64,000 nucleotides of DNA from Melghirimyces profundicolus (GTDB lineage Bacteria; Bacillota; Bacilli; Thermoactinomycetales; DSM-45169): assembly GCF_003054245.1 (NCBI RefSeq), contig NZ_QBKR01000016.1, positions 1-64,000 of the forward strand, in the 5' to 3' direction. Positions within the stretch are counted from its first letter, which is position 1. Each line of letters opens with the position of its first letter. Shown here piece by piece: positions 1 through 64,000 of the stretch. Below the pieces are notes generated by a model. That model saw only the letters and a list, made by a program, of their open reading frames with translations, made no database searches and had not been told where the DNA came from. A program made the position numbers and the translations under genes.

Positions 1-287
1 AAGTCTCGCCTGGGGTCGCTTCACTCCCGGTCTCGCTATGCACTCACAGAGCACAAGTCTCGCCTGGGGTCGCTTCACTCCCGGTCTCGCTATGCTGTCC
101 TGCAGAGATGGTGGCACTGTCCGCTCCGAATCATCCTGCTGCGGGCAGGGGCAAATTCCTGCGGATGCAACACAGAGAAGATTTTGCCCCTGAACGCCCT
201 TGCAGGCTGATTCTCCGCTGGGCAGGACAGCCTATTTCGGGTAAACGCTTCCCTTCTTCTGAGCCTGACTATAAATCACAACGTTTT
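1..287 (+). repeat. Dispersed TIR element, copy A (left part cut by window edge)
   Basis: Shares long near-identical blocks with the copies near 41.1, 50.1, 58.6 and 62.0 kb. It contains a 54-bp direct duplication (about 1-54 and 55-95) of the block beginning AAGTCTCGCCTGGGGTCG. A conserved stem follows, CAGGGGCAAA pairing with TTTGCCCCTG around 145-195. It ends with the shared right arm GGGTAAACGCTTCCC ... ATCACAACG near 240-285. Short ORFs inside it recur as similar peptides in other copies, which fits conserved DNA rather than a gene. The stretch 1-413 otherwise holds no gene that I can support. Confidence 0.85.
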
Positions 288-416
288 TGGGCTTTTCTGA
301 TTAAAAAGTAAATAGAACTTTATTGCATGAACCTCCATCCGAAGAACCCACACCCCCCCGTGTGGGACAACGTATTTTAAACTATCAACATGGCGAGGCA
401 GGAGTGGGAATAATTG

Positions 417-1163
417 GTGAAAAAGAGCAAATGGAAACAAGCCCGATTGCTGCGGAAGAGACGGGAGACCGCCAAATGTTTCCCCGAGACGGCCCCCTAC
501 AGCAAAGCCAACTTGAAGTCCTTTTTGAATCGGCATCCCGCGATCTACATCAAGCCGGACAGCGGGGGTCAGGGCAGAGGGATTTTCAGGGTCACCCGGG
601 TGTCCGGTAAGGGATACAGAATCGAAGGTGCACGTAAGAGGATCCATTGTAAGAACCTGGAGGACGTGCACCGAACCCTGTGGTCTTCCGTACAATACCG
701 CAACCATATAATCCAACAGGGGATACGCAGTGTGACTCCCCGGGGGTGTTCCTTTGACATCCGGGTGCATGTCCAAAGATTGGGGGGAGAATGGGTGATC
801 GGAGGGATGGTCGGTAAATTGGGGTCCGCCTCCGGGTTTGTCACCAACCGCCACCGGGGTGGACGCCCCGTATCGCTGAATGAACTTTTTGCAAACCACT
901 TGGGGTTGACAGGAAGGGAAGGCAGACGGGTCCGAAACCGGCTGAAACACCTTGCACGCGAAACCGCCAAGGCCATGAATCAGGGTTATCGCGGGTGGCC
1001 GGAATACGGGATTGATATCGGAATGAAACCGAATGGAACTCTCTGGGTGTTTGAAGCCAACATCACTCCGGGGATCGCCGTGTTTGCCGCCTTGAAGGAT
1101 CAACGACCTTACCGCGGGATTCTCCGAAACCGCCGGCTTCGGAGGCAGAAGAACAGCGTTTAG
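417..1163 (+). CDS. YheC/YheD-like ATP-grasp protein (spore-coat associated family)
   Basis: A protein of about 248 residues resembling the C-terminal ATP-grasp part of the YheC/YheD family, which in bacilli is associated with endospore coats. Visible ATP-grasp features are YIKPDSGGQGRGIFRV (near residue 45), SFDIRVHVQ (near 118) and VFEANITPGI near the C-terminus. It is shorter than many family members, which carry an extra N-terminal domain. TTG at 414 and GTG at 417 are both possible starts. I prefer GTG 417 because of the upstream AGGAG-like site. It lies directly downstream of repeat copy A. The substrate of this family is unknown, so only the fold is assigned with confidence. Confidence 0.8.
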   Translation: MKKSKWKQARLLRKRRETAKCFPETAPYSKANLKSFLNRHPAIYIKPDSGGQGRGIFRVTRVSGKGYRIEGARKRIHCKNLEDVHRTLWSSVQYRNHIIQQGIRSVTPRGCSFDIRVHVQRLGGEWVIGGMVGKLGSASGFVTNRHRGGRPVSLNELFANHLGLTGREGRRVRNRLKHLARETAKAMNQGYRGWPEYGIDIGMKPNGTLWVFEANITPGIAVFAALKDQRPYRGILRNRRLRRQKNSV

Positions 1164-1195
1164 ATCGCAGAGGACGGAAGCGAGGAGGTTCGAGG

Positions 1196-2437
1196 GTGAA
1201 GAAACGCTGGATGATTTGTGACGGTTGTTCCCGCACGTTTCCCTTCCGCTATGACGGGGGGATTTGCGTGTGTGGAGGGGTTCTTTTGGTTCAATACGAC
1301 CTCGAAGAGATCAAGCACAGCCGAATCCGGGAGAGCTGGAGAGAACGGCCCGCCACGATGTGGAGGTACCACGAACTGTTGCCCGTTGCCGGGACGGAAC
1401 ACATCATCTCCCTGGGCGAAGGTGGAACGCCGTTGATCCGGCTGGAGAGATGGGAGAAAAAACTGGATTTGGACCGCGTTTGGTTGAAGAGGGAGGAACA
1501 GAATCCCACCGGCAGTTTCAAAGCCCGGGGGTTTTCCGCAGCCCTTTCCCTCCTGCGTGAGCGCGGGGAGACACAGGTTGCTGTCAATTCCAACGGCAAC
1601 GCTGCTTCGGCCATGGCTGCCTATGCCGCCCGTGCCGGGATGGAAGCCTATGTTTTCGTTCCCCGGGATTGTCCCGGCATGATCCTGGAAGAGCTGGTGC
1701 AATACGGGGCCCGTGCCTGTCTCGTGGACGGTTTGATTCACGACGCCGGCAAGGTGGTTGAGGACGGAAAAGAAGAAATGGGATGGGTGAATGTCGGCAC
1801 AGCCAAGGAACCGGGCAGAGTGGAAGGGAAAAAGACCATGGGGCTGGAACTGGCGGAGCAGCTGGGTTGGGAAATGCCGGATGCGGTGATTTATCCCACC
1901 GGAGGCGGTTCCGGGTTGATCGGAATCTGGAAAGCCTTCACCGAGTTGAAAGAATTGGGATGTGTGAGCGGCGACCTCCCCCGTTTTATCACCGTGCAGG
2001 AGGTGGGTTGCACACCCATTGTGGATTCGATCCGTTCCGGTGCGGAGAAAATCCGTCCCTACGGGGCCACCACCTCCCGCCCGACCGGGGTCCGCGTCCC
2101 CCGTCCGCCCGCCGGTGAACTCATCCTGTCGATCATCCGGAATACCGGAGGAACGGCGGTGGCCGTGACCGCCGAGGAAATCGCCGAGTCGGGGAAAATG
2201 CTCGGGCAAGAAGGAATCTCGGCTTCTCCGGAAGGTTCCGCTGTCTGGGCCGGCCTTCTCCGTCTGGTTGAGTCGGGGGAGATTGGAACAGGGGAACGGG
2301 TCGCCCTGTTCAACACCGCTCACTCTCTCAAGTACCTGCCCTGGAAAGCGGCCGCCACCATTCCGGAAATCCGGTCTTATGATGAATACCGTGCGTTGAG
2401 AGACGTGGATCACGCGAAGCCAGAAGAATCCTCCTAA
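1196..2437 (+). CDS. Threonine synthase-like PLP enzyme
   Basis: 413 residues, fold type II PLP enzyme of the threonine synthase family, which converts O-phosphohomoserine to threonine. A zinc-ribbon-like N-terminus has CxxC at residues 8-11 and CxC at 24-26. The PLP lysine is in NPTGSFKARGF (about K109). A glycine-rich phosphate-binding loop, TGGGSGLIG, lies near residue 235. The GTG start follows AGGAGG with good spacing. It starts 33 bp after the YheC/D-like gene, but the two have no obvious functional link. It is not next to hom or thrB, so it may be a paralogue of the main thrC. A terminator overlaps its stop codon. Confidence 0.8.
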   Translation: MKKRWMICDGCSRTFPFRYDGGICVCGGVLLVQYDLEEIKHSRIRESWRERPATMWRYHELLPVAGTEHIISLGEGGTPLIRLERWEKKLDLDRVWLKREEQNPTGSFKARGFSAALSLLRERGETQVAVNSNGNAASAMAAYAARAGMEAYVFVPRDCPGMILEELVQYGARACLVDGLIHDAGKVVEDGKEEMGWVNVGTAKEPGRVEGKKTMGLELAEQLGWEMPDAVIYPTGGGSGLIGIWKAFTELKELGCVSGDLPRFITVQEVGCTPIVDSIRSGAEKIRPYGATTSRPTGVRVPRPPAGELILSIIRNTGGTAVAVTAEEIAESGKMLGQEGISASPEGSAVWAGLLRLVESGEIGTGERVALFNTAHSLKYLPWKAAATIPEIRSYDEYRALRDVDHAKPEESS

Positions 2438-2471
2438 GGGGGATTCTTCGGGCTTCCGAAAACAACTTTTT
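2416..2471 (+). terminator. Rho-independent terminator of the threonine-synthase-like gene
   Basis: An inverted repeat GAAGCC.GAAGAATCC ... GGATTCTTC.GGCTTC spans the stop codon at 2435-2437 and is followed by a T-rich tract about 10 bp further on. Confidence 0.8.
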
Positions 2472-2651
2472 TCCATTAAAAAAGGTGACGTCTCCCCACT
2501 ACCGCCGCTTCATAAAGATCCATGGTGATCCCCCCGATCCAGGAGGAGTTGGGTCACTTCCCGTGCTCATGATGAAGCGTTTCTTTTCAAGGCTTTATCG
2601 GAAACCAACCTGGATTTCTTTCGGAACCATATGAAAATGAAAAATACGGAT

Positions 2652-2681
2652 TTGGGAAGATAGAGCATCTTGTTGTAAAAT
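2652..2681 (+). promoter_or_regulatory. Candidate sigma-A promoter for nos
   Basis: TTGGGA (2652-2657), an 18-bp gap and TAAAAT (2676-2681) lie about 45 bp upstream of the nos start. The match is moderate and no operator is visible. Confidence 0.4.
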
Positions 2682-2728
2682 ATCCGAGAAGAAATCATTG
2701 TTGGTATGAATACCTCAGGAGGCCTTGA

Positions 2729-3829
2729 ATGGGAAACGTATATTGCCCGGAAGTGGACCTGTTTCAAGAGGCTCGGGACTTTATCCATACTTGTTACGAC
2801 GAATTGGGGAGAGCCAAGGAGGAAGCGGATGACCGGTTATGGGAGATCAGAAAAGAAATCGAAGAGACGGGAACCTATCGACATACCTTCGAAGAACTGG
2901 AGCACGGGGCAAAAATGGCTTGGAGAAACAGCAACCGATGCATCGGTCGTCTGTTTTGGAATTCTCTGAAGGTGTTTGATGCCAGAAATCTTGAAAGCGA
3001 GGAAGAGATCTTCCATTCCCTGTGCCATCATATTGAATATGCGACCAACCAGGGCAGGATCCGGCCGACCATTACGGTATTCAAGCCGAAAACCGGCGAG
3101 GGCCGGCAGGTGCGGATCTGGAACCACCAATTAATCCGTTACGCCGGCTACGAAACGGAGAATGATGTCATCGGGGATCCCGACTCCATCCGTTTCACCC
3201 AAGTGTGTGAGGCCTTGGGGTGGACGGGGGAAAGGACCGACTTTGACCTGTTGCCCCTCGTGATTCAAGTGAACGACCGGCCCCCCAAGTGGTTTGAAAT
3301 CCCGAAGGAAATCGTCATGGAGGTTCCGATCCGGCATCCGGAATTTGAGTGGTTTGATGAGTTGAACGTGGTGTGGTACGCGGTGCCGATCATATCCGAT
3401 ATGCGGCTGGAAATCGGCGGGATTGACTACCTCGCGGCTCCCTTCAACGGGTGGTATATGGAAACGGAAATCGGGGCTCGCAATTTGGCGGATACTTATC
3501 GATACAACCTTCTGCCGATCGTTGCTTCCTATATGGGCCTTGATACCAACAGCCATTCCACTCTGTGGAAAGACAAAGCGCTGATCGAGCTGAACATCGC
3601 CGTTCTGCATTCATTTAAAAAAGCGGGGGTGAGTATCGTTGATCACCATACCGCCGCCCAGCAATTCAAACATTTCGAGAGGAAAGAGAAAGAACAGGAG
3701 CGGGCGGTGACGGGTGACTGGACTTGGCTGATTCCCCCCGTCTCTCCGGCGACCACTCATATTTTTCACAAACCATATGAAAACCGGATCGTCACCCCCA
3801 ATTATTTTTATCAAAAAAAGCCGTATTAA
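2729..3829 (+). CDS. nos: Bacterial nitric oxide synthase, oxygenase domain
   Basis: 366 residues, the normal length for reductase-less bacterial NOS. It oxidises L-arginine to NO and citrulline at a cytoplasmic heme, using borrowed flavodoxin-type reductases. The proximal heme ligand is Cys71 in [10 protein letters not shown]. The arginine-binding glutamate lies in [14 protein letters not shown] (about residue 245). The C-terminal pterin and dimer region (WIPPVSP-like, here WLIPPVSP) is present. The ATG start follows AGGAGG-like CAGGAGGCC. It is monocistronic, with its own promoter and a following hairpin. In bacilli the family protects against oxidative stress; here the role is inferred from the family. 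Confidence 0.95.
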
Positions 3830-3833
3830 GCTG

Positions 3834-3875
3834 AAACACCCGGAACCGACAGGGAAGAGGTTTCGGGTGTTGTCC
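3834..3875 (+). terminator. Hairpin after nos
   Basis: ACACCCGGAA pairs with TTTCGGGTGT directly after the nos stop. The T-tract is weak, so termination is likely but not certain. Confidence 0.5.
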
Positions 3876-3885
3876 TGTTATAAAA

Positions 3886-3908
3886 CAAAAAGAGCCTCCG
3901 GCGGAGGC
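3886..3908 (-). terminator. Terminator for the 43-residue minus-strand gene
   Basis: GCCTCCG/CGGAGGC stem. Read on the minus strand it is followed by CTTTTTGTTTT, as expected for a terminator of the gene at 3964-4095. Confidence 0.65.
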
Positions 3909-3963
3909 GAAAGAAGAGTATGAATGATGGAAAAGGAGTGAGTGGACTGAAAATGAGGGACAT

Positions 3964-4095
3964 TTAAGCGTACGAGTTGTCGATTTGCCGCTTGATCCAG
4001 TGGCTGGAGCAGCATTCGTTCAGCATGGCGTCCCGATCTTCCATGTCGTTCCCGCAAACGGGACATTGCTCCCGGTTGTGAGTTTGGGTGTGCAT
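3964..4095 (-). CDS. 43-residue Cys-rich microprotein, putative zinc finger
   Basis: Minus-strand reading from ATG at 4095 gives 43 residues beginning MHTQTHNREQCPVCGND, then ...NECCSSHWIKRQID... The CPVCG and ECC..H groups could bind one zinc. A strong ribosome site (GGGAGGGATACCG before ATG) and a dedicated downstream terminator support translation. I do not recognise the family. Small treble-clef or zinc-ribbon proteins of this kind in Bacillales are mostly uncharacterised. A longer overlapping minus-strand frame looks like a shadow. Confidence 0.65.
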   Translation of the reverse strand: MHTQTHNREQCPVCGNDMEDRDAMLNECCSSHWIKRQIDNSYA

Positions 4096-4312
4096 CGGTA
4101 TCCCTCCCGAACAGGTTGATCACATTATACTATAACAGATTATGAAAAGTAAACCCCTGTGTTACAACAACATCAAAAAATGGGCTTCTCTTTTCCGTTT
4201 TTTGTATTACAACAACCGTTGGGGTTGTGGAATCCTTCACAACCCGATCGCATCAGGGGACAGAGAATGGAAAGATTCAAAAACCGATTGATTGCCTTTT
4301 CACAATCCGCCC

Positions 4313-4341
4313 TTGACATTTGTCGGATCATGCAATAGAAT
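4313..4341 (+). promoter_or_regulatory. Promoter of the hisS-aspS operon
   Basis: TTGACA (4313-4318), a 17-bp gap and TAGAAT (4336-4341). This is a near-consensus sigma-A promoter placed immediately before the T-box leader. Confidence 0.8.
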
Positions 4342-4344
4342 TCT

Positions 4345-4648
4345 GAGTCAACAATAACTTTTCGCCATACTTCAACCGATGATGGGAACAGTAACCGGAA
4401 ACCGGGCAGCCAGAGAGGAAGTGCCGATGGCTGCGAGCGCTTCTCTGCCGCGGATCGGCGAACGACACCCGGAGGTTCCGGACCGAACTCCCGTTTCGGG
4501 ACAGTAGATTCGGACGGCAACCGGACGATACCCGGTGCGAGCGGGAAGCGGATCGATCCGCTTTCAAGCAAGGGTGGCACCGCGGGAAGATGTGAAGCGA
4601 ACCAATCTCTCGTCCCTGACAACCGGGTCAGTGGCGGGAGATTTTTTA
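4345..4648 (+). promoter_or_regulatory. T-box leader controlling hisS-aspS
   Basis: The T-box core AGGGTGGCACCGCG is at 4571-4584. It is followed by a terminator stem (AATCTCTCG.CCCTGAC with GTCAG.GGCGGGAGATTTTTT, 4604-4648) that competes with the antiterminator. Uncharged tRNA should promote read-through. The specifier codon could not be assigned by eye; His or Asp is expected from the downstream genes. Confidence 0.9.
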
Positions 4649-4676
4649 TATTACGGACCATAAGGAGGCGGGAATC

Positions 4677-5939
4677 GTGAAATTTCGCATTCCCCGGGGG
4701 ACAGCGGATCTTTTGCCCGGCCAGGTGGAAAAGTGGCAGTACGTGGAGGAGAAAGCGAGGGAGCTGTGCCGTCGTTACCATTTCTCCGAAGTTCGCACCC
4801 CCCTGTTCGAACAGACGGAGCTCTTTCAACGCGGGGTGGGAGAGACCACGGATATTGTGGAGAAAGAGATGTACACCTTCGAAGACCGGGGGGGACGCAA
4901 ACTGACCCTTCGGCCGGAGGGGACGGCCTCCGTGGTTCGCTCCTTCGTCGAAAACAAAATGTACGCCGAACCGCAGCCAACCAAGCTGTACTACATCGGT
5001 CCCATGTTCCGCTATGAACGGCCCCAGGCGGGCCGTCAGCGGCAGTTTCACCAGTACGGGGTGGAAGTGTTCGGGACTCTTGAACCCAGCGTGGATGCCG
5101 AGATCATCGACCTGGGTTACCGTTTTTACACCTCTGTGGGTCTGACCGACGTCCAGGTGGAACTGAACAGTGTCGGATGCCCGCAATGCCGTCCGGAACA
5201 CCGGGCGGCGCTGGTGGATTACCTGACGCCCCGCAAGGAAGAGCTTTGCAAGGATTGTCTTTCCCGTCTGGACCGAAACCCGATGCGGATCCTGGATTGC
5301 AAGAATGAAAGTTGCCGCCGGTTGACAGAAGAGGCACCGAAAATGATCGACTATCTCTGTCACGATTGCGGCCCCCACTTTGAAGCGGTGCAGGAAAACC
5401 TGAAGCTCTTGGAGGTCCCCTTCCGGATCGACACCCGGATGGTGCGGGGACTGGATTACTACACCCAGACCGCCTTTGAATATGTCCTGAAGGGGAAAGG
5501 AGGAGGTTCCCTCGGCGGCGGCGGCCGGTATAACGGCCTCGTGGAAGAAGTGGGAGGGCCTGATATGCCCGGAGTCGGGTTTGCCGTGGGACTGGAACGG
5601 GTCATCCTGGCCCTGGACGAAAAGGGAGTGGAACTTCCGCTTCAACAGGGAGTGGACTGTTTCCTTATCACCCTGGGAGCGGAAGCAAAAAAGCAGGGGG
5701 TCACCCTGTTGAGAAAACTGCGTGACGCGGGGCTTTCAGCGGAGCGGGATACCATGGACCGGAAGATGAAGGGGCAGATGAAGGCAGCGGACCGCCTCAA
5801 AGCCTCTTTTGTGGCCATCTTGGGTGAAAATGAATTAAAGGAAAACCGGATCGGGGTCAAAAACATGGCCACCGGTCATCAGGAGACCATCTGTCTGGAC
5901 AAACTGGTGGACTATATCCGGGAAGCGAGAAAAAGCTGA
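4677..5939 (+). CDS. hisS: Histidyl-tRNA synthetase
   Basis: 420 residues, class II synthetase of normal bacterial length that charges tRNA-His. Visible motifs are [13 protein letters not shown], motif-2 region [17 protein letters not shown], the histidine-specific [11 protein letters not shown] (near 262) and [14 protein letters not shown]-terminal anticodon-binding domain follows. The GTG start is preceded by AAGGAGG. It is the first gene after the T-box and is co-transcribed with aspS 20 bp downstream, as in bacilli. Confidence 0.97.
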
Positions 5940-5959
5940 CAGAAAGGAAGAGGATCGGC

Positions 5960-7738
5960 ATGGAATCAAACCATCGAAGTCATTTCTGCGGCGAGCTGAC
6001 CCAAGCGCAGGTGGGGGAAAAGGTTGTACTGAACGGCTGGGTCCAGAGACGGAGGGATCTCGGCGGATTGATTTTCCTGGATCTCAGGGACCGCTCCGGG
6101 ACGGTGCAGGTTGTCTGTAATCCCGAAGTCTCCCCCGCCGCCGCCGAATCCGCGGATCAGGTCCGGGGTCAGTATGTCCTGGCCGTGGAGGGGGAAGTGG
6201 TGGCCCGGGCCCCGGAAACCGTCAACCCGAAGATGAAAACGGGGGAGATCGAGGTTCAGGCTTTCCATGTGGAAATTCTGAATCCGTCCAAGACCCCGCC
6301 CTTCATGTTGACAGATGATACTGACGTGGAGGAAAACACCCGTTTAAAATACCGATATTTGGACCTCAGAAGGCCGGTCATGCAGAACACCCTGAAGCTT
6401 CGGCATCGGGCCATGCAGTCGGTGCGTCGTTTTCTCGATGAACGGGGATTTATTGAGGTGGAGACCCCGATGCTCACCAAGAGCACGCCGGAGGGCGCCC
6501 GGGATTATCTGGTGCCGAGCCGGGTCCATGAAGGGGAGTTCTACGCCCTGCCCCAATCCCCCCAGATCTTCAAACAGTTGTTGATGGTGGCCGGAATGGA
6601 ACGGTATTTCCAAATCGTCCGCTGTTTCCGGGATGAGGACCTCCGGGCGGACCGCCAACCGGAATTCACCCAAATCGACATTGAAACTTCCTTCCTGGAT
6701 ACGGAAGCGCTGCTTACGATGATGGAGGAAATGGTGGCCACCCTGTTCAGGGAAACCATCGGGGTGGAGGTGGAACGGCCCTTTCCCCGCATTCCGTACC
6801 GGGAGGCGATGGAACGTTTCGGATCCGACAAACCGGATCTCCGGTTTGGGATGGAATTGGTGGACCTTTCGGAAATCCTTAGGGAAAGCTCCTTCCGGGT
6901 ATTTACGTCCGCGTTGGAAGCCGGCGGCCGGGTGAAAGCGATCAACGTCAAAGGCCAGGCCGGGTGGAGCCGTAAAGTGATCGACGGCTGGAATGAGACA
7001 GCCCGGGAGCTGGGGGCCAAAGGATTGGCCTGGTTGGCTGTCAGGGAAGAAGGGACGGCAGGTCCCGTTGCCAAATTTCTCTCCGAACAGGAATGGCATG
7101 ACATCATGAAAGCCACGGAGGCGGAAACCGGAGATCTCCTCTTCTTCATCGCCGATCAACCCCGGGTGGCAGCGGAGGTGCTGGGTGAATTGCGCGTCCG
7201 GCTGGCCAAAGAACTGGGGCGGATCCCCGAAGGAGTGTACCGGTTTGCCTGGGTGACCGAGTTTCCCCTTCTCTCCTATGACGAGGAAGAGGGGCGGTAT
7301 TATGCGGAGCACCATCCCTTCACCAGCCCGGTGGAGGAAGACATTCCCCTGTTGAAAACCGATCCTTCCCGGGTCCGGGCCCAGGCCTACGATATGGTGC
7401 TCAACGGTTATGAAATCGGCGGGGGAAGTCGGCGCATCCACCGACGGGAAGTGCAGGAAGCGATGTTTGAAGCCCTCGGTTTCTCCATGGAGGAAGCCAG
7501 GGAGCAATTCGGTTTTATGTTGGAAGCCTTCGAGTATGGGGCGCCTCCCCATGGAGGAGTGGCCTTTGGATTTGACCGGATCGTGATGCTGTTGGCGGGG
7601 CGGAACAACCTGCGGGATACCATCGCTTTCCCCAAAACCGCCAGTGCCGCCTGCCTGATGACCGGCGCCCCCTCCCCCGTTTCGGATCGGCAGCTGGAGG
7701 AGCTCCACATTTCCAGAAGGAAAGGGAATTCGTCATAA
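5960..7738 (+). CDS. aspS: Aspartyl-tRNA synthetase
   Basis: 592 residues, bacterial-type AspRS with an N-terminal OB-fold anticodon domain, a class II core and the bacterial GAD insertion. Motif 2 is in [16 protein letters not shown] and motif 3 in [16 protein letters not shown]. It is second in the T-box-controlled operon. From sequence I cannot tell whether the enzyme is discriminating (Asp only) or non-discriminating. A 6S RNA gene follows on the same strand. Confidence 0.97.
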
Positions 7739-7815
7739 AAGTAAGAAAAAAGGGGTTCAGACACAAACTTCCGCTTGATCATCCATCGAAGCATGTGGTA
7801 ACATAAAATCACAAA

Positions 7816-8002
7816 AAGAGCCCTGAGATGTGCGTGAAATACCGACAGTTTTGAGCCAACACCATCACAAAGGGAGCCTGGTGGTCACCTGTGAGCGCGA
7901 ATGCCTGAAAAAGGACTCGTTAACACAGGTGCAGGGCACCCACCTGCCGAGAGCAGGTTCAAAACTTAGGGAGCCACGGCATAATGGGGCTCTTATTTTT
8001 TT
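7816..8002 (+). ncRNA. ssrS: 6S RNA
   Basis: A transcript of about 185 nt whose ends form a closing stem (AAGAGCCC at 7816-7823 with GGGGCTCTT at 7986-7994) followed by a T-run. The inner sequence has the family look: CCCTGAGATGTG on the 5' side, a long imperfect hairpin, and GGGAGCCACGGCATAATGG on the 3' side. 6S RNA binds sigma-A RNA polymerase and mimics an open promoter. The position after aspS matches bsrA of Bacillus subtilis. Confidence 0.88.
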
Positions 8003-8206
8003 GTGATTTTATGATGAATGATTATGATGAATGTTAATTTTTCATTTTTTGGTGGCGAGAACGGGCACCCCATAAACCCTCGAGTACTGTGAATAATACA
8101 AGAACAACACCTTGACAGGATCCGGGTGGAGGGAGAATCCCGGACGCGGGAATATAAACTCGGGTGAATCGACAGACTTGAGACCGGACGGCAGGAGATG
8201 AACGGC

Positions 8207-8797
8207 ATGAAAATCGGCGTGGATATCGACGGAACGATCAAAAACACCCAGGAGGCGGCGGTTCGCTGTTTTAATGAAGAACTCGACCGGACGGTTCGAT
8301 GTGAAGACGTGTCCGATTTCCACCTGGACCGGGCCTTCGGGTTGACCCGGCAGGAAGGTCGGAAACTGTGGCGGAAGCTGGAGGCCCGGATCTACTCCCT
8401 GGCCGTTCCTCTGGAAAACGCCGCACCGGTCCTGCGGGACCTGAAAGACAAAGGACATCAAATCTTTTTCATTACCGCCCGTCCGGGGATCCCACGGGTC
8501 GTCCGGGTTACAAAGGACTGGCTGGTTAAACACGGCTTTCCCTATGACGGGGAAAACCTCTTCATGAATTCCCGCGACAAGGCAAAGGTGGCCAAAAAGC
8601 TCGGGGTGGAGCTGTTTTTCGAAGACGCTCCCCAGCACCTGGACCGGTTGATGGAAGCAGGGGTGCCCACCGTGGTGATGGATGCGGTCTACAACCGGCA
8701 CTACGAAGGCCTGCCCCGGATCACCCGCTGGGAAGAAGCGTATGAATGGGTGGAACGTCGGGAAAAGGAACCGGCGGAAAAATCCAGGGGTCCGTGA
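8207..8797 (+). CDS. HAD-family 5'-nucleotidase-like protein
   Basis: About 196 residues, similar to the 5'(3')-deoxyribonucleotidase / YqfW-type HAD group. The catalytic motif I is GVDIDGT (Asp nucleophile and acid/base Asp). Motif II is FFITARP and the motif IV-like acidic pair is FFEDAP. An ATG at 8198 sits on top of the GGCAGGAG ribosome site, so ATG 8207 with normal spacing is the better start. It is a cytoplasmic phosphatase, probably on nucleotides; the exact substrate is unknown. It stands alone and faces rarA across a bidirectional terminator. Confidence 0.8.
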   Translation: MKIGVDIDGTIKNTQEAAVRCFNEELDRTVRCEDVSDFHLDRAFGLTRQEGRKLWRKLEARIYSLAVPLENAAPVLRDLKDKGHQIFFITARPGIPRVVRVTKDWLVKHGFPYDGENLFMNSRDKAKVAKKLGVELFFEDAPQHLDRLMEAGVPTVVMDAVYNRHYEGLPRITRWEEAYEWVERREKEPAEKSRGP

Positions 8798-8875
8798 ACG
8801 GTGGAGATCGATTGCGGGGAAAACCCGCTTAAATGCATGGCGGGCGGGTGCAGATGCCGCCCGGAAGGGGGGTAT

Positions 8876-8910
8876 AACAACCCCGCCACTCCCGGTGGCG
8901 GGGTTGTTTT
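8876..8910. terminator. Bidirectional terminator between the HAD gene and rarA
   Basis: AACAACCCCGCCAC pairs with GTGGCGGGGTTGTT around a TCCCG loop. There is a T-run on the plus side and a reasonable one on the minus side, so it serves both convergent genes. Confidence 0.85.
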
Positions 8911-8916
8911 GACTGT

Positions 8917-10245
8917 TTAATCCGAAGGGGTTTGTTTCATCCAACGGATGAAATCCTTCAGTTTCTTTTCGTACCCGATGTCGGTGGGATGATAGAACGT
9001 TTTGCCCAAGTGTTCATCGGGGAGGTATTGTTGTTCCACGTAGCCTTTGGGAAAGTGATGGGGGTACCGGTAGCCGACTCCCCGCCCCTGTCCTTTGGCT
9101 CCTTTGAAGTGGGCATCACGGAGGTGAGCCGGGACTTCCCCCCGGGATTCCTTCTTCACCGCTTCCATTGCCTCATGAATCCCGCGGACAACGGCGTTGC
9201 TCTTGGGAGCGGTGGCGATGTAGATGACCGCTTCCGCCAGAGGGATCTGAGCTTCGGGCAGGCCAATGTGTTCCACGGCCTGTGCCGCCGCCGAGGCGAT
9301 CAGGAGGGCCCGGGGATCGGCCATGCCCACGTCTTCGGCTGCATGAACAAAGACCCGCCGGGCGATGAACCGGGGATCTTCGCCGGCGTGGATCATTTTG
9401 GCCAGGTAATAGAGGGCGGCGTCGGGGTCGGAACCGCGCATGCTTTTGATGAAGGCGGAAATGGTGTCGTAATGGTTGTCTCCGCCTTTGTCATAACGGA
9501 TCTGCTTCTTCTGGATCGATTCTTCCGCCACCTCGGGAGTGAGATGTCGGATCCCGTCTTCGCCGGGAGGGGTGGTGGTGACGGCCAGCTCCAGGGCGTT
9601 GAGGAGGTTGCGGGCATCGCCGCCGGCCATCCGGACCAGGTGCTCCAGGGCTTCCTCCTCCACCTGCACGCGGTAATGGCCGAGCCCCCGTTCTTCGTCG
9701 GTGAGCGCCCGGTGAGCCAGTTTTCTCAGATCAGCTTCACTCAGCAAGTGAAGCTGGAAGATCCGGGACCGGGAGAGGAGAGCGGAATTCACTTCAAAGG
9801 AGGGGTTTTCCGTGGTCGCCCCGATCAGGATGAGGGTTCCGTCCTCCACATACGGGAGCAGAGCGTCCTGCTGCGATTTGTTAAAACGATGGATCTCATC
9901 GATAAAAAGCAGGGTTCGCCTTCCATACATCCCCAGCCGTTCCTTGGCTTCCTGGGTCAGACGGCGGATGTCCCCCACCCCTGCGGTCACCGCGTTCAGC
10001 TGGTCGAAATGGGCCTCGGTGGTGTTGGCAATCACCTTGGCCAGAGTGGTTTTCCCCGTTCCCGGGGGACCGTGGAGGATAATCGAGGAGAGCTGGTCTG
10101 CTTCAATGGATCGGCGCAAGAGCTTTCCAGGGGCGAGGATGTGGGATTGTCCAACGATTTCATCCAGCGTTCGGGGCCGCATCCGCGCCGCCAAGGGAGC
10201 GTTTTTTTCTTTTTCCTGTTCCTGTCCGTAATCAAAAAGGTTCAT
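8917..10245 (-). CDS. rarA: Replication-associated recombination protein A (RarA/MgsA)
   Basis: About 442 residues, AAA+ ATPase of the RarA/MgsA/WRNIP1 family acting at stalled replication forks. Walker A is GPPGTGKTTLAK, Walker B LLFIDEIHRF, sensor 1 GATTENPSF. The C-terminal tetramerisation region contains YPHHFPKGYVEQQYLPD, typical of the family. The open frame extends to 10290, but ATG 10245 (MNLFDYGQ) follows a GGAAGAAGGG ribosome site and matches family N-termini. It is transcribed alone. Confidence 0.93.
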   Translation of the reverse strand: MNLFDYGQEQEKEKNAPLAARMRPRTLDEIVGQSHILAPGKLLRRSIEADQLSSIILHGPPGTGKTTLAKVIANTTEAHFDQLNAVTAGVGDIRRLTQEAKERLGMYGRRTLLFIDEIHRFNKSQQDALLPYVEDGTLILIGATTENPSFEVNSALLSRSRIFQLHLLSEADLRKLAHRALTDEERGLGHYRVQVEEEALEHLVRMAGGDARNLLNALELAVTTTPPGEDGIRHLTPEVAEESIQKKQIRYDKGGDNHYDTISAFIKSMRGSDPDAALYYLAKMIHAGEDPRFIARRVFVHAAEDVGMADPRALLIASAAAQAVEHIGLPEAQIPLAEAVIYIATAPKSNAVVRGIHEAMEAVKKESRGEVPAHLRDAHFKGAKGQGRGVGYRYPHHFPKGYVEQQYLPDEHLGKTFYHPTDIGYEKKLKDFIRWMKQTPSD

Positions 10246-10407
10246 GTGCACCCTTCTTCCTGTCGAATCTCCATGTCCGGCATGGGCCATCCTGGGGTGT
10301 ATTTTACATGAATCTGTGTCAGTTGCAATCTGTCTGGGAGACCGGCTTTATGCACTGCGGGCCGCCGGGGCATGGGTAGCCGCAGAATCGCGAGAAAGAG
10401 GAAACCA

Positions 10408-10715
10408 ATGAGAGAGACAACCGAAGTTGAACGAATTTGGGCCGATGTCCCGAACGTGTCCTCCGGGATTTGAGCAAGGCGACCCAAGCGGTGAATTGCA
10501 CGGATAACGTGTTGACAATTGCCGACGCAGATATGCTGTTTGATGCGGCCGAATTTGAAAAAACGACTGCGGCTACGTTCGAGCGACTGGCAGCTGATTG
10601 CGGGAGTGAACAGTTGAGACAGCAACTCCTGCAACACGTCCAAACCATTCAAAACCATCAGCAACAGTTTGCTCAGTTGATTACCCAGCAACAGGGACAA
10701 CGAAACCCTGTCTGA
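10408..10715 (+). pseudogene. Small unidentified gene, probably frameshifted
   Basis: ATG 10408 follows a good AAAGAGG site and opens MRETTEVERIWADV, but the frame stops at about 10473. The neighbouring frame continues as a plausible helical, Gln-rich protein (AEFEKTTAATFERLAADCG ... LLQHVQTIQNHQQQ) ending at 10715. One small indel near 10440-10460 would join them into a protein of about 100 residues. Alternatively translation starts at TTG 10470. I do not recognise the family. Confidence 0.4.
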
Positions 10716-10783
10716 CAAGGATCGAACCAGCCCCCTCCTTACCAGGGGCTTATGATTGGGGAAAATGCGTGGTTTGTTTCGAA

Positions 10784-10821
10784 TACAAAAACAGCCCTGA
10801 GATCAACAGGCTGTTTTTGTA
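10784..10821 (-). terminator. Terminator of chrA
   Basis: A perfect 13-bp stem TACAAAAACAGCC/GGCTGTTTTTGTA with a 12-nt loop, just downstream of the chrA stop on the minus strand. It may also terminate plus-strand transcription. Confidence 0.8.
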
Positions 10822-10831
10822 TCTTTTCAGA

Positions 10832-12049
10832 TTAACTGAAAACCTCTAAAACCCAACCTCCCAAGGCGGTTACCGCCACCACAATCCAAGGTGGCATTTT
10901 CCACACCATGAGGAGCCCAAAGGCAATCAGGGCCAAAGCAAAGTCGAAGGGGCCTTTGATGGCTTTGGTGAAAACCGGATCATACAAGGCGGCGAGCAAA
11001 ATACCGACCACAGCCGCGTTAACGCCAGCAAAAGCGGCTTGGAAAGCTGTACGGCGACGGATGTACTGCCAAAAGGGAAGGGCGCCAATGACCAGAAAAA
11101 ACGATGGCAAAAAGATGGCAAGGGTTGCAAGAGCAGCCCCGCTTAGCCCTGCTGCAGCCGTCCCGAGATAGGAGGCAAAAGTGAATAAGGGACCGGGGAC
11201 CGCTTGAGCAGCCCCGTAACCGGCGAGAAAGGATTCACCGCTCACCCACCCGTGAGGAACCACCACCGACTGAAGAAGCGGAAGGACCACATGACCTCCT
11301 CCGAAAACCAACGCTCCCGTTCGATAAAAGCCGTCGGCAATGGCTATCCATTGGGATTTTGTTACTTGAGCCAAAAGGGGAAGCCCCAATAACAAAACGG
11401 CGAAAAGGACCAGGGAAAGAACCGCGCTCCGGCGACTGACCGATAGAGTGATCGGGATCGTATCCTCCGGTTCCTTCCGGGGGAGAAGCCGCCAACCGAT
11501 CAGACCCGCCAGGATGATAATGGCGACTTGAGTTCCCGCTGTCGGAAAAGCAAGGGCGGCAATGGCGGCCAATAATGCCACGGTGCCTCGGGGAGGATCC
11601 GGAGCCAAACTTTTCGCCATTCCCCAGACAGCCTGAGCCACGATGGCTACAGCCACCACCATTAAGCCATGCAGCCAACCGGCTTTTTCAATGTCCGTGC
11701 CGGCAAAGAACCAAGAGAACAACACAAGAAGCAGGACCGAAGGCATCGTGAAACCGAACCAGGAGGCAATCGCTCCTGGAAGGCCGGCTCGAAGAAGACC
11801 GATGGAAATTCCCACCTGGCTGCTGGCAGGTCCGGGCAGGAATTGACACAACCCGACCAGATCAGCATAGGTTTTCTCATCCAACCAGCGACGCCTCTGA
11901 ACGTACTCGTCGCGAAAGTAACCCAAGTGGGCAATCGGTCCCCCGAAGGAAGTTAGCCCGAGGCGCGTCGCAACCCCGAGGACTTCCCAAACCGAACCGC
12001 GGGAGGGAGAGTGTTGGTTGGAGGTTGTGTTTTGGTTGTGTTTATCCAT
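10832..12049 (-). CDS. chrA: Chromate transporter, long two-domain type
   Basis: 405 residues with about 10-12 membrane segments, arranged as two homologous halves of the CHR family. The first half has TSFGGPIAHLGYFRDEYV, a hallmark region. The second has ALVFGGGHVVLPLL. Characterised members export chromate and give resistance, but many homologues have unproven substrates. ATG follows AAGGAGGAG. It is monocistronic with its own terminator; no chrB-type regulator is adjacent. Confidence 0.9.
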   Translation of the reverse strand: MDKHNQNTTSNQHSPSRGSVWEVLGVATRLGLTSFGGPIAHLGYFRDEYVQRRRWLDEKTYADLVGLCQFLPGPASSQVGISIGLLRAGLPGAIASWFGFTMPSVLLLVLFSWFFAGTDIEKAGWLHGLMVVAVAIVAQAVWGMAKSLAPDPPRGTVALLAAIAALAFPTAGTQVAIIILAGLIGWRLLPRKEPEDTIPITLSVSRRSAVLSLVLFAVLLLGLPLLAQVTKSQWIAIADGFYRTGALVFGGGHVVLPLLQSVVVPHGWVSGESFLAGYGAAQAVPGPLFTFASYLGTAAAGLSGAALATLAIFLPSFFLVIGALPFWQYIRRRTAFQAAFAGVNAAVVGILLAALYDPVFTKAIKGPFDFALALIAFGLLMVWKMPPWIVVAVTALGGWVLEVFS

Positions 12050-12120
12050 AGGACTCCTCCTTATTTTTTCTTTACGTGTATGTTACCCGAGGTTTGTTAA
12101 GTTGAAGTGACAATTGTTTT

Positions 12121-12418
12121 GGTAAGGCCGAAGAAATTGTTGCTGATTCAGATGCTGTTATTCGTCGGGATGATTCATCGGATATCCGTATGCAAACAGA
12201 TAAAGATGGAAAAGTATCCTGGACAACGGGTGAGGCAGGGTTACTATTCAGTCCGTGCTGAAATGGAGGCTGACCATCATCAGAAGAATAAGTATGATTA
12301 TGAAGCGACCATGACATTTATTGTGCAAAACGACGGTTATCGAAAACCCTTTTCACCGTTTTACCCAAAACCCGTAGCCAAGCCCTTCATCATCAGGATG
12401 AATCTCTTTTACCGATGA
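12121..12418 (+). pseudogene. Decayed coding remnants, unidentified
   Basis: Two protein-like segments in different frames follow each other. One ends at 12261 (EEIVADSDAVIRRDD... DGKVSWTTGEAGLL). The next begins at ATG 12264 or so (MEADHHQKNKYDYEATM). Neither has a convincing start and ribosome site plus full domain. The base composition is more AT-rich than the neighbours. The pattern fits a degraded acquired gene, but no family can be named. Confidence 0.3.
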
Positions 12419-12606
12419 TCACCGGAAATCACCAATTAAAAATCACAGCCCAAATTCGGTTGGATGAATACCTGCAGTTGGGATTATGGGAAGAAAGCCG
12501 CCGAAAGCCCCTCCTTAAAAACAGCACCAGTAGGGTGTACGAAAGGAACGGGGTGAAATGAGTTGAAGAAGGGGGATCCCTCGAGAACCGGGAAAAGGAT
12601 CGATAC

Positions 12607-12810
12607 TTGGAAAAGGCAGGGTTTTATACAGGAGAACCTCTTTATATCGGGTCAGATCTTTCTGCAAATCAGGGTTTGTCATTCGGGGGAGGCAAAGGGC
12701 ATTTCAACTCCATGATAGGATCGAATACACACCTTGGTTTGGGTATTTACCTAAGTCCAGGCGGCCATACTTGGACAATCATCGTTTTCTGCTCCTTTCC
12801 GTACAGGTGA
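12607..12810 (+). pseudogene. Fragment resembling the C-terminus of a CAP/SCP domain
   Basis: The segment GHFNSMIGSNTHLGLGIY followed by GGHTWTIIVF resembles the end of YkwD-type CAP domains (H..N..... THVGVG ... W). The usual N-terminal catalytic-like His/Glu region is absent, and there is no proper start. Together with the preceding remnants, the 0.85-kb interval between chrA and the YczE-like gene looks like a graveyard. The family call rests on a short motif only. Confidence 0.3.
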
Positions 12811-12840
12811 AGAGGAGTTGCGAAGGGTGCTCCCGCTCTG

Positions 12841-12868
12841 TTGCTGCGGACGACTCCTGTGGTAAACT
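12841..12868 (+). promoter_or_regulatory. Candidate promoter of the YczE-like/cymR/iscS group
   Basis: TTGCTG (12841-12846), a 16-bp gap and TAAACT (12863-12868), about 50 bp upstream of the start at 12921. Confidence 0.4.
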
Positions 12869-12920
12869 AGCAATTGTTGCAGGGAAGGAACCACTGAAGT
12901 GAAAAGAAGGGTTTTAACGA

Positions 12921-13658
12921 ATGACGGCAGAATCGTTGAAACACAGGGGAGAACAGCTCCAGAACGGGTGGCGCCCTTTTCTGATCCGTTGGGGGGCGTT
13001 CTTGGCGGGGCTGTGGATCATGGCTCTGGGAATCGCACTGATGATCAAGGCCGGATTGGGATTGGCCCCCTGGGACGTTTTCCATATGGGGCTGGCTATG
13101 GTGACGCCGCTGACCGTGGGGACGTGGCTGCAGCTCGTGGGTCTGGCGGTGTTGACAGGGGCCTCCGTACTCGCACGCCGGTTACCGGGTCCCGGGGCGG
13201 TGCTCAACATGTTCCTGGTCGGCCTGTTCGTGGACCGGTTGCTGGCGTCGGCCTGGCTTAAGACGCCGGGGGCTCCGGTTTCCCAATGGGGAATGCTCTT
13301 ATGCGGCTTGGCCCTGATCGGATTGGGCAATGGGCTTTATATCGCGCCCCGGCTCGGGGCAGGACCTCGGGACGCTCTGGTGATCGTGCTGTCTGAAAAA
13401 CTGGGGATTTCCATCAGCCGCATCCGGCTGATTCTGGAAGTGAGTGTGCTGGTCGTCGGATGGCTTCTCGGCGGGCCGGTTTATTTCGGAACGCTCCTTT
13501 TTTCCCTGACGATTGGACCGATGATGCAGGTTTCGATACAATTTTGGGGGAAAATGATAGAAATGTGGACGGGAAGAGGTGTTACGGTTGAAGGTATCCA
13601 CCAAAGGACGTTACGGTCTCATCATCATGATGGATTTGGCGGCAAGGTACGGGGATAA
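12921..13658 (+). CDS. YczE-like integral membrane protein
   Basis: 245 residues with about five to six hydrophobic segments. It resembles the YczE/YyaS membrane family: LGIALMIKAGLGLAPWDVFH near residue 40 and GLYIAPRLGAGPRDAL near 140 are typical repeated signatures. Function of the family is unknown. The last 70 bp overlap the cymR start, so the hydrophilic C-terminal tail (after about residue 222) is read from cymR DNA and may be a late extension. The ATG follows AGAAGGG. Confidence 0.75.
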   Translation: MTAESLKHRGEQLQNGWRPFLIRWGAFLAGLWIMALGIALMIKAGLGLAPWDVFHMGLAMVTPLTVGTWLQLVGLAVLTGASVLARRLPGPGAVLNMFLVGLFVDRLLASAWLKTPGAPVSQWGMLLCGLALIGLGNGLYIAPRLGAGPRDALVIVLSEKLGISISRIRLILEVSVLVVGWLLGGPVYFGTLLFSLTIGPMMQVSIQFWGKMIEMWTGRGVTVEGIHQRTLRSHHHDGFGGKVRG

Positions 13659-14007
13659 GCCGACGTCGTTGAAAAGCGTGGCGGAGAGGCACAACCTATC
13701 GGAGCATTATCTGGAACAATTGGTGGCACCCTTAAGAAATGCCGGGCTGGTCAAAAGCGTGCGGGGCGCGTACGGCGGATATAAATTGTCCCGTCCTCCG
13801 GAGGAAATCACTGCCGGGGATGTCATCCGGGTATTGGAAGGTCCCATCAGCCCCGTGGAATTCACGGAGGAGGAAGATCCGGGCCGCAGGGAACTGTGGA
13901 AGAAAATCCGCGACGCGATCGCAGATGTCCTGGACCACACCACCCTGGCCGATCTCAACAACCATTCTTCCGAAGGGGATCAGGATTCCTACATGTTTTA
14001 TATCTGA
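13588..14007 (+). CDS. cymR: Rrf2-family repressor CymR
   Basis: 139 residues beginning MKVSTKGRYGL, which matches CymR N-termini, so TTG 13588 preceded by GAGGTG is chosen over the upstream GTG. A winged-helix DNA-binding domain covers residues 1-70 (SLKSVAERHNLSEHYLEQLV). No Fe-S ligand cysteines are seen, as expected for CymR rather than IscR. In bacilli CymR with CysK represses cysteine uptake and synthesis genes. It is coupled to iscS 17 bp downstream, the conserved Bacillales order. Confidence 0.88.
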   Translation: MKVSTKGRYGLIIMMDLAARYGDKPTSLKSVAERHNLSEHYLEQLVAPLRNAGLVKSVRGAYGGYKLSRPPEEITAGDVIRVLEGPISPVEFTEEEDPGRRELWKKIRDAIADVLDHTTLADLNNHSSEGDQDSYMFYI

Positions 14008-14024
14008 CGGGTGAAGGTGAAAAA

Positions 14025-15167
14025 ATGGCCATTTATCTCGATCACGCGGCGACCACTCCGGTTCATCCCCGGGTGGTGGACGCCATGTTGCCGTTTTTGG
14101 AACAACAGTTTGGAAACCCTTCCAGCATCCACGCTTTCGGAAGGGAGATTCGGAATGCCGTGGACCGCGCCCGGGACCAGGTCGCCGAAGCGCTTCATGC
14201 CGAGTCCGGGCAGCTGATCTTCACCAGTGGCGGAACGGAAGCGGACAACCTGGCAGTGACCGGGGTGGCCACGGCACTCAGGGAGAAGGGAAAGGATCGT
14301 GTCATCACAGCAAGCGTCGAGCATCATGCGGTGTTGGATACCTGTGAATACCTGGAACACCTCGGCTTCTCCGTGACGTACCTTTCCGTCGATTCCACGG
14401 GAAGAATCCGCATGGACGAGCTGGAACGGGCGCTGGATGATCGTACGGCGCTCGTCAGTATCATGTACGGCAACAATGAAGTGGGAACGCTGCAGCCGGT
14501 GGAGGAGATCGGCGCGTTGGCCCGGGAACGGGGGGTTTTCTTTCACACCGATGCGGTCCAGGCTTTCGGGATGGAGCCTTTGGATGTGAAATCCCTGCCG
14601 GTGGATCTGTTATCGGTCTCCAGCCACAAGATTAACGGACCCAAAGGGGTGGGAGCCCTGTGGGTGGGCCGGGAAGTGCCCCTAAACCCCCTTCTCCACG
14701 GCGGTCAGCAGGAACGCCGGCGGCGGCCGGGAACGGAAAACGTGCCCGGCATCGTCGGCTTCGGCCGGGCGGCGGAAATCGCTGTCGCCGAACAGGGCCG
14801 CCACCGGGAAAAAGCGTTGGCATGTCGTCGGACGATGTTGGAGGAACTGGACCGGGCCGAAATCCGGTATACGGTCAACGGCCATCCGGAACACCATCTC
14901 CCCCACATCCTCAACCTCAGCTTCCCCGGTGCAGACACGGAAGTGTTGTTGATGAATCTGGACATGGAAGGGATCGCCTGCGCCAGCGGTTCCGCCTGCA
15001 CCTCGGGAACCCTGGAAGTTTCCCACGTCCTGAAAGCGATGAAGCTGCCGGATGAGCTTCTCCGTTCCGCTGTCCGGTTCAGTTTCGGATTGGGGAACGA
15101 CGAAGAAAACGTCCGGGAAGCCGCCCGGACCGTGGCGGAAGTGGTGAACCGCCTGACGAAACGGTAA
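14025..15167 (+). CDS. iscS: Cysteine desulfurase (IscS/NifS family)
   Basis: 380 residues, fold type I PLP enzyme that removes sulfur from cysteine for tRNA thiolation or Fe-S assembly. It begins MAIYLDHAATTPVHP. The PLP lysine lies in SSHKINGPKGVG and the catalytic cysteine loop is ASGSACTSG near residue 326. The open frame reaches upstream into cymR, but ATG 14025 with GAAGGTG fits the family. In B. subtilis the equivalent yrvO precedes mnmA; no mnmA follows here. Confidence 0.92.
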   Translation: MAIYLDHAATTPVHPRVVDAMLPFLEQQFGNPSSIHAFGREIRNAVDRARDQVAEALHAESGQLIFTSGGTEADNLAVTGVATALREKGKDRVITASVEHHAVLDTCEYLEHLGFSVTYLSVDSTGRIRMDELERALDDRTALVSIMYGNNEVGTLQPVEEIGALARERGVFFHTDAVQAFGMEPLDVKSLPVDLLSVSSHKINGPKGVGALWVGREVPLNPLLHGGQQERRRRPGTENVPGIVGFGRAAEIAVAEQGRHREKALACRRTMLEELDRAEIRYTVNGHPEHHLPHILNLSFPGADTEVLLMNLDMEGIACASGSACTSGTLEVSHVLKAMKLPDELLRSAVRFSFGLGNDEENVREAARTVAEVVNRLTKR

Positions 15168-15198
15168 TGCGGATTTCTTCGTTCCCCGCTCTTCAACC

Positions 15199-15235
15199 AA
15201 AAAACCGGCCCCCGAAAAAAAAGGGCCGGTTTTTT
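15199..15235 (+). terminator. Terminator of cymR-iscS
   Basis: AAAAAACCGGCCC pairs with GGGCCGGTTTTTT. A- and T-tracts on both sides make it usable in both directions, also for the remnant on the minus strand. Confidence 0.85.
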
Positions 15236-15237
15236 GA

Positions 15238-15489
15238 CTATCCGTGACGCCGGTGCCACCGATCCAGGAGAGACGCCTCCCGTTCCCGGGATATCCCCGC
15301 CTTCCGGGGAAGGTCCGGGCGGGTCCGGTCCCAGGCGAGAGTGTCCCGGGCCGTCTCTCCCAGGGGGCGGAAGGTGAGACCCTGATTCAAGCCCCGGTTG
15401 AAAAGGGTCAGCCCGTGTCCCCGGGAAAGAGCCACTTCCACCATATGGCGGCCGACAAAAGAGGTGCCGCCGAGAATCAACAGTTCCAT
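15238..15489 (-). pseudogene. Internally deleted NAD-dependent epimerase/dehydratase
   Basis: 83 codons in one open frame. The first 33 residues are a Rossmann start (MELLILGGTSFVGRHMVE ... LTLFNRG). The frame then jumps straight into a C-terminal tail (GLTFRPLGETARDTLAWD ... ISREREASLLDRWHRR) typical of the end of a family of about 330 residues. Roughly 250 internal residues are missing with no frameshift. The remaining protein cannot hold an active site. A ribosome site (GAAAGGCGGG) is still present. Confidence 0.75.
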
Positions 15490-15510
15490 ATGAGCCCGCC
15501 TTTCTCCCCG

Positions 15511-16071
15511 TCAGGAAATGATTCGGTCGATCAGGCCGTACTTCTTGGCTTCCGTCACAGTCAGGAAATAATCGCGGTCGGTATCCTTTTCCACCCGTTT
15601 CAAAGGTTGACCCGTGCGTTCGGCCAGAAGGCGGTTGATCCGATCCTTGGTCCGAAGCATCCAGCGGGCTCGGTTCTCGATATCGGAAGCCTGCCCTTTT
15701 GTGCCTCCCCAGGGCTGTGGACCATCACTTCAGCGTTGGCGAGAGCCATCCGTTTGCCCGGTGCACCGGTGGCAAGCAGATGGAAGCGGCCATTCCGATG
15801 CAGACGGTGGAAACATCGGGCTGGATGTGTTGCATGGTATCGTAAACAGCCCAACCCGCAGTGGTGGACCCGCCGGGGGAGTGAATATAGAGGTGGATGT
15901 CTTTAACCGGATCCTCTGAAGCGAGAAACAGTAGCTGCGCCACGATCGAATGGGCAGCGGGTCATCGATGGAGCCTCCCAAAAACACGATTCGGTCTCAA
16001 CAGGCGGGAGTAGATGTCGCAAGAACGTTCCCCTGATGGGTCTGTTCGATGACGGTGGGTGGCGGATGCAT
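15511..16071 (-). pseudogene. clpP-like protease gene broken by several frameshifts
   Basis: Minus-strand reading recovers ClpP in pieces across three frames: RSCDIYSRLLRPNRV, then [12 protein letters not shown], then [36 protein letters not shown] and [12 protein letters not shown] (catalytic Ser region). Next come [13 protein letters not shown] (catalytic His region) and finally [19 protein letters not shown] to GLIDRIIS stop. At least three indels separate these blocks. An intact ribosome site (AGGAGG) precedes ATG 16071. It is probably a decayed paralogue; a functional clpP is expected elsewhere. Confidence 0.88.
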
Positions 16072-16088
16072 GGGGTGTCCCTCCTTTT

Positions 16089-16313
16089 TCAGGCGGCCAT
16101 GGAACGCGGGGAAAGAGTTGAACGGGGGGCGTTAAAGCCGGAGGAAACCTGGCGGATCCGGAGGGGACCGCTGCTTTCCGGACCTGCTGTCCAAACCGTG
16201 ACGGTGGATTCCGGTTTCGGGGAACGTCGCAGGGGAACCATGTTCCCTGCCCTTTCCCCGTCCGCCGGTGGTCCTTCTTTTTCCCAGCTGATGACTTCCT
16301 CTTTTTTACTCAT
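16089..16313 (-). CDS. Hypothetical short ORF overlapping the ArsR gene end
   Basis: 74 codons starting at an ATG that overlaps the upstream arsR stop (ATGA-type overlap), which suggests translational coupling. The sequence after MSKKEEVISWEKEG is low-complexity, rich in Pro, Ser and Arg, and not recognisable. It may be the surviving 5' end of a gene once coupled to the regulator and now decayed, like the adjacent clpP remnant. Confidence 0.3.
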   Translation of the reverse strand: MSKKEEVISWEKEGPPADGERAGNMVPLRRSPKPESTVTVWTAGPESSGPLRIRQVSSGFNAPRSTLSPRSMAA

Positions 16314-16902
16314 CGAACCCCTCCTTCGCTGTTCGTGGATAAACGGCCAGCATCAACTGATACGGTCGCCCGTGGGAGGTACATGCCTGATAGCGGCTGG
16401 CCAGTTCTTCCACCAGACGGACATAATCCTCCACGAAGGCTTCCCGTTCCGATTCACTCGCCAGGATGATGTTCGTCTCCAAGGTGGCGCTGGGAAGGGT
16501 CTCCGCCTCATCGGAGCGCTCCATCAGATCGACGGCATCGGCGCGGATGCGGTCGGCGGTTTGGATCAGGTGGGCCAGGGCGCTCTGGTCCTTCAGTTTC
16601 TGTACCGTCCCGGGACTGAAGCCCAGAGTGTCCGCCAACAGAAAGGATCGGGCGATGGCTTGGTAAAGGACCTCCACCAGGTTTTTCACTTGTCGGGTGC
16701 CCGCCCTTCGGACAAGGTTCGCCTTTTCCAGGGCCTTTAAGTGATAATTCACCCGTTGAGGCGTTTCCCCGATTTCACGGGCCACCTGTGAAGCGGATGC
16801 CGGCTCGCGAAGGTGATACAGAATGTCCCCCCGCAAAGGATGGAGGAGAGCGGCGGCCTGTTCCGGATCTTCCACCCGATGGGTGGTTTTGATGTCTTCC
16901 AT
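16306..16902 (-). CDS. ArsR-type winged-helix transcriptional regulator
   Basis: 198 residues. The N-terminal 80 residues form a winged helix (LLHPLRGDILYHL, ASASQVAREIGETPQRVNYHLKALE). The C-terminal region of about 110 residues is not a metal site and lacks the CxC motifs of metal-sensing ArsR proteins. It resembles YceK/YdfF-like regulators often coupled to a small-ligand-binding START-domain gene. Its promoter contains a palindrome that is a likely autoregulatory operator. Confidence 0.8.
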   Translation of the reverse strand: MEDIKTTHRVEDPEQAAALLHPLRGDILYHLREPASASQVAREIGETPQRVNYHLKALEKANLVRRAGTRQVKNLVEVLYQAIARSFLLADTLGFSPGTVQKLKDQSALAHLIQTADRIRADAVDLMERSDEAETLPSATLETNIILASESEREAFVEDYVRLVEELASRYQACTSHGRPYQLMLAVYPRTAKEGFDE

Positions 16903-16938
16903 GGTACACCTCTCAAACGATTTGTTTTCCGTAAAAAT

Positions 16939-16967
16939 ATATTATTACGTAAATAAATTATTGTCAA
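16939..16967 (-). promoter_or_regulatory. Promoter with palindromic operator for the ArsR-type gene
   Basis: On the minus strand TTGACA (16967-16962), a 17-bp spacer and TAATAT (16944-16939) form a near-consensus promoter. The spacer holds TTATTTACGTAATAA, a near-perfect palindrome centred on ACGT, well placed for repression. Confidence 0.65.
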
Positions 16968-17067
16968 AGTATTTCTTCCCTTCTTACCGGAATCGAGTAA
17001 TGGAATTGGACGGGATTTCCCTCTATACTGGTGGTGAGAACATCCGATCGGTCAGGGGTGTTGTCAG

Positions 17068-19326
17068 ATGGAACAACCGGGTCTCGACTTTTTCGGGGAG
17101 GAGGGGTATCTGAAGGGATCCCTCACCCAGGAAATCTTTTATAATGAAGAGAACCAATATGGTGTTTTCCTGATGCGGGTGGAGGAGGCGTCCGATTCAC
17201 TGGACACCGATGAGGTGGTGGTGGTCGGGAATATGGTCCTGCCCCATCCCGATGAAACGGTGGTGGTGTTCGGGGAATGGAAAGAGCATCCGAGGTACGG
17301 TCGGCAATACCAGATCCGCCACATGAAAAAAGAGCTGCCCAAATCCCGCGAAGCAGTGGCAAAATACTTATCCAGCGGGCTGTTTCCCGGTGTGGGGAAG
17401 AAAACGGCGGAGAAGATTGTCGATCATATCGGGCCGGATGCGTTGGAAAAAGCCGCAGCCGATCCGGCGGTTCTGACCCGGGTACCCGGGGTGACAGAGG
17501 CGCGGGCGAAGACAATCGCCGACAACCTCCGGGAACACCATGCCCTGGAACAGGCCCTTGTCTATCTGTACCAGTTCGGTCTCGGCCCCGCCATCGCCCT
17601 TAAGGTGGTCCAAACCTACAAAGAGCGGACGATGGAAATCATCCGCGAAAATCCGTACCGCCTGATCGAAGAAGTGGACGGAATCGGGTTTCGTCGGGCT
17701 GATGAGATCGCCAGGAAGGGTGGATTGGCCCTGGACGCTCCGGAGCGGTTTCAGGCGGCCGCCCTCTTCGCCCTTCGGGAGTCTTCCCTTTCCCTGGGCC
17801 ACATTTACGTGACAGAAGAGGAGCTTCACCGGTATATCAACCGTCTGTTGAATCCCCGGGCGGAAGAGCTCTTCCCGCCGGCGGAGAGAAATCAACACCT
17901 GGAACAGATGGTGGATGAGGAACGAATCATCGAAGATCACGGGAAGTATTATCTTCCCTCTCTTTATTACGCCGAACACGGGGTGGCCGTCCGTGTCCGG
18001 GACTGGCTGAATCAGCATCTGGAGCCCGCACCCGCCCACGAGCTGTACAAGGCGGTGGGGGAAGTGGAGGAGGAACTGAATGTTTCCTACGCGGAGCGGC
18101 AGCGGGAAGCCATCATGCGTGCCATGGATTCACCGGTCATGATCCTGACCGGGGGGCCGGGAACCGGGAAAACCACCGTGATCAAGGGGATCTGCCACCT
18201 TTTCGCCAAACTGAACGAATGCTCCTTGGACCCCGCGGATTACGAGGCTTCGGAGAAACCCTATCCCGTCCGTTTGGCCGCCCCCACGGGCCGGGCGGCC
18301 AAACGAATGTCGGAAGCCACCGGTCTTCCGGCCATGACCATCCACCGAATGCTCGGATGGAAGGGGGATTTCTTCGAGCGGGACGCGGACCATCCCATCG
18401 AAGGTTCGCTGCTGATTGTGGACGAAGTCTCGATGCTCGATATCTGGCTGGCCAACCAGCTGTTCCGGGCGGTTCCCCGGGGGATGAAGGTGGTTCTGGT
18501 GGGGGACGATGATCAACTGCCCTCCGTGGGGCCCGGGCGTGTCCTCCAGGATCTCTTGCAAGTGAAAGCGATCCCCCGGGTGGAGCTGAAAGAGATCTAC
18601 CGACAGGAAGAGGGGTCTTCCATCATCGAGTTGGCCCACTGCCTGAAAAACGGGCAAGTGCCCGGGGATCTGACCGACCCCAAGGCGGACCGGCGTTTCT
18701 TTGCTTGCGGTCGGGATCAGGCCGTGGATGTCGTTCTCAAGACGGTTGAACAGGCTCTGAACCGCGGGTACACCCTGTTTGACGTACAGGTTCTCGCTCC
18801 GATGTATAAGGGCCCCGCCGGTGTGAACCGGATCAACGAAAAAATCCAGCAGGCCATCAATCCTCCCCGCCCTGGCTGCAAGGAATTGAATTGGGGAGAG
18901 TCGGTTCTGCGGCACGGGGACAAAGTACTCCAGCTGGTGAACCATTCCGATCACCCCGTTTATAACGGGGATATGGGTATTATTACCGCCATCGACGAAA
19001 AGGCGGGGAAAGAGGATCCGGTTCTCTGGGTTCAGTTCGACAGTCAGGAAGTACCCTACAAACGGAGTCAACTCAACCAGATCTCCCTCGCTTACGCATG
19101 TTCGATCCACAAGGCCCAAGGCTCGGAATTCGCCATCGTCATCTTTCCCATCCTGCGGGCCTACCGGCGCATGCTGCAACGCAACCTGATTTACACCGGA
19201 ATCACCCGGAGCAAATCTTACCTGATTCTGTGCGGCGAAAGGGAGGCGCTTGAGTACGGGGTGACACGGAGAGAAAGAGAACAACGGAACAGCCAGCTTA
19301 CGGAGCTGTTGAACCGGGAATGGTAA
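17068..19326 (+). CDS. recD2: ATP-dependent DNA helicase RecD2
   Basis: 752 residues, SF1B 5'-3' helicase of the RecD2/YrrC family found in bacteria with AddAB and acting in replication-fork and mismatch repair. The N-terminal OB-like region is followed by helix-hairpin-helix repeats (LFPGVGKKTAEKIVDHIG, RVPGVTEARAKTI, EEVDGIGFRRADEIA). The helicase core follows: Walker A GGPGTGKTTV, APTGRAAKRM, DEVSMLD, GDDDQLPSVGPG, and the C-terminal YACSIHKAQGSEF and YTGITRSK. It starts the recD2-yrrD cluster found in bacilli. Confidence 0.95.
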   Translation: MEQPGLDFFGEEGYLKGSLTQEIFYNEENQYGVFLMRVEEASDSLDTDEVVVVGNMVLPHPDETVVVFGEWKEHPRYGRQYQIRHMKKELPKSREAVAKYLSSGLFPGVGKKTAEKIVDHIGPDALEKAAADPAVLTRVPGVTEARAKTIADNLREHHALEQALVYLYQFGLGPAIALKVVQTYKERTMEIIRENPYRLIEEVDGIGFRRADEIARKGGLALDAPERFQAAALFALRESSLSLGHIYVTEEELHRYINRLLNPRAEELFPPAERNQHLEQMVDEERIIEDHGKYYLPSLYYAEHGVAVRVRDWLNQHLEPAPAHELYKAVGEVEEELNVSYAERQREAIMRAMDSPVMILTGGPGTGKTTVIKGICHLFAKLNECSLDPADYEASEKPYPVRLAAPTGRAAKRMSEATGLPAMTIHRMLGWKGDFFERDADHPIEGSLLIVDEVSMLDIWLANQLFRAVPRGMKVVLVGDDDQLPSVGPGRVLQDLLQVKAIPRVELKEIYRQEEGSSIIELAHCLKNGQVPGDLTDPKADRRFFACGRDQAVDVVLKTVEQALNRGYTLFDVQVLAPMYKGPAGVNRINEKIQQAINPPRPGCKELNWGESVLRHGDKVLQLVNHSDHPVYNGDMGIITAIDEKAGKEDPVLWVQFDSQEVPYKRSQLNQISLAYACSIHKAQGSEFAIVIFPILRAYRRMLQRNLIYTGITRSKSYLILCGEREALEYGVTRREREQRNSQLTELLNREW

Positions 19327-19390
19327 CCATCCCCCAGCATGGAGACCGAAGGCCGAACCATACTAAGGTCAGCGGAAGGAGTGAGGTTCC

Positions 19391-19888
19391 TTGCGCAGAT
19401 CTCAGGATGTCATCGGTCTACCGGTTATCCATGTCAAAACAGGCAAACGTTTGGGGACGGTCCGGGACCTTTTGTTCGACCGGGAACAGCGGATGATCGG
19501 GGTGTTGTTGGAAAACGGGGGGTGGGTCCGAAAGGGACGCTACATCCCTTTCGAACGGATCGGCTCTCTGGGAGCCGACGCCGTGATTGTGGACAGCGAA
19601 GAGGACATCCGGCCTCTGGAGGATGGGCAAAGGGGTTGTTACGGTTTCCTCACCGGACGGAAATTGAAAGGCCGTTCGATCGTGATGACCAACGGTCGTG
19701 ATCTTGGGATGGTGGAAGACGTCTATTTTCTGGAAGATGTGGGAACGCTGATGGGGTACGAGTTGTCTGAGGGATTCATCAGCGATCTCACGGAAGGGCG
19801 GAAGGTGTTTCGTCCCGAGATTCCCCTGACTTGGGGGGAAGATGTGCTGATCGCGTCCATGGACGGAACATCCGCTCAGGACGTCTGA
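19391..19888 (+). CDS. PRC-barrel domain protein (YrrD-like)
   Basis: 165 residues with two PRC-barrel repeats: IGLPVIHVKTGKRLGTVRDL near the start and LKGRSIVMTNGRDLGMVED near residue 92. PRC barrels occur in RimM and in photosynthetic and sporulation proteins; the function of YrrD is unknown. TTG start after GGAAGGAG. Position after recD2 matches yrrC-yrrD in B. subtilis. Confidence 0.82.
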   Translation: MRRSQDVIGLPVIHVKTGKRLGTVRDLLFDREQRMIGVLLENGGWVRKGRYIPFERIGSLGADAVIVDSEEDIRPLEDGQRGCYGFLTGRKLKGRSIVMTNGRDLGMVEDVYFLEDVGTLMGYELSEGFISDLTEGRKVFRPEIPLTWGEDVLIASMDGTSAQDV

Positions 19889-19906
19889 AGAAAGTGGGGA
19901 GTTCCG

Positions 19907-20104
19907 ATGCTTCGCTGTCCCAATTGCAATACCCATGACCTGGGAAAAGTCGGCTCCAACCAGTATTACTGTTGGGGATGTTTTATTGAGCTGTCGGTGA
20001 TGGACGGGAAAATCGAATCCATCTATCAGGTGGAGGAAGACGGAACGTTGAGTTCCCTTAACGATCTTTTTTTGGATAGGAACCAGGATTCTTTATCCAT
20101 GTAG
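19907..20104 (+). CDS. Small zinc-ribbon protein of unknown function
   Basis: 65 residues. MLRCPNCNTHD and YYCWGCFIEL supply two CxxC knuckles 18 residues apart, a one-zinc ribbon. The C-terminal half is acidic. It starts 18 bp after the PRC-barrel gene, so it is likely in the same operon. Similar short ribbon proteins are conserved in Bacillales without assigned roles. Confidence 0.7.
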   Translation: MLRCPNCNTHDLGKVGSNQYYCWGCFIELSVMDGKIESIYQVEEDGTLSSLNDLFLDRNQDSLSM

Positions 20105-20122
20105 TCAGGAAGGGGGATTCCC

Positions 20123-20320
20123 ATGAAACGATCGATCCTTTCCGCCCTGATGATCGGTTCTGCCGCGTGGCTGTTTGGCCGCTCCCACCGCGGTCAAAAG
20201 TTGCTGAAGAGGATGATGGGCCGCCGCCCCCGTTGGATGCGCAAAATGGGGAATATGGCCTTTGCCGGAATCGCTTCCCGGGTTTTTGGCCGTAATCTCA
20301 TGCGCCGTTTCGGCCGCTGA
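20123..20320 (+). CDS. Small basic protein, YrzQ-like
   Basis: 65 residues, strongly basic, with a short hydrophobic N-terminus (SILSALMIGSAAWLFG) and Arg-rich middle (MMGRRPRWMRKMG). It is preceded by AGGAAGGGGG. The position just before the AI-2E-family gene matches yrzQ of B. subtilis. Function unknown. Confidence 0.65.
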   Translation: MKRSILSALMIGSAAWLFGRSHRGQKLLKRMMGRRPRWMRKMGNMAFAGIASRVFGRNLMRRFGR

Positions 20321-20398
20321 CAGAATTCCGGGCGAGATCGGTCGGATGGAATCCCTGATTCGCGACGCTTGTTTTGCTGGATATTTAAGCCGATGACG

Positions 20399-20432
20399 AT
20401 CACCCCCCGGGAACATCCGGGGGGTGATTTTA
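20399..20432 (+). terminator. Terminator after the recD2 group
   Basis: ATCACCCCCCGG and CCGGGGGGTGAT form a 12-bp stem with a 6-nt loop, followed by TTTAT. Confidence 0.8.
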
Positions 20433-20494
20433 TGGGTAAAGACCCGGGGTTGGACATATACTGACGAGTAGAGGTATGGGGGAGGTGGGATTTC

Positions 20495-21565
20495 ATGGAT
20501 CGGTTGAGAGAGAGCCGGGGATTGGGGACGGCTCTCTTGATTCTGGTTTTACTGGGCATCCTTTTTCTGCTCGTTCAGATCGAACCCTTGCTCCGGACGT
20601 TTTTTTCCTTTCTCAAAGCGGTACTGGGACCGTTTCTGGTGGCCGTTATCATCTCCTACCTCCTGAACCCCGTTGTCAATCTGTTGGCCAATCGTTTGGT
20701 CCCCCGCTCCCTGGCCGTGTTGTTCATCTATTCCCTTTTCATCGGCGCGATCGCCATTGTCTTGACCAATCTGGTGCCCCTGTTCAACCTGCAGTTGAAA
20801 GAACTGTCGGAACACCTCCCGGAGTGGAACATGCGGCTCCAATCCTGGATTGACCAGTACAATCACAGTAAAGACGCCCTTCCCGAATCCGTCCGTCTGG
20901 GGGTTGAAAAATCGCTGAACCGGCTGGAGGAATCCGTCACCGACGGGGTCGGCAACCTGATGAGCTCCCTGGGAACGACCATCAACCAGCTGTTGATTGC
21001 GGTGATTGTGCCCTTTCTGGCTTTTTACATGTTAAAAGACGTGAATGTGATCGAAAAGGCGCTGATCACACTCCTGCCCGTCCGCCGCCGCAAAGATGTG
21101 ATTCGCCTGTTTCGGGATGTGGATGAGGCCCTGGGAAATTACGTCCGCGGTCAGCTCCTGGTCTGTCTGGCGGTCGGGATCCTGGCCTATATCGGTTACC
21201 TGATCATCGGGTTGCCTTATCCCCTGATCCTTGCCCTGTTGGTGGGGGTCTTCAACGTAATTCCTTATCTGGGTCCTTTTTTCGGTGCGGTTCCGGCTTT
21301 GTTGGTGGCGTTGTCCATTTCCAAGGAAATGGTGATTGCGGTGATTCTGGTCAACCTGGTCGTGCAGGTGTTGGAGGGGAATGTCCTCTCGCCGCAAATT
21401 GTGGGAAGGACGCTGCATATGCATCCCCTCTTCATCATTTTCGCCCTTCTGGTCGGTGGGGAATTGGGGGGCATTCTCGGCCTGATCCTTGCCGTTCCTT
21501 TATTTGCCGTGGGAAAAGTGATTGTGGAACACGTGGTGGATCATTATACGAAAAAGCCGACATGA
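20495..21565 (+). CDS. AI-2E family transporter (YrrI-like permease)
   Basis: 356 residues, PF01594-type membrane protein with about 7-8 membrane segments. Typical blocks are PFLVAVIISYLLNPVVNLL near residue 47, VPFLAFYMLKD near 170, and FNVIPYLGPFFGAVPALLVA near 252. Family members export autoinducer-2 or act as ion exchangers, so the substrate is open. It precedes alaS as in bacilli. Confidence 0.85.
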   Translation: MDRLRESRGLGTALLILVLLGILFLLVQIEPLLRTFFSFLKAVLGPFLVAVIISYLLNPVVNLLANRLVPRSLAVLFIYSLFIGAIAIVLTNLVPLFNLQLKELSEHLPEWNMRLQSWIDQYNHSKDALPESVRLGVEKSLNRLEESVTDGVGNLMSSLGTTINQLLIAVIVPFLAFYMLKDVNVIEKALITLLPVRRRKDVIRLFRDVDEALGNYVRGQLLVCLAVGILAYIGYLIIGLPYPLILALLVGVFNVIPYLGPFFGAVPALLVALSISKEMVIAVILVNLVVQVLEGNVLSPQIVGRTLHMHPLFIIFALLVGGELGGILGLILAVPLFAVGKVIVEHVVDHYTKKPT

Positions 21566-21600
21566 GGGGTCAGCGGGTTTAAAATGACGCCTTATCGTTG

Positions 21601-21606
21601 TATAAT
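21601..21606 (+). promoter_or_regulatory. -10 element of the alaS promoter
   Basis: Perfect TATAAT at 21601. The matching -35 (TTTAAA at 21578, 17-bp spacing) is poor. Confidence 0.5.
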
Positions 21607-21611
21607 GAAGA

Positions 21612-21867
21612 ATGTACAAACCTTTGAAACGTCAATGCGATGACGGAACCGAAGTAAACCCGGCCCCGCCGGTCAGAGAGGGAAGCCCCAGGCTGAAAGG
21701 CTTCCTGCGAAGCGGAGGGTTGAAGGCCAGTTCCGGAGCGCGGGTGAAAATCGCAAGCCCGCCGGCGCCCTGCGCCGTTATTTCGCAAGGGACCTCCGCC
21801 GTTCGGAGGTAATCGGGGTGGCACCGCGGGAACCTTTCTCGTCCCTGAAGGGATGGAAGGGTTTTTT
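21612..21867 (+). promoter_or_regulatory. T-box leader controlling alaS
   Basis: The T-box core GGGGTGGCACCGCG lies at 21815-21828. It is followed by a terminator stem (AACCTTTCTCGTCCCT / GGGATGGAAGGGTT) and a T-run ending at 21867. The leader is long and structured, as expected. The alanine specifier codon was not assigned by eye. Confidence 0.9.
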
Positions 21868-21897
21868 TATTTACTCAAAAAAAGGGGTGCAACAGGG

Positions 21898-24522
21898 ATG
21901 AAAGGCAATGAAATTCGACAAAAGTTTCTCGACTTCTTCAAGGAAAAGGGACACCGGGTGGAACCCAGCGCTTCTCTGGTTCCGGTGGACGATCCGTCCC
22001 TTCTGTGGATCAACAGCGGAGTGGCCACGCTGAAGAAATACTTCGACGGACGGGTGAAACCGGAAAACCCCCGGATTGTGAACGCGCAAAAATCGATCCG
22101 GACCAATGATATTGAAAACGTGGGTTACACGGCCCGGCACCAGACCTTCTTTGAAATGCTGGGCAATTTCTCCATCGGGGATTATTTCAAGGAAGAAGCG
22201 ATCCTGTGGGCATGGGAATTCCTGACCGATCCAAAATGGATGGGGATGGATCCGGAGCGGCTCTCCGTGACCATCCACCCGGAGGATGACGAAGCATACC
22301 GGATCTGGAACGAACAGGTGGGGCTTCCCGAAGAGCGGATCGTGAAACTGAAGGAAAACTTCTGGGATATCGGGGAGGGTCCGAGCGGACCCAACACCGA
22401 GATCTTTTACGACCGCGGGGACGAATTCGGCGATCTATCCGATCCGGAGTGTTATCCCGGCGGGGAAAACGAACGGTTCCTGGAGATCTGGAATCTGGTC
22501 TTTTCCCAATTCAATCATAACCCGGACGGGAGCTATACCCCATTGCCCAAGAAAAACATCGATACCGGAATGGGATTGGAACGGATGGCGTCCGTCATGC
22601 AGAATGTGCCGACCAATTTCGACACTGATCTGTTTCAGCCGATCATCCAGGCCACCTGCCGGGAAGCGGGGGTTCGTTACGGGGAGAGCCGGGAAGTGGA
22701 TACCGCGCTCAAAGTGATCGCCGATCATATCCGCACTCTCGTTTTCGCCATCGGAGACGGGGTCATCCCTTCCAACGAAGGCAGGGGTTACGTTCTCCGG
22801 CGCCTGCTCAGGCGGGCGGTGCGGTTTGCCCGCACCTTGGGAATCCGGCAGGCCTTTCTGTACCAGTTGACGGATGTCACGTCGGAGATCATGAAAGAAT
22901 TTTATCCCGAGCCGGCGGAGAAAAAAGATTTCATCCGCCAGGTAATCAAAGGGGAAGAAGAGCGATTTCTGGAAACGCTGTCCGAAGGGCTTCACATTCT
23001 GGAAGACATGGTGTCCCGGCTCAAGAAGGAAGGGAAAACCGAAATCAGCGGAAAAGATGCCTTTACGCTGTATGACACCTACGGTTTTCCGCTGGATCTG
23101 ACCGAGGATTTCGCACGGGAGAACGGTTTGACCGTGGATACGGAAGGGTTTGAACAGGCGATGGCCGAACAGCGGGAACGCGCCCGGGAAGCCCGTCGGG
23201 AAGAAGGCGGCATGCAGGTGCAAGGCGGCGCGCTGGCCGACCTGGATGTGGCCACAACGTTTGTCGGCTATACTTCGTTGAGTGCAGACACCAAAGTGGC
23301 TGCCATCATCCACAACAATCAAACCGTCGATGTGGTGGGGGAAGGGGAAACCTGTCTCGTCATCTTGGAAGAGACCCCTTTTTACGCGGAAAGCGGCGGT
23401 CAGGTGGCGGATCGCGGTGAAATCACCACCTCTCGGGCCCGGTTGGTGGTGGAAGACGTGCAAAAAGGCCCCAAAGGGGAGCACATCCACCGGGTCCGGG
23501 TCGAAGAGGGCAAGCTCCGCAAAGGGGACAAAGCCAGAGCCCAAGTGAAGAACCGGTTCCGGGACGATGTGGTCAAAAATCACACGGCCACCCACCTCCT
23601 GCACAAGGCCCTCAAGGAAGTGGTGGGGGACCACGTCAATCAGGCCGGCTCCCTTGTGGCCCCGGACCGGCTGCGGTTTGACTTCACCCACATCGAACCG
23701 CTCACCGAAGAACAGAAGCGGGAAGTGGAAGAACGGGTCAACCGGCAAATCTGGGCCAACACACCGGTGGAGACCTTTGAAAAACCCCTGGAAGAAGCCA
23801 AAGCGATGGGAGCGATGGCTTTGTTCGGGGAGAAATATGGGGAGATCGTCCGGGTGGTGCAGGTGGGAGACTATTCCCTGGAGCTTTGCGGCGGCACTCA
23901 TGTTCGTCAGACCGGCGAGATCGGCCTTTTCAAATTGGTCAGCGAAGGTGGCATCGGTTCCGGCGTTCGCCGGGTGGAGGCCGTCACGGGCCGTCACGCT
24001 TACCGGTTCCTGGAGAAGAAGCTGGAGGTGCTGGAACGTGCCGCCCGTCTCCTCAAGGCTCAACCCGCCGAGGTGGCGGACCGGGTGGACACCCTCCAAT
24101 CCCGGATCAAGGAACTGTCCCGTGAGAATGACTCCCTCCGTTCCAAGCTGAACCAAATGGAAGGTCAGAACCTTGCGGAGAAGGTGGAAGAGGTGGCCGG
24201 GGTCCCGGTGTTGACCGCCCAAGTGGACGCCCCTGACATGGACAGCTTAAGAAGCATGGTGGATGACCTGAAACAACGCATCCCCCAGGGGATCATCGTC
24301 CTGGGATCGGTCAACGGGGGAAAAGTCCAACTGGTCGCCAGTGTCTCCCCTGAATATGTCAAAGCGGGTTTCCATGCAGGGAAACTGGTGAAAGAGGCGG
24401 CTTCCCGCTGCGGAGGCGGAGGCGGCGGACGTCCGGACATGGCCCAGGCCGGCGGAAAGAAGCCCGAAAAGTTGGGAGAAGCCCTGGCTTCGGTGAAGGA
24501 AGTTCTCCAAAACCGGAGTTGA
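21898..24522 (+). CDS. alaS: Alanyl-tRNA synthetase
   Basis: 874 residues with the catalytic domain ([18 protein letters not shown] near 80), editing domain zinc ligands HTATH (near 565) and CGGTH (near 663), and a C-terminal DHHA1/Ala domain ending in a Gly-rich [15 protein letters not shown]. The open frame begins at 21853 within the terminator of the T-box; ATG 21898 ([11 protein letters not shown]) after CAACAGG is the family start. It is expected to be induced by uncharged tRNA-Ala. Confidence 0.96.
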
Positions 24523-24624
24523 CCGATCTGTTTCTTCGAACAACCATGGGGAAAAAGGAAATCAGACCAAAGGAAGCGAATGGAATATCCAAAGCCGGTC
24601 AATAGATAGAAAGAGGGGTTGAGA

Positions 24625-24885
24625 GTGTCTATGGATAAAACCATGAAATTCGATTTCCATGGGGAGGAGCAGGAGGCGGATCCGCGCGAGGTCATGTTGA
24701 CGGTTTATGCGGCCCTGAAAGAAAAAGGCTACAATCCGATCAACCAGCTGGTGGGCTATCTCCTCTCCGGAGATCCCGCCTACATCCCGCGGCATAACAA
24801 TGCCCGCGCTCTGATCCGCAAACTGGAACGGGACGAATTACTGGAAGAACTCGTGAAAACCTTCCTGAAGGCCCACAAGAACTGA
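24625..24885 (+). CDS. ireB: IreB family regulatory protein (UPF0297)
   Basis: 86 residues, almost entirely the conserved family: DKTMKFDF near the start, [18 protein letters not shown] in the middle and [16 protein letters not shown] near the end. In Enterococcus, IreB is a substrate of the IreK kinase and affects cephalosporin tolerance. GTG 24625 after GAGGGG is preferred over TTG 24619 and ATG 24631. Conserved neighbour of alaS and ruvX. Confidence 0.9.
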
Positions 24886-24925
24886 CAGCAACCGGAACAG
24901 CAAATTCAGGAAGCGGTGAAAACCT

Positions 24926-25351
24926 TTGAAGCGGATTATGGGACTGGATGTGGGAGAAAAACGGGTGGGAATCGCCGTCAGTGACCCCATGGGGTGGACA
25001 GCCCAGGGAGTCGAAGTGATCCGAAGGGACCGGTCTGATTGGCTGGATCGCCTCGGGGAGTTGATCGATCAGTATGAAGTAGGTTCCCTGGTCGTGGGAC
25101 TTCCCCGGAATATGGACGGATCCATCGGGAAAAAAGGAGAAACGTGCAAAGAACTATCCCGCGAGTTGGAAAACCGTTTTCAGCTTCCGGTGGAATTGTG
25201 GGACGAGCGACTGTCCACGGTTGCCGTCGAACGGACCTTGATCGATGCGGACATGAGCCGTCGCAAACGGAAAAAAGTGGTGGATCAGATGGCGGCGTCC
25301 TGGATATTGCAAGGGTACCTGGATGCCCGAGGGAGGAATAGAAATGCCTGA
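24926..25351 (+). CDS. ruvX: Holliday junction resolvase / pre-16S rRNA nuclease YqgF
   Basis: 141 residues, RNase H-like fold. The first acidic residue is in MGLDVGEKRVGIAVSD, the second in LVVGLPRNMDGS, then LWDERLSTVAVE and the last acidic region near VVDQMAA. The family matures 16S rRNA 5' ends. TTG start after GGAAGCGG. Its stop overlaps the next gene by 8 bp, so the two are translationally coupled. Confidence 0.92.
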   Translation: MKRIMGLDVGEKRVGIAVSDPMGWTAQGVEVIRRDRSDWLDRLGELIDQYEVGSLVVGLPRNMDGSIGKKGETCKELSRELENRFQLPVELWDERLSTVAVERTLIDADMSRRKRKKVVDQMAASWILQGYLDARGRNRNA

Positions 25352-25664
25352 CGATGCAAACCATGAACATCAACAGGAAACCGTGATCATCAGCAACGAG
25401 GAAGGCGAACAGGAGACCTTTGAGGTCCTGTACCGTTTCGAGCGGGACAACGGTCATCAATATATCCTGCTGACACCCGTCGATGAGGAAGAGGCGGCGG
25501 ATGACGAAACGGTGGAACAGGAAGTGTACGCTTTCCGGTATGAGGGCGACGGGGAAAACATCAACCTGATTCCCATCGAGGATGACAGCGAATGGGATAT
25601 GATCGAGGAAGTGCTTCATACGCTGGAAAGCGAATGGAACGACGACGAAGACAATGAGGGATAA
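25344..25664 (+). CDS. DUF1292 protein (YrzB-like)
   Basis: 106 residues, very acidic, with the DUF1292 pattern: EEGEQETFEVLYRFERDNGH then ILLTPVDEEE ... VYAFRYEGDGENINLIPI. ATG 25344 follows GAGGGAGG and is favoured over ATG 25323. Function unknown, but position after ruvX is conserved in Bacillales. Confidence 0.88.
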   Translation: MPDDANHEHQQETVIISNEEGEQETFEVLYRFERDNGHQYILLTPVDEEEAADDETVEQEVYAFRYEGDGENINLIPIEDDSEWDMIEEVLHTLESEWNDDEDNEG

Positions 25665-25666
25665 AT

Positions 25667-25972
25667 GTGGATTCACGGGAGGAACGGTTGGCCAAAAAGC
25701 TGAATATCCTCGAGAACGAACTGGGAAGAGAACTGGTTCTGGCGGATGAAGAGGGGGTGGACCGGGACTCCCGTTACCGGATTTTAAGGGAACTCGAAGT
25801 GGGTGGACGTCATTATGCCGTTTTGGGTGACCCGGATCGAGAGGATGACGACGCCTTTCTTTTCCGGGTAAATGACCTGGACGGCGACTGGCGCCTGGAG
25901 CATGTGGAAGATGACAACGAATGGGACAATGTGGCCGATGCTCTAGACGAAATGCTCTATTTTGACGAATGA
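25667..25972 (+). CDS. Second DUF1292-like protein
   Basis: 101 residues, acidic, with RILRELEVGGRHYAVLGD and FLFRVNDLDGDWRLEHVED and a C-terminal EWDNVADALDEML close to that of the upstream gene (EWDMIEEVLHTL). It is a diverged tandem paralogue, starting 2 bp after the first. GTG start overlapped by the end of that gene. Confidence 0.8.
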   Translation: MDSREERLAKKLNILENELGRELVLADEEGVDRDSRYRILRELEVGGRHYAVLGDPDREDDDAFLFRVNDLDGDWRLEHVEDDNEWDNVADALDEMLYFDE

Positions 25973-25978
25973 TGTCGT

Positions 25979-26010
25979 ATAACGGGGAGAATCCTCGTTA
26001 TTTTTTTTTG
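25979..26010 (+). terminator. Terminator after alaS-ireB-ruvX-DUF1292
   Basis: ATAACGGGGA / TCCTCGTTAT stem followed by nine T residues. It separates this operon from mltG. Confidence 0.8.
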
Positions 26011-26061
26011 GACATGTGTTAACATAGGGGAGGAAAAACCGGGAGTGAAGGAGCACGGTGG

Positions 26062-27105
26062 ATGAAGTGGCTGATGCGCATTTTTTATACATTGATCCTT
26101 TTTGCTGCCTGGTCTGTACTGGTTTATCTTTATGTGGATTATTCCCTCGGTTCGCCGAAGCGAACCGAGCCTGTGCAAGTGGAGATTAAGAGTGGAGTTT
26201 CCACCGCTGAAATCGGCCGGATGCTGAAAGAAGAAAACCTTATCCGAAATGATTGGTTCTTCAGTACATATGCCTGGATTACCGGGAATTCCAGAGGATT
26301 GAAGGCGGGAGTGTATGAAATTCCGCCGGAGATGGATGTGAACGGTATTCTGGAAACGATCACCCGGGGACGCCAAAACACCGTTGCCGTCACCATTCCG
26401 GAGGGATACACGGTGGAACAGATCGGAGCCCGTCTGGAAAATAAAACGCGAATCACCCGGGATGAATTTATAAAAGCCGTTGACCAAGGGAATTATGATT
26501 ACCGTTTCCTTCAGAACCTTCCCGAAGAACCGAAGCGGCGACACCGTCTGGAAGGCTACCTTTTCCCCAGCACCTACAATATTCCAAAAGGAGCGGAAGC
26601 CAAGGATGTCGTCAACATGATGTTGGGACAGTTTGAGCGGAAGCTGAAGGAGCACAAGGTGCTTTCCGACCTGAGACAGAAAAACCTGACATTGGACACC
26701 TGGGTGATTGTCGCTTCCATCGTGGAACGGGAAGGGAAAGTGGATAAAGAATTCCCCAAGATTGCGGGCGTGATCTACAACCGTCTCAACAAGAACATGC
26801 GCCTTCAAGTGGACGCCACCGTTCAATACGCAAGAGGAGCCCAAAAGTCCCGGCTTTCCTATGATGACTTGGAGGTGGAGAGTGCCTATAACACTTACAA
26901 GAACGACGGCCTGCCGCCGGGTGCCATCTCCAACCCGGGGGAAGAGGCCCTGTTAGCCGCTTTGAATCCGGACAAACATCCTTACTTGTACTACGTCACC
27001 AAAAAAGACGGCACAGGAGAACACTATTTTGCCGAGACATTCAAAGAGCACCGAATGTTTAAGGAAAAAAGCAACAAGACACAGACCCAAAGCAGTGGAA
27101 GGTAG
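26062..27105 (+). CDS. mltG: Endolytic murein transglycosylase MltG, copy 1
   Basis: 347 residues: one N-terminal membrane helix (residues 8-26), a LysM-like part (GVSTAEIGRMLKEENLI) and the YceG/MltG domain. Catalytic region is WVIVASIVEREGKV (Glu near 217), with RLNKNMRLQVDATVQYARG and YNTYKNDGLPPGAISNPG downstream. It cuts nascent glycan strands and so sets their length. The standard single-copy bacillar mltG sits at this position, after DUF1292. Confidence 0.93.
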   Translation: MKWLMRIFYTLILFAAWSVLVYLYVDYSLGSPKRTEPVQVEIKSGVSTAEIGRMLKEENLIRNDWFFSTYAWITGNSRGLKAGVYEIPPEMDVNGILETITRGRQNTVAVTIPEGYTVEQIGARLENKTRITRDEFIKAVDQGNYDYRFLQNLPEEPKRRHRLEGYLFPSTYNIPKGAEAKDVVNMMLGQFERKLKEHKVLSDLRQKNLTLDTWVIVASIVEREGKVDKEFPKIAGVIYNRLNKNMRLQVDATVQYARGAQKSRLSYDDLEVESAYNTYKNDGLPPGAISNPGEEALLAALNPDKHPYLYYVTKKDGTGEHYFAETFKEHRMFKEKSNKTQTQSSGR

Positions 27106-27109
27106 GACT

Positions 27110-27147
27110 GGGGGCCCGCGTGCAGTCGCGGCCCTTTCCTTTTTTGC
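27110..27147 (+). terminator. Hairpin between the two mltG genes
   Basis: GGGCCCGCG and CGCGGCCC with a T-rich tail (TTTCCTTTTTT). It could separate the two copies transcriptionally. Confidence 0.5.
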
Positions 27148-27243
27148 AGGCCCCCGACGGTTGCTCGTCCCGTGGCCTCCGTGTACAATCCATATGGGTG
27201 AGACCTTGCGTAAACGAAAACAACAGGAGAGGAAGCAGTCCCG

Positions 27244-28287
27244 ATGAAATGGATCTTGCGATTATTGGTTGCTTTCTTGATTTTGACCGTTGTGACGGTT
27301 GCCGGTTATTTTTATGTCGATTACAGTCTGTCCCCCACTGCCTTCGACCGGCCGGTGGAGGTGGAAGTACCCTCCGGGGCTTCCTTGCTGGAAGTGGGGA
27401 AAATACTGGAGGAGAAGCGCCTGGTCAAAGATGATCTGTTCTTCGCCGCTTACGCCTATCTGAAGGGCAAGGCAAAGGCAATGAAAGCGGGAGTGTACGA
27501 AATCCCTCCGGGTGCGGGAGCGAATGAAATACTGAAGATATTCACCGACGGCTCTCGAAGTGTGATGCGGCTGACCGTGCCGGAGGGTTACACGGCGGAA
27601 CAAATCGCCCGGAAACTGGATGAAAAAGGGGTGGACGGCTCCGCATTTCTGAAGGCGGCGGACCGGAAAAACCACTCTCAGCCCTTCGTCCGTCGGATTC
27701 CGGAAGACCAAAAGCGTCGCTATCTTCTGGAGGGTTACCTCTTTCCGATGACATACAACCTTCCCAAGGACACGGATCCTCATCATTTGGTGGAAAAAAT
27801 GCTGGACCAGTTTGGAAAGTACATGGAACGCGAAAGGGTGGAACAGAAGCTTCAGGAGCGGAATTTAACCCTCGATCAATGGGTGACACTTGCTTCCATC
27901 ATCGAACGGGAAGCGAAGGTGAAGGAAGAATTCCCCCGCATCTCGGGTGTTCTCCACAACCGACTGAAAATGGGGAAAAAGCTTCAAGTGGACGCCACCG
28001 TCCAATATGCTCTCGGTGAGCAGAAAGCCCGTCTCCTTTACAAAGATTTGAAAATCAACCATCCCTACAACACGTATCGGATTCAGGGACTGCCCCCGGG
28101 CCCCATTTCCAATCCGGGCAAACGAGCGCTTAAAGCGGCCCTTGAACCGGAGAAACATGATTATTTGTACTATGTCACGCGAAAAGACGGGAGCGGACGC
28201 CATTATTTCGCCAAAACCGAAGCCGAACACCAAAAAAACATCGAAAAAAGCAAAAAAGAATCCGTCCAAAAGCCGAACAGATCCTGA
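27244..28287 (+). CDS. Endolytic murein transglycosylase MltG, copy 2
   Basis: 347 residues, exactly the length of copy 1 and colinear with it: membrane helix at 7-24, KAGVYEIPPGAGANEILK, LTVPEGYTAEQIARKLDEKG, catalytic WVTLASIIEREAKV, KKLQVDATVQYALGEQ and YNTYRIQGLPPGPISNPG. By eye more than half of the residues agree. All catalytic-region residues seem kept, so both are probably active. ATG follows AGGAGAGGAAG. Confidence 0.9.
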   Translation: MKWILRLLVAFLILTVVTVAGYFYVDYSLSPTAFDRPVEVEVPSGASLLEVGKILEEKRLVKDDLFFAAYAYLKGKAKAMKAGVYEIPPGAGANEILKIFTDGSRSVMRLTVPEGYTAEQIARKLDEKGVDGSAFLKAADRKNHSQPFVRRIPEDQKRRYLLEGYLFPMTYNLPKDTDPHHLVEKMLDQFGKYMERERVEQKLQERNLTLDQWVTLASIIEREAKVKEEFPRISGVLHNRLKMGKKLQVDATVQYALGEQKARLLYKDLKINHPYNTYRIQGLPPGPISNPGKRALKAALEPEKHDYLYYVTRKDGSGRHYFAKTEAEHQKNIEKSKKESVQKPNRS

Positions 28288-28410
28288 GAACGGCAGGATC
28301 CGGCTCAGCGGATCATCTTCTCATGTACTCAGAAGTCCCCTGCCGGCTCTTCAGGGGATCATTCTACCGGGGGGGCGTTTATTTGCCGGCCACATGTTCT
28401 TCAGATCCAT

Positions 28411-28441
28411 GAAAAAACCCTCTGCCTCTGCAGAGGGTTTA
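28411..28441 (-). terminator. Terminator of the permease pair
   Basis: AAACCCTCTGC/GCAGAGGGTTT stem. On the minus strand it runs into TTTTTTC, just after the stop of the gene at 28451. Confidence 0.8.
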
Positions 28442-28450
28442 TGTGGGAGA

Positions 28451-29380
28451 TCACATCCTCGGAGTCGGTCGGTTGCGGCCGGTTCGCTCTTCCAGCCCTC
28501 GAAGGATCAGGTAAAGGGAAGTGATCAGGAGAAGGTAGGCGCCTAAGGGTGCGAGGAGAAAACGGGGCATATGTTCCAGCATCATCTGTTCTTTTCCGAT
28601 CAGTCCGGCCCACTCGAAAGTGAGGCTGTTGAAGGTGCCACTGTCCATGTTGAAAAACGTGCCGCCCAGAAACACTTTCAGGATGGCCAACTGACCGATC
28701 AGGTTGATCACGGTCACCACTTCATGCAGATAAAGAAGAGATAAATCCTCCCTTAAACCCGGCAGGATATGTTTCATCAAGATGTGACGTTTTCCCGCTC
28801 CCATGGTTTGGGCAGCCGTGATATAGTCTTTTTGTTTCAAGATGCGGGTTTTGTCCCTGGTCACGAGAAAGAGAGCCGGGATTCCGATCACTGTCATCAG
28901 GGCCGACTGGATCAGGGTCAGTTCCCAGCCGGAGAAGGGGCTCTGAAATAAAGCCGAGCTGAAGTTGATCGGAAACATAAAGAAATAAACGATCAGGAAT
29001 GGCGGAATCCCCCCGATTAGCCCCTTCGGCAGGATGGCCCGCCCGGGTTTCTTTTTGCGGAGTCCGGCCAGCATTCCGCCGATCGCCCCCAAAAGCAACC
29101 GCAAAAAAGCGATTCCCAGGGCGGCAACCAGGGTGTAGCGTGCCCCGTAAAGGAGAAGGGTCAGAAGGTCCCGTCCCTGCCGGTCGGTTCCCAGCCAGTA
29201 TTTTTCCGACGGAGGCAGAGGAGGGGAGATCAGCTCCCCGGTTTCGGGGATGTAAGTCATCTCCATCTCGTCATTCCGGTCATGAGGGGAAAGATAAGGT
29301 CCTGCAATCGCTGCGGACACAAGAAATGAAAGGAGAAAGAGCCCGGTCCAAAGTTTCCGGTTGCGGCGCTGATCAGTCAT
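28451..29380 (-). CDS. ABC transporter permease, DppC/OppC type
   Basis: About 309 residues with an N-terminal membrane anchor, an extracytoplasmic loop containing WLGTDRQGRDLL (typical of DppC proteins) and five further membrane segments. The EAA-like loop is DYITAAQTMGAGKRHILMKH. ATG 29380 overlaps the stop of the upstream permease, after a G-rich ribosome site. No ATPase or binding protein is encoded nearby, so the substrate (peptides, nickel or other) is unknown. Confidence 0.82.
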   Translation of the reverse strand: MTDQRRNRKLWTGLFLLSFLVSAAIAGPYLSPHDRNDEMEMTYIPETGELISPPLPPSEKYWLGTDRQGRDLLTLLLYGARYTLVAALGIAFLRLLLGAIGGMLAGLRKKKPGRAILPKGLIGGIPPFLIVYFFMFPINFSSALFQSPFSGWELTLIQSALMTVIGIPALFLVTRDKTRILKQKDYITAAQTMGAGKRHILMKHILPGLREDLSLLYLHEVVTVINLIGQLAILKVFLGGTFFNMDSGTFNSLTFEWAGLIGKEQMMLEHMPRFLLAPLGAYLLLITSLYLILRGLEERTGRNRPTPRM

Positions 29381-30275
29381 GGGCAACCCCCCATTCCAGC
29401 AGAGCGGTCAAGATTCGCAGGCAGAGATACAGGAGGGCGTACAACAGCAGCAGTGTCAGGAATGAATTGAAAAGCAGTGGAAATGCAAAGGGTTCTTTCG
29501 CCTTCGGTCCTCCGTGGAACAGGATCAACCGCGTGATTCCGGGCAGGTTGTACAAATACTCGATGATGAACAGATTGCCCGTGATCAGGGCGGCGGTCTT
29601 GGACAGGTCCGCTTTCAGATACGGCAGGACGTTCCGGTAAATGTGAAGGATATAAATCCATGGAGTGGGAACGCCCTTGGAACGGGCGGTCAGAATATAT
29701 TCCCGTTCCAGCTCCATGGATGTTCTCTCATACAGGTTTCGGACGAGGTGGACGGCGGGAATCAGTCCGAAACTGATCATCGGAAGCAGGACGGGCGGGT
29801 CCCCGTCGGCCAAAGCGGCCACCTTGATCGCCTGGCTGCCCGTGGCGTGGTACAAAAACACCGCTCCGGTCTGGAGCAGCATGATCAGGAGGAAATCGGG
29901 AATAAACCCGAGGAATTGCATGGTTTCCGCCACCCAGCCTTTCCGTTTGTAGACCAGCCAAGGCCCCAAAACGACCGCCAGGAGCAAGGCCGCCAACCCG
30001 GCGCCGGCTCCATACAGAAAAGAGAGAGAAAAATAAGAACCGATATCTTCGGAAAAATCTCTCTCTTTCACCCCTGAATAATACAGGAAACTCTCTCCGG
30101 TTCCGATCCCGTATAAATAAGACCGGAGCTGTTCGACGTAGTCCGACAGAACGGATGGATTCCAGATGTCCGGTGAGCCCGGGTTCCACAACCGTGGGAG
30201 GAACGCGAGAAGGCTGCAGGCAATGAAAACGACGGCGAGACCGGAGAAATAGACGCCGACTTTGCGGATGTTCAA
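29373..30275 (-). CDS. ABC transporter permease, DppB/OppB type
   Basis: About 300 residues. An N-terminal helix (GVYFSGLAVVFIACSLLAFL) is followed by an outer domain and membrane segments. The EAA loop is REYILTARSKGVPTPWIYI, then LFIIEYLYNLPGITRL. The frame is open to 30374, but a TTG at 30275 after AAGGGGG gives a normal N-terminus; start uncertain. Overlaps the DppC-type partner, so they form one transcription unit. Confidence 0.8.
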   Translation of the reverse strand: MNIRKVGVYFSGLAVVFIACSLLAFLPRLWNPGSPDIWNPSVLSDYVEQLRSYLYGIGTGESFLYYSGVKERDFSEDIGSYFSLSFLYGAGAGLAALLLAVVLGPWLVYKRKGWVAETMQFLGFIPDFLLIMLLQTGAVFLYHATGSQAIKVAALADGDPPVLLPMISFGLIPAVHLVRNLYERTSMELEREYILTARSKGVPTPWIYILHIYRNVLPYLKADLSKTAALITGNLFIIEYLYNLPGITRLILFHGGPKAKEPFAFPLLFNSFLTLLLLYALLYLCLRILTALLEWGVAHD

Positions 30276-30399
30276 CGCCCCCTTGTGAAGTCCCTGAAAA
30301 GATTCTACCGTAAGACCATTCGATAGTCTATTATTTCCATTACCGTTTAAAATCGGCACCGCCAATGAACACAATTTTCACCTTCTCCACTTCCCTCCC

Positions 30400-30433
30400 G
30401 GCTTCGCCGCTCACTTTTTCACAACGCTTCCAG
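30400..30433 (-). repeat. Dispersed TIR element, minimal copy H
   Basis: CGCCGCTCACTTTTTCAC (left end, reversed) is joined directly to AACGCTTCCAG (terminal repeat). It is what remains if the whole interior is deleted. Confidence 0.6.
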
Positions 30434-30461
30434 GGTTGAATGGACCACCGTTTCAGCGCGT

Positions 30462-30613
30462 ACCCGCCTCTGGCGGGTTTTTTAATTTGTTCATCCCCGC
30501 CGAGCGGCTGTGAGAGCGACGAAAGGGAGCGCCTGGGGGGGTTGTAAGGTACCGATGCAAGTGGTATACAGGGTTGTCCCTAAATAAAAGCCCCCCATAA
30601 AAATAAGGGGGCT
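30462..30613. terminator. Two terminator-like hairpins between the permeases and the flavoprotein gene
   Basis: ACCCGCC-TCT-GGCGGGTTTTTT at 30462-30484 (plus strand) and AGCCCCC/GGGGGCT at 30589-30613. Apart from these and repeat H, I see no gene in 30375-30746. Confidence 0.55.
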
Positions 30614-30746
30614 ATTGATAGAGGAGGGGTTTCCAGTTGGGTCAAGGAGCGGGCGGCGACATTTTTCCTTCAGCTTATCAGCACGTCCATTGGGTTAATG
30701 GTCCTATGGGGTCCCGCCGGCATTTTATAACAAGTGTAGCGGGCAG

Positions 30747-31451
30747 TTAACTTCTTTTTCCATTTATTCTCCGTTTAAGGAGTTCGCGAACACGATTTCT
30801 CTTCTCTTCCCTTCCGACATTTACAGCATCCTCCGTTTTCTCTTTGGTGGTTATGTACTCTGGCGTATGCTTGCTAACCATCGGAGGAATAGAGGCAGGT
30901 TGAGTGATGGTACGTGATTTCGTTCGCAGGATGTGATTGAGATGCTCCGCCTTGGACATTGCCTCGAAATCCTGGCGGACTTCGCCCTGGATGTTACCCT
31001 GACCGATCACGTAATCAATGAATGTGATGCCCAGGAAGTCGAAGATCCAGTAAAGCTGCTGAAGGACTCCCATACCTTTCAACCGAGGATTATCACCTCC
31101 GGTAATCACCACAAGTGCTTCCTTTTCCGCCATCCGCTCCTTGAACGTGTTGTCGTCAAAATACATGGTCCACCGGTCGATAAAATTTTTCACGCTCCCT
31201 GGCATTCCATACCAGTAAAGAGGCGTGGCGAAGAGGAGCAGGTCGTGGTTGAGCATCTGCTTCACCAGTTGGGGGTGATCATCGTCAATCGGCTGGAACC
31301 CCCCGGGATCGTACCGCTGGTCCCGGATCGGAAGGATATTGTAGTCCTTCAGGTGAACACGGGTACAATCAAGACCATCGGTGATCATGTCCGTCAACAG
31401 ATCCGAGTTCCCTTTTCCTCTCGTGCTACCATACAAGGCAAAGATACGCAT
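30747..31451 (-). CDS. NAD(P)H-dependent FMN reductase / flavodoxin-fold oxidoreductase
   Basis: 234 residues. The flavodoxin-like N-terminus FALYGSTRGKGNSDLL binds the FMN phosphate. LLFATPLYWYGMPGSVKNFIDRW is split here as FATPLYWYGMPGSVKNFID and is the family flavin/NADPH region. Residues 185-234 form an extra basic C-terminal tail (KTEDAVNVGREEKRNR). ATG follows GGAG at 10 bp. A soluble quinone, nitro or disulfide reductase role is possible; the substrate is unknown. Confidence 0.82.
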   Translation of the reverse strand: MRIFALYGSTRGKGNSDLLTDMITDGLDCTRVHLKDYNILPIRDQRYDPGGFQPIDDDHPQLVKQMLNHDLLLFATPLYWYGMPGSVKNFIDRWTMYFDDNTFKERMAEKEALVVITGGDNPRLKGMGVLQQLYWIFDFLGITFIDYVIGQGNIQGEVRQDFEAMSKAEHLNHILRTKSRTITQPASIPPMVSKHTPEYITTKEKTEDAVNVGREEKRNRVRELLKRRINGKRS

Positions 31452-31526
31452 GCTTGTTACGCTCCAAACTTATAGGGTAAACGAAGCCGCCTGAACGCGG
31501 TCGTTATCAACAGGGTGCGACTCCTT

Positions 31527-32321
31527 TTATTTTCCGGAAGGGACGGGGTCCCAGGGCCGAGGTTCATTTTTGGCTCTGAAGTAATCCCCGCCCTTTTTCT
31601 GTATATCGTCCGTCCCCCAGTCGATATCTTTGTCCAGTTTTTTCAGGAGTGGAATGTGCTTGGAACAGTGGATATAGGCCTCTTCCACCTGAACGAGCAC
31701 CCAACGTTCCGGCTTTTTTCCATCCTCGGTAAGAATGTCGGAGCGGATGGCCTTCGGTAAATCGGGTTGGGAAAGCAACTCTTGATTCTCCACGATTTTG
31801 GCTTTGCCATTGACATGCAACCCGACGGCGGTTCGGAAAAAATCCACGAACAAAATCCCGATGTGGGGATTTTCCAGAATATTGCCCAAGCTTGCCATCA
31901 CCCCGTTGCCCCGGTACTCGGGATAGGCGAGGTGATATTCGTCCAAGATCCGGACAAAGCCCGGAGGACCGGCCCGGAAGGAGTTGTCGCATTCCCCGTT
32001 TCCATCGGCGGTGGCAATGAAGGCCATCTCCTGTTCGGCAATAAAGTCCATCATCGTCTGGTTCAAGTGATCCAACATCTGATTGTTGTAAAAAGCGAGG
32101 GCCCGCTTTTCCGTTCCGTATTCTTTCTGCAGGAAATGCTCTCCACGGGAACCGGGTAAGGGAGGAGAGGGGCGTCGGGGATGAATCGGAGACGGGGCGG
32201 ATGGGGAAGAACCTCCCGTGTGGTACCGGTTCCGGGTTTCGGAATCGGAAGAGGATCGGCGGAAAGGGTCTTTCAGACCTTTCAACCTCCTGGCCAATCC
32301 TTGATAGACACTGCTCAGCAT
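31527..32321 (-). CDS. Pyridoxamine 5'-phosphate oxidase-like flavoprotein
   Basis: 264 residues with a split-barrel PNPOx-like core from about residue 85: MDFIAEQEMAFIATADGNGE, then GFVRILDEYHLAYPEYRGNG and NPHIGILFVDF. Such proteins bind FMN or F420; true PdxH function is not implied. The first 60 residues are a low-complexity Ser/Pro/Arg region, so the real start may be further inside. Lies 76 bp upstream of the FMN reductase gene on the same strand and may be co-transcribed. Confidence 0.75.
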   Translation of the reverse strand: MLSSVYQGLARRLKGLKDPFRRSSSDSETRNRYHTGGSSPSAPSPIHPRRPSPPLPGSRGEHFLQKEYGTEKRALAFYNNQMLDHLNQTMMDFIAEQEMAFIATADGNGECDNSFRAGPPGFVRILDEYHLAYPEYRGNGVMASLGNILENPHIGILFVDFFRTAVGLHVNGKAKIVENQELLSQPDLPKAIRSDILTEDGKKPERWVLVQVEEAYIHCSKHIPLLKKLDKDIDWGTDDIQKKGGDYFRAKNEPRPWDPVPSGK

Positions 32322-32565
32322 TTTCCATCACCCACTTGAAAGGAAATGTATCGAATCGAACAAATCATGACCCCGACCGTTCTTTTCAATGATTCGGCCT
32401 CAACTTATTCTATCATTATCTTTCGAATCCTGCCGGATTGTCAATCCGGCTTCGACATGAACCGCCGAATTTATACGGATTTTAACAAATCTTAAAGGAG
32501 AATCAACCTGGCGGAGCTAATCTGTACGTTGGAAGAAATAAAGATTGGGAAAAGGAGAGATGGGC

Positions 32566-34158
32566 GTGGAAAAAATCAATCGGCGGCAGTTTATGACATA
32601 TCTGGGTGTCGGAACGGCTGCGCTGGTCGGTTCTGCCACCGGTGTCAACCATGTGGTGAAGGCGGCGGATAAAACGAAGGCCGCCGCAGAGGCAGGCAAG
32701 AACAAAATGGTGTCCGTTCCCTTTTCGCCGATCGAACCCAGCGACAAAGACGATCTCGTTCTCCCTGCGGGGTTTTCCTACGATGTGATCGCGTCCTGGG
32801 GGGATGAGATCGGGAACGGGGAGAAGTTCGGCTACAATTGCGACCTGACCGTTTATTTCCCCATCAATGATTCCTCCGAACACGGGTTGCTCTGGGTCAA
32901 CCACGAATATATCGGAGACGGGAAAATCTTTCTGTATCCCGAAAACACCCCGGAGGCGGAGAAACACCGGATCGAACAATACAACCTGGGTGGAAGCATC
33001 ATTGAGATCCAAAAAGCGGACGGTAAATGGCAACTGGTGAAAGAGAGCAAATATGCGCGCCGGATCACCGCCAATACCATGATCGATCTGACCGGTCCGG
33101 CGAAAGGGGACGGGGCGGTCGGCGGAGTGAACGAAGTGGAAGGGACGTTTGCCAATTGCAGTGGCGGCCGCACGTTGTGGAACACGGTTCTAAGCTGTGA
33201 GGAGAACTTCCAGGAGGATGCCAAGCGCTGGGGACGGAACCAGACCCACTACGGCTGGGTGGTTGAGGTGGATCCTTTCAATCCCCAATCCAAACCGAAG
33301 AAACATACCGCTCTGGGACGTTTCTCCCATGAAAATGCGGCCATGACCCTGTCCAAAGACGGTCGGCTGGTCGTCTACATGGGGGATGACGCCAACAATG
33401 AGCATTTCTATAAATTCGTCAGCGAAGGAAAATACTCCGAAAGTGCCGGTCACGGAAACAGCAAATTGCTGGAAAAAGGAACCCTCTATGTGGCGGATCT
33501 GGCTAAAGGAAAATGGCTCCCCCTCGACCTGGAGAAATCTCCGGAACTGAAGGAGAAATACAGCACTCAGGGGGAAGTGCTGGTCAACGCCCGCGATGCG
33601 GCCAAACTGCTCGGAGCCACCCCGCTGGACCGGCCGGAGGACGTGGAAGTAAGCCCGGTGGACGGCTCCGCTTACTTGGCTCTTACCAACAACACCGATC
33701 ACGGCAACTATTACGGCCAAATCTTCCGCTTTATGGAGGAGGAGGACGATGCGGCCGCCGAATCCTTCGATTTCGAAGTCTTCGCCGTCGGCGGTCCGCA
33801 GAGCGGCTTTGCTTGTCCGGACAACCTTCATTTCGACCGCGACGGGAACTTGTGGGTTTTCTGCGACATTTCATCCAGCAAGCTGAACCAGGAAGGAGCC
33901 TATGAATCTTTCAAAAACAACGGGGGCTTCTTCATCCCCACTTCCGGCCGGAACAAAGGGGTTGCGTACCAGTTTGCCTCCGGTCCGGTACAGAGCGAGA
34001 TGACCGGTCCCTGGTTCACCCCCGATGAAAAGACACTGTTTGTCGCCGTCCAGCATCCGGGGGAAGAGTCCACCGATCCTGACAACCCGACCAGCCGCTG
34101 GCCCCGGGGGGACATCCCCCGCGCTTCCGTGGTCGCCGTCCGGGGGTTTAAAGGCTGA
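32566..34158 (+). CDS. PhoX-like phosphatase (DUF839), Tat-exported
   Basis: About 530 residues. A twin-arginine signal, [18 protein letters not shown], is at the N-terminus. The mature part is the PhoX/DUF839 beta-propeller: [52 protein letters not shown] and [15 protein letters not shown]. PhoX enzymes use Fe and Ca to release phosphate from organic esters outside the membrane. GTG 32566 gives good spacing from AAAGGAG; ATG 32560 lies too close. Overlaps tatA. Confidence 0.88.
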
Positions 34159-34424
34159 TGCTGGCGAACATCGGGATTCCCGGAGTCATCCTGATCCTGG
34201 TGCTGGCGTTGATTCTCTTCGGCCCCAGCCGCCTTCCCCAGATCGGACGGGCCTTCGGCCGTACGATCAAGGAGTTTAAGGATTCCACCGCCGGGCTGTT
34301 GGGGGATGACGGAGAAAAGGAGAACAAACCGTCGGAACCCGCCGCCCCTGCTGCCGGAGGAACATCGGCTTCGGAAGCGAAAGAGAAGGTTCAGAAACCC
34401 GACAAGGAAAAGACTGCCCTGTAA
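34158..34424 (+). CDS. tatA: Twin-arginine translocase subunit TatA
   Basis: 88 residues: a short membrane helix ([17 protein letters not shown]), the [11 protein letters not shown] hinge and an amphipathic helix ([10 protein letters not shown]), then an acidic, Ala/Pro-rich tail. ATG overlaps the last base of the PhoX-like stop codon, so export machinery and substrate are translationally coupled, as with phoD-tatAd in B. subtilis. No tatC follows. Confidence 0.93.
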
Positions 34425-34433
34425 CCGACCCAA

Positions 34434-34464
34434 ACCCCCGGCATCGGCCGGGGGTTGATCTATT
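34434..34464 (+). terminator. Terminator after phoX-tatA
   Basis: AACCCCCGG-CATCGG-CCGGGGGTT stem followed by a short T/A tract. Confidence 0.75.
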
Positions 34465-34509
34465 TTCGAACACCTTGAATCAATCCCCCTGATTTCAGGT
34501 GACCACCTT

Positions 34510-34646
34510 GAGCGTTGTGAAAAAAGTGAGCGGCGGCATTTCCCCGAAGCCGCTCTGAATCTCCCTGCTGCGGGCAGGCAGCAAAGTCGCTGTTTCGGGT
34601 AAACGCTTCCCTTCTTCTGAGCCTGACCATCATTTACAACGCTGCT
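34510..34646 (+). repeat. Dispersed TIR element, deleted copy B
   Basis: Left end AGCGTTGTGAAAAAAGTGAG with the GAGCGGC/GCCGCTC stem, then a jump to the right arm GGGTAAACGCTTCCCTTCTT and end TTTACAACGCT. The middle of about 150 bp found in copy C is missing. Its right end supplies the stop codon of the convergent yitT-like gene. Confidence 0.85.
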
Positions 34647-35209
34647 TGGGGTTTTTTGACACAGATCGAAGTGGCCAGGCCGACGGCGCTGATGGTCAAA
34701 AAGGTGTGGAAAAGTTGGACGGGAGTCAGTATGAAGCTGCCGATTCCGATAATGACGGCATCGATCAGGAAAATCAGGATGCCGGGATTCCATTGGTACC
34801 GGTCGGCGATCAGTTGCGCAAGCAGGTCCGTTCCGCCGGTGCAGGTTTTAAACCGGAGCATCAGGCCGACGCCGGTCCCCACCAGCAATCCGCCGGAGAG
34901 CGCGCTGAACAGGATCGGCCAGTGAATCGTTCCCCTGAGGGGAGACAGCCAGTCGATCAACCATGCGGAGACCAGCATTCCGTAAAAACTGTTGAGGAAC
35001 ATCCGCCGATCCATCATCCATACAGCCAAAAAGATGGGGAGACTGAGCATGATCATGGAAAAACCCGTCTTCATTCCCCACAGGTAGCGGAGGATCAGGG
35101 CCAGACCGATCATCCCCCCGTCCAGCAGCCGGTGGGGAGTCAGAAACAGGTTGATTCCGAGGCTGATCAGCAAACCACCGGCGAGGATCACGGAATGACG
35201 GCAAAGCAT
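34634..35209 (-). CDS. YitT-family membrane protein
   Basis: 191 residues with five membrane segments and the family pattern: GLLISLGINLFLTPHRLLDG near the start, GMLVSAWLIDWLSPLRG, and GLMLRFKTCTGGTDLLAQLI. The usual cytosolic DUF2179 domain of longer YitT proteins is lacking. Start ATG 35209 follows GGAGGAGCGGG. The C-terminus ...KKPQAAL-stop is read inside repeat B, so the original end may have been replaced by the insertion. Function of the family is not known. Confidence 0.8.
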   Translation of the reverse strand: MLCRHSVILAGGLLISLGINLFLTPHRLLDGGMIGLALILRYLWGMKTGFSMIMLSLPIFLAVWMMDRRMFLNSFYGMLVSAWLIDWLSPLRGTIHWPILFSALSGGLLVGTGVGLMLRFKTCTGGTDLLAQLIADRYQWNPGILIFLIDAVIIGIGSFILTPVQLFHTFLTISAVGLATSICVKKPQAAL

Positions 35210-35368
35210 ACCCGCTCCTCCTTCCTGACCGCTGTTCATAAACATTATGTTTGTCCAACCCGTGTTATGAGATGAGTCATCGGAAGGTGTCCATTTTGTG
35301 AAGAACATGCCATCCGGTATACAGCGTTCCCCGGTTGCCCAAGCTGGAAGCTGAAAGGGCGGATCGAT

Positions 35369-37165
35369 ATGCAAACGGAAACCGGAGTTTGGAAAAGGAG
35401 ACTGGTTCCGGTGTTGTTGGTCGCCGCTTTTTGCGGTATTTTGTTTCGGTTGTACTGGATCCAAATGATTGCAGTCCATTCCTTCTCCCGGGAGGAAGCC
35501 GATCTGATCACGGAAGCGGAGGAGCAACAGAGCGGTGTGTTTATGGTGGACAGCGGGAGGGGGCAAATCCTGGACCGGAACGGAATTTCCTTGACAGGGG
35601 AGAGAGATTGGCGGTTGATCGTCTTTCCCTTGTCCGAAAGTCAGTGGAGGGTCGATACGGACAAGCTGAACCGGGTGGCGAGAATCATCGGGCTCTCCCC
35701 CCGGGAGTTCAGGGAAACCGTTAAAGCCTTGCGCCGTCCCCAGGTTCTCCACGACCGGAAAGGCAAAGAGGAAGCCCTGTCGGAGAAGCAGGCGGAAGCG
35801 ATTCAGGAGTTGGAAGTGCCGGGGGTCTACGCCCTGAAGACCGACTACCGGCAGGATCCGGACCGGCTTGCCCGGCAAGTGATCGGCCGGGTGGAACGGA
35901 ATCCGTTTCTTATCCGTGAGCGGTATCCGGATGAATGGACCAACGGAAGGTATCAGGCCCATTCCCGGATCGGAGTGACCGGGCTGGAAGCTGCTTTTGA
36001 ACCCTTCCTCCGGGGTGGGCGGCAGCATTTGCTCACCTATATCACTGACGGAGGGGGACGTCCTTTGAACGGACTCCATATGGCGACCAGGGAAAGTGGA
36101 GGGGCCATCCCCTATCGCGTCGTCAGCACGTTGGATCAGAGGGCTCAGCGAGTGGCGGAAAAAAACCTGGAAGAAGCCGGGGTCACCGAAGGTGCCGTGG
36201 TGGTGCAGGACTTGGCTTCCGGAGATATTCTGGCCATGGCAAGCCGCCCAAGCCTCGAATCCGCGGGAAAAAACCAAAATCCCTGGAACAACCGGGCTTT
36301 GATGGAGATGACCCCTGGTTCCATCTTCAAGACGGTGACGGCCGTGGCGGCGCTGGACACGGGAAAAGTGAAGCCGGGGGAAACCTTTGATTGCAACGGC
36401 CACTTGGGACGTTACGGGATGAAAGACTCCAAGCCCGGCGGCCACGGGCGGCAGAGCCTGGAAGAGGCCTACGCCAATTCCTGCAACGTTGTCTTCGCCC
36501 GGGTCGCTGAACGGGTGGGAGGGAAAACGTTGAAGGATTACGCCCATCGCATGGGGGTTGGAGAGCGGATCCTGTGGTCCGGTCCGGTGTTTAAAGAGAA
36601 GGATTTCCGTCAGCTCCCCCAGGAACAGACCGGGTTGATCTTTTCCAAAGAGACTTCGCTTGAGGATTCGGGGGCGGTGGCCCAGACGGGCATCGGGCAA
36701 CGGGATGTGAAAGTGACGCCGCTTCAGGCGGTGAATATGGTGACGACCCTTTTTCAGGAAGGGAAAACATTGAACCCCCGAATTGCCCGGGAAATCCAGC
36801 GTCCGGACGGGGAGGTGCTTTACCGCTTTCCCCCTCATGCACTCAAGACGGAGAAAAAAATCGCGAGCTTTGCCCTCGAACGGGTGAGGCACATGATGCG
36901 GCTGGCGGTGACCGACGGAACAGCCCGATCCCTGCAGGGGGCCTCCCTTGCGCTGGGCGCCAAAACGGGGACGGCCCAGGTCGGACCGGACAAAGACACC
37001 TACAACAAGTGGATGGTGGGATACGGCCCCTATGAAAAGCCTCGCTTTGCCGCGGCGGTGGTGATCCGTTCGGTCAGAGACAGTGGAGATATGCGCGCCC
37101 ATGAAGTGTTCCGCAAAGTGATGGAAGGGCTTGAAAAAGAGTTGAAGGGGGAGAAAAAAGGGTAA
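35369..37165 (+). CDS. Penicillin-binding protein (class B-type transpeptidase)
   Basis: 598 residues. A single N-terminal membrane helix (LVPVLLVAAFCGILFRLYW) is followed by a dimerisation region with GQILDRNGISLTG. The transpeptidase has SxxK in PGSIFKT (Ser near 315), SxN in YANSCNVVF, and KTG in AKTGTAQ near 531. It forms peptide cross-links in the wall, outside the membrane. Close relatives include PbpI/SpoVD-like enzymes; no PASTA domain is present. ATG follows AAAGGGCG. Divergent from the yitT-like gene. Confidence 0.88.
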   Translation: MQTETGVWKRRLVPVLLVAAFCGILFRLYWIQMIAVHSFSREEADLITEAEEQQSGVFMVDSGRGQILDRNGISLTGERDWRLIVFPLSESQWRVDTDKLNRVARIIGLSPREFRETVKALRRPQVLHDRKGKEEALSEKQAEAIQELEVPGVYALKTDYRQDPDRLARQVIGRVERNPFLIRERYPDEWTNGRYQAHSRIGVTGLEAAFEPFLRGGRQHLLTYITDGGGRPLNGLHMATRESGGAIPYRVVSTLDQRAQRVAEKNLEEAGVTEGAVVVQDLASGDILAMASRPSLESAGKNQNPWNNRALMEMTPGSIFKTVTAVAALDTGKVKPGETFDCNGHLGRYGMKDSKPGGHGRQSLEEAYANSCNVVFARVAERVGGKTLKDYAHRMGVGERILWSGPVFKEKDFRQLPQEQTGLIFSKETSLEDSGAVAQTGIGQRDVKVTPLQAVNMVTTLFQEGKTLNPRIAREIQRPDGEVLYRFPPHALKTEKKIASFALERVRHMMRLAVTDGTARSLQGASLALGAKTGTAQVGPDKDTYNKWMVGYGPYEKPRFAAAVVIRSVRDSGDMRAHEVFRKVMEGLEKELKGEKKG

Positions 37166-37182
37166 GGGACCCGAAAACAAGA

Positions 37183-37215
37183 AAGCCGATCCCTCAAGGG
37201 TCGGCTTCCGGTTTT
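37183..37215 (+). terminator. Terminator after the PBP gene
   Basis: AAGCCGATCCCT pairs with AGGGTCGGCTT, then a G/T-rich tail with TTTT. Confidence 0.7.
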
Positions 37216-37273
37216 GTGATCACTCGATGGGAAATGAAGGTTTCAGTCCGGCGGAAAGATCGTGATCTCCTTC

Positions 37274-37434
37274 AGCCGCGGGAAAAAGGGGCCGCGGCTA
37301 GATCGTCCGCCGCAAAGGGAGGAAATCCCGTATTCTTCATCAGGGTCCGTCTGAAGCAAAAAGAAAAACCGGCACCCGCGCAGGCGGTGCCCGGGTTCCG
37401 GCCAAATAAACAGCCGCGCTGTTAAGCGCGGCTT
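37274..37434 (-). terminator. Hairpins between the PBP gene and ectD, including the ectABCD terminator
   Basis: AGCCGCGCT/AAGCGCGGCTT at 37412-37434 lies just after the ectD stop on the minus strand and leads into a T-rich stretch there. A second 8-bp stem, AGCCGCGG/CCGCGGCT at 37274-37299, is of unknown role. An open frame at 37216-37425 has no ribosome site and is not called. Confidence 0.6.
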
Positions 37435-37448
37435 GATATGGGCCCCTC

Positions 37449-38357
37449 TCAGGAGTTTTGCAGCACCGGAGTTTGGATCGTCCGGTTGGCGATGTATTCC
37501 GGACGGGGTTTCAGCCCGGAGAAGGGTTCAACCAGTTTGTTTTTTACGCTGTTGAAGACGAAGAAGACGTTACTCCGGGGAAGCGGTGTGATGTTGCCAT
37601 TGGATCCGTGCATGGTGTTGCATTCGAAGAGGAGAAGGGAACCGGCGGGCGCGGCGGCGGTGGTGATGCCGCCTTCTTTCACCATCCGGGTCAGGCTTTC
37701 GTTATCCGGAACGCCCAACTCCTGCTTCTTCAGAGAGAATTTATAGTTGTCCTCCGGCGTTTCCCCCACGCAGGAGACGTATTTCTTGTGGGAGCCCGGA
37801 ATCAGCATCAGCGGACCATTGTAGGAATGGTTGTCGGTCAACAGGATGGAACAGCTGATGGCCCGCATGCGGGGCATGCCGTCCTCCACGTGCCAAGTTT
37901 CAAAGTCGGAGTGCCAATAGAACTCTTTTCCTTTGAAACCGGGTTTGAAGTTGATGCGGAACTGGTGGACGTAGATGTCGCTCCCCAGAATTTGCCGGAT
38001 GATGTCCGTCACCCGGGGGTCACGGGAGAGCCGGTTGAACATTTCGTTTTTCCGGTGGGCGTCGAAAATCGAGCGGATTTCATTGCTTTCCGGCTCCCGG
38101 ATCACTTCCGGGGAATCATTGTCTCGGTTCTCCTCCCACAAGAGGTCCAGATGCTTGCGCATCTCTTTCACTTCTTCAGGGGAGAAGAAGTTATCCAGTA
38201 ACAGGAAACCGTTGGTTTCGTAGAAATCCAGCTGCTGTTTGTTCAGGGGCCCTTCTTTCAGTTCCCCGGGGCTCCCGTACAGCACCGGATCTTTCCGTTC
38301 AAGAATTTTCGGCTTGTCATAGACTCGGGAAGGATACAGATCTTCCATCACATTCAC
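37449..38357 (-). CDS. ectD: Ectoine 5-hydroxylase
   Basis: 302 residues, Fe(II)/2-oxoglutarate dioxygenase that turns ectoine into 5-hydroxyectoine. The EctD signature region is [20 protein letters not shown] with the iron-binding H-x-D, and the distal His is in [12 protein letters not shown]. Typical start is [13 protein letters not shown]. It is the last gene of ectABCD and ends at a hairpin. Lengths and motifs are those of true EctD rather than ProX-like hydroxylases. Confidence 0.95.
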
Positions 38358-38470
38358 TCCCGTAAATGGTATTTGGATGGGATGGGTTTCCTTCAGTTGT
38401 GTCGTGACTCAGCCGACCTCTGGAATGGAAAACCGGGATCCGGTTTCTGTCACTGAGGTCTTCCACCGGG

Positions 38471-38863
38471 TCAGTCCAACAGCGGGTAGGCTCCTTCTTC
38501 ATCGTGAGTTTCGTTGCCGGTGCACGGAGGATTGAAGACGCAGACCATCCGCAGATCTTTTTTGGCGGTCACCCTGTGCTTTTCATGACCGTCCAGAGTG
38601 TAGAGGGTGCCCGGCTTCAGTTCGTAGACGGTGCCGTCTTCCAGGTCCTTCAGCTCCCCTTCACCTTCAATGCAGTACACCGCCTCAATGTGATGTTTGT
38701 ACCAGAACTCGGAGACGGTGCCTGCTTTGATGATGGTGTCGTGGAGCGAGAAGCCGACGCCGTCTTTCTTCAGGAGAAGCCGGCGGCTTTCCCAGGTTTC
38801 ACCCTTGACAACGGCTGCTGTTCCAATGAGGTCTTCCAAGTGCTTAACGATCACTGTGTTCAT
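38471..38863 (-). CDS. ectC: Ectoine synthase
   Basis: 130 residues, cupin fold, closes N-gamma-acetyl-2,4-diaminobutyrate to ectoine. Family blocks include SLHDTIIKAGTVSEFWYKHH, IEAVYCIEGEGELKDLEDG and GTLYTLDGHEKHRV, with metal-binding Glu, Tyr and His residues. The frame runs upstream to 38983; ATG 38863 (MNTVIVKHLEDL) after GGGAAAGG is the proper start. Third gene of ectABCD. Confidence 0.96.
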   Translation of the reverse strand: MNTVIVKHLEDLIGTAAVVKGETWESRRLLLKKDGVGFSLHDTIIKAGTVSEFWYKHHIEAVYCIEGEGELKDLEDGTVYELKPGTLYTLDGHEKHRVTAKKDLRMVCVFNPPCTGNETHDEEGAYPLLD

Positions 38864-38918
38864 CCTTTCCCGGTTGTTTGCTGGGATCGAAAAATGGGTC
38901 GGGTATAAATGGAGTTTC

Positions 38919-40160
38919 TCAGGCGGCAGCTTCGATGCTTTTTTCCAGAATGGCCAGTCCTTTATCCAGTCCTTCATCGTCAATAATCAGCGGTGGAAGG
39001 AGTTTGGCCACTTCACTGTCGGGTCCGGACGTTTCCATGATCAGACCTCGTTTGAAAGCCTCTTCGCACACTTTTTCGGCGAAACCTTCTTCCGGGAATT
39101 CGATTCCCAGCATCAGCCCCCGGCCGCGGACTTCTCCCTTCAGGTCGGGAAATTTTGCGGTGATGTCCTCGAGGGCGGTCCGGGTTTTTTCCCCTTTGCG
39201 CCGAATTTCTTGGGCGAACTCATCCGTCTCCCAGTAACGGAGCGCCTCGGTGGCCGCGACGAAAGCCAGGTTGTGGCCGCGGAAGGTCCCGTTGTGCTCC
39301 CCGGGAGCCCATGTATCCAAATCCGGACGGATCAGGGTGATGGCAAAGGGAACACCGTAGCCGCCGAGGGATTTGGACAGACAGACGATGTCCGGTTGGA
39401 GACCGGCGGGTTCGAAGCTGAAAAAGGTGCCGGTCCGTCCGCAACCTGCCTGCACGTCGTCGACAATCAGGAGGACACCCTGACGGCGGCAGATTTGCTC
39501 AACCTGCTTCAACCACTCGGAGCTGGCGACGTTGATCCCTCCCTCGCCCTGGACGGTTTCCAGGATAACTGCCGCGGGGAGATCGACGCCGCTACCCTTG
39601 TCTTCCAGGTACCGTTCAAGCAGGGTCAGCGAATCGACCTTGCCGTCATATTGGTCGTAGGGAAGGGATACGGCGTTGGTGAGCGGGATCCCGGCGCCTT
39701 TCCGTTTAAAGGCATTTCCGGTGACCGAGAGCGACCCCAGCGTCATCCCGTGGAAGGCACGGGTGAAGCTGATCACCGTATCCCGGCCGGTCACTTTGCG
39801 GGCCAGTTTGAGGGCGGACTCCACGGTGTTGGTACCGGTCGGTCCGGGGAACATCACTTTGTAATCCAATCCCCGGGGTTCCAGGATGATCTCCTTGAAT
39901 TTCTTCAGAAAGTCCGCTTTTGCCGTGGTGGCCATATCCAGGCTGTGGACGATCCCGTCGGAGGAGAGGTACTCGATCAACTTTTCCTTCATGCCGGGGT
40001 CATTGTGTCCGTAGTTCAGGGCACCCGCACCGGCAAAGAAGTCGATGAACTCCCGACCTTCCTGATCCCACAGTTTATAGCCTCTGGCCTTTTCAAACAC
40101 AGTGGGAAAACTGCGGCAATAGCTTCGTACTTCGGATTCGACTTTTTCAAACACGCTCAT
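38919..40160 (-). CDS. ectB: L-2,4-diaminobutyrate:2-oxoglutarate aminotransferase
   Basis: About 413 residues, class III PLP aminotransferase that makes 2,4-diaminobutyrate from aspartate semialdehyde; the reaction is reversible in principle. Key regions are [50 protein letters not shown] and the PLP lysine in [13 protein letters not shown] 40160 ([15 protein letters not shown]) fits the family. A TTG at 40187 lies at better distance from GAGGAGG within the end of ectA, so the start is not certain. Confidence 0.94.
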
Positions 40161-40191
40161 GTCCGTTTTATCGGATGTCGGTAACAATGTA

Positions 40192-40752
40192 TTATTGAAC
40201 CTCCTCGGTGATTTCCTTCGACTCGAAAGGACCGATTCGGTAAGTCCATTCAGACTCGTGTCCCTGGTCGGGGAACATGTTCTCGGAGAAACATTCGGAA
40301 ATGGTACATTGGGCTTTCATATCCTTCGCCAATCCTTTGAAAAGCGATTGGGAAGGAAGGTTGGAGGGAGAGACGGTCGCTTCCAGGTACCGGACTTCTG
40401 AGCAGGCATCCCGGGAGAGCAGGGACTTCAACAGCGCTTTGCCCAATCCTTTGCCCCGTTGCGACGGATCAACGGCCACCTGCCAAACAAAAACGGTATC
40501 CTTGGCGTTCTGGGGTCGGAATGCAGAGACAAACCCCACGATCTTTCCGTCGTTGTCTTCGGCGATGACACAGGTTTCGGGGAAAAACTTGCACAGCATG
40601 AGGTAGCTGTACGAGGAGTTGAGATCCAACACTCCGGCCCGTTTGATCAGTTTCCACACATCCGAGCCGTCTTCTTCCTCGGGCTTGCGGAAAATCACGC
40701 CCATGGACGGGTTTTGGATCCGAATGTTCGAGGGTTTTGTTTGCCGTTCCAC
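40192..40752 (-). CDS. ectA: L-2,4-diaminobutyrate N-gamma-acetyltransferase
   Basis: 186 residues from GTG 40752, GNAT fold. Acetyl-CoA site is [15 protein letters not shown], preceded by [10 protein letters not shown]. EctA-type N-terminus is [23 protein letters not shown]. The GTG has no ribosome site. Upstream in frame, an ATT at 40779 sits 10 bp after AAGGTGG, so an unusual AUU start adding nine residues is possible. First gene of the ectABCD operon. Confidence 0.93.
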
Positions 40753-41067
40753 TTTGCGGACGGTCTGACTACCGTTAATGGAGACTCACCCACCTTAAAA
40801 ATTAATTTTGTTATCATCAAGAAACCAACCATTCAACTGCCTACCATATACTAACGTGACCTGGACCATAAGGTCTAAAGTGCTATACCCGCTCAGGAAA
40901 AGGTTAAACATCCTGATCCACAAAGCCGGGAAGTCAGAACGGGATTCTTTAAAAATCCTTCCGCATGGTGTCAGATGCTTCGGATTTGCCGGAAGACGTT
41001 TAAAGAAAAAATGATTTCATACAAAAAAGATATGGACAGGCCGCTTTTTAAACGATCCTGTCCATAG
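40753..41067 (-). promoter_or_regulatory. Region upstream of ectA, with candidate promoter and a long-stem hairpin
   Basis: On the minus strand TTGAAT, a 17-bp gap and TAACAA precede ectA by about 50 bp; this is a weak promoter guess. At 41031-41066 TATGGACAGG and CCTGTCCATA form a perfect 10-bp stem with a 16-nt loop that may act as a terminator between ectA and repeat C. No gene is supported here. Confidence 0.35.
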
Positions 41068-41352
41068 AAGTATGGTGAAAAAGTGAGCGGCGGCATTTAC
41101 CCGAAGCCGCTCCGGCTGCACTCACAGAGCACAAGTCTCGCCTGGGGTCGCTTCACTCCCCGGTCTCGCTATGCTGTCCTGCAGAGATGCAGGCATTGTC
41201 CGCTACGAATCTTCCTGCTGCGGGCAGGGGCAAACGCCTTCGGATGCAACACAGAGAAGCTTTTGCCCCTGAACGCCCTTGCAGGACAGCAAAGTCGCTA
41301 TTTCGGGTAAACGCTTCTCTTCTTCTGAGCCTGACCATCAATCACAACGCTT
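41068..41352 (+). repeat. Dispersed TIR element, full-length copy C
   Basis: The most complete copy, about 285 bp. Left end AAGTATGGTGAAAAAGTGAG; stem GAGCGGC...GCCGCTC; block AAGTCTCGCCTGGGGTCG; stem CAGGGGCAAA...TTTGCCCCTG; right arm GGGTAAACGCTTCTCTTCTT; end ATCACAACGCTT. The ends are imperfect inverted repeats. It starts directly after the ect-side hairpin and ends 15 bp from the pucR-type stop codon. Confidence 0.88.
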
Positions 41353-41367
41353 ATCGGTTTCATAGCC

Positions 41368-43035
41368 TCAGGGGCGTTCGTTCATTTCGTTTTCCCAGAT
41401 CTTGAGGCTCAGATGGAGCAGAAACAAGTCGTCGGGGTTTAACAGGGTGAGACCGGTCAGAAATTCGATTTTGCGCAGCCGGTAAAGGAGGGATTGACGG
41501 TGAAGGTTCAATTCCCTTGCGGTTTGGCTGACATTGCACTGGTGACGGATGTATACCTTCAATGTCTGAATGAGATCGATGCCCCGCTGTCGGCTGTAGC
41601 GGAACAGCTGCTCCATGGTTTTCCAGGTGATCTCACGCATTTCTGTATGGTTGCCCAGGTGCCGGAGAGCCCGGTAAAGGCCGGTTTCCTTGAAAAAACT
41701 TCGGTGGCCGGGCCCCTTTTGTTTTCTTCCGATCTCCAGGGCGGTCCGGGCATCCTGATAGCCGTTTTCGAAGGTGAAAAGACCGGCGCGGTTTTCCGCG
41801 ACTCCCCAGGAAATCCGCCAGCCGGAGGCTTCCTGCAGAAAAGTGCCTTCCAGCCGGTCCAGAAATTCGTGAGCGGTTTCCGTCGCCTGTTCCGGTGAGG
41901 ATTCCAGATAGACCACCCACTCCACCCCTTGGGAAGCGACGAGCAGGCGACGGTTCATTCTCCGCCCCGCCCGCTGGATTTCACTCTCCAACCGGTTTAT
42001 CAGTTGTTCCGGCACTTCCGGCTCGGGACGGCGGGGGCCGCTCTCCTCCAGACGGCCGGCGAGGCAGACGTAGGAACGTCCGATGTCAAACCCCAATGTC
42101 CGGGCCCGTGAACGGGCCACTTCCTGTGAATGGAACTCCCCTTTGGCGAGACTCCAGATGTAATCATGGCGGAAACGAAGCTCGGTTTCCCGCACCGCCT
42201 GATTTTGAAGAAACCACAGGGCGGCGGTGGTGGCGGCGTGTTCCAGGATCATCAGACCCTCCGTTTTGGCGAACTCTTCCGCTCCTTTTCCGTCGGGAAG
42301 AAGGGATAGAAGGTATCCCTGCAGTTTACGGGCAGACCGGATGGGCATTTCCAGACAGGTTTGTTCGTCCAGCTGAAACCAGCGCCACTCGGAATGAATC
42401 GGATTCCGGGAGGCCGTCAGTTGATGGACGAGGACGGGGCGGCTTTTTTCCAGATATTCGGCCCACAGCCGGGAAAGGAGTTTGGAGCGGGGACTCTGGC
42501 CCAGGATTTCTCCGCTTTCCCCGACGATAATGGCGGGTTGTCCCCAACGCTCTTCCGTGGCCGTGGCGATGCCGGAGAGGTTGGCCCCGCCGAGGAGGAG
42601 CTGGAGGAGGTGTTGCTGTACATCTTTGGACAGACGGGCGATCCGATCTTGTTTGCGGTCCAGTTCTTTTGCGACTCGTTGGACGATATCGGAGAAACGA
42701 ATCTCCCACGGAATTTCGATGAGGGGCATTTTTTTGTTTTCCGCCAACTGAATCGCTTCCTCCGGAATGCGGGACAGGTAGTGTCCGGTGGCCACGGCGA
42801 GAGCGGAAGCCCCCGAACGGATGACATCGCGAACGAATCGGCAGAACTGGCCGGTGTCCTGGCTGCAGCCGATGGCCGAACTGAGAATCAGTTCGTTTTC
42901 CCGGATAAAGTTGTCCACGGGCACCTCGATCACCGAAACCCAGTCGACCCGTCGGAGGGGCAGCCAGGTTTCGGCTGTCCGCACTTTGGCTCCTTCCATC
43001 ACGTCCATGTCGATGACATCCTTGACGGTCAGCAT
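41368..43035 (-). CDS. PucR-family transcriptional regulator
   Basis: 555 residues. An N-terminal PucR ligand domain (VLTVKDVI-like start, DMDVMEGAKVRTAETWLPLR) is followed by a GGDEF-like middle region and a C-terminal HTH_30: YIRHQCNVSQTARELNLHRQ then LLYRLRKIEFLTGL. PucR members sense purines or other nitrogen compounds. Its place between ect synthesis and eut/doe breakdown genes suggests control by an ectoine-derived ligand, instead of the MocR-type EnuR used in many other bacteria. Only 12 bp separate it from eutB. Confidence 0.88.
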   Translation of the reverse strand: MLTVKDVIDMDVMEGAKVRTAETWLPLRRVDWVSVIEVPVDNFIRENELILSSAIGCSQDTGQFCRFVRDVIRSGASALAVATGHYLSRIPEEAIQLAENKKMPLIEIPWEIRFSDIVQRVAKELDRKQDRIARLSKDVQQHLLQLLLGGANLSGIATATEERWGQPAIIVGESGEILGQSPRSKLLSRLWAEYLEKSRPVLVHQLTASRNPIHSEWRWFQLDEQTCLEMPIRSARKLQGYLLSLLPDGKGAEEFAKTEGLMILEHAATTAALWFLQNQAVRETELRFRHDYIWSLAKGEFHSQEVARSRARTLGFDIGRSYVCLAGRLEESGPRRPEPEVPEQLINRLESEIQRAGRRMNRRLLVASQGVEWVVYLESSPEQATETAHEFLDRLEGTFLQEASGWRISWGVAENRAGLFTFENGYQDARTALEIGRKQKGPGHRSFFKETGLYRALRHLGNHTEMREITWKTMEQLFRYSRQRGIDLIQTLKVYIRHQCNVSQTARELNLHRQSLLYRLRKIEFLTGLTLLNPDDLFLLHLSLKIWENEMNERP

Positions 43036-43047
43036 TCCGAACTCACC

Positions 43048-44118
43048 TCACCCGGTCGAATTTGGATAAGAAGAACGGGAGGCTTTTTCCAGGGTTTCAA
43101 ATAGGGTGGAAGAATCGATGTTGGCTCCGCTGATAATCAATACCGCCGGTTTTCCGTCAAAGGAAAACTTCCGCGACAGGACGGCGGCAACGGTGGTCGC
43201 GGCCGCCCCCTCCGCCAGGGTGCGGTGGTGATTTAACAGAAAGGCGATTCCCTCCACGATTTGATTCTCACTCACGAGGACACTGTCATCGGCGTAATGA
43301 CGCACCATATCGAAGGTGTACCGGTTGCGGGTGCCGATGCCGCCCAAAAGGCTGTCCGCCAGCGTGGCGGTTTCCCGCATGACCAGGGGTTTTCCCTCTT
43401 TCAGGCTGTAATGCATCACTGCGGGGCCTTCCATGGTGACCCCGATGACCCGGCTGTCCGGCTGGTTGGTTTTTACCGCCATTCCGATGCCGGCCAGAAG
43501 GCCGCCGCCGGAAAGGGGGATGACCGCCGTTTGGAGTTCCGGCAGATCTTCCATCAGTTCCAGACCGATGGTGCCCTGGCCGGCGATGATGTCCGGATCG
43601 TCGAAAGGGGGGATCACACTCAGTCCTTCCTCCCGTTGGAGGCGGTAACAGGCGGATTCCGCTTCGTCCTGACTCTCTCCGTGCACGTGGAGCTTCGCAC
43701 CCAACCGGCGGATCGCTTCCGTCTTGGCGGCGGGGACGTTCCGGGAGACGCAGATGACTGCCGGAATATCCAGACGGCGGGCGATGGAGGCGACAGCCAT
43801 CCCGTGGTTACCGGTGGAGAAGGTCGTCACCCCCCGCTTCCGGTCTTCGGGGGCCAGTCGCAGGATCTTGTTGGCAGCTCCCCGGATCTTGAATGCGTGG
43901 ATCTCATGATGGGTTTCCATCTTGAGGAAAACGGGTCCGCCGGCAAGGCGGGAGAGTTCCTCCGATTCCACCAGCGGAGTCTTGCCGACGAGAGGCCGGA
44001 TTCTCCTCCGGGCTTCCCATATGTGCCGGATATCGATCGGTTGGCGGTCCATGGCTTCCAAAACCTCCCGTACATGGTGTCGGGTGGCTGCGGGTTCTGT
44101 GCGATCGACGGAATTCAT
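43048..44118 (-). CDS. eutB: Hydroxyectoine utilisation dehydratase EutB (threonine-dehydratase family)
   Basis: 356 residues, fold type II PLP protein similar to threonine dehydratase. The PLP lysine is in IHAFKIRGAANKIL, then STGNHGMAVASIARRL and the phosphate-binding loop SGGGLLAGIG. EutB with EutA/EutC is linked to hydroxyectoine conversion. GTG/ATG choices: ATG 44118 lacks a ribosome site, while ATG 44049 (MDRQPIDIRHIWEARRR) follows GGGAGG at 12 bp. Divergent from doeA. Confidence 0.85.
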   Translation of the reverse strand: MNSVDRTEPAATRHHVREVLEAMDRQPIDIRHIWEARRRIRPLVGKTPLVESEELSRLAGGPVFLKMETHHEIHAFKIRGAANKILRLAPEDRKRGVTTFSTGNHGMAVASIARRLDIPAVICVSRNVPAAKTEAIRRLGAKLHVHGESQDEAESACYRLQREEGLSVIPPFDDPDIIAGQGTIGLELMEDLPELQTAVIPLSGGGLLAGIGMAVKTNQPDSRVIGVTMEGPAVMHYSLKEGKPLVMRETATLADSLLGGIGTRNRYTFDMVRHYADDSVLVSENQIVEGIAFLLNHHRTLAEGAAATTVAAVLSRKFSFDGKPAVLIISGANIDSSTLFETLEKASRSSYPNSTG

Positions 44119-44166
44119 TTGCTATTTTGACGAAAAGGAAGACGTTTATTTCATACACTATGGTGA

Positions 44167-44196
44167 TTGTCGAAGATCATGCCACCCGCGTAAGAT
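44167..44196 (+). promoter_or_regulatory. Candidate promoter for the doeA-led catabolic operon
   Basis: TTGTCG (44167-44172), 18 bp, TAAGAT (44191-44196), 35 bp upstream of the GTG. This is the divergent eutB/doeA region and the likely place of regulator binding. Confidence 0.45.
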
Positions 44197-44230
44197 AGAA
44201 GAAACACACAAACAAAGGGGGTAACGGGCT

Positions 44231-45454
44231 GTGCGCGGGATATTGCCCTTCCCTGTGTCTGAATTTACGGAAAGGTTAAACAATACCAAGCGTCTGATGG
44301 AAGAGGCCGGGATCGAAGTCCTGCTGGTCAGCGACCCCGCCAACATGAATTATCTTTCCGGGTATGACGGGTGGTCTTTTTACGTGCCGCAGATGCTCGT
44401 GGTGATCGCGGACGAAGAGCAACCCATCTGGATCGGAAGGAAACAGGATGCAAACGGGGCGAAATTGACGACTTGGTTTCACCCCGACCAGATCATTCCC
44501 TATCCCGATGAATATGTGCAGTCTGCTGGTCGGCATCCCATGGATTTTGTTTCCGATATTTTAACACAAATCGGACAGTCGAACCGGCGGATCGGAGTGG
44601 AATTGGATGCCTATTATTTCTCCGCCCGTTCTTACGAACAGTTGAAAATAAAGATGCCGAACACCCGGTTTATCGACGCGACTCTGCTTGTCAACCGGGT
44701 CCGGATGGTCAAGTCCGACCAGGAAATCGAATTTATGCGCCGCGCGGCGAGGATCGTGGAAGGGGCGATGCGGGAGGGAATCCGTTCCATCGGTGCGGGG
44801 GTTCGCGAGTGTGACGTGGCGGCCAACATCAGTTACGCCCAGGTGAAGGGGACACCCGACTACGGCGGCGATTACCCGTCCATCGTCCCCCTGCTCCCCT
44901 CCGGCATCAAGACGTGCACCCCCCATCTGACCTGGTCCGACAGCCGGTACCGAAAAGGGGATGCGGTCATCCTGGAGTTGGCCGGTTGCCACAAACGATA
45001 TCATTCCCCAATGGCCCGGACGGCGGTGATCGGATCCGCTTCTCCCAAGTTGAAAGATCTGGCCGAAGTGGTGATTGAGGGGTTGAATGTCACCCTGGAA
45101 GCGATCCGGCCGGGGATGACCTGTGAGGAAGTGGAAAGGGCCTGGAGAAAGGTGATTGAACGACGGGGGTACTTCAAAGATTCACGGCTGGGTTATTCCG
45201 TCGGCCTCAATTATCCCCCGGACTGGGGAGAGCACACGGCCAGCCTCCGTCTGGGTGACCAAACGGTGTTGCAACCCAACATGACCTTTCACCTGATTCC
45301 CGGGATCTGGATGGACCATTACGGAGTGGAACTGTCGGAAACCTTCCGGGTGACGGAAACGGGTTGCGAAGTGCTGGCCAATTTCCCGAGAGAGCTGTTT
45401 GAAATTTGCGAACCGCCGCTGGCCGCCATCTCAGTGGAAGAAAGCGGGGCGTAA
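44231..45454 (+). CDS. doeA: Ectoine hydrolase (DoeA/EutD, M24 peptidase fold)
   Basis: 407 residues with the creatinase-like N-terminal domain (LVSDPANMNYLSGYDGWSFY) and a C-terminal pita-bread domain. It opens the ectoine ring to N-alpha-acetyl-2,4-diaminobutyrate. Substrate-specific regions include GDYPSIVPLLPSG, CHKRYHSPMARTA and GYSVGLNYPPDWGEH. Classical M24 metal ligands are not all conserved, as in ectoine hydrolases. GTG start after AGGGGG. Confidence 0.93.
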   Translation: MRGILPFPVSEFTERLNNTKRLMEEAGIEVLLVSDPANMNYLSGYDGWSFYVPQMLVVIADEEQPIWIGRKQDANGAKLTTWFHPDQIIPYPDEYVQSAGRHPMDFVSDILTQIGQSNRRIGVELDAYYFSARSYEQLKIKMPNTRFIDATLLVNRVRMVKSDQEIEFMRRAARIVEGAMREGIRSIGAGVRECDVAANISYAQVKGTPDYGGDYPSIVPLLPSGIKTCTPHLTWSDSRYRKGDAVILELAGCHKRYHSPMARTAVIGSASPKLKDLAEVVIEGLNVTLEAIRPGMTCEEVERAWRKVIERRGYFKDSRLGYSVGLNYPPDWGEHTASLRLGDQTVLQPNMTFHLIPGIWMDHYGVELSETFRVTETGCEVLANFPRELFEICEPPLAAISVEESGA

Positions 45455-45457
45455 TCG

Positions 45458-46435
45458 ATGTGGGTGTTCAGCCATAAGGAGATCCAAAACGCGGTCCGGT
45501 TGGATCCGGAAGCGGTCCGTGCGGTGGAAAAAGGCTTTTCCTCCCTGGCGGAAGGAGGCGTCCGGATGCCTCCCATCCTGCGGGTGGATGTTCCGGAGCA
45601 TCGCGGGGAGGTGGATGTGAAGACGGCAGTGGTGAAGGGTGAACCGTATTTTGCGATCAAGATGTCTTCGGGCTTTTTTCACAATCCGGAGCGGGGGTTG
45701 CCCAGCGGCAGCGGCATGATGGTCCTTCTGGACGTGGAGACGGGAATCCCGGAGGCCGTCCTCCTGGACAATGGATACCTGACGGATGTCCGTACGGCGG
45801 CAGCGGGTGCGGTGGCCGCCCGGCACCTGGCCCCGGCTGAGTTTGACACGGCGGGGGTGATCGGGGCCGGGGCACAGGCCCGTCACCAAATCCGGGCACT
45901 CACCCTGGTGCGCCGGTTCAGGCGGATTCTCGTCTGGTCCCGGAACCGGGAGCGGGCGGAAACCTGCGTACGTGACCTGGAAAGGGAAACGGGAGTGGAA
46001 GCGGTGGCGGTTTCCGATCCGGAATCGGTGGTTCGTAAGGCCCAGGTGGTCGTGACTTCCACCCCCTCCAGCCGGCCTCTCATCCGGAAAGAGTGGCTGC
46101 ACCCCGGGCTGCATGTCACCCTGATGGGCTCCGATGCCGAGCATAAACAGGAGATCGAAGGGGCGGCCATTCCCCGGGCGGACCGGTTTGTCTGCGACAG
46201 CCGGGAACAGTCCCTGCGACTGGGGGAATTGCGGTCGGCCGTGGCGGAAGGATGGATCGGAAAGGAAGAAAAAGTGACCGAACTGGGGGCGATCACCTCC
46301 GGGCGTTTGCCGGGACGTACGTCGGAAAAGGAAATCACCCTTTGCGACTTGACCGGGACGGGGGTTCAAGACACCGTGATTGCGATCTTGGCCTACCGGC
46401 GTCTCCGGAACCGGGGTGACGGAACCCGATTTTAA
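45458..46435 (+). CDS. eutC: Ornithine cyclodeaminase-like protein EutC
   Basis: 325 residues, mu-crystallin/ornithine cyclodeaminase family. Lys-containing KTAVVKGEPYFAIKMSSGFF and the NAD-binding VIGAGAQARHQIRAL are visible, with DNGYLTDVRTAAAGAVAARH before it. In ectoine users it is named EutC and pairs with EutB. Starts 3 bp after doeA. Confidence 0.88.
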   Translation: MWVFSHKEIQNAVRLDPEAVRAVEKGFSSLAEGGVRMPPILRVDVPEHRGEVDVKTAVVKGEPYFAIKMSSGFFHNPERGLPSGSGMMVLLDVETGIPEAVLLDNGYLTDVRTAAAGAVAARHLAPAEFDTAGVIGAGAQARHQIRALTLVRRFRRILVWSRNRERAETCVRDLERETGVEAVAVSDPESVVRKAQVVVTSTPSSRPLIRKEWLHPGLHVTLMGSDAEHKQEIEGAAIPRADRFVCDSREQSLRLGELRSAVAEGWIGKEEKVTELGAITSGRLPGRTSEKEITLCDLTGTGVQDTVIAILAYRRLRNRGDGTRF

Positions 46436-46460
46436 ACCATCGGATGAGGAGTGATCGGTT

Positions 46461-47681
46461 GTGACTCAACAGCGTTTTTGCGGTGAAGAGGTTTCCAGGG
46501 GAACCCGTTCCGTCTGGGCGGGGGAAGAGGAGTATCTGCTCCAGGGAGCCACCCAGGTGCCGGTGGTGCACAGCGTTTCCTTCGGATACCGGGACATCGA
46601 CCACTGGCACGAAGTGGCCCTGGGCCGGAAGGAAGGCCATATTTACGGGAGGAACAGCAATCCCACGGTCCAGGTGTTTGAAGAGAAGGTGCGCCTCTTG
46701 GAAGGGGCCGAGGCGGCGGTTTCCTTTGCCACCGGTATGGCGGCCATCTCCAATGCCCTTTTCACCTTCCTCTCTCCCGGCGACCGGGTGGTGACGATCA
46801 AGGATACCTACGGGGGGACCAGCAAAATCTTCCTCGAACATCTTCCCCGTTTTCAGGTGGATGTCAAGATGTGTGACACCCACGATTTCGACGCCATTGA
46901 AGAAGAGATCGGGAAGGGCTGCAACGTTCTCTACTTGGAAACGCCGACCAATCCGACGCTGAAGGTGCTGGACCTGGAGCGTTTGGTCCGGGCCGCCCGC
47001 CGGAAAGGGGCGCTGGTTTTCGTTGACAACACCTTTGCCACTCCCATCAACCAGAACCCGTTGGATCTGGGGGCCGACCTGGTGATCCACAGTGCCACCA
47101 AATTCCTGGGGGGTCATGCTGACGCACTGGGGGGGGTGATCTGCGGGCCGGAGGAATTGGTGAAAAAGGTGTACCAATACCGGGAAATCCAAGGGGCCAC
47201 TCTTCACCCGATGGCAGCCTATCTTTTGCTTCGGGGAATGAAGACCCTCCATCTCCGGATCCGGCAACAGAATGAGAGCGCTCTGACCATCGCCCGTTGG
47301 CTGGAGAACCATTCCTCCGTGGAAGGGGTCTACTATCCCGGGCTCCCGAGCCACCCCCACCATGAGATTGCCCACAAGCAGATGCGCGGTTACGGAGGGG
47401 TGCTGAGCTTCTCTCTGACAGGCGGAATCGAGGCGGTGCGTGCCTTCCTTCCCGGTCTCCGGTATGCCCACCTGGCGGCCAACCTGGGTTCGGTGGAAAC
47501 CGTGGCCGGTCCGCCGCGGACCAGCAGTCACGTGGAGTGCACCGAAGAGGAACGGCAAGCGATGGGAATTCCCGAGGGGCTGGTTCGTTACTCTGTCGGG
47601 ATCGAGGAGACGGAGGACCTGATCACAGACCTGAGGCAGGCCCTGGACCGTCTGCCGGAGCGTATACGGATCCCCTCGTAA
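46461..47681 (+). CDS. Cystathionine gamma-synthase-type PLP enzyme
   Basis: 406 residues, Cys/Met-metabolism PLP family. Tyr and Arg of the partner site are in GHIYGRNSNPTVQ, FATGMAAISNAL follows, and the PLP lysine is in IHSATKFLGGHADALGG. Members do gamma-replacement on activated homoserine or beta/gamma-elimination. This is not part of the known eut/doe set. Inside this operon next to hom it may draw on homoserine derived from ectoine, or act on a diaminobutyrate-like compound; unproven. Confidence 0.85.
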   Translation: MTQQRFCGEEVSRGTRSVWAGEEEYLLQGATQVPVVHSVSFGYRDIDHWHEVALGRKEGHIYGRNSNPTVQVFEEKVRLLEGAEAAVSFATGMAAISNALFTFLSPGDRVVTIKDTYGGTSKIFLEHLPRFQVDVKMCDTHDFDAIEEEIGKGCNVLYLETPTNPTLKVLDLERLVRAARRKGALVFVDNTFATPINQNPLDLGADLVIHSATKFLGGHADALGGVICGPEELVKKVYQYREIQGATLHPMAAYLLLRGMKTLHLRIRQQNESALTIARWLENHSSVEGVYYPGLPSHPHHEIAHKQMRGYGGVLSFSLTGGIEAVRAFLPGLRYAHLAANLGSVETVAGPPRTSSHVECTEEERQAMGIPEGLVRYSVGIEETEDLITDLRQALDRLPERIRIPS

Positions 47682-47701
47682 GGGACAGTAAGAAAAAATG
47701 G

Positions 47702-47737
47702 AAGCGCAACCCGCATAAACAAAGGGGTTGCGCTTCG
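47702..47737 (+). promoter_or_regulatory. Intercistronic hairpin in the catabolic operon
   Basis: GAAGCGCAACCC and GGGTTGCGCTTC form a perfect stem of about 12 bp with an 11-nt loop between the gamma-synthase-like and M20 genes. No T-run follows, so it may stabilise or process mRNA rather than terminate. Confidence 0.55.
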
Positions 47738-47746
47738 TCTGGGGGG

Positions 47747-48955
47747 ATGGGCGTGACGGTGAAAAATATGGGGGAAGAAGCGGAAAAACTGCGGGAACAG
47801 CTGGTGGAATGGCGGCGGCGGATCCATTCCAACCCGGAGTTGAGCTTCCGTGAATTTGAAACCTCCCGCCTGGTGGCGGAGGAACTTCGAAAGATCGAAG
47901 GTATGAAAGTGGAAACGGAGGTGGGGGTGACCGGAGTGGTCGGAACGCTCACCCGCGGAACCGGGAAAACCGTTGCCCTCCGGGCGGATATGGATGCCCT
48001 CCCGATCATGGAAGCGGGGGAACGTCCTTACCGTTCCCAAAATCCCGGGGTGATGCACGCCTGCGGACATGATGCCCATACGGCCATCTTGCTGGGAGCG
48101 GCCCGCCTGCTGGGGCAAGTGTTCCGGAGGGAAGACGTTGGGGGGACGGTGAAGCTTTTGTTTCAACCGGCGGAGGAACATACGGGAGCCGCCGGGTCGA
48201 CCGGGGCCCCCCGCATGATGGAGGACGGAGTGCTGGACGGGGTGGAAGAGGTGATCGCCCTTCATATGAATCCCGAACGGCCCGTCGGAGAAGTTCAGAT
48301 GAACGACGGGTACACCATGGCCAGCGTCGACACGTTTCAGGGGACCCTGTACGGCACCGGGGGACACGGGGCCTATCCTCATCTCGGGACGGACCCCACC
48401 TGGATGTTGTTGCCGGTGCTGCAGGCCCTCCACGGGATTGTTGCCCGACGGATTTCCCCTCTGGAGCCCGCCGTCGTCAGCGTGGGTCAGATCCACGCCG
48501 GGACGGCCAGCAACGTGATTCCATCGGAAGTCTTCATCCAGGGGACCATCCGGACTTATACCCCGGAGACCCGCGAGAGGATGGCAGAGGAGTTGGAAAA
48601 AGCCTTCTCTCTGGCAACCGCTCTGGGAGGGAACTGCCACTTTCAGGTGGAACGGGGGGAGCCGGGTCTCTATAACAATCCCGGGGTGAACGGGGTGATT
48701 CGGGAGGCGATCCGGGATCTTTTCCCGGAGATGAAGGTGCACAGCGGTCCCTTCGGAATGGGAGCGGAGGATTTCAGTTACATGACGGAGGCGGTGCCGG
48801 GGGCGATGTTTTTTCTGGGTTGCGCAATCCCGGACGGGGTTCACCGGGATCTGCACACCCCGATTTTCGATATCGACGAAGGCTGTCTTCCCGTCGGGGC
48901 GGCGATCTTGGCGGAGGCGGCCCTCCGGTTGTTAAAAAAGGATGGGAAGAGGTGA
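47747..48955 (+). CDS. M20-family amidohydrolase, candidate acetyl-diaminobutyrate deacetylase
   Basis: About 402 residues. Metal ligands: MHACGHDAHTAILLG, FQPAEEHTGAAGS; dimerisation region GTGGHGAYPHLGTDP; C-terminal GPFGMGAEDFSYMTE and HDLHTPIFD-like RDLHTPIFDIDEG. M20 enzymes remove acyl groups from amino acids. The usual ectoine deacetylase DoeB/EutE belongs to another family (AstE/AspA type), which is absent here, so this gene is the best candidate for that step. ATG 47747 or GTG 47753 after GGGGGG. Confidence 0.85.
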   Translation: MGVTVKNMGEEAEKLREQLVEWRRRIHSNPELSFREFETSRLVAEELRKIEGMKVETEVGVTGVVGTLTRGTGKTVALRADMDALPIMEAGERPYRSQNPGVMHACGHDAHTAILLGAARLLGQVFRREDVGGTVKLLFQPAEEHTGAAGSTGAPRMMEDGVLDGVEEVIALHMNPERPVGEVQMNDGYTMASVDTFQGTLYGTGGHGAYPHLGTDPTWMLLPVLQALHGIVARRISPLEPAVVSVGQIHAGTASNVIPSEVFIQGTIRTYTPETRERMAEELEKAFSLATALGGNCHFQVERGEPGLYNNPGVNGVIREAIRDLFPEMKVHSGPFGMGAEDFSYMTEAVPGAMFFLGCAIPDGVHRDLHTPIFDIDEGCLPVGAAILAEAALRLLKKDGKR

Positions 48956-48961
48956 ACCTCG

Positions 48962-50002
48962 ATGGAGCAACGGTTGGCGATGATCGGGTTTGGGACGGTG
49001 GGCCAGGCACTGGCACGGATTTTACTCGAACGAGGGGAAGAGCTGAAGCGGAAAGAGGGGTACTCGGCGCGGATCACCGCCATTTCCGACACCGTGAAAG
49101 GCGCGCTGTACCATCCTGACGGACTGGATCTCTCCAGCGTCTTCCGATCATTGGAAGAGGCGGGGACGTTGGATGCCTATCCGGATACCGTCGGTTTAAA
49201 GAGGGATTGGGACAGCTTGAAAACCATCCGGGAGACGAACGCCGACACCGTGGTGGAGGTTACGTTCACCAACGTGGATACGGGACAACCGGCGATCGAC
49301 CACTGCCGGGCCGCTTTTGAAGCGGGGAAGAACGTGGTCACCACCAACAAGGGACCGGTGGCGCTGGCGTACCGGGAATTGTCCTCGCTGGCCGCGGAGA
49401 ACGGGGTTGGATGGGGGTTTGAAGGGACCGTGATGAGCGGCACCCCCGCTCTCCGGATGCCCCGGACCGCCTTGGCAGGGGACCGGATCCGGGAAATCCG
49501 GGGGATTCTGAACGGAACCTCCAATTATATTCTCACCCGCATGGAGGAAGGAAAAAGTCTGGAAGAGGCCCTTTCGGAAGCCCGGTCCAAGGGGTATGCC
49601 GAGGCGGACCCCACCAGTGACCTGGAAGGTTTCGACGCGCTGTATAAAGTGATGATCCTTTCCGAAGTGGTGCTGGGGGTTCCCCTGGACCGGAACGAGG
49701 TGGAACGGGTCGGCATCGCACAGTTGTCGGCTGAGGATATCCGAGGGGCGAAAGAAGAGGGAAAGAGGTGGAAAGTTTTGGGCCGACTCCGGGAAGAAGG
49801 AGGGCGGGTCATCGCTTCGGTCAAACCCGTCCCCATCCCGGAGACCGATCCGCTCGCCGGAGTGAGGGGTGCCCTCAACGCCTTGACTTACGAGTGTGAC
49901 TTGTTGGGGCCGGTCACCCTGGTCGGAGCCGGAGCGGGACGTTCGGAGACGGGCTTCGCCCTGTTGGCGGATTTGATCAACATCCGGCGTCAATACCCTT
50001 AG
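48962..50002 (+). CDS. hom: Homoserine dehydrogenase, short form without ACT domain
   Basis: 346 residues. NAD(P) loop MIGFGTVGQALARILL, catalytic region GILNGTSNYILTRMEEG, and EADPTSDLEGFDALYK. It interconverts aspartate semialdehyde and homoserine. The C-terminal regulatory ACT domain of biosynthetic forms is missing, so feedback inhibition by threonine is not expected. Starts 6 bp after the M20 gene, so it belongs to the ectoine operon. Its TAG stop is fused to the end of repeat D. Confidence 0.88.
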   Translation: MEQRLAMIGFGTVGQALARILLERGEELKRKEGYSARITAISDTVKGALYHPDGLDLSSVFRSLEEAGTLDAYPDTVGLKRDWDSLKTIRETNADTVVEVTFTNVDTGQPAIDHCRAAFEAGKNVVTTNKGPVALAYRELSSLAAENGVGWGFEGTVMSGTPALRMPRTALAGDRIREIRGILNGTSNYILTRMEEGKSLEEALSEARSKGYAEADPTSDLEGFDALYKVMILSEVVLGVPLDRNEVERVGIAQLSAEDIRGAKEEGKRWKVLGRLREEGGRVIASVKPVPIPETDPLAGVRGALNALTYECDLLGPVTLVGAGAGRSETGFALLADLINIRRQYP

Positions 50003-50213
50003 AAGCGTTGTGATGGGTGGTCAGGCTCAGGAGGAGGGAAGATTTAACAGCGGCTTTGCGGTCCTGCCCGGCGGAGAGTCAGCCGGCAAGGATGTTCAGG
50101 GGCAAAAGCTTCTCTGTGTTGCATCCCCGGGCGTTGGCCCCTGCCCGCAGCAGGAAGATTCGGAGCGGCTTCGGGTAAATGCCGCCCGTCATTTTTTCAC
50201 AATACTTTCAGGG
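50003..50213 (-). repeat. Dispersed TIR element, copy D
   Basis: Reverse orientation: AAGCGTTGTGATGGGTGGTC at one end and TTTTTTCACAATACTTTCAG at the other. The outer 15-17 bp are imperfect inverted repeats (CCCTTAGAAGCGTTGTGA with TCACAATACTTTCAGGG). It lacks the AAGTCTCGCC block but keeps the CAGGGGC stem. It lies within the catabolic operon, between hom and the aldehyde dehydrogenase gene. Confidence 0.87.
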
Positions 50214-50247
50214 AGTGTGGTCCTTCCTATTTCTGAAGGGGGTCGAT

Positions 50248-51690
50248 TTGAAAATGTGGACGATTCATGACAAAATGGGGTTTAGCCCCGGTCATTCGGT
50301 GAAATGTAAAAACAGGATAGAGGTTCGCGATCCGCAGGATGATTCCCTGATCGCAACCGTGCCCGCCGTCACCGCCGAAGGGATGGAAAAGGCAGTGAAG
50401 CGCGGGGGAGAAGGTGCCAAGATTGCCGCCGAAATGCCCGTTCACCAGAGGGTTTCCGTTTTGCACCGTTCCGCCGATCTGGTGGCTTCCCGCCGGGAGG
50501 AGTTCGCCACCCTGATCTCCCGGGAAGGGAGCAAAACGATCCGCGAGGCCCGAAAGGAAGTCGACCGCGCTGTGGAGACGCTCCGGATCAGTGCGGAAGA
50601 GGCCCGGAGGATCCAGGGAGAAACCCTTTCATTTGACCAAATGCCTGGGAGCGAGAACCGGGCGGGAGGCTGGTACCGCTTCCCGATCGGTCTCGTCGGC
50701 GCCATCACCCCGTTCAACGACCCCCTCAACCTGGTGGCACACAAGGTGGGTCCCGCCGTGGCATCCGGCAATGCCGTGATCGTCAAACCCGCCAGCTTCA
50801 CACCCTTGAGCGCCCTCAAGTTGTGGGAGGTCATGCAGGAAGCGGGGCTGCCTTCCCCGGTCTTTTCGGTGGTTCCCGGCCGCGGGGGCGAAGTGGGAGA
50901 CGTCTTGGTCAGCCATCCCGATGTCCGTATGGTCTCCTTCACGGGAGGAGTGGATGCGGGAAGGGAGATCGCCCGGAAAGCCGGAATCAAAAAATTAAGT
51001 ATGGAATTGGGGTCAAACTGCCCGGCGATCGTTCTGGGCGACGCGGACCTCCCTGCCGCCGTCGAATCCTGCGTATCCGGGGCGTTTTGGGCGGCGGGGC
51101 AGAATTGTCTCAAAGTGCAGCGTGTGTATATCGAAGATTCCATCTATGCCGATTTTTTGGAACGGTTCGTCTCCCGAACCCGCCAGTACCGGATCGGAGA
51201 CAAGTTGTCCGAGGAAACGGACATGGGACCGCTCATCCACCGCCGGGAGGCGGAGAGGGTGGACCGTTGGGTAAGGGAAGCACTGGACCAGGGGGCGACG
51301 CTGTGCTGCGGCGGGGAGCGTGACGGAGCATATTACTCCCCGACGGTCCTCACCGACCTCCCGGAAGGAAGCTGTCTGGAGCGGGAAGAAGTGTTCGGTC
51401 CCGTCGTCGGTCTCTATCCGGTTCGAAGTGCGGAGGAAGCGGTCAAGCGGGCCAACCGGTCCGATTTCGGGCTGCAGGCCGGAGTCTTCACCAAGAACCT
51501 CGACCAGGCATTCGGATTGATCCGCCGTCTGGAAGTCGGGGGGGTGATGGTCAACGACAGCAGCGATTACCGGATTGACGCCATGCCCTTCGGCGGCGTC
51601 AAGCAGTCCGGCCTCGGCCGGGAAGGCGTCCGCTTCGCCATCGGGGAGATGACCGAGACCAAAGTGGTCTGTTTCCGGTTGGGAAGTTGA
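50248..51690 (+). CDS. NAD(P)-dependent aldehyde dehydrogenase, candidate aspartate-semialdehyde dehydrogenase (DoeC-like)
   Basis: 480 residues. NAD site and helix: GAITPFNDPLNLVAHKVGPA, FTGGVDAGREIARKAG; catalytic Glu in MELGSNCPAIV, catalytic Cys in AAGQNCLKVQR; EVFGPVVGLYPV near the end. In ectoine catabolism DoeC oxidises aspartate semialdehyde to aspartate; the context makes this the likely role, though succinate-semialdehyde-like activity is possible. The frame is open back into repeat D; TTG 50248 after AAGGGGG is preferred over ATG 50254. Confidence 0.87.
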   Translation: MKMWTIHDKMGFSPGHSVKCKNRIEVRDPQDDSLIATVPAVTAEGMEKAVKRGGEGAKIAAEMPVHQRVSVLHRSADLVASRREEFATLISREGSKTIREARKEVDRAVETLRISAEEARRIQGETLSFDQMPGSENRAGGWYRFPIGLVGAITPFNDPLNLVAHKVGPAVASGNAVIVKPASFTPLSALKLWEVMQEAGLPSPVFSVVPGRGGEVGDVLVSHPDVRMVSFTGGVDAGREIARKAGIKKLSMELGSNCPAIVLGDADLPAAVESCVSGAFWAAGQNCLKVQRVYIEDSIYADFLERFVSRTRQYRIGDKLSEETDMGPLIHRREAERVDRWVREALDQGATLCCGGERDGAYYSPTVLTDLPEGSCLEREEVFGPVVGLYPVRSAEEAVKRANRSDFGLQAGVFTKNLDQAFGLIRRLEVGGVMVNDSSDYRIDAMPFGGVKQSGLGREGVRFAIGEMTETKVVCFRLGS

Positions 51691-51715
51691 AAGAAAAAGA
51701 TGAGGAGGAGACGCC

Positions 51716-52594
51716 TTGAAAAATAACATGGTGAAAATCGGCCTCGCGTTGGTACTGGTGATTTCCCTCATGGGGTGCGGAAACCTCGACGTCGGAGGCA
51801 GCGGCGCAGCTTCCACCCTGGAGAAGGCGAAGGAAGAAGGGAAGATCAAAGTCGGTTTCGCCAACGAGAAGCCTTACGCCTACCGGGATGCCAACGGAAA
51901 AGTGACCGGGGAAGCGGTGGAGATCTCCAAGGCGATCTTTAAGAAAATGGGGATCAAGGAAGTGGAACCCGTGCTGACTGAATTCGGCCAGCTGATTCCC
52001 GGTTTGAAGGCCAAGCGCTTCGACGTGATCACCGCCGGGATGTACATCACCCCGGAACGGTGCAAGGAAGTCGCCTTCGCCGACCCCGAGTACCAGATCG
52101 GGGAAGCCCTGGCGGTGAAGAAGGGGAACCCCAAGGACCTCCACAGCTATGAAGACGTCGTCAAAAACGAAGATGTCAAAGTGGGTGTCATGCAAGGCGC
52201 CATCGAAATCCAGTACATGGAGGATCTGGGTGTGAAAAAAAGCCAGATCAAGCAGTACTCCGATCAGCCGGGGGTGGTGCAGGCCCTGAAATCCGGCCGG
52301 GTGGACGCCATCACCATGACCGGACCCTCCCTCACGGAGATCCTGAAAGCCCAGGGGCAAGAGGGCATTGATGTGGTGAAGGACTTCGAGCAACCGGTGA
52401 TCGACGGCAAGAGCGTCGTCGGCTTCGGCGCCGCCGGTTTCCGGCCCGAGGACAAAGAGTTCCGGGACCAATTCACCCAGGAGCTGAACAAAATGGAGGA
52501 GTCCGGCGAACTTCTGAAGATCCTCAAAGAGTTCAACTTTGGTGATGAAAATCTCCCCGGGGACAAAACCCAGGAAGAGCTCTGCAAAGGATAA
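51716..52594 (+). CDS. ehuB: Ectoine/hydroxyectoine ABC transporter binding lipoprotein EhuB
   Basis: 292 residues. Signal peptide with lipobox SLMGCG (Cys at about 20), then a family-3 solute-binding fold: GKIKVGFANEKPYAYRDANG, LIPGLKAKRFDVITAGMYIT, VGVMQGAIEIQYMEDLG. The region AYRDANGKVTGEAVEISKAI is typical of EhuB. It catches ectoines outside the membrane for EhuCDA. TTG start after GAGGAGACGCC. Confidence 0.92.
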   Translation: MKNNMVKIGLALVLVISLMGCGNLDVGGSGAASTLEKAKEEGKIKVGFANEKPYAYRDANGKVTGEAVEISKAIFKKMGIKEVEPVLTEFGQLIPGLKAKRFDVITAGMYITPERCKEVAFADPEYQIGEALAVKKGNPKDLHSYEDVVKNEDVKVGVMQGAIEIQYMEDLGVKKSQIKQYSDQPGVVQALKSGRVDAITMTGPSLTEILKAQGQEGIDVVKDFEQPVIDGKSVVGFGAAGFRPEDKEFRDQFTQELNKMEESGELLKILKEFNFGDENLPGDKTQEELCKG

Positions 52595-52681
52595 TATTGG
52601 AACATGACCGGGGGGGAGGGAATCCCCCCTGCTCTATGGAATAAAGCAACCAGTGATTTCCCCTGCACTGAACGAAAGGAC

Positions 52682-53338
52682 GTGATACCCATCGACGTTT
52701 ATTCCCGGGTGCTTCCTCTGTTGCTGGACGGCTTTGTTGTTACGATTCAGCTGGTGATCTTCGCAGGCTTCCTTTCATTTGTGATGTCCTTTGTCGGAGG
52801 GTTGGCCCGACTGTCCCGGTTTGCTCCGGTCCGGTGGGTTGCCGGATTCATCATCGAATTTTTCCGGGGCACTTCCCTGTTGGTTCAACTGTTCTGGCTG
52901 TATTACGCCCTGCCCCTGCTGGGGGTCACCCTTCCCACCGGGTTGGTCGGGATCGTGGCATTGATGCTCAACTACGGATCCTACGGCTCCGAGATTGTGC
53001 GCAGCTCCATTCTGGCCATTCCCAAGGGACAGACGGAGGCGGCCATTGCCCTTAACATGACGCCTTTCCAGCGGATGAAGAGCATCATCCTGCCCCAGGC
53101 GTTTCGGATCATGTTGCCCTCCTTCGGAAACCTGATGATCGAGTTGATGAAGGGAACGGCTCTTGTCGCTCTCATCACCATTCCCGACATGACCTATTAC
53201 ATCAAAGAGGCCCGCAACACCATCGGTCACGATACCCAACTCTTCAGCATGTTGCTGGTGGCCTACTTCATCATCGGAATTGCGCTTACCATGCTTTTCC
53301 GTTGGCTCGAGCGCAAATTCAGCGCGGGGAGGGTTTGA
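52682..53338 (+). CDS. ehuC: Ectoine ABC transporter permease EhuC
   Basis: 218 residues, amino-acid-type permease with about five membrane segments: LLLDGFVVTIQLVIFAGFL, FFRGTSLLVQLFWLYYALP and the EAA loop AAIALNMTPFQRMKSIILPQ. The open frame begins at 52604. GTG 52682 gives the family N-terminus, but AAAGGA abuts it with almost no spacing, so start usage is odd. Fourth unit of ehuBCDA transport genes by order B-C-D-A. Confidence 0.9.
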   Translation: MIPIDVYSRVLPLLLDGFVVTIQLVIFAGFLSFVMSFVGGLARLSRFAPVRWVAGFIIEFFRGTSLLVQLFWLYYALPLLGVTLPTGLVGIVALMLNYGSYGSEIVRSSILAIPKGQTEAAIALNMTPFQRMKSIILPQAFRIMLPSFGNLMIELMKGTALVALITIPDMTYYIKEARNTIGHDTQLFSMLLVAYFIIGIALTMLFRWLERKFSAGRV

Positions 53339-53341
53339 TCG

Positions 53342-54007
53342 ATGGTCTGGAAATGGGATTTCACCTTTAATGAAGTGATTCCGAGGCTGCTGGAAGTCAT
53401 CGAAGTTACGATTAACGCCACGTTGGGTGCTTTTGCCTTTGCGGTGATGGTTGGTCTGGTCCTTGCCCTGTTGCGCCGGTCCGACCGCAAGTGGATTTCC
53501 TGGCCCACGTACGGCTTTATTGAGTTTATCCGCTTAACCCCGCCCCTGGTGCAGTTGTTCTTCATCTTCTTTGTGTTCCCCCACCTGTTTGGACTGACGC
53601 TGTCGCCGATGGTGGCCGGGATCCTGGGCCTGGGGATTCACTACAGCACCTACCTGTCCGAGGTATACCGGGCCGGGATCGAGTCGGTGCCCAAAGGACA
53701 GTGGGAAGCAGCCACGGCGCTCAACTTCTCTCCTTTGCAGAAGTGGAAGTCGGTTATCCTTCCCCAAGCCATCCGGCCGATCCTGCCGGTGATGGGGAAC
53801 TATCTGATCGTGTTGTTTAAAGAAACGCCGCTCCTGTCGGCGATCGGACTGATGGAACTGGTGGGAATGGCAAAAGGAATCGGTGCGGAAACCTTCCGTT
53901 ACACGGAGCCATTCACCATTGTGGGGATTCTCTTCCTGATCCTCAGCTATTCGGCCTCCCTGCTCGTGAAACGCATGGAATTGAAACTGGACCTGAACCG
54001 CAGATAA
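53342..54007 (+). CDS. ehuD: Ectoine ABC transporter permease EhuD
   Basis: 221 residues, same permease family: VIEVTINATLGAFAFAVMVG, FIRLTPPLVQLFFIFFVFP, and EAA loop AATALNFSPLQKWKSVILPQ. Pairs with EhuC as heterodimer. Starts 3 bp after ehuC; GTTTGATCGATG junction. Confidence 0.92.
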   Translation: MVWKWDFTFNEVIPRLLEVIEVTINATLGAFAFAVMVGLVLALLRRSDRKWISWPTYGFIEFIRLTPPLVQLFFIFFVFPHLFGLTLSPMVAGILGLGIHYSTYLSEVYRAGIESVPKGQWEAATALNFSPLQKWKSVILPQAIRPILPVMGNYLIVLFKETPLLSAIGLMELVGMAKGIGAETFRYTEPFTIVGILFLILSYSASLLVKRMELKLDLNRR

Positions 54008-54026
54008 GAAAGGAAGTGAAGAAGAC

Positions 54027-54863
54027 TTGACTGACACCCAGGAGAAACGGTTCACCGCCTATGACATCGACGGCAAGGAGCCGATCGTCAAATACCGGAA
54101 AATCAGCAAATCCTTCGGAGACAACGAAGTCCTGAAGGAGATCGACTTTGACCTCTACCCCGGGGAACGGGTGGCCATCATCGGTCCCAGCGGATCCGGA
54201 AAGACGACGATGGCACGCCTTTTGATGACGCTGGAAACGCCGACGGCCGGCACGATTGAGGTGGACGGGCGCCATCTGTGGCACAAAGAAGTGAACGGGA
54301 AATTGGTCCCCGCCGACGAAAAGCACCTTCACGAGGTGCGGGGGGATATCGGGATGGTGTTCCAGCACTTCAATCTGTTCCCGCACATGACCATCATGAG
54401 AAACCTGACGGAAGCTCCGGTCAAGGTGCTCGGCCTTCCCAAAAAAGAAGCAGAAGAGCGGGCCAAGGAGATGCTCGAAAAGGTGGGGATGTCGGAGAAG
54501 GCGAAGGATTATCCCGCCAGTCTCTCCGGCGGCCAACAGCAGCGGGTGGCCATCGCCCGGGCCTTGGTGATGCGTCCCAAGGTGATGCTCTTTGACGAGC
54601 CGACCTCCGCCCTGGATCCGGAAACCGTGGGTGAGGTGCTCAACGTGATCAAGGACATCGCCAAACAGGGGGATATGTCGATGATGCTGATCACCCACGA
54701 GATGAGTTTCGCCCGGGAAGTGGCCGACCGGGTATGCTTCTTCGACGAAGGGAAAATTCAGGAACAGGGGCCCCCGTCGGAAATCTTCACCAACCCGGAA
54801 ACCGAACGGTTGAGAGAATTTCTTAAAGGGTTTAACGTGAACGGAAACGGGGAATCGCAATAA
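54027..54863 (+). CDS. ehuA: Ectoine ABC transporter ATPase EhuA
   Basis: 278 residues. Walker A GPSGSGKTTMARL, Q-loop GMVFQHFNLFPHMT, signature LSGGQQQRVAIARAL, Walker B VMLFDEPTSALDP and H-loop LITHEMSFAREVAD. Energises EhuCD in the inner leaflet. Last gene of the uptake set, followed by a strong terminator. Confidence 0.93.
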   Translation: MTDTQEKRFTAYDIDGKEPIVKYRKISKSFGDNEVLKEIDFDLYPGERVAIIGPSGSGKTTMARLLMTLETPTAGTIEVDGRHLWHKEVNGKLVPADEKHLHEVRGDIGMVFQHFNLFPHMTIMRNLTEAPVKVLGLPKKEAEERAKEMLEKVGMSEKAKDYPASLSGGQQQRVAIARALVMRPKVMLFDEPTSALDPETVGEVLNVIKDIAKQGDMSMMLITHEMSFAREVADRVCFFDEGKIQEQGPPSEIFTNPETERLREFLKGFNVNGNGESQ

Positions 54864-54884
54864 CGGGAATCGAATCGATCGGAC

Positions 54885-54919
54885 AAGCCGCCGGCATAAG
54901 CCGGCGGCTTTGTTTTTTT
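54885..54919 (+). terminator. Terminator of the ectoine catabolism/uptake operon
   Basis: AAGCCGCCGGC-ATAA-GCCGGCGGCTT followed by TGTTTTTTT; a textbook intrinsic terminator. Confidence 0.92.
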
Positions 54920-55021
54920 AGGGATACCTGATTTTGGATTGCCATAATACTGAAAATTTAGTATTATATCGATACGACATCGTACTGACTTGAGTATCTT
55001 GAAGAAGGGAGAAGGTGTGCC

Positions 55022-56809
55022 GTGAAAAATCGGATCCGGGCGATGGTTCTGCTTTTGGCGGCGGCGATCCTGCCGGCTGCGGTTTGGGTCCCCGGTGCCC
55101 ATGCGGTCGGACCCCCCTCGGGGGCGACATGGGACGATTACGACCGTCCGGCTGAATATGAAGTGAAAGTGGAAAAAGATAGATCCATCACCGTTCGGGA
55201 CGGGACCGTTCTGACGGCGGATATCTATCGGCCGGCTGCCAGGGGCCGGTTTCCCGTCCTCCTGACCCAGACCCCCTACAACAAGAACGGGACGTTGGGA
55301 CAGGCCAACGAGTATTTTGTCCGGAGAGGGTATGTTCATGTGGTGGTTGATGTCCGGGGAACCGGCGGCTCCCAGGGGAGCTGGGAGGCGTTCGGAGAGT
55401 CGGAGCAACAAGACGGATATGACCTGGTGAAATGGGTGGCGGAGCAGCCCTGGAGTGACGGGAACGTGGGTCTGTGGGGGGCATCCTACATGGCCATCAA
55501 CCAGATTTTCACCGCTGCCCGGCATCCGCCCGGTTTGAAGGCGATCTTCCCGATCGTGCCGATGGCGGACAGTTACCGGGACATCATGATGTCCGGGGGG
55601 CAGGCCAACACCGGGTTCATCCCTTTGTGGATGGGACTGGTCACCTCGGGAGGGCTGATGCCTCCGACTTACACGCTGGAAGATCCGGTCCGGGGGAGCA
55701 CTTCCCTTGCGGGGCACGCCGGTTCGACCCTCAACTTTCCGGTCCACACCGTTTCTTCCATCCTGACGGGTGGGGACAAAGCCTTTGACGGACCCTTTTA
55801 TCGCCTTCGTTCTCCGGTGGAGGCGGCGGACCGGGTGAAGGTCCCCGCCTTTATCACCGGCGGCCTCCATGATATTTTCCAACGGGGGGAACCCCTCCTT
55901 TACGAACACCTGAAGGAACGGGTGAACGCCAAATTGCTGATGGGAAACTGGACCCACGGCGATTTCGGCAGCGGACTGCCGGCGGACGGCGTTCCCACCC
56001 TGGACCGGATCGCGCTGCGCTGGTTCGACCATTATCTGAAGGGGATGGATACCAAGGTGGAGGACATCCCCGATGTGACCCAATATGTACTTGGAAAAGG
56101 CCATTTTGAAGTACAGCCGGACTGGCCCCACCCGGGAATCGAGCCCGAACGGTTCTATCTGGGGGAAGATCGAAGTCTGAAGCCGGAAAGGCCCTCTTCC
56201 GAAGGGAAGGATTCGATGCCGCAAATTCCGGTCAACGGCGTCTGCTCGGGCAGCACCAACCAATGGACCGCCGGACTGGTTCAGGCCATCCCCTGCACAA
56301 AGGATAACCGGCTGACCGAAAAGACCGAGATCACTTACACCACTCCGGTCCTGAAGGAAGATCTGAAGTTCTCCGGACCGATCGCCGCCAAGATCTATGC
56401 TTCCACCACCGCCCGGGAAGCGGTCCTCTCGGTGAGGATCACCGACGTGGCCCCGGACGGCACGTCCACCGAACTGACCGCGGGATGGTTGGCTGCTTCC
56501 TTCCGGGAAACGGATGAATCCAAAAGCCGAACCATTCAAGGGGAAAATTTGCAACCGTGGCATCCCTTCACCCGGGAATCCGTGAAAAACGTGACGCCGG
56601 GGGAAATCATGCCCCTGGACGTGGAAATTTTTCCGACCAACGCCGTGATCAAACAAGGACACCGCCTGCGGGTCGCCATCGGTCCGAGCGATTTCCCCCA
56701 TGCGGTCTCTCCGCTCCCTCAACTGGCGGATCAGACGGGAGGAGTGCTGACGCTGCACCACGGACCGTCCCATCCCTCCCGTGTGGTTCTGCCCGTGACG
56801 TCCCCTTGA
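55022..56809 (+). CDS. Secreted CocE/NonD-family serine hydrolase
   Basis: 595 residues. A Sec signal peptide (MVLLLAAAILPAAVWVPGA, cleavage near HA-VG) is followed by an X-Pro dipeptidyl-peptidase-like alpha/beta domain. VVVDVRGTGGSQGSWEAFG is the oxyanion region, GLWGASYMAIN holds the Ser nucleophile, GGLHDIFQRGEP the Asp and GNWTHGDFGS the His. The C-terminal jelly-roll domain includes ITYTTPVLKEDLKFSGP and ends with HGPSHPSRVVLPV. An exported esterase, peptidase or acylase; substrate unknown. GTG start after AGAAGG. Confidence 0.88.
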   Translation: MKNRIRAMVLLLAAAILPAAVWVPGAHAVGPPSGATWDDYDRPAEYEVKVEKDRSITVRDGTVLTADIYRPAARGRFPVLLTQTPYNKNGTLGQANEYFVRRGYVHVVVDVRGTGGSQGSWEAFGESEQQDGYDLVKWVAEQPWSDGNVGLWGASYMAINQIFTAARHPPGLKAIFPIVPMADSYRDIMMSGGQANTGFIPLWMGLVTSGGLMPPTYTLEDPVRGSTSLAGHAGSTLNFPVHTVSSILTGGDKAFDGPFYRLRSPVEAADRVKVPAFITGGLHDIFQRGEPLLYEHLKERVNAKLLMGNWTHGDFGSGLPADGVPTLDRIALRWFDHYLKGMDTKVEDIPDVTQYVLGKGHFEVQPDWPHPGIEPERFYLGEDRSLKPERPSSEGKDSMPQIPVNGVCSGSTNQWTAGLVQAIPCTKDNRLTEKTEITYTTPVLKEDLKFSGPIAAKIYASTTAREAVLSVRITDVAPDGTSTELTAGWLAASFRETDESKSRTIQGENLQPWHPFTRESVKNVTPGEIMPLDVEIFPTNAVIKQGHRLRVAIGPSDFPHAVSPLPQLADQTGGVLTLHHGPSHPSRVVLPVTSP

Positions 56810-56815
56810 TGAAAG

Positions 56816-56845
56816 AGCTCTCCAGCGGAGGGCTTTTTCGTTTTT
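56816..56845 (+). terminator. Terminator after the CocE/NonD hydrolase
   Basis: AGCTCTCC-AGC-GGAGGGCT with one G-U-type pair, followed by TTTTCGTTTTT. Confidence 0.75.
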
Positions 56846-56950
56846 CAATAAAAAAACCGTTATTTTTTCTCCCTGAGTGGACACAAAAACGGACCCCTTT
56901 ACGAATAAAATTAATGAAGAGACTTTGACCGGAGTGGAGAGGTGTCTTCC

Positions 56951-57127
56951 GTGTATAAAAAGCGGATGAAACTGCTGTCTTTGATGATCGCGTTGACGCT
57001 CTTTTTCATTCAGAACCAGGAAGCCGATACGGCCCATGCCCATGGGGCCGATGGAGAACCGCCGGTGGAGACCGTGAAGGAAACCGCGAAAAAAGTGGTC
57101 CGCTCCCTCTTGAACCCGGGGGAATAA
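56951..57127 (+). CDS. Small secreted or membrane-anchored peptide, unknown
   Basis: 58 residues from GTG 56951 (GTG 56942 is too close to the GGAGAGG site). A basic start and hydrophobic helix (LLSLMIALTLFFIQN) are followed by a short outside part AHGADGEPPVETVKETAKKV. A terminator follows. No family recognised. Confidence 0.5.
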   Translation: MYKKRMKLLSLMIALTLFFIQNQEADTAHAHGADGEPPVETVKETAKKVVRSLLNPGE

Positions 57128-57137
57128 GAGCCCGCTT

Positions 57138-57162
57138 AAAGCCCTTTTCCGGGGCTTTTTTG
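57138..57162 (+). terminator. Terminator after the small secreted peptide
   Basis: AAAGCCC-TTTTCC-GGGGCTTTTTT hairpin. Confidence 0.75.
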
Positions 57163-57202
57163 TATGATAATGAAATCATGGGGAGGGATCACCTGAACGT
57201 CC

Positions 57203-57255
57203 GTGCTCATCGATGATGCATTCAATGCAAATCCTCAATCGGTGAAAGCGGAAAC
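57203..57255 (+). pseudogene. Possible Mur-ligase fragment
   Basis: The frame from GTG 57203 reads VLIDDAFNANPQSVKAE, like the conserved IDDAYNANP-S segment of MurF-type ligases, then loses similarity. It may be a leftover of an acquired wall-precursor ligase next to the LD-carboxypeptidase. The interval 57163-57434 is AT-rich; I see no intact gene in it. Confidence 0.35.
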
Positions 57256-57434
57256 AAACGTACTTAAACAGACAGGAAAAAATAGTAAAAAAATAAATAA
57301 TGGCACTGAATACTGGTGGTTTCCTAATTATTCAACTCCCTTCCACCTTGTCTTTTTTTGTGAAATCGATGAATGGACATGCACGGGACAAACGTCCAGA
57401 GCATTTAAATACAAGGGGAAAGGGAGTGTCATGT

Positions 57435-58385
57435 ATGGCCATAAAACCACCTATGCTTCGCCCTGGAGATACGATTGGAATTGTTACTCCGGGGAGTCCT
57501 GAAGAAGCAGATGTGATTAATGATCGAATTGATACCCTCAGAGGAATGGGATTTAATGTCGTATTAGGTCAATATGTATATGCTGAAAATGGTTTTCTGG
57601 CTGGTACCGACCAACAACGCGCCTTTGATTTAATGAGCATGTTTGAAAATGAACAAGTGAATATGATCATGCCTACCCGGGGTGGCGTGGGCGTAGCCGG
57701 AATTCTACCTTACCTGGATTATAATTTGATTCGGCGCAATCCTAAAATTGTAACAGGATACAGTGATATTACTGTATTATTAAACGTTCTATATCAATTG
57801 AGCAATCTGGTGACTTTCCACGGTCTTATGCTTGTTAACTTCCATCAGGAAGAGCCTGCTTATAATTTCGAACAATATTTTGAAGCGGTAACCCAGGTCA
57901 ATCCATTCAGAAGAATTGAAAATCCTCCTGACAAACCTCAAATAAGCAGGGTTCCCGGAAACGTGACAGGCCCGGTTGTAGGAGGGAATCTTACTCCTTT
58001 TGTAGGTACATTGGGAACCCCGTTTGACATTGATACGAGAGGAAAAATACTCCTCTTGGAAGAGGTGAATGAGCCCATGACCAGGGTTTACAGATATTTG
58101 AATCATCTGAAGCTTGCCGGAAAATTTGATGATTGTATCGGAATTATTTTAGGGGAATGCACAGATTGTATTCCGTCTTTCGGAGTAACGTACGAAGATT
58201 TAATTAATGATTTCCTTGTTCCTCTTGGCAAACCGCTCATGACAAACGTTGCAACGGCCCACGGGGAATATAAAACAACGATCCCCATTGGTGTAAATGT
58301 GAATTTAAATACCTTTGAAAATACGTTGACGGTTGTGGAACCGGCCGTAAGCCCATATATTTCAAAGCGATCTTTTTTCTTATAA
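57435..58385 (+). CDS. LD-carboxypeptidase / MccF-like S66 peptidase
   Basis: 316 residues. S66 family: LRPGDTIGIVTPGSPEEAD, MPTRGGVGVAGILPYLDY, the serine nucleophile in VTGYSDITVLLN, catalytic Glu near LLLEEVNEPMTRV and His in ATAHGEYKTTIPIG. Enzymes of this type trim D-Ala from murein tetrapeptides in recycling or give immunity to microcin-like peptide-nucleotides. ATG 57435 follows AAAGGGAG. The gene is clearly more AT-rich and uses different codons than its neighbours, suggesting recent acquisition. Confidence 0.88.
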   Translation: MAIKPPMLRPGDTIGIVTPGSPEEADVINDRIDTLRGMGFNVVLGQYVYAENGFLAGTDQQRAFDLMSMFENEQVNMIMPTRGGVGVAGILPYLDYNLIRRNPKIVTGYSDITVLLNVLYQLSNLVTFHGLMLVNFHQEEPAYNFEQYFEAVTQVNPFRRIENPPDKPQISRVPGNVTGPVVGGNLTPFVGTLGTPFDIDTRGKILLLEEVNEPMTRVYRYLNHLKLAGKFDDCIGIILGECTDCIPSFGVTYEDLINDFLVPLGKPLMTNVATAHGEYKTTIPIGVNVNLNTFENTLTVVEPAVSPYISKRSFFL

Positions 58386-58509
58386 TTGTGTATGAATATC
58401 GGTGATCCAACACTTTTTTCAAATAAGTGACAGATGAACCTTCTGTACCCATCGTATGGTCGTCTTCTTGATTGAATACAGTCAATGGCCGTGTTTAGTG
58501 TAGACTCTA

Positions 58510-58800
58510 AAAGCGTTGTGATTGATGGTTAGGTTCAGAAGAAGGGAAGCGTTTACCCGAAATTGCGACTTTGCTGTCCTGCCCAGCGGAGAATCAGCCG
58601 GCAAGGGCGTTCAGGGGCAAAAGCTTCTCTGTGTTGCATCCGCAGGCGTTTGCCCCTGCCCGCAGCAGGAAGATTCGGAGCGGACCGTGCAACCATCTCT
58701 GCAGGACAGCATAGCGCGACCGGGAGTGAAGCGACCTCAGGCGCGACTTGTGCTCTGAGAGAACAACCGGAGTGGCTTCGGGTGAATGCGCCGCCCGCAG
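58510..58800 (-). repeat. Dispersed TIR element, copy E
   Basis: Nearly full length, reverse orientation: AAGCGTTGTGATTGATGG at its right-arm end, GGGAAGCGTTTACCC, stem CAGGGGCAAA/TTTGCCCCTG, the CTCTGCAGGACAGCATAGCG and GCGACCGGGAGTGAAGCGAC blocks, and GGCTTCGGGTGAATGCGCCG. The outermost left end (CTCACTTTTTCAC) is lost. The stretch 58386-58867 contains no gene that I can support. Confidence 0.87.
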
Positions 58801-58867
58801 TGGAACCGGTTACAATGATTTCCTCCGGGTTCGCACCAGCACTGCAGTTAACCTGCTTAGCCAACAT

Positions 58868-58896
58868 AAAAAAGCGCCCCATGGCGGCGCTTTTAA
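58868..58896 (-). terminator. Terminator of the murE-like gene
   Basis: AAAAGCGCC/GGCGCTTTT stem next to the stop codon, with six T residues on the minus strand. Confidence 0.8.
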
Positions 58897-60344
58897 ACTT
58901 TCAGGTGTTCCCTTTTCATCAGCCATCGCACAGCCTCCAAGTCCGAGTGGACGGGGAGGGTGCAGGGATCATCGTAGGGTTCGGGTCCTTTGCCGGTGAT
59001 GGTGATCCAGTCCCCGGGACGGGCTTCCTCCAATGCCTGCCGGATGGCGAGGGACCGATCCTCGACCAGGGTCACCTTTCCCCGGCCGTACCGACGGGCG
59101 ATCCGTTTCATCTCTTCCTTCATCTCATTCCACGGGGTCTTTCCCAGCTTGTCCCGGGTGAGAATCACCCGGTCGCTGATCCGGGAAGAAACGGAAAGCA
59201 ATTCTCCCCGTTTGGAAGGGTCCCGGTCTCCCCGGAAACCGAAGACGTGAAAGAGTTGCCCGTTGCAACGGGACCGGATGGTGTTCAGGAATTCATACAG
59301 CCCGTCCGGAGTATGGGCATAATCGACCACCAAATTCACTCCGGAAGGGTGTGAAAACCGTTCAAATCTCCCAGGGATTCCGGGGAATTGTTCCAGTGCG
59401 CGGACGGCCCGGTCGGCTTCCACGCCCAGGGATGTGGCGGCGCAGTAGGCCGCTGCCGCATTGCGGGCGTTGTATTTTCCGGGAAGGGGAAGAGAGAGCG
59501 TCCGGACCGTTCCCCCTTCCCGCAAATCCAGACGGCCTCGATCCGTCGGTTCGATCCGGATGTCATCTTCGGGCGTTTCCCCGACGGTCCGGACGGAGAG
59601 ACCTTCCGACACCAATTGGCCGGCGAGTTTTCGGCCCCAGTCGGTGAAGGTGCAGACAACCGCCGTTCCGGAAGGTTTCAATTGGGAAAAAAGGCGTTTC
59701 TTCGCCTGGAAGTAAGCCTCCATATTCCCGTGGTAATCCAGGTGTTCCCGGCTCAGGTTGGTGAAGACCGCACAGTCGAAACCGATCCGGTCGGTTCGGT
59801 GCTGTACAATGCCGTGGGAAGAGACTTCCATCACCACCCAGGGGTCGCGGCTTTCAGCCAGCCACTTTTGAAGAGACAGGGCATCGGGGGTGGTGTTGGC
59901 GGCGGGGATCTCCACTCCGTTGATCCGGTGATGAATGGTACCGATCAGGGTGCAGCTGCTTCCGTTCTCCCGCAGGATATGGTGGAGCATGTGGGAAGTG
60001 GTGGTTTTACCGTTGGTTCCGGTCACTCCGACGACGGTGTGACGGTCGGAAGGCTGACCATAAAAGCGGGCGGCCAAGTGGGCAAGCGCCCTGCGGCCGT
60101 CGGGGACGCGGATATAGGGAACGGGGAGGTCGGGAACCTCTTTCTCACCCGCCACGGCGACGGCTCCGGCCCGGACGGCGTCCATGATGAAATCATGACC
60201 GTCCACCTCATTGCCCCGGATCGCGACAAAAAGATCTCCGGGTTGGATTTTGGCGGAATGAAAATGAATTCCCCGAATGGATCGGTCACCCGCAGAGGCG
60301 GGAACCGAAACCGGAAGGGGATGAAAAACATCCTTCAATTTCAT
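58893..60344 (-). CDS. MurE-like Mur ligase without the DNPR motif
   Basis: 483 residues, three Mur-ligase domains. The first ends near VRVPDGRRALAHLAARFYG; ATP loop GVTGTNGKTTTSHMLHHIL; MEVSSHGIVQHRTDRIGFD; carbamylated-Lys region AYFQAKKRLFSQL; C-terminal VDYAHTPDGLYEFLN and GFRGDRDPSKRGEL. Where meso-diaminopimelate enzymes have DNPR, this protein reads LTRDKLGKTPW. It therefore may add another amino acid, or act on a non-murein acceptor. It is monocistronic and not in a dcw cluster. ATG after AGAGGAG. Confidence 0.88.
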   Translation of the reverse strand: MKLKDVFHPLPVSVPASAGDRSIRGIHFHSAKIQPGDLFVAIRGNEVDGHDFIMDAVRAGAVAVAGEKEVPDLPVPYIRVPDGRRALAHLAARFYGQPSDRHTVVGVTGTNGKTTTSHMLHHILRENGSSCTLIGTIHHRINGVEIPAANTTPDALSLQKWLAESRDPWVVMEVSSHGIVQHRTDRIGFDCAVFTNLSREHLDYHGNMEAYFQAKKRLFSQLKPSGTAVVCTFTDWGRKLAGQLVSEGLSVRTVGETPEDDIRIEPTDRGRLDLREGGTVRTLSLPLPGKYNARNAAAAYCAATSLGVEADRAVRALEQFPGIPGRFERFSHPSGVNLVVDYAHTPDGLYEFLNTIRSRCNGQLFHVFGFRGDRDPSKRGELLSVSSRISDRVILTRDKLGKTPWNEMKEEMKRIARRYGRGKVTLVEDRSLAIRQALEEARPGDWITITGKGPEPYDDPCTLPVHSDLEAVRWLMKREHLKV

Positions 60345-60529
60345 GGGAACTCCTCTTTCTATGTCGGAAGCATTGGGTATCCATTTTCACATTCTCGACT
60401 TAGAAGTCTGTACCTCCAGTAACGGCGTTCGGCCTGATTCAGTTACATGGGATTCTGCTTCCTTTTCTTTTCAATAGGGAGCGGGAAACTCCCTGCCGGT
60501 TATGAAAGATTCTGCCTCAAAAGGGCCAT

Positions 60530-61357
60530 CTATGTCAAATCATGCCGGAAAATTCGGACGCCCGGTTTTTCCTTCAGAGGTTCCCCTTTCAGGAAATCCC
60601 GGACCATCTCGTTGAATCGGTTTGTCTCCATGGTATTCAGGGGATCGTATTCCCCTTGGAAAATCGTCAGTTGGGAATGGGGAATCCTTTTGAAAAGGAG
60701 CCGGGAACCTTTCAACTCCAGTGGATTGACATCGCCTGCCATGACCAGGGTGGGATGATGGATCCGGGGCAAAAGAGGGGTGAAGTCCGGCTGTTTCTGC
60801 CGGTTCAGTCGAAGGAAGTTCTCTTTCTTCATGGAAAACGTATGCTTTAACATTCGGCGGGTCCGTTTTTGACCCGGCCCTGATCCGTTATACAGGGCGA
60901 GAACCCGGTGTTGGATCCATTTCCAGGGGCAGAGAATAACCAACGGATAACAGATTTTAAATAAAAAAGAAATCAAACGGGAAGGAGTTCGGCCGTATCC
61001 GTCGGCGAGCACCAGCCGGTCCACCGAAGAGGGGGAATAAATCGCCAGGGTGAGCGCCGCAACGGCCCCGAGGGAGACGCCCACCACATGGGTTTTTTCC
61101 AGCCGGAGATGGTCCAGGAGGGCTTTCAGGTCCCTGGCATAGAGGTCCGGGGGGATGTTGTCCGGAAGCGGCCCGGATTGCCCGTGCCCCCGCAGATCGG
61201 GCATGATCATCCGAAACTCCCGTGAGAAGAAGGGGATCTGCGGTTCCCACATGTCTCCCCGGGTCCCCATCCCGTGCAGAAACAGGATCGGAGACCCTTG
61301 ACCTTCCGTCCGGTAGTGGAGGGGAATATCGTGGATGCGGAGTGTCGGCATCGCCAT
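60530..61357 (-). CDS. Alpha/beta hydrolase
   Basis: 275 residues. Oxyanion-side HGMGTRGDMWEPQIPFF, PDLRGHGQSGPLP, nucleophile elbow GVSLGAVAALTLA and late acid/His region (HPTLVMAGDVNPLELKGS, then IFQGEYDPLNTMETNRFN). The usual catalytic His near the C-terminus is not in a typical GH-x context, so activity is likely but unproven. The frame is open to 61588; ATG 61357 follows AGGAAGG. Confidence 0.82.
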   Translation of the reverse strand: MAMPTLRIHDIPLHYRTEGQGSPILFLHGMGTRGDMWEPQIPFFSREFRMIMPDLRGHGQSGPLPDNIPPDLYARDLKALLDHLRLEKTHVVGVSLGAVAALTLAIYSPSSVDRLVLADGYGRTPSRLISFLFKICYPLVILCPWKWIQHRVLALYNGSGPGQKRTRRMLKHTFSMKKENFLRLNRQKQPDFTPLLPRIHHPTLVMAGDVNPLELKGSRLLFKRIPHSQLTIFQGEYDPLNTMETNRFNEMVRDFLKGEPLKEKPGVRIFRHDLT

Positions 61358-61419
61358 TCGTTCCTTCCTGTTCGGCATTGTGTATAGATTATCCAGAACC
61401 CCATCCCCCATACACGCAA

Positions 61420-61446
61420 AAAAGACCCCGTGACGAGGGGTCTTTT
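61420..61446. terminator. Terminator-like hairpin upstream of the hydrolase gene
   Basis: AAAAGACCCC-GTGACGA-GGGGTCTTTT. T-runs on both strands make it bidirectional; on the minus strand it may end the small membrane protein transcript. Confidence 0.7.
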
Positions 61447-61535
61447 CCAGGGTGTGTCTGATCATTACCGCCCGGTGCAGATTTCCATGTGGTGCGGGAA
61501 ATCCGGGAATCAGTCGCCCATGCCGGAAAGGAAAG

Positions 61536-61600
61536 CAAGTTGCTGTTTCGGGTAGACGCTTCCCCCTTTCTCGAAACGAACATTTCAATTACAACGCTTC
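61536..61600 (+). repeat. Dispersed TIR element, right-arm fragment F
   Basis: Only the right arm is clear: GCTGTTTCGGGTAGACGCTTCC then CATTTCAATTACAACGCTTC (both shown shortened here relative to the element). It ends exactly at the stop codon of the convergent membrane-protein gene. Confidence 0.65.
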
Positions 61601-61932
61601 TAGTGGAACTGGTGCCACCGGTTCCGGACGAGCAACCACAAAAACAGGGGTCCGGCCAAGGCGGCCAGGACGGAAGGACCAACCACGATGACGGCATTGG
61701 GTATCAACAGGAGAACCAAGCTGAAATACCCGTAGAGCGCCCATCGTTTCCGGAAACAGATACCGGTTAAGAGGACGATGTTGCCGGTCACGGCGGACCA
61801 GAGAAGAAATCGGTACAGGTCGGGCAGTGCCTGTGCCGGGCTGTTCCGGGATGTCAGCCAGAACAGGACTAAGATGGACAGGGCCACTCCGAACGCGGTG
61901 AAGATATGCAGCAGGTTTCCGTGCCGATCCAA
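61600..61932 (-). CDS. Small membrane protein, unknown family
   Basis: 110 residues from TTG 61932, which follows GGGAGGCGG. Three to four hydrophobic stretches: FTAFGVALSILVLFWL, FLLWSAVTGNIVLLTGI, LYGYFSLVLLLIPNAVIVV and VLAALAGPLFLWLLV. The TAG stop lies at the junction with repeat F, and repeat G lies 45 bp upstream, so the gene is framed by two element copies. No family recognised. Confidence 0.6.
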   Translation of the reverse strand: MDRHGNLLHIFTAFGVALSILVLFWLTSRNSPAQALPDLYRFLLWSAVTGNIVLLTGICFRKRWALYGYFSLVLLLIPNAVIVVGPSVLAALAGPLFLWLLVRNRWHQFH

Positions 61933-61976
61933 CGTTCCGCCTCCCTTCTTTAACTCCGATCCTATCAAATCACCGC

Positions 61977-62148
61977 TGGAAGTTTGTAAAAAAAGTGAGC
62001 GGCAGCATTTACCCAAAGCCGCTCCGGCTGTACTCACAGAGCACAAGTCTCGCCGGGGTCGCTTGCTCCCCGGTCTCGCTATGCTGTCCTGCAGAGATGG
62101 TTGCACTGTCCGCTCCGTATCATCGAACATGAAACACAACGCTTCCAG
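61977..62148 (+). repeat. Dispersed TIR element, copy G with internal deletion
   Basis: Left end TGGAAGTTTGTAAAAAAAGT, stem GAGCGGC.../GCCGCTC, ACAAGTCTCGCC block and TATGCTGTCCTGCAGAGATG, then it jumps to GAAACACAACGCTTCCAG. The outer TGGAAG/CTTCCA bases extend the inverted repeat. Confidence 0.85.
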
Positions 62149-62196
62149 AACCTTCGGCGGGTATCGTTAACCCGATCCGACTGTTTTGCGTGTCGC

Positions 62197-63390
62197 TCAG
62201 CCGGGGGATCCGGCGGGGCGGGTGCCGGCAGCCAGGAACCGGCCGATCCGTTTCGCTGCTTCCTCCAACCGGGCTTCCGGTTGAACGAGCGTGATCCTCA
62301 CACAGCCTTCTCCCTGGGGACCGAAGGCCCGGCCCGGGGTGAGGATGACCCCGGTCTCTTCCATCAGACGAAAGACAAATTCAGTGGAAGATTGGTTATC
62401 CGGGGTGGGAGCCCACACATACATGGTGGCCGGAGGTTTGGCCACCTGCCAGTCATTTGCGGTCAGGGACTCCACCAGTGCATCCCGGCGGGAGCGGTAA
62501 ATGTCCCGTTGCCGTTGAATAAATTCTTGTCCCCGGGTCAAAGCGGCTTCGGCCGCTTTCTGAATCGGATGAAAAATTCCGTACTGGGTGTGGGATATCA
62601 TTGTGGCCATAATGGAGAGAACCTGGGGATTTCCGGTCATGAAACCGACCCGGCATCCTGCCATGTTGAAGGTTTTGGACAGGGAATGGAACTCCACCGC
62701 CACCTCCTTGGCCCCGGGAATCGACAGGAGACTGGTGCCCGCTTCCCTGTCGAAAACCAGTTCGGAATAGGTGAAGTCGTGGACGATCAGGATGTCGTAT
62801 CGACGTGCGAAAGCGACCGCTTCTTCGAAAAAGGACCGATCGGCGGTGGCGGCGACTGGATTGGCCGGATAATTGAGCACCATCAGACGGGATTTTTCCG
62901 CCACTTCCCGCGGGATCCGATCCAGGCGGGGGAGATAACCGTTTTCCTGCAACAGCGGCATGGGGTAGGGCACTCCTCCGGCGATATGGACGCCCACTTC
63001 GAAGATCGGGTATCCCGGATCCGGCACCAAAACGACCTCTCCCGGATCGATCAGCGCTGTCGCCAGATGGGCGAGTCCGTCCTGGGAGCCGATCAGTTGC
63101 AACACTTCCGAACCGGGTTCCAGTCTCACCCCGTACCGTGATTCGTAAAATTCAGCCACCGTCCGGTTAAAGGAGGGGATGGCCCCCATGGTGTAACCGT
63201 AGTTGGTGTCGACGGCGGCGTGGGTTTGAATTTCTTCCTTTACAAAAGAGGGCGGGGGGAGATCGGGACTTCCCACACTCAGGTCGATCATATTCTGACC
63301 TTTATCCGCTAATTTTCTCTTCCGTTCCAGAAGTTCATTGAACACACCCAGTTTCAGCTTCCGGATGTTCCGGGAAGCGGTGATCTCCAT
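62197..63390 (-). CDS. Class I/II PLP aminotransferase (DapL/MtnE/AlaA-like)
   Basis: About 397 residues. Substrate-binding SVGSPDLPPP, LIGSQDGLAHLATAL, Asn and Pro in VLNYPANPVAA, Asp-Tyr region IVHDFTYSELVFD, PLP lysine in HSLSKTFNMAGCRVGF, and terminal Arg in CVRITLVQP. This subgroup includes LL-diaminopimelate aminotransferase and unassigned aminotransferases; substrate unknown. ATG 63390 (MEITASRNIRKLK) has correct spacing from GGGAGG, unlike ATG 63399. Confidence 0.88.
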   Translation of the reverse strand: MEITASRNIRKLKLGVFNELLERKRKLADKGQNMIDLSVGSPDLPPPSFVKEEIQTHAAVDTNYGYTMGAIPSFNRTVAEFYESRYGVRLEPGSEVLQLIGSQDGLAHLATALIDPGEVVLVPDPGYPIFEVGVHIAGGVPYPMPLLQENGYLPRLDRIPREVAEKSRLMVLNYPANPVAATADRSFFEEAVAFARRYDILIVHDFTYSELVFDREAGTSLLSIPGAKEVAVEFHSLSKTFNMAGCRVGFMTGNPQVLSIMATMISHTQYGIFHPIQKAAEAALTRGQEFIQRQRDIYRSRRDALVESLTANDWQVAKPPATMYVWAPTPDNQSSTEFVFRLMEETGVILTPGRAFGPQGEGCVRITLVQPEARLEEAAKRIGRFLAAGTRPAGSPG

Positions 63391-63407
63391 CCCTTCCATC
63401 CTCCCAT

Positions 63408-63608
63408 ATGATAAATTCAATAATTAAGAACAATTTATCATCCTTTGCAGGAGGGCGTAAAGGGGGTTCCCAATGGATCAGGGCAGGGAATGTGCCGGTT
63501 TTCGCCGTTACCACCCACGCCATTCCCCGCCCCTTCCGAGTGATCTGTTTTCCCGCGGGGTGGAAGGAGATCGGAATCCCCTTTGTGTCGGGACAGGAGG
63601 TGCGGTAA
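63408..63608 (+). CDS. Short uncertain ORF before a terminator
   Basis: 66 codons ending at 63608, seven bases before an intrinsic terminator, which speaks for a real transcript end. The N-terminal part overlaps the promoter side of the aminotransferase gene and has no ribosome site. An alternative frame has AAAGGGGG before ATG 63473. Neither product is recognised. Low confidence. Confidence 0.25.
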   Translation: MINSIIKNNLSSFAGGRKGGSQWIRAGNVPVFAVTTHAIPRPFRVICFPAGWKEIGIPFVSGQEVR

Positions 63609-63614
63609 CGACCG

Positions 63615-63640
63615 AACAGCCGAAAAAGGCTGTTTTTTCG
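63615..63640 (+). terminator. Intrinsic terminator
   Basis: AACAGCC-GAAAAA-GGCTGTTTTTT on the plus strand. Confidence 0.75.
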
Positions 63641-63705
63641 CAAATCCGATTGCTGGTCCTGTGGGGGACCAACCTGCCGGGGGCGGGCAGGCGAATCTAC
63701 AACTG

Positions 63706-64000
63706 AAAGTGGATTTTACGCAAAATCCGTTGATTTACCACTCGACAGGCACCCTGACGAATTCGGGCAAAAAGGTGAAGGTCGGGCTCTATATGACCGA
63801 TAAGGCTGTTTATGACTTGTCTGGAAAACGGATCAGGCAATCGACGGCAGCGGACCGTCTCAGTATTCCGACGATGGCTCTGATGGAAATTCGTGAACGG
63901 ATGCAGGATCCAAAGACAAAAGACAGCCAAGCCATCACCATGCGCAAAGAACCAGACAGCTATATCATCCAGGTTCAGGGGGGATTCCTCTACCAACATG
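63706..64000 (+). pseudogene. 5'-truncated lipoprotein-like ORF (DUF6612-like), continues past the window
   Basis: An uninterrupted frame reads LKVDFTQNPLIYHSTGTLTN, then VKVGLYMTDKAVYDLSGKR and DSYIIQVQGGFLYQH to the last base. Alternating beta-strand patterns and 'YMTDKAVYD' recall DUF6612/LppX-like cell-surface lipoproteins. No signal peptide, lipobox or start codon with a ribosome site precedes it, and a terminator lies just upstream, so the 5' end seems lost. Whether the 3' part is intact cannot be seen. Confidence 0.45.

Follow-up and report, generated by a model that had tools for sequence, protein, structure and literature searches.

At positions 41068-41352 of the stretch of DNA analysed here (the window: the first 64,000 bases of contig C16 of the 3.77-Mb, 67-contig draft genome of Melghirimyces profundicolus, Thermoactinomycetaceae) lies a non-coding sequence that recurs, whole or in part, at several other places of the same contig. 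What kind of repeat is this, what moved it, and what does it carry? An earlier note, made from the letters alone, had described it as a MITE- or REP-type element with inverted-repeat ends, variably deleted inner modules and no transposase. We read it as very probably a high-copy non-autonomous DNA transposon (MITE) of composite, BOX-like anatomy that would depend on an IS1182-family DDE enzyme supplied in trans and that carries inside it a small unit, here called m54. The outer part of the element is referred to as the shell.

Copies, ends and target sites

When two copies, C (41068-41352) and A, were compared with the window by blastn, copies were recovered at every place that the earlier note had listed, in both orientations, and the matches bore out the variable deletion of inner modules; no transposase lies inside the copies, again as described before. 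The copies and the m54 units within them are the following.

1-286, plus strand: copy cut by the contig start, with a partial m54 (1-40), a full m54 (41-94), core and right end
30405-30430, minus strand: relic, left terminal end only (blastn E 0.001, the weakest of all copies)
34510-34644, plus strand: short form with both shell ends, without m54, core mostly deleted
41068-41352, plus strand: full copy (copy C), flanks ATAG/ATCG, 3 of 4 bases equal
41119-41173, plus strand: m54 unit within copy C, 55-bp form
50003-50207, minus strand: form without m54, flanks TTAG/TCAG, 3 of 4 bases equal
58511-58794, minus strand: long copy with one m54, outer left end degenerate (blastn E 9e-94)
58710-58760, minus strand: m54 unit in this long copy, profile positions 4-54
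61529-61599, plus strand: right shell end only (blastn E 2e-6)
61979-62144, plus strand: copy with one m54 and a truncated core, terminating in CACAACGCTT (blastn match 61979-62124, E 1e-48)
62031-62083, plus strand: m54 unit in the copy at 61979-62144

The first copy (blastn match 39-286, E 2e-83) starts partway through a tandem repeat whose unit measures 54/55 bp. The short form was matched in pieces (34521-34643) and, by eye, has CTTG on both sides after a one-base shift of its ends, a case that stands outside the 22 duplications counted below. Two reading frames run into copies: the 3' end of a YitT-domain frame (34634-37180, minus strand) enters a MITE end at 34634-34644, so that its last codons are probably element-derived, and the listed start of an aldehyde dehydrogenase frame lies within a copy (50179-50207), the true start perhaps being downstream. 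The only Rfam match of the window at the gathering threshold is a 6S RNA (7817-7994, 103.6 bits). At the copies no Rfam family was matched, either in the window at that threshold or in three further loci (L050, L053 and L054) at E up to 1; L054, from genome G009, holds a T-box leader candidate on its minus strand (182-428; 86.4 bits against a gathering score of 93, E 2e-18).

The repeat is not limited to the window, and we estimate the family at roughly 220-310 copies genome-wide. A first-look search gave 313 candidate places, 40 of which were scored, and the terminal sequence AAGCGTTGTGA occurs exactly 228 times (117 + 111), compared with once (1 + 0) for a reversed control pattern. The stretches read, from this genome (714 kb of 3.77 Mb) and from relatives, were partly picked around known matches, so that raw densities, such as the 2.5% of the 714 kb occupied by 76 element intervals, are biased upward; we therefore scaled by the exact ends, 78 of 228 of which fall in the sample, and arrived at about 220 copies. 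With genes called by a crude codon-usage script, under which 78% of the sample is coding, the midpoint of an element fell inside a called gene in only 3 of the 76 cases; the neighbouring genes are tandem for 41 elements, convergent for 13 and divergent for 8, and 11 elements sit at stretch edges, compared with 271 tandem, 66 convergent and 68 divergent gaps in the sample as a whole. The median pairwise identity among 26 near-full copies is 93%, and the minimum of 44% stems from one of these seed copies (L017), which entered the shell profile in the wrong orientation.

Any match to copy C was obtained in 11 of 61 genomes. Exact ends number 228 in the genome of the window, 186 in G009, 89 in G004, 68 in G007, 12 in the sister species (G001) and 0-5 in the remaining five genomes of the family, with reversed controls of 0-3 across the ten. 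These counts point to a shell that was amplified in only some of the genera, with little amplification in the sister species.

Both ends of the element carry AAGCGTTGTGA as inverted repeats. Their inverted nature had been recognised before; the true ends, AAGCGTTGTGA...TCACAACGCTT, are one base longer than the AGCGTTGTGA then given. Among 42 two-ended copies assembled from 111 recognised ends, 22 have identical 4-bp flanks, whereas mispaired flanks give 2.6, and 10,000 shuffles gave a mean of 3.0 with none reaching 22; where both ends have at most one mismatch, the fraction is 17 of 29. A perfect 4-bp duplication is absent from the other 20, and none of the 42 shows a direct repeat of 5 to 8 bp. 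The duplicated words are mostly CTAG-like (CTAG, CTAA, TTAG, CTGG, CCAG), and 18 of the 22 are non-palindromic, which argues for direct duplications as opposed to an extension of the inverted repeat. Direct duplications of this kind are what a DDE transposase usually leaves behind. At two places (G000:C15 near 97028; L142 1245-1270), two element ends adjoin each other and share a single CTAG, as when one element inserts beside, or within, an end already present.

Terminal inverted repeats, a target duplication of fixed length, and short, numerous, mostly intergenic copies are thus all present, and the MITE half of the earlier assignment stands on these features as well as on the occurrence of the same ends beside a transposase gene in relatives. 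The comparison of empty sites in related strains that had been proposed gave no clean empty site in any strain pair. Among the named genomes, a protein of the window had one relative, which belongs to Melghirimyces thermohalophilus DSM 45514 (80% for its best segment), where the intergenic sequence equivalent to that at 41068 is too diverged for the exact junction to be seen, and nhmmer, at E up to 1, gave no element match on the 109.6-kb contig G001:C22. In the homoserine/aldehyde dehydrogenase gap of M. thermohalophilus (L070, ~1770-1840), a sequence resembles a decayed left shell end and is perhaps an old shared insertion, although the same contig has no nhmmer match.

The likely motor and its rivals

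Judged by shared terminal sequences, the parent of the element is likely an insertion sequence (IS) of the IS1182 family; lying outside the window, it had escaped the earlier note, as had the tandem 54-bp unit. Two broken IS copies in related genera (G004 and G007) carry the terminal sequence of the element beside CTAG, in G004 with CTAG on both sides. The G004 copy (G004:C32; L130 516-1969, 1.45 kb) is bordered by CTAG at both ends. One end is canonical and is separated by 43 bp from the transposase stop; the other, AATTGTGAAAAAGT, lacks three bases of the canonical form and lies 94 bp before the start. In the G007 copy (G007:C162; L142 from 1260), CTAG-AAGCGTTGTGAAAAAGT precedes the counterpart of the G004 start by 91 bp and the first ATG of its own frame by 55 bp; the 17 bases AAGCGTTGTGAAAAAGT are common to the MITE left end and the IS end, which abuts a MITE copy so that the outer CTAG belongs to both. 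The right end of the G007 IS copy was not found, an exact end at L142 3163 having the wrong orientation for it.

All five open pieces of the two broken transposases score best with NF033551 (IS1182) in NCBIfam, each below the whole-protein cut-off because the pieces are partial, and four of the five match PF05598, PF01609 or PF13751 in Pfam. When 42 genomes of the order were searched by tblastn, the G004 and G007 proteins proved 57% identical over 272 residues, compared with at most 41% for the other matches longer than 100 residues among those listed. Shorter fragments reach higher values (71% over 41 residues in G007:C107; 51% in G004:C44), and N-terminal pieces in G001 are 46-52% identical. 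The follow-up fetched 30 loci among the matches listed, leaving out G007:C107 and G004:C44; the fetched G001 loci have no element ends. Exact ends were found at the two IS places only, among 91 fetched transposase loci (10 + 10, 41 and 30 in three scans, several overlapping) that reach about 1.5 kb to each side and are in many cases cut by contig ends. The transposase with matching ends that had been sought is thus represented by two broken copies in related genera and by none in the genome of the window, which has three IS1182 fragments, 33-40% identical and without ends in the fetched DNA; as it has only these fragments, the elements appear to have outlived a motor that is either lost or missing from the sequenced DNA. 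An intact partner with element ends was not found by tblastn in the 42 genomes, and G009, a single-contig genome, has 186 exact ends yet only a 27% identical homologue. In G014, another genome of the order, the IS1182 transposase query found 23 matches, of which a good number lie at contig ends; they perhaps derive from a recent multicopy IS.

Under the MITE reading, the shell with its AAGCGTTGTGA termini would be, or would have been, inserted in trans by an IS1182-family DDE transposase, insertion at CTAG-like sites would generate the 4-bp duplications, and an enzyme not found in the genome of the window would be what moved the elements. The MITE could also be real and its motor belong to a different DDE family with 4-bp targets, such as IS5 or IS701, for CTAG/YTAR-like 4-bp targets are not confined to IS1182; literature support for such targets outside IS1182 was not found. 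However, when the fetched PF01609 loci of five genomes (9 matches in the genome of the window; 23 in G001, G004, G007 and G009) and the loci of 10 PF13546 matches in the ten genomes of the family were scanned, exact ends appeared only at the two IS1182 places, both also recovered with PF05598, which makes another DDE family improbable as the motor. The REP half of the earlier assignment fares worse still. REP/BIME and REPIN sequences are short, dispersed, palindromic intergenic DNA, and a REP-like repeat moved by a RAYT-type transposase would likewise be short, palindromic, intergenic and present in many copies, as the Melghirimyces element is, but the 4-bp duplications and the inverted ends speak against it. 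Moreover, the genome gave a single Y1 match, which belongs to an IS605-type pair made up of a TnpA gene and a following OrfB_IS605/TnpB frame (L049; G000:C7 75767-79120), and this 3.35-kb locus contains neither m54 nor an exact or near-exact element end. With no RAYT gene flanked by repeats at this locus or, by the m54 profile, at 22 Y1 loci, we give the RAYT explanation hardly any weight.

The inner unit m54

Bases 50-107 of copy C match far more places in relatives than does the rest of the copy. The m54 profile recognised 105 units in the 714-kb sample and 0-28 in the stretches from other genomes; the unit occurs in five genera of the family (that of the window, g2, g3, g4 and g7), with one diverged unit each in G019 and G027, from other families. 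Elements in the stretches read carry 0 to 7 units head to tail, and the 52 arrays of the M. profundicolus sample hold one unit (26 arrays), two (15), three (5), four (2), six (2) or seven (2). A unit starts within 60 bp of the contig end at 27 of 73 sampled ends (49 starts, 24 ends), to be compared with a share of less than 1% of the sample for 105 units of 54 bp, so the arrays are probably longer than assembled. Long or near-identical arrays would stop assembly, and the window starts in such an array; m54 would account for many of the breaks in this draft.

The unit occurs in at least five different surroundings in the five genera, shell A and at least four others.

Shell A: the genome of the window, G007
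Variant with shell A ends but a different interior: G009, G004
Shell B, with GGCGTGTCTG-like ends: G008, G003
Third outer sequence with a B-like interior: G008
Another outer sequence: G002
Another, sharing part of the core found in the genome of the window: G009

The second MITE-like shell, with GGCGTGTCTG ends, carries m54 in stretches of G008, G003, G009 and G007 (for example, L203 13954-14145) and is often flanked by YTAG and CTAR, a pattern compatible with a TA duplication or with a longer inverted repeat. Direct repeats of 4 bp at shell B ends were not supported: 3 of 47 candidate pairs, many of them paired by chance, had them, compared with 2.3 expected.

The two flanks of the B/C interior occur together at 19 places in G008, of which 5 are empty, 13 carry a single unit (truncated in one case) and 1 carries two. 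In the five empty shells, CTTTG is joined directly to CGC without duplication, and one copy in the genome of the window (C2:43674) is empty just as exactly, GGCTG being joined to CTG, again without duplication. Filled and empty shells thus differ by exactly one unit, and whole units come or go without trace, a result that fits slippage between short TGC repeats and dedicated insertion alike. Tandem inner units that vary in number, down to zero, within outer modules make this a BOX-type anatomy. Under our preferred reading, the simplest ways for the number of units to change would be slippage during replication and unequal crossing over, and the first arrival of m54 in each kind of shell would require a separate event.

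On the strand opposite to copy C, m54 has a well-supported predicted hairpin. In an alignment of 80 of 119 distinct full units (all 59 from other genomes and 21 of 60 from this one), which spans the five genera of the family and includes one unit of G027, 80.8% of the cells are standard-paired, compared with 17-37% when the structure is slid. Cells with both sides changed number 48, compared with 16.9 (sd 3.1) in shuffles, none of 500 reaching the observed value, although kinship among units inflates such counts. The main compensatory pairs are 18-25 (GC to AU, 16 units) and 48-55 (UA to CG, 20 units); an internal position of two pairs is a tandem G.A/A.G in 64 of the 80 units and has standard pairs at both places in 8 others. 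With the two G.A positions left out, G-U cells number 56 against 23 on the other strand, which favours one strand. Two of the five covariation measures, those for pairs altered on both sides and for additional pair types, are no higher than in the shuffles, and RNAalifold gives only 3 pairs from the same alignment, so that the hairpin rests on the named structure, which was chosen after a first covariation look at 140 distinct units, on largely the same units. Taken together, the inflated counts, the two weaker measures and the RNAalifold result mean that formation of the hairpin as RNA is only suggested, by the G-U count.

Apart from the MITE reading of the shell, and in addition to it, m54 itself might be mobile, for example, as a miniature single-strand transposon of the IS200/IS605 kind that inserts 3' of NNTG without duplication. 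It would then be a second-order parasite, a 54-bp two-hairpin module that enters and leaves different MITE shells exactly, invading unrelated shells and its own end and building head-to-tail arrays; the shells that it enters would probably owe their own movement to different transposases. The variety of surroundings across the five genera, the exact difference of one unit between empty and filled shells (5 of 19 places in G008 and one in the genome of the window being empty), and the two hairpins of the unit, the smaller close to one of its ends and the larger ahead of TATG at the opposite end, all agree with this possibility. Nevertheless, precise loss by slippage between short TGC repeats yields the same products, the flank is not TG in shell A', and no Y1 transposase turned up in G009 or G004, both rich in m54. 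By the m54 profile, a unit is present in 4 of 22 Y1 loci (3 places; a raw count), the nearest 226 bp from the Y1 match, and no Y1 gene bounded by m54-like ends was found in these loci. We consider a mobile m54 rather unlikely; were it true, the unit would target its own end, thereby building tandem arrays, and would have spread in this way through several genera of one family.

The hairpin also raises the question of whether the repeat, and m54 especially, is kept for a role at the RNA level, as a terminator, attenuator or transcript stabiliser, with its spread being secondary. The compensatory changes and the one-sided G-U excess would be expected in that case, but hairpins matter for DNA mobility, too; the elements favour no single gene arrangement, the 3 pairs from RNAalifold and the two measures at shuffle level weaken the structural argument, and the sister species does with far fewer copies (12 exact ends). 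We accordingly regard retention for an RNA function as improbable. For the MITE with m54 inside, the different shells, filled and empty to the base, offer a testable case for how an inner unit arrives and multiplies.

Comparison with known systems

The repeat set of Melghirimyces, its likely parent transposon and the hairpin unit common to several different elements appear to be new, whereas modular repeats (BOX) and IS1182-driven MITEs are, as general kinds, already in print. The earlier suggestion that the repeat is undescribed for this group was not contradicted: in the parts of the literature available to us, nothing relevant on a described repeat of this bacterial group was found.

The BOX elements of Streptococcus pneumoniae and S. 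suis are, according to the accessible part of the report, composite and MITE-like, with outer modules, a variable number of tandem boxB units and predicted hairpins; they have terminal inverted repeats with target duplications and ends like those of ISSpn2, and in S. suis two different outer shells surround one type of boxB (PMC3049150). Slippage, unequal crossover and excision-reinsertion are named there as options for the change in boxB number (PMC3049150). The likeness that we draw is one of anatomy, in that outer modules enclose tandem inner units in numbers from none to many, and it implies no claim of homology. The Melghirimyces unit has 54 bp and its likely motor is of the IS1182 family, in contrast to the ISSpn2-like ends of BOX, and m54 occupies more surroundings and spans five genera, with single diverged units in two genera outside. 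Composite repeats of the BOX type would thus extend from streptococci to another family of Gram-positive bacteria, where they are tied to a motor of the IS1182 type.

On the side of the motor, the closest parallel is MITEPye1 of Paracoccus yeei, described in the excerpted report as a non-autonomous element with IS1182-like terminal inverted repeats, 4-bp direct repeats, mostly intergenic location and stem-loops (PMC11578231). The Melghirimyces element shares the IS1182-type ends, the 4-bp repeats, the intergenic placement and the stem-loops; MITEPye1 differs in having 1-3 copies per chromosome, 18-bp terminal repeats and, as far as that text goes, no reported tandem inner unit. ISPse1, a member of the IS1182 family, to which the transposases of both partner IS copies belong, is likewise recorded with 4-bp direct repeats in the part of the source at hand (PMC3281130). 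IS1272, according to the excerpt available, replaces a target inverted repeat and leaves no duplication (PMC5678879), unlike the Melghirimyces element. From REP/BIME and REPIN sequences, finally, this element is set apart by the lack of a RAYT link, by its 4-bp duplications and by inverted ends of the DDE type.
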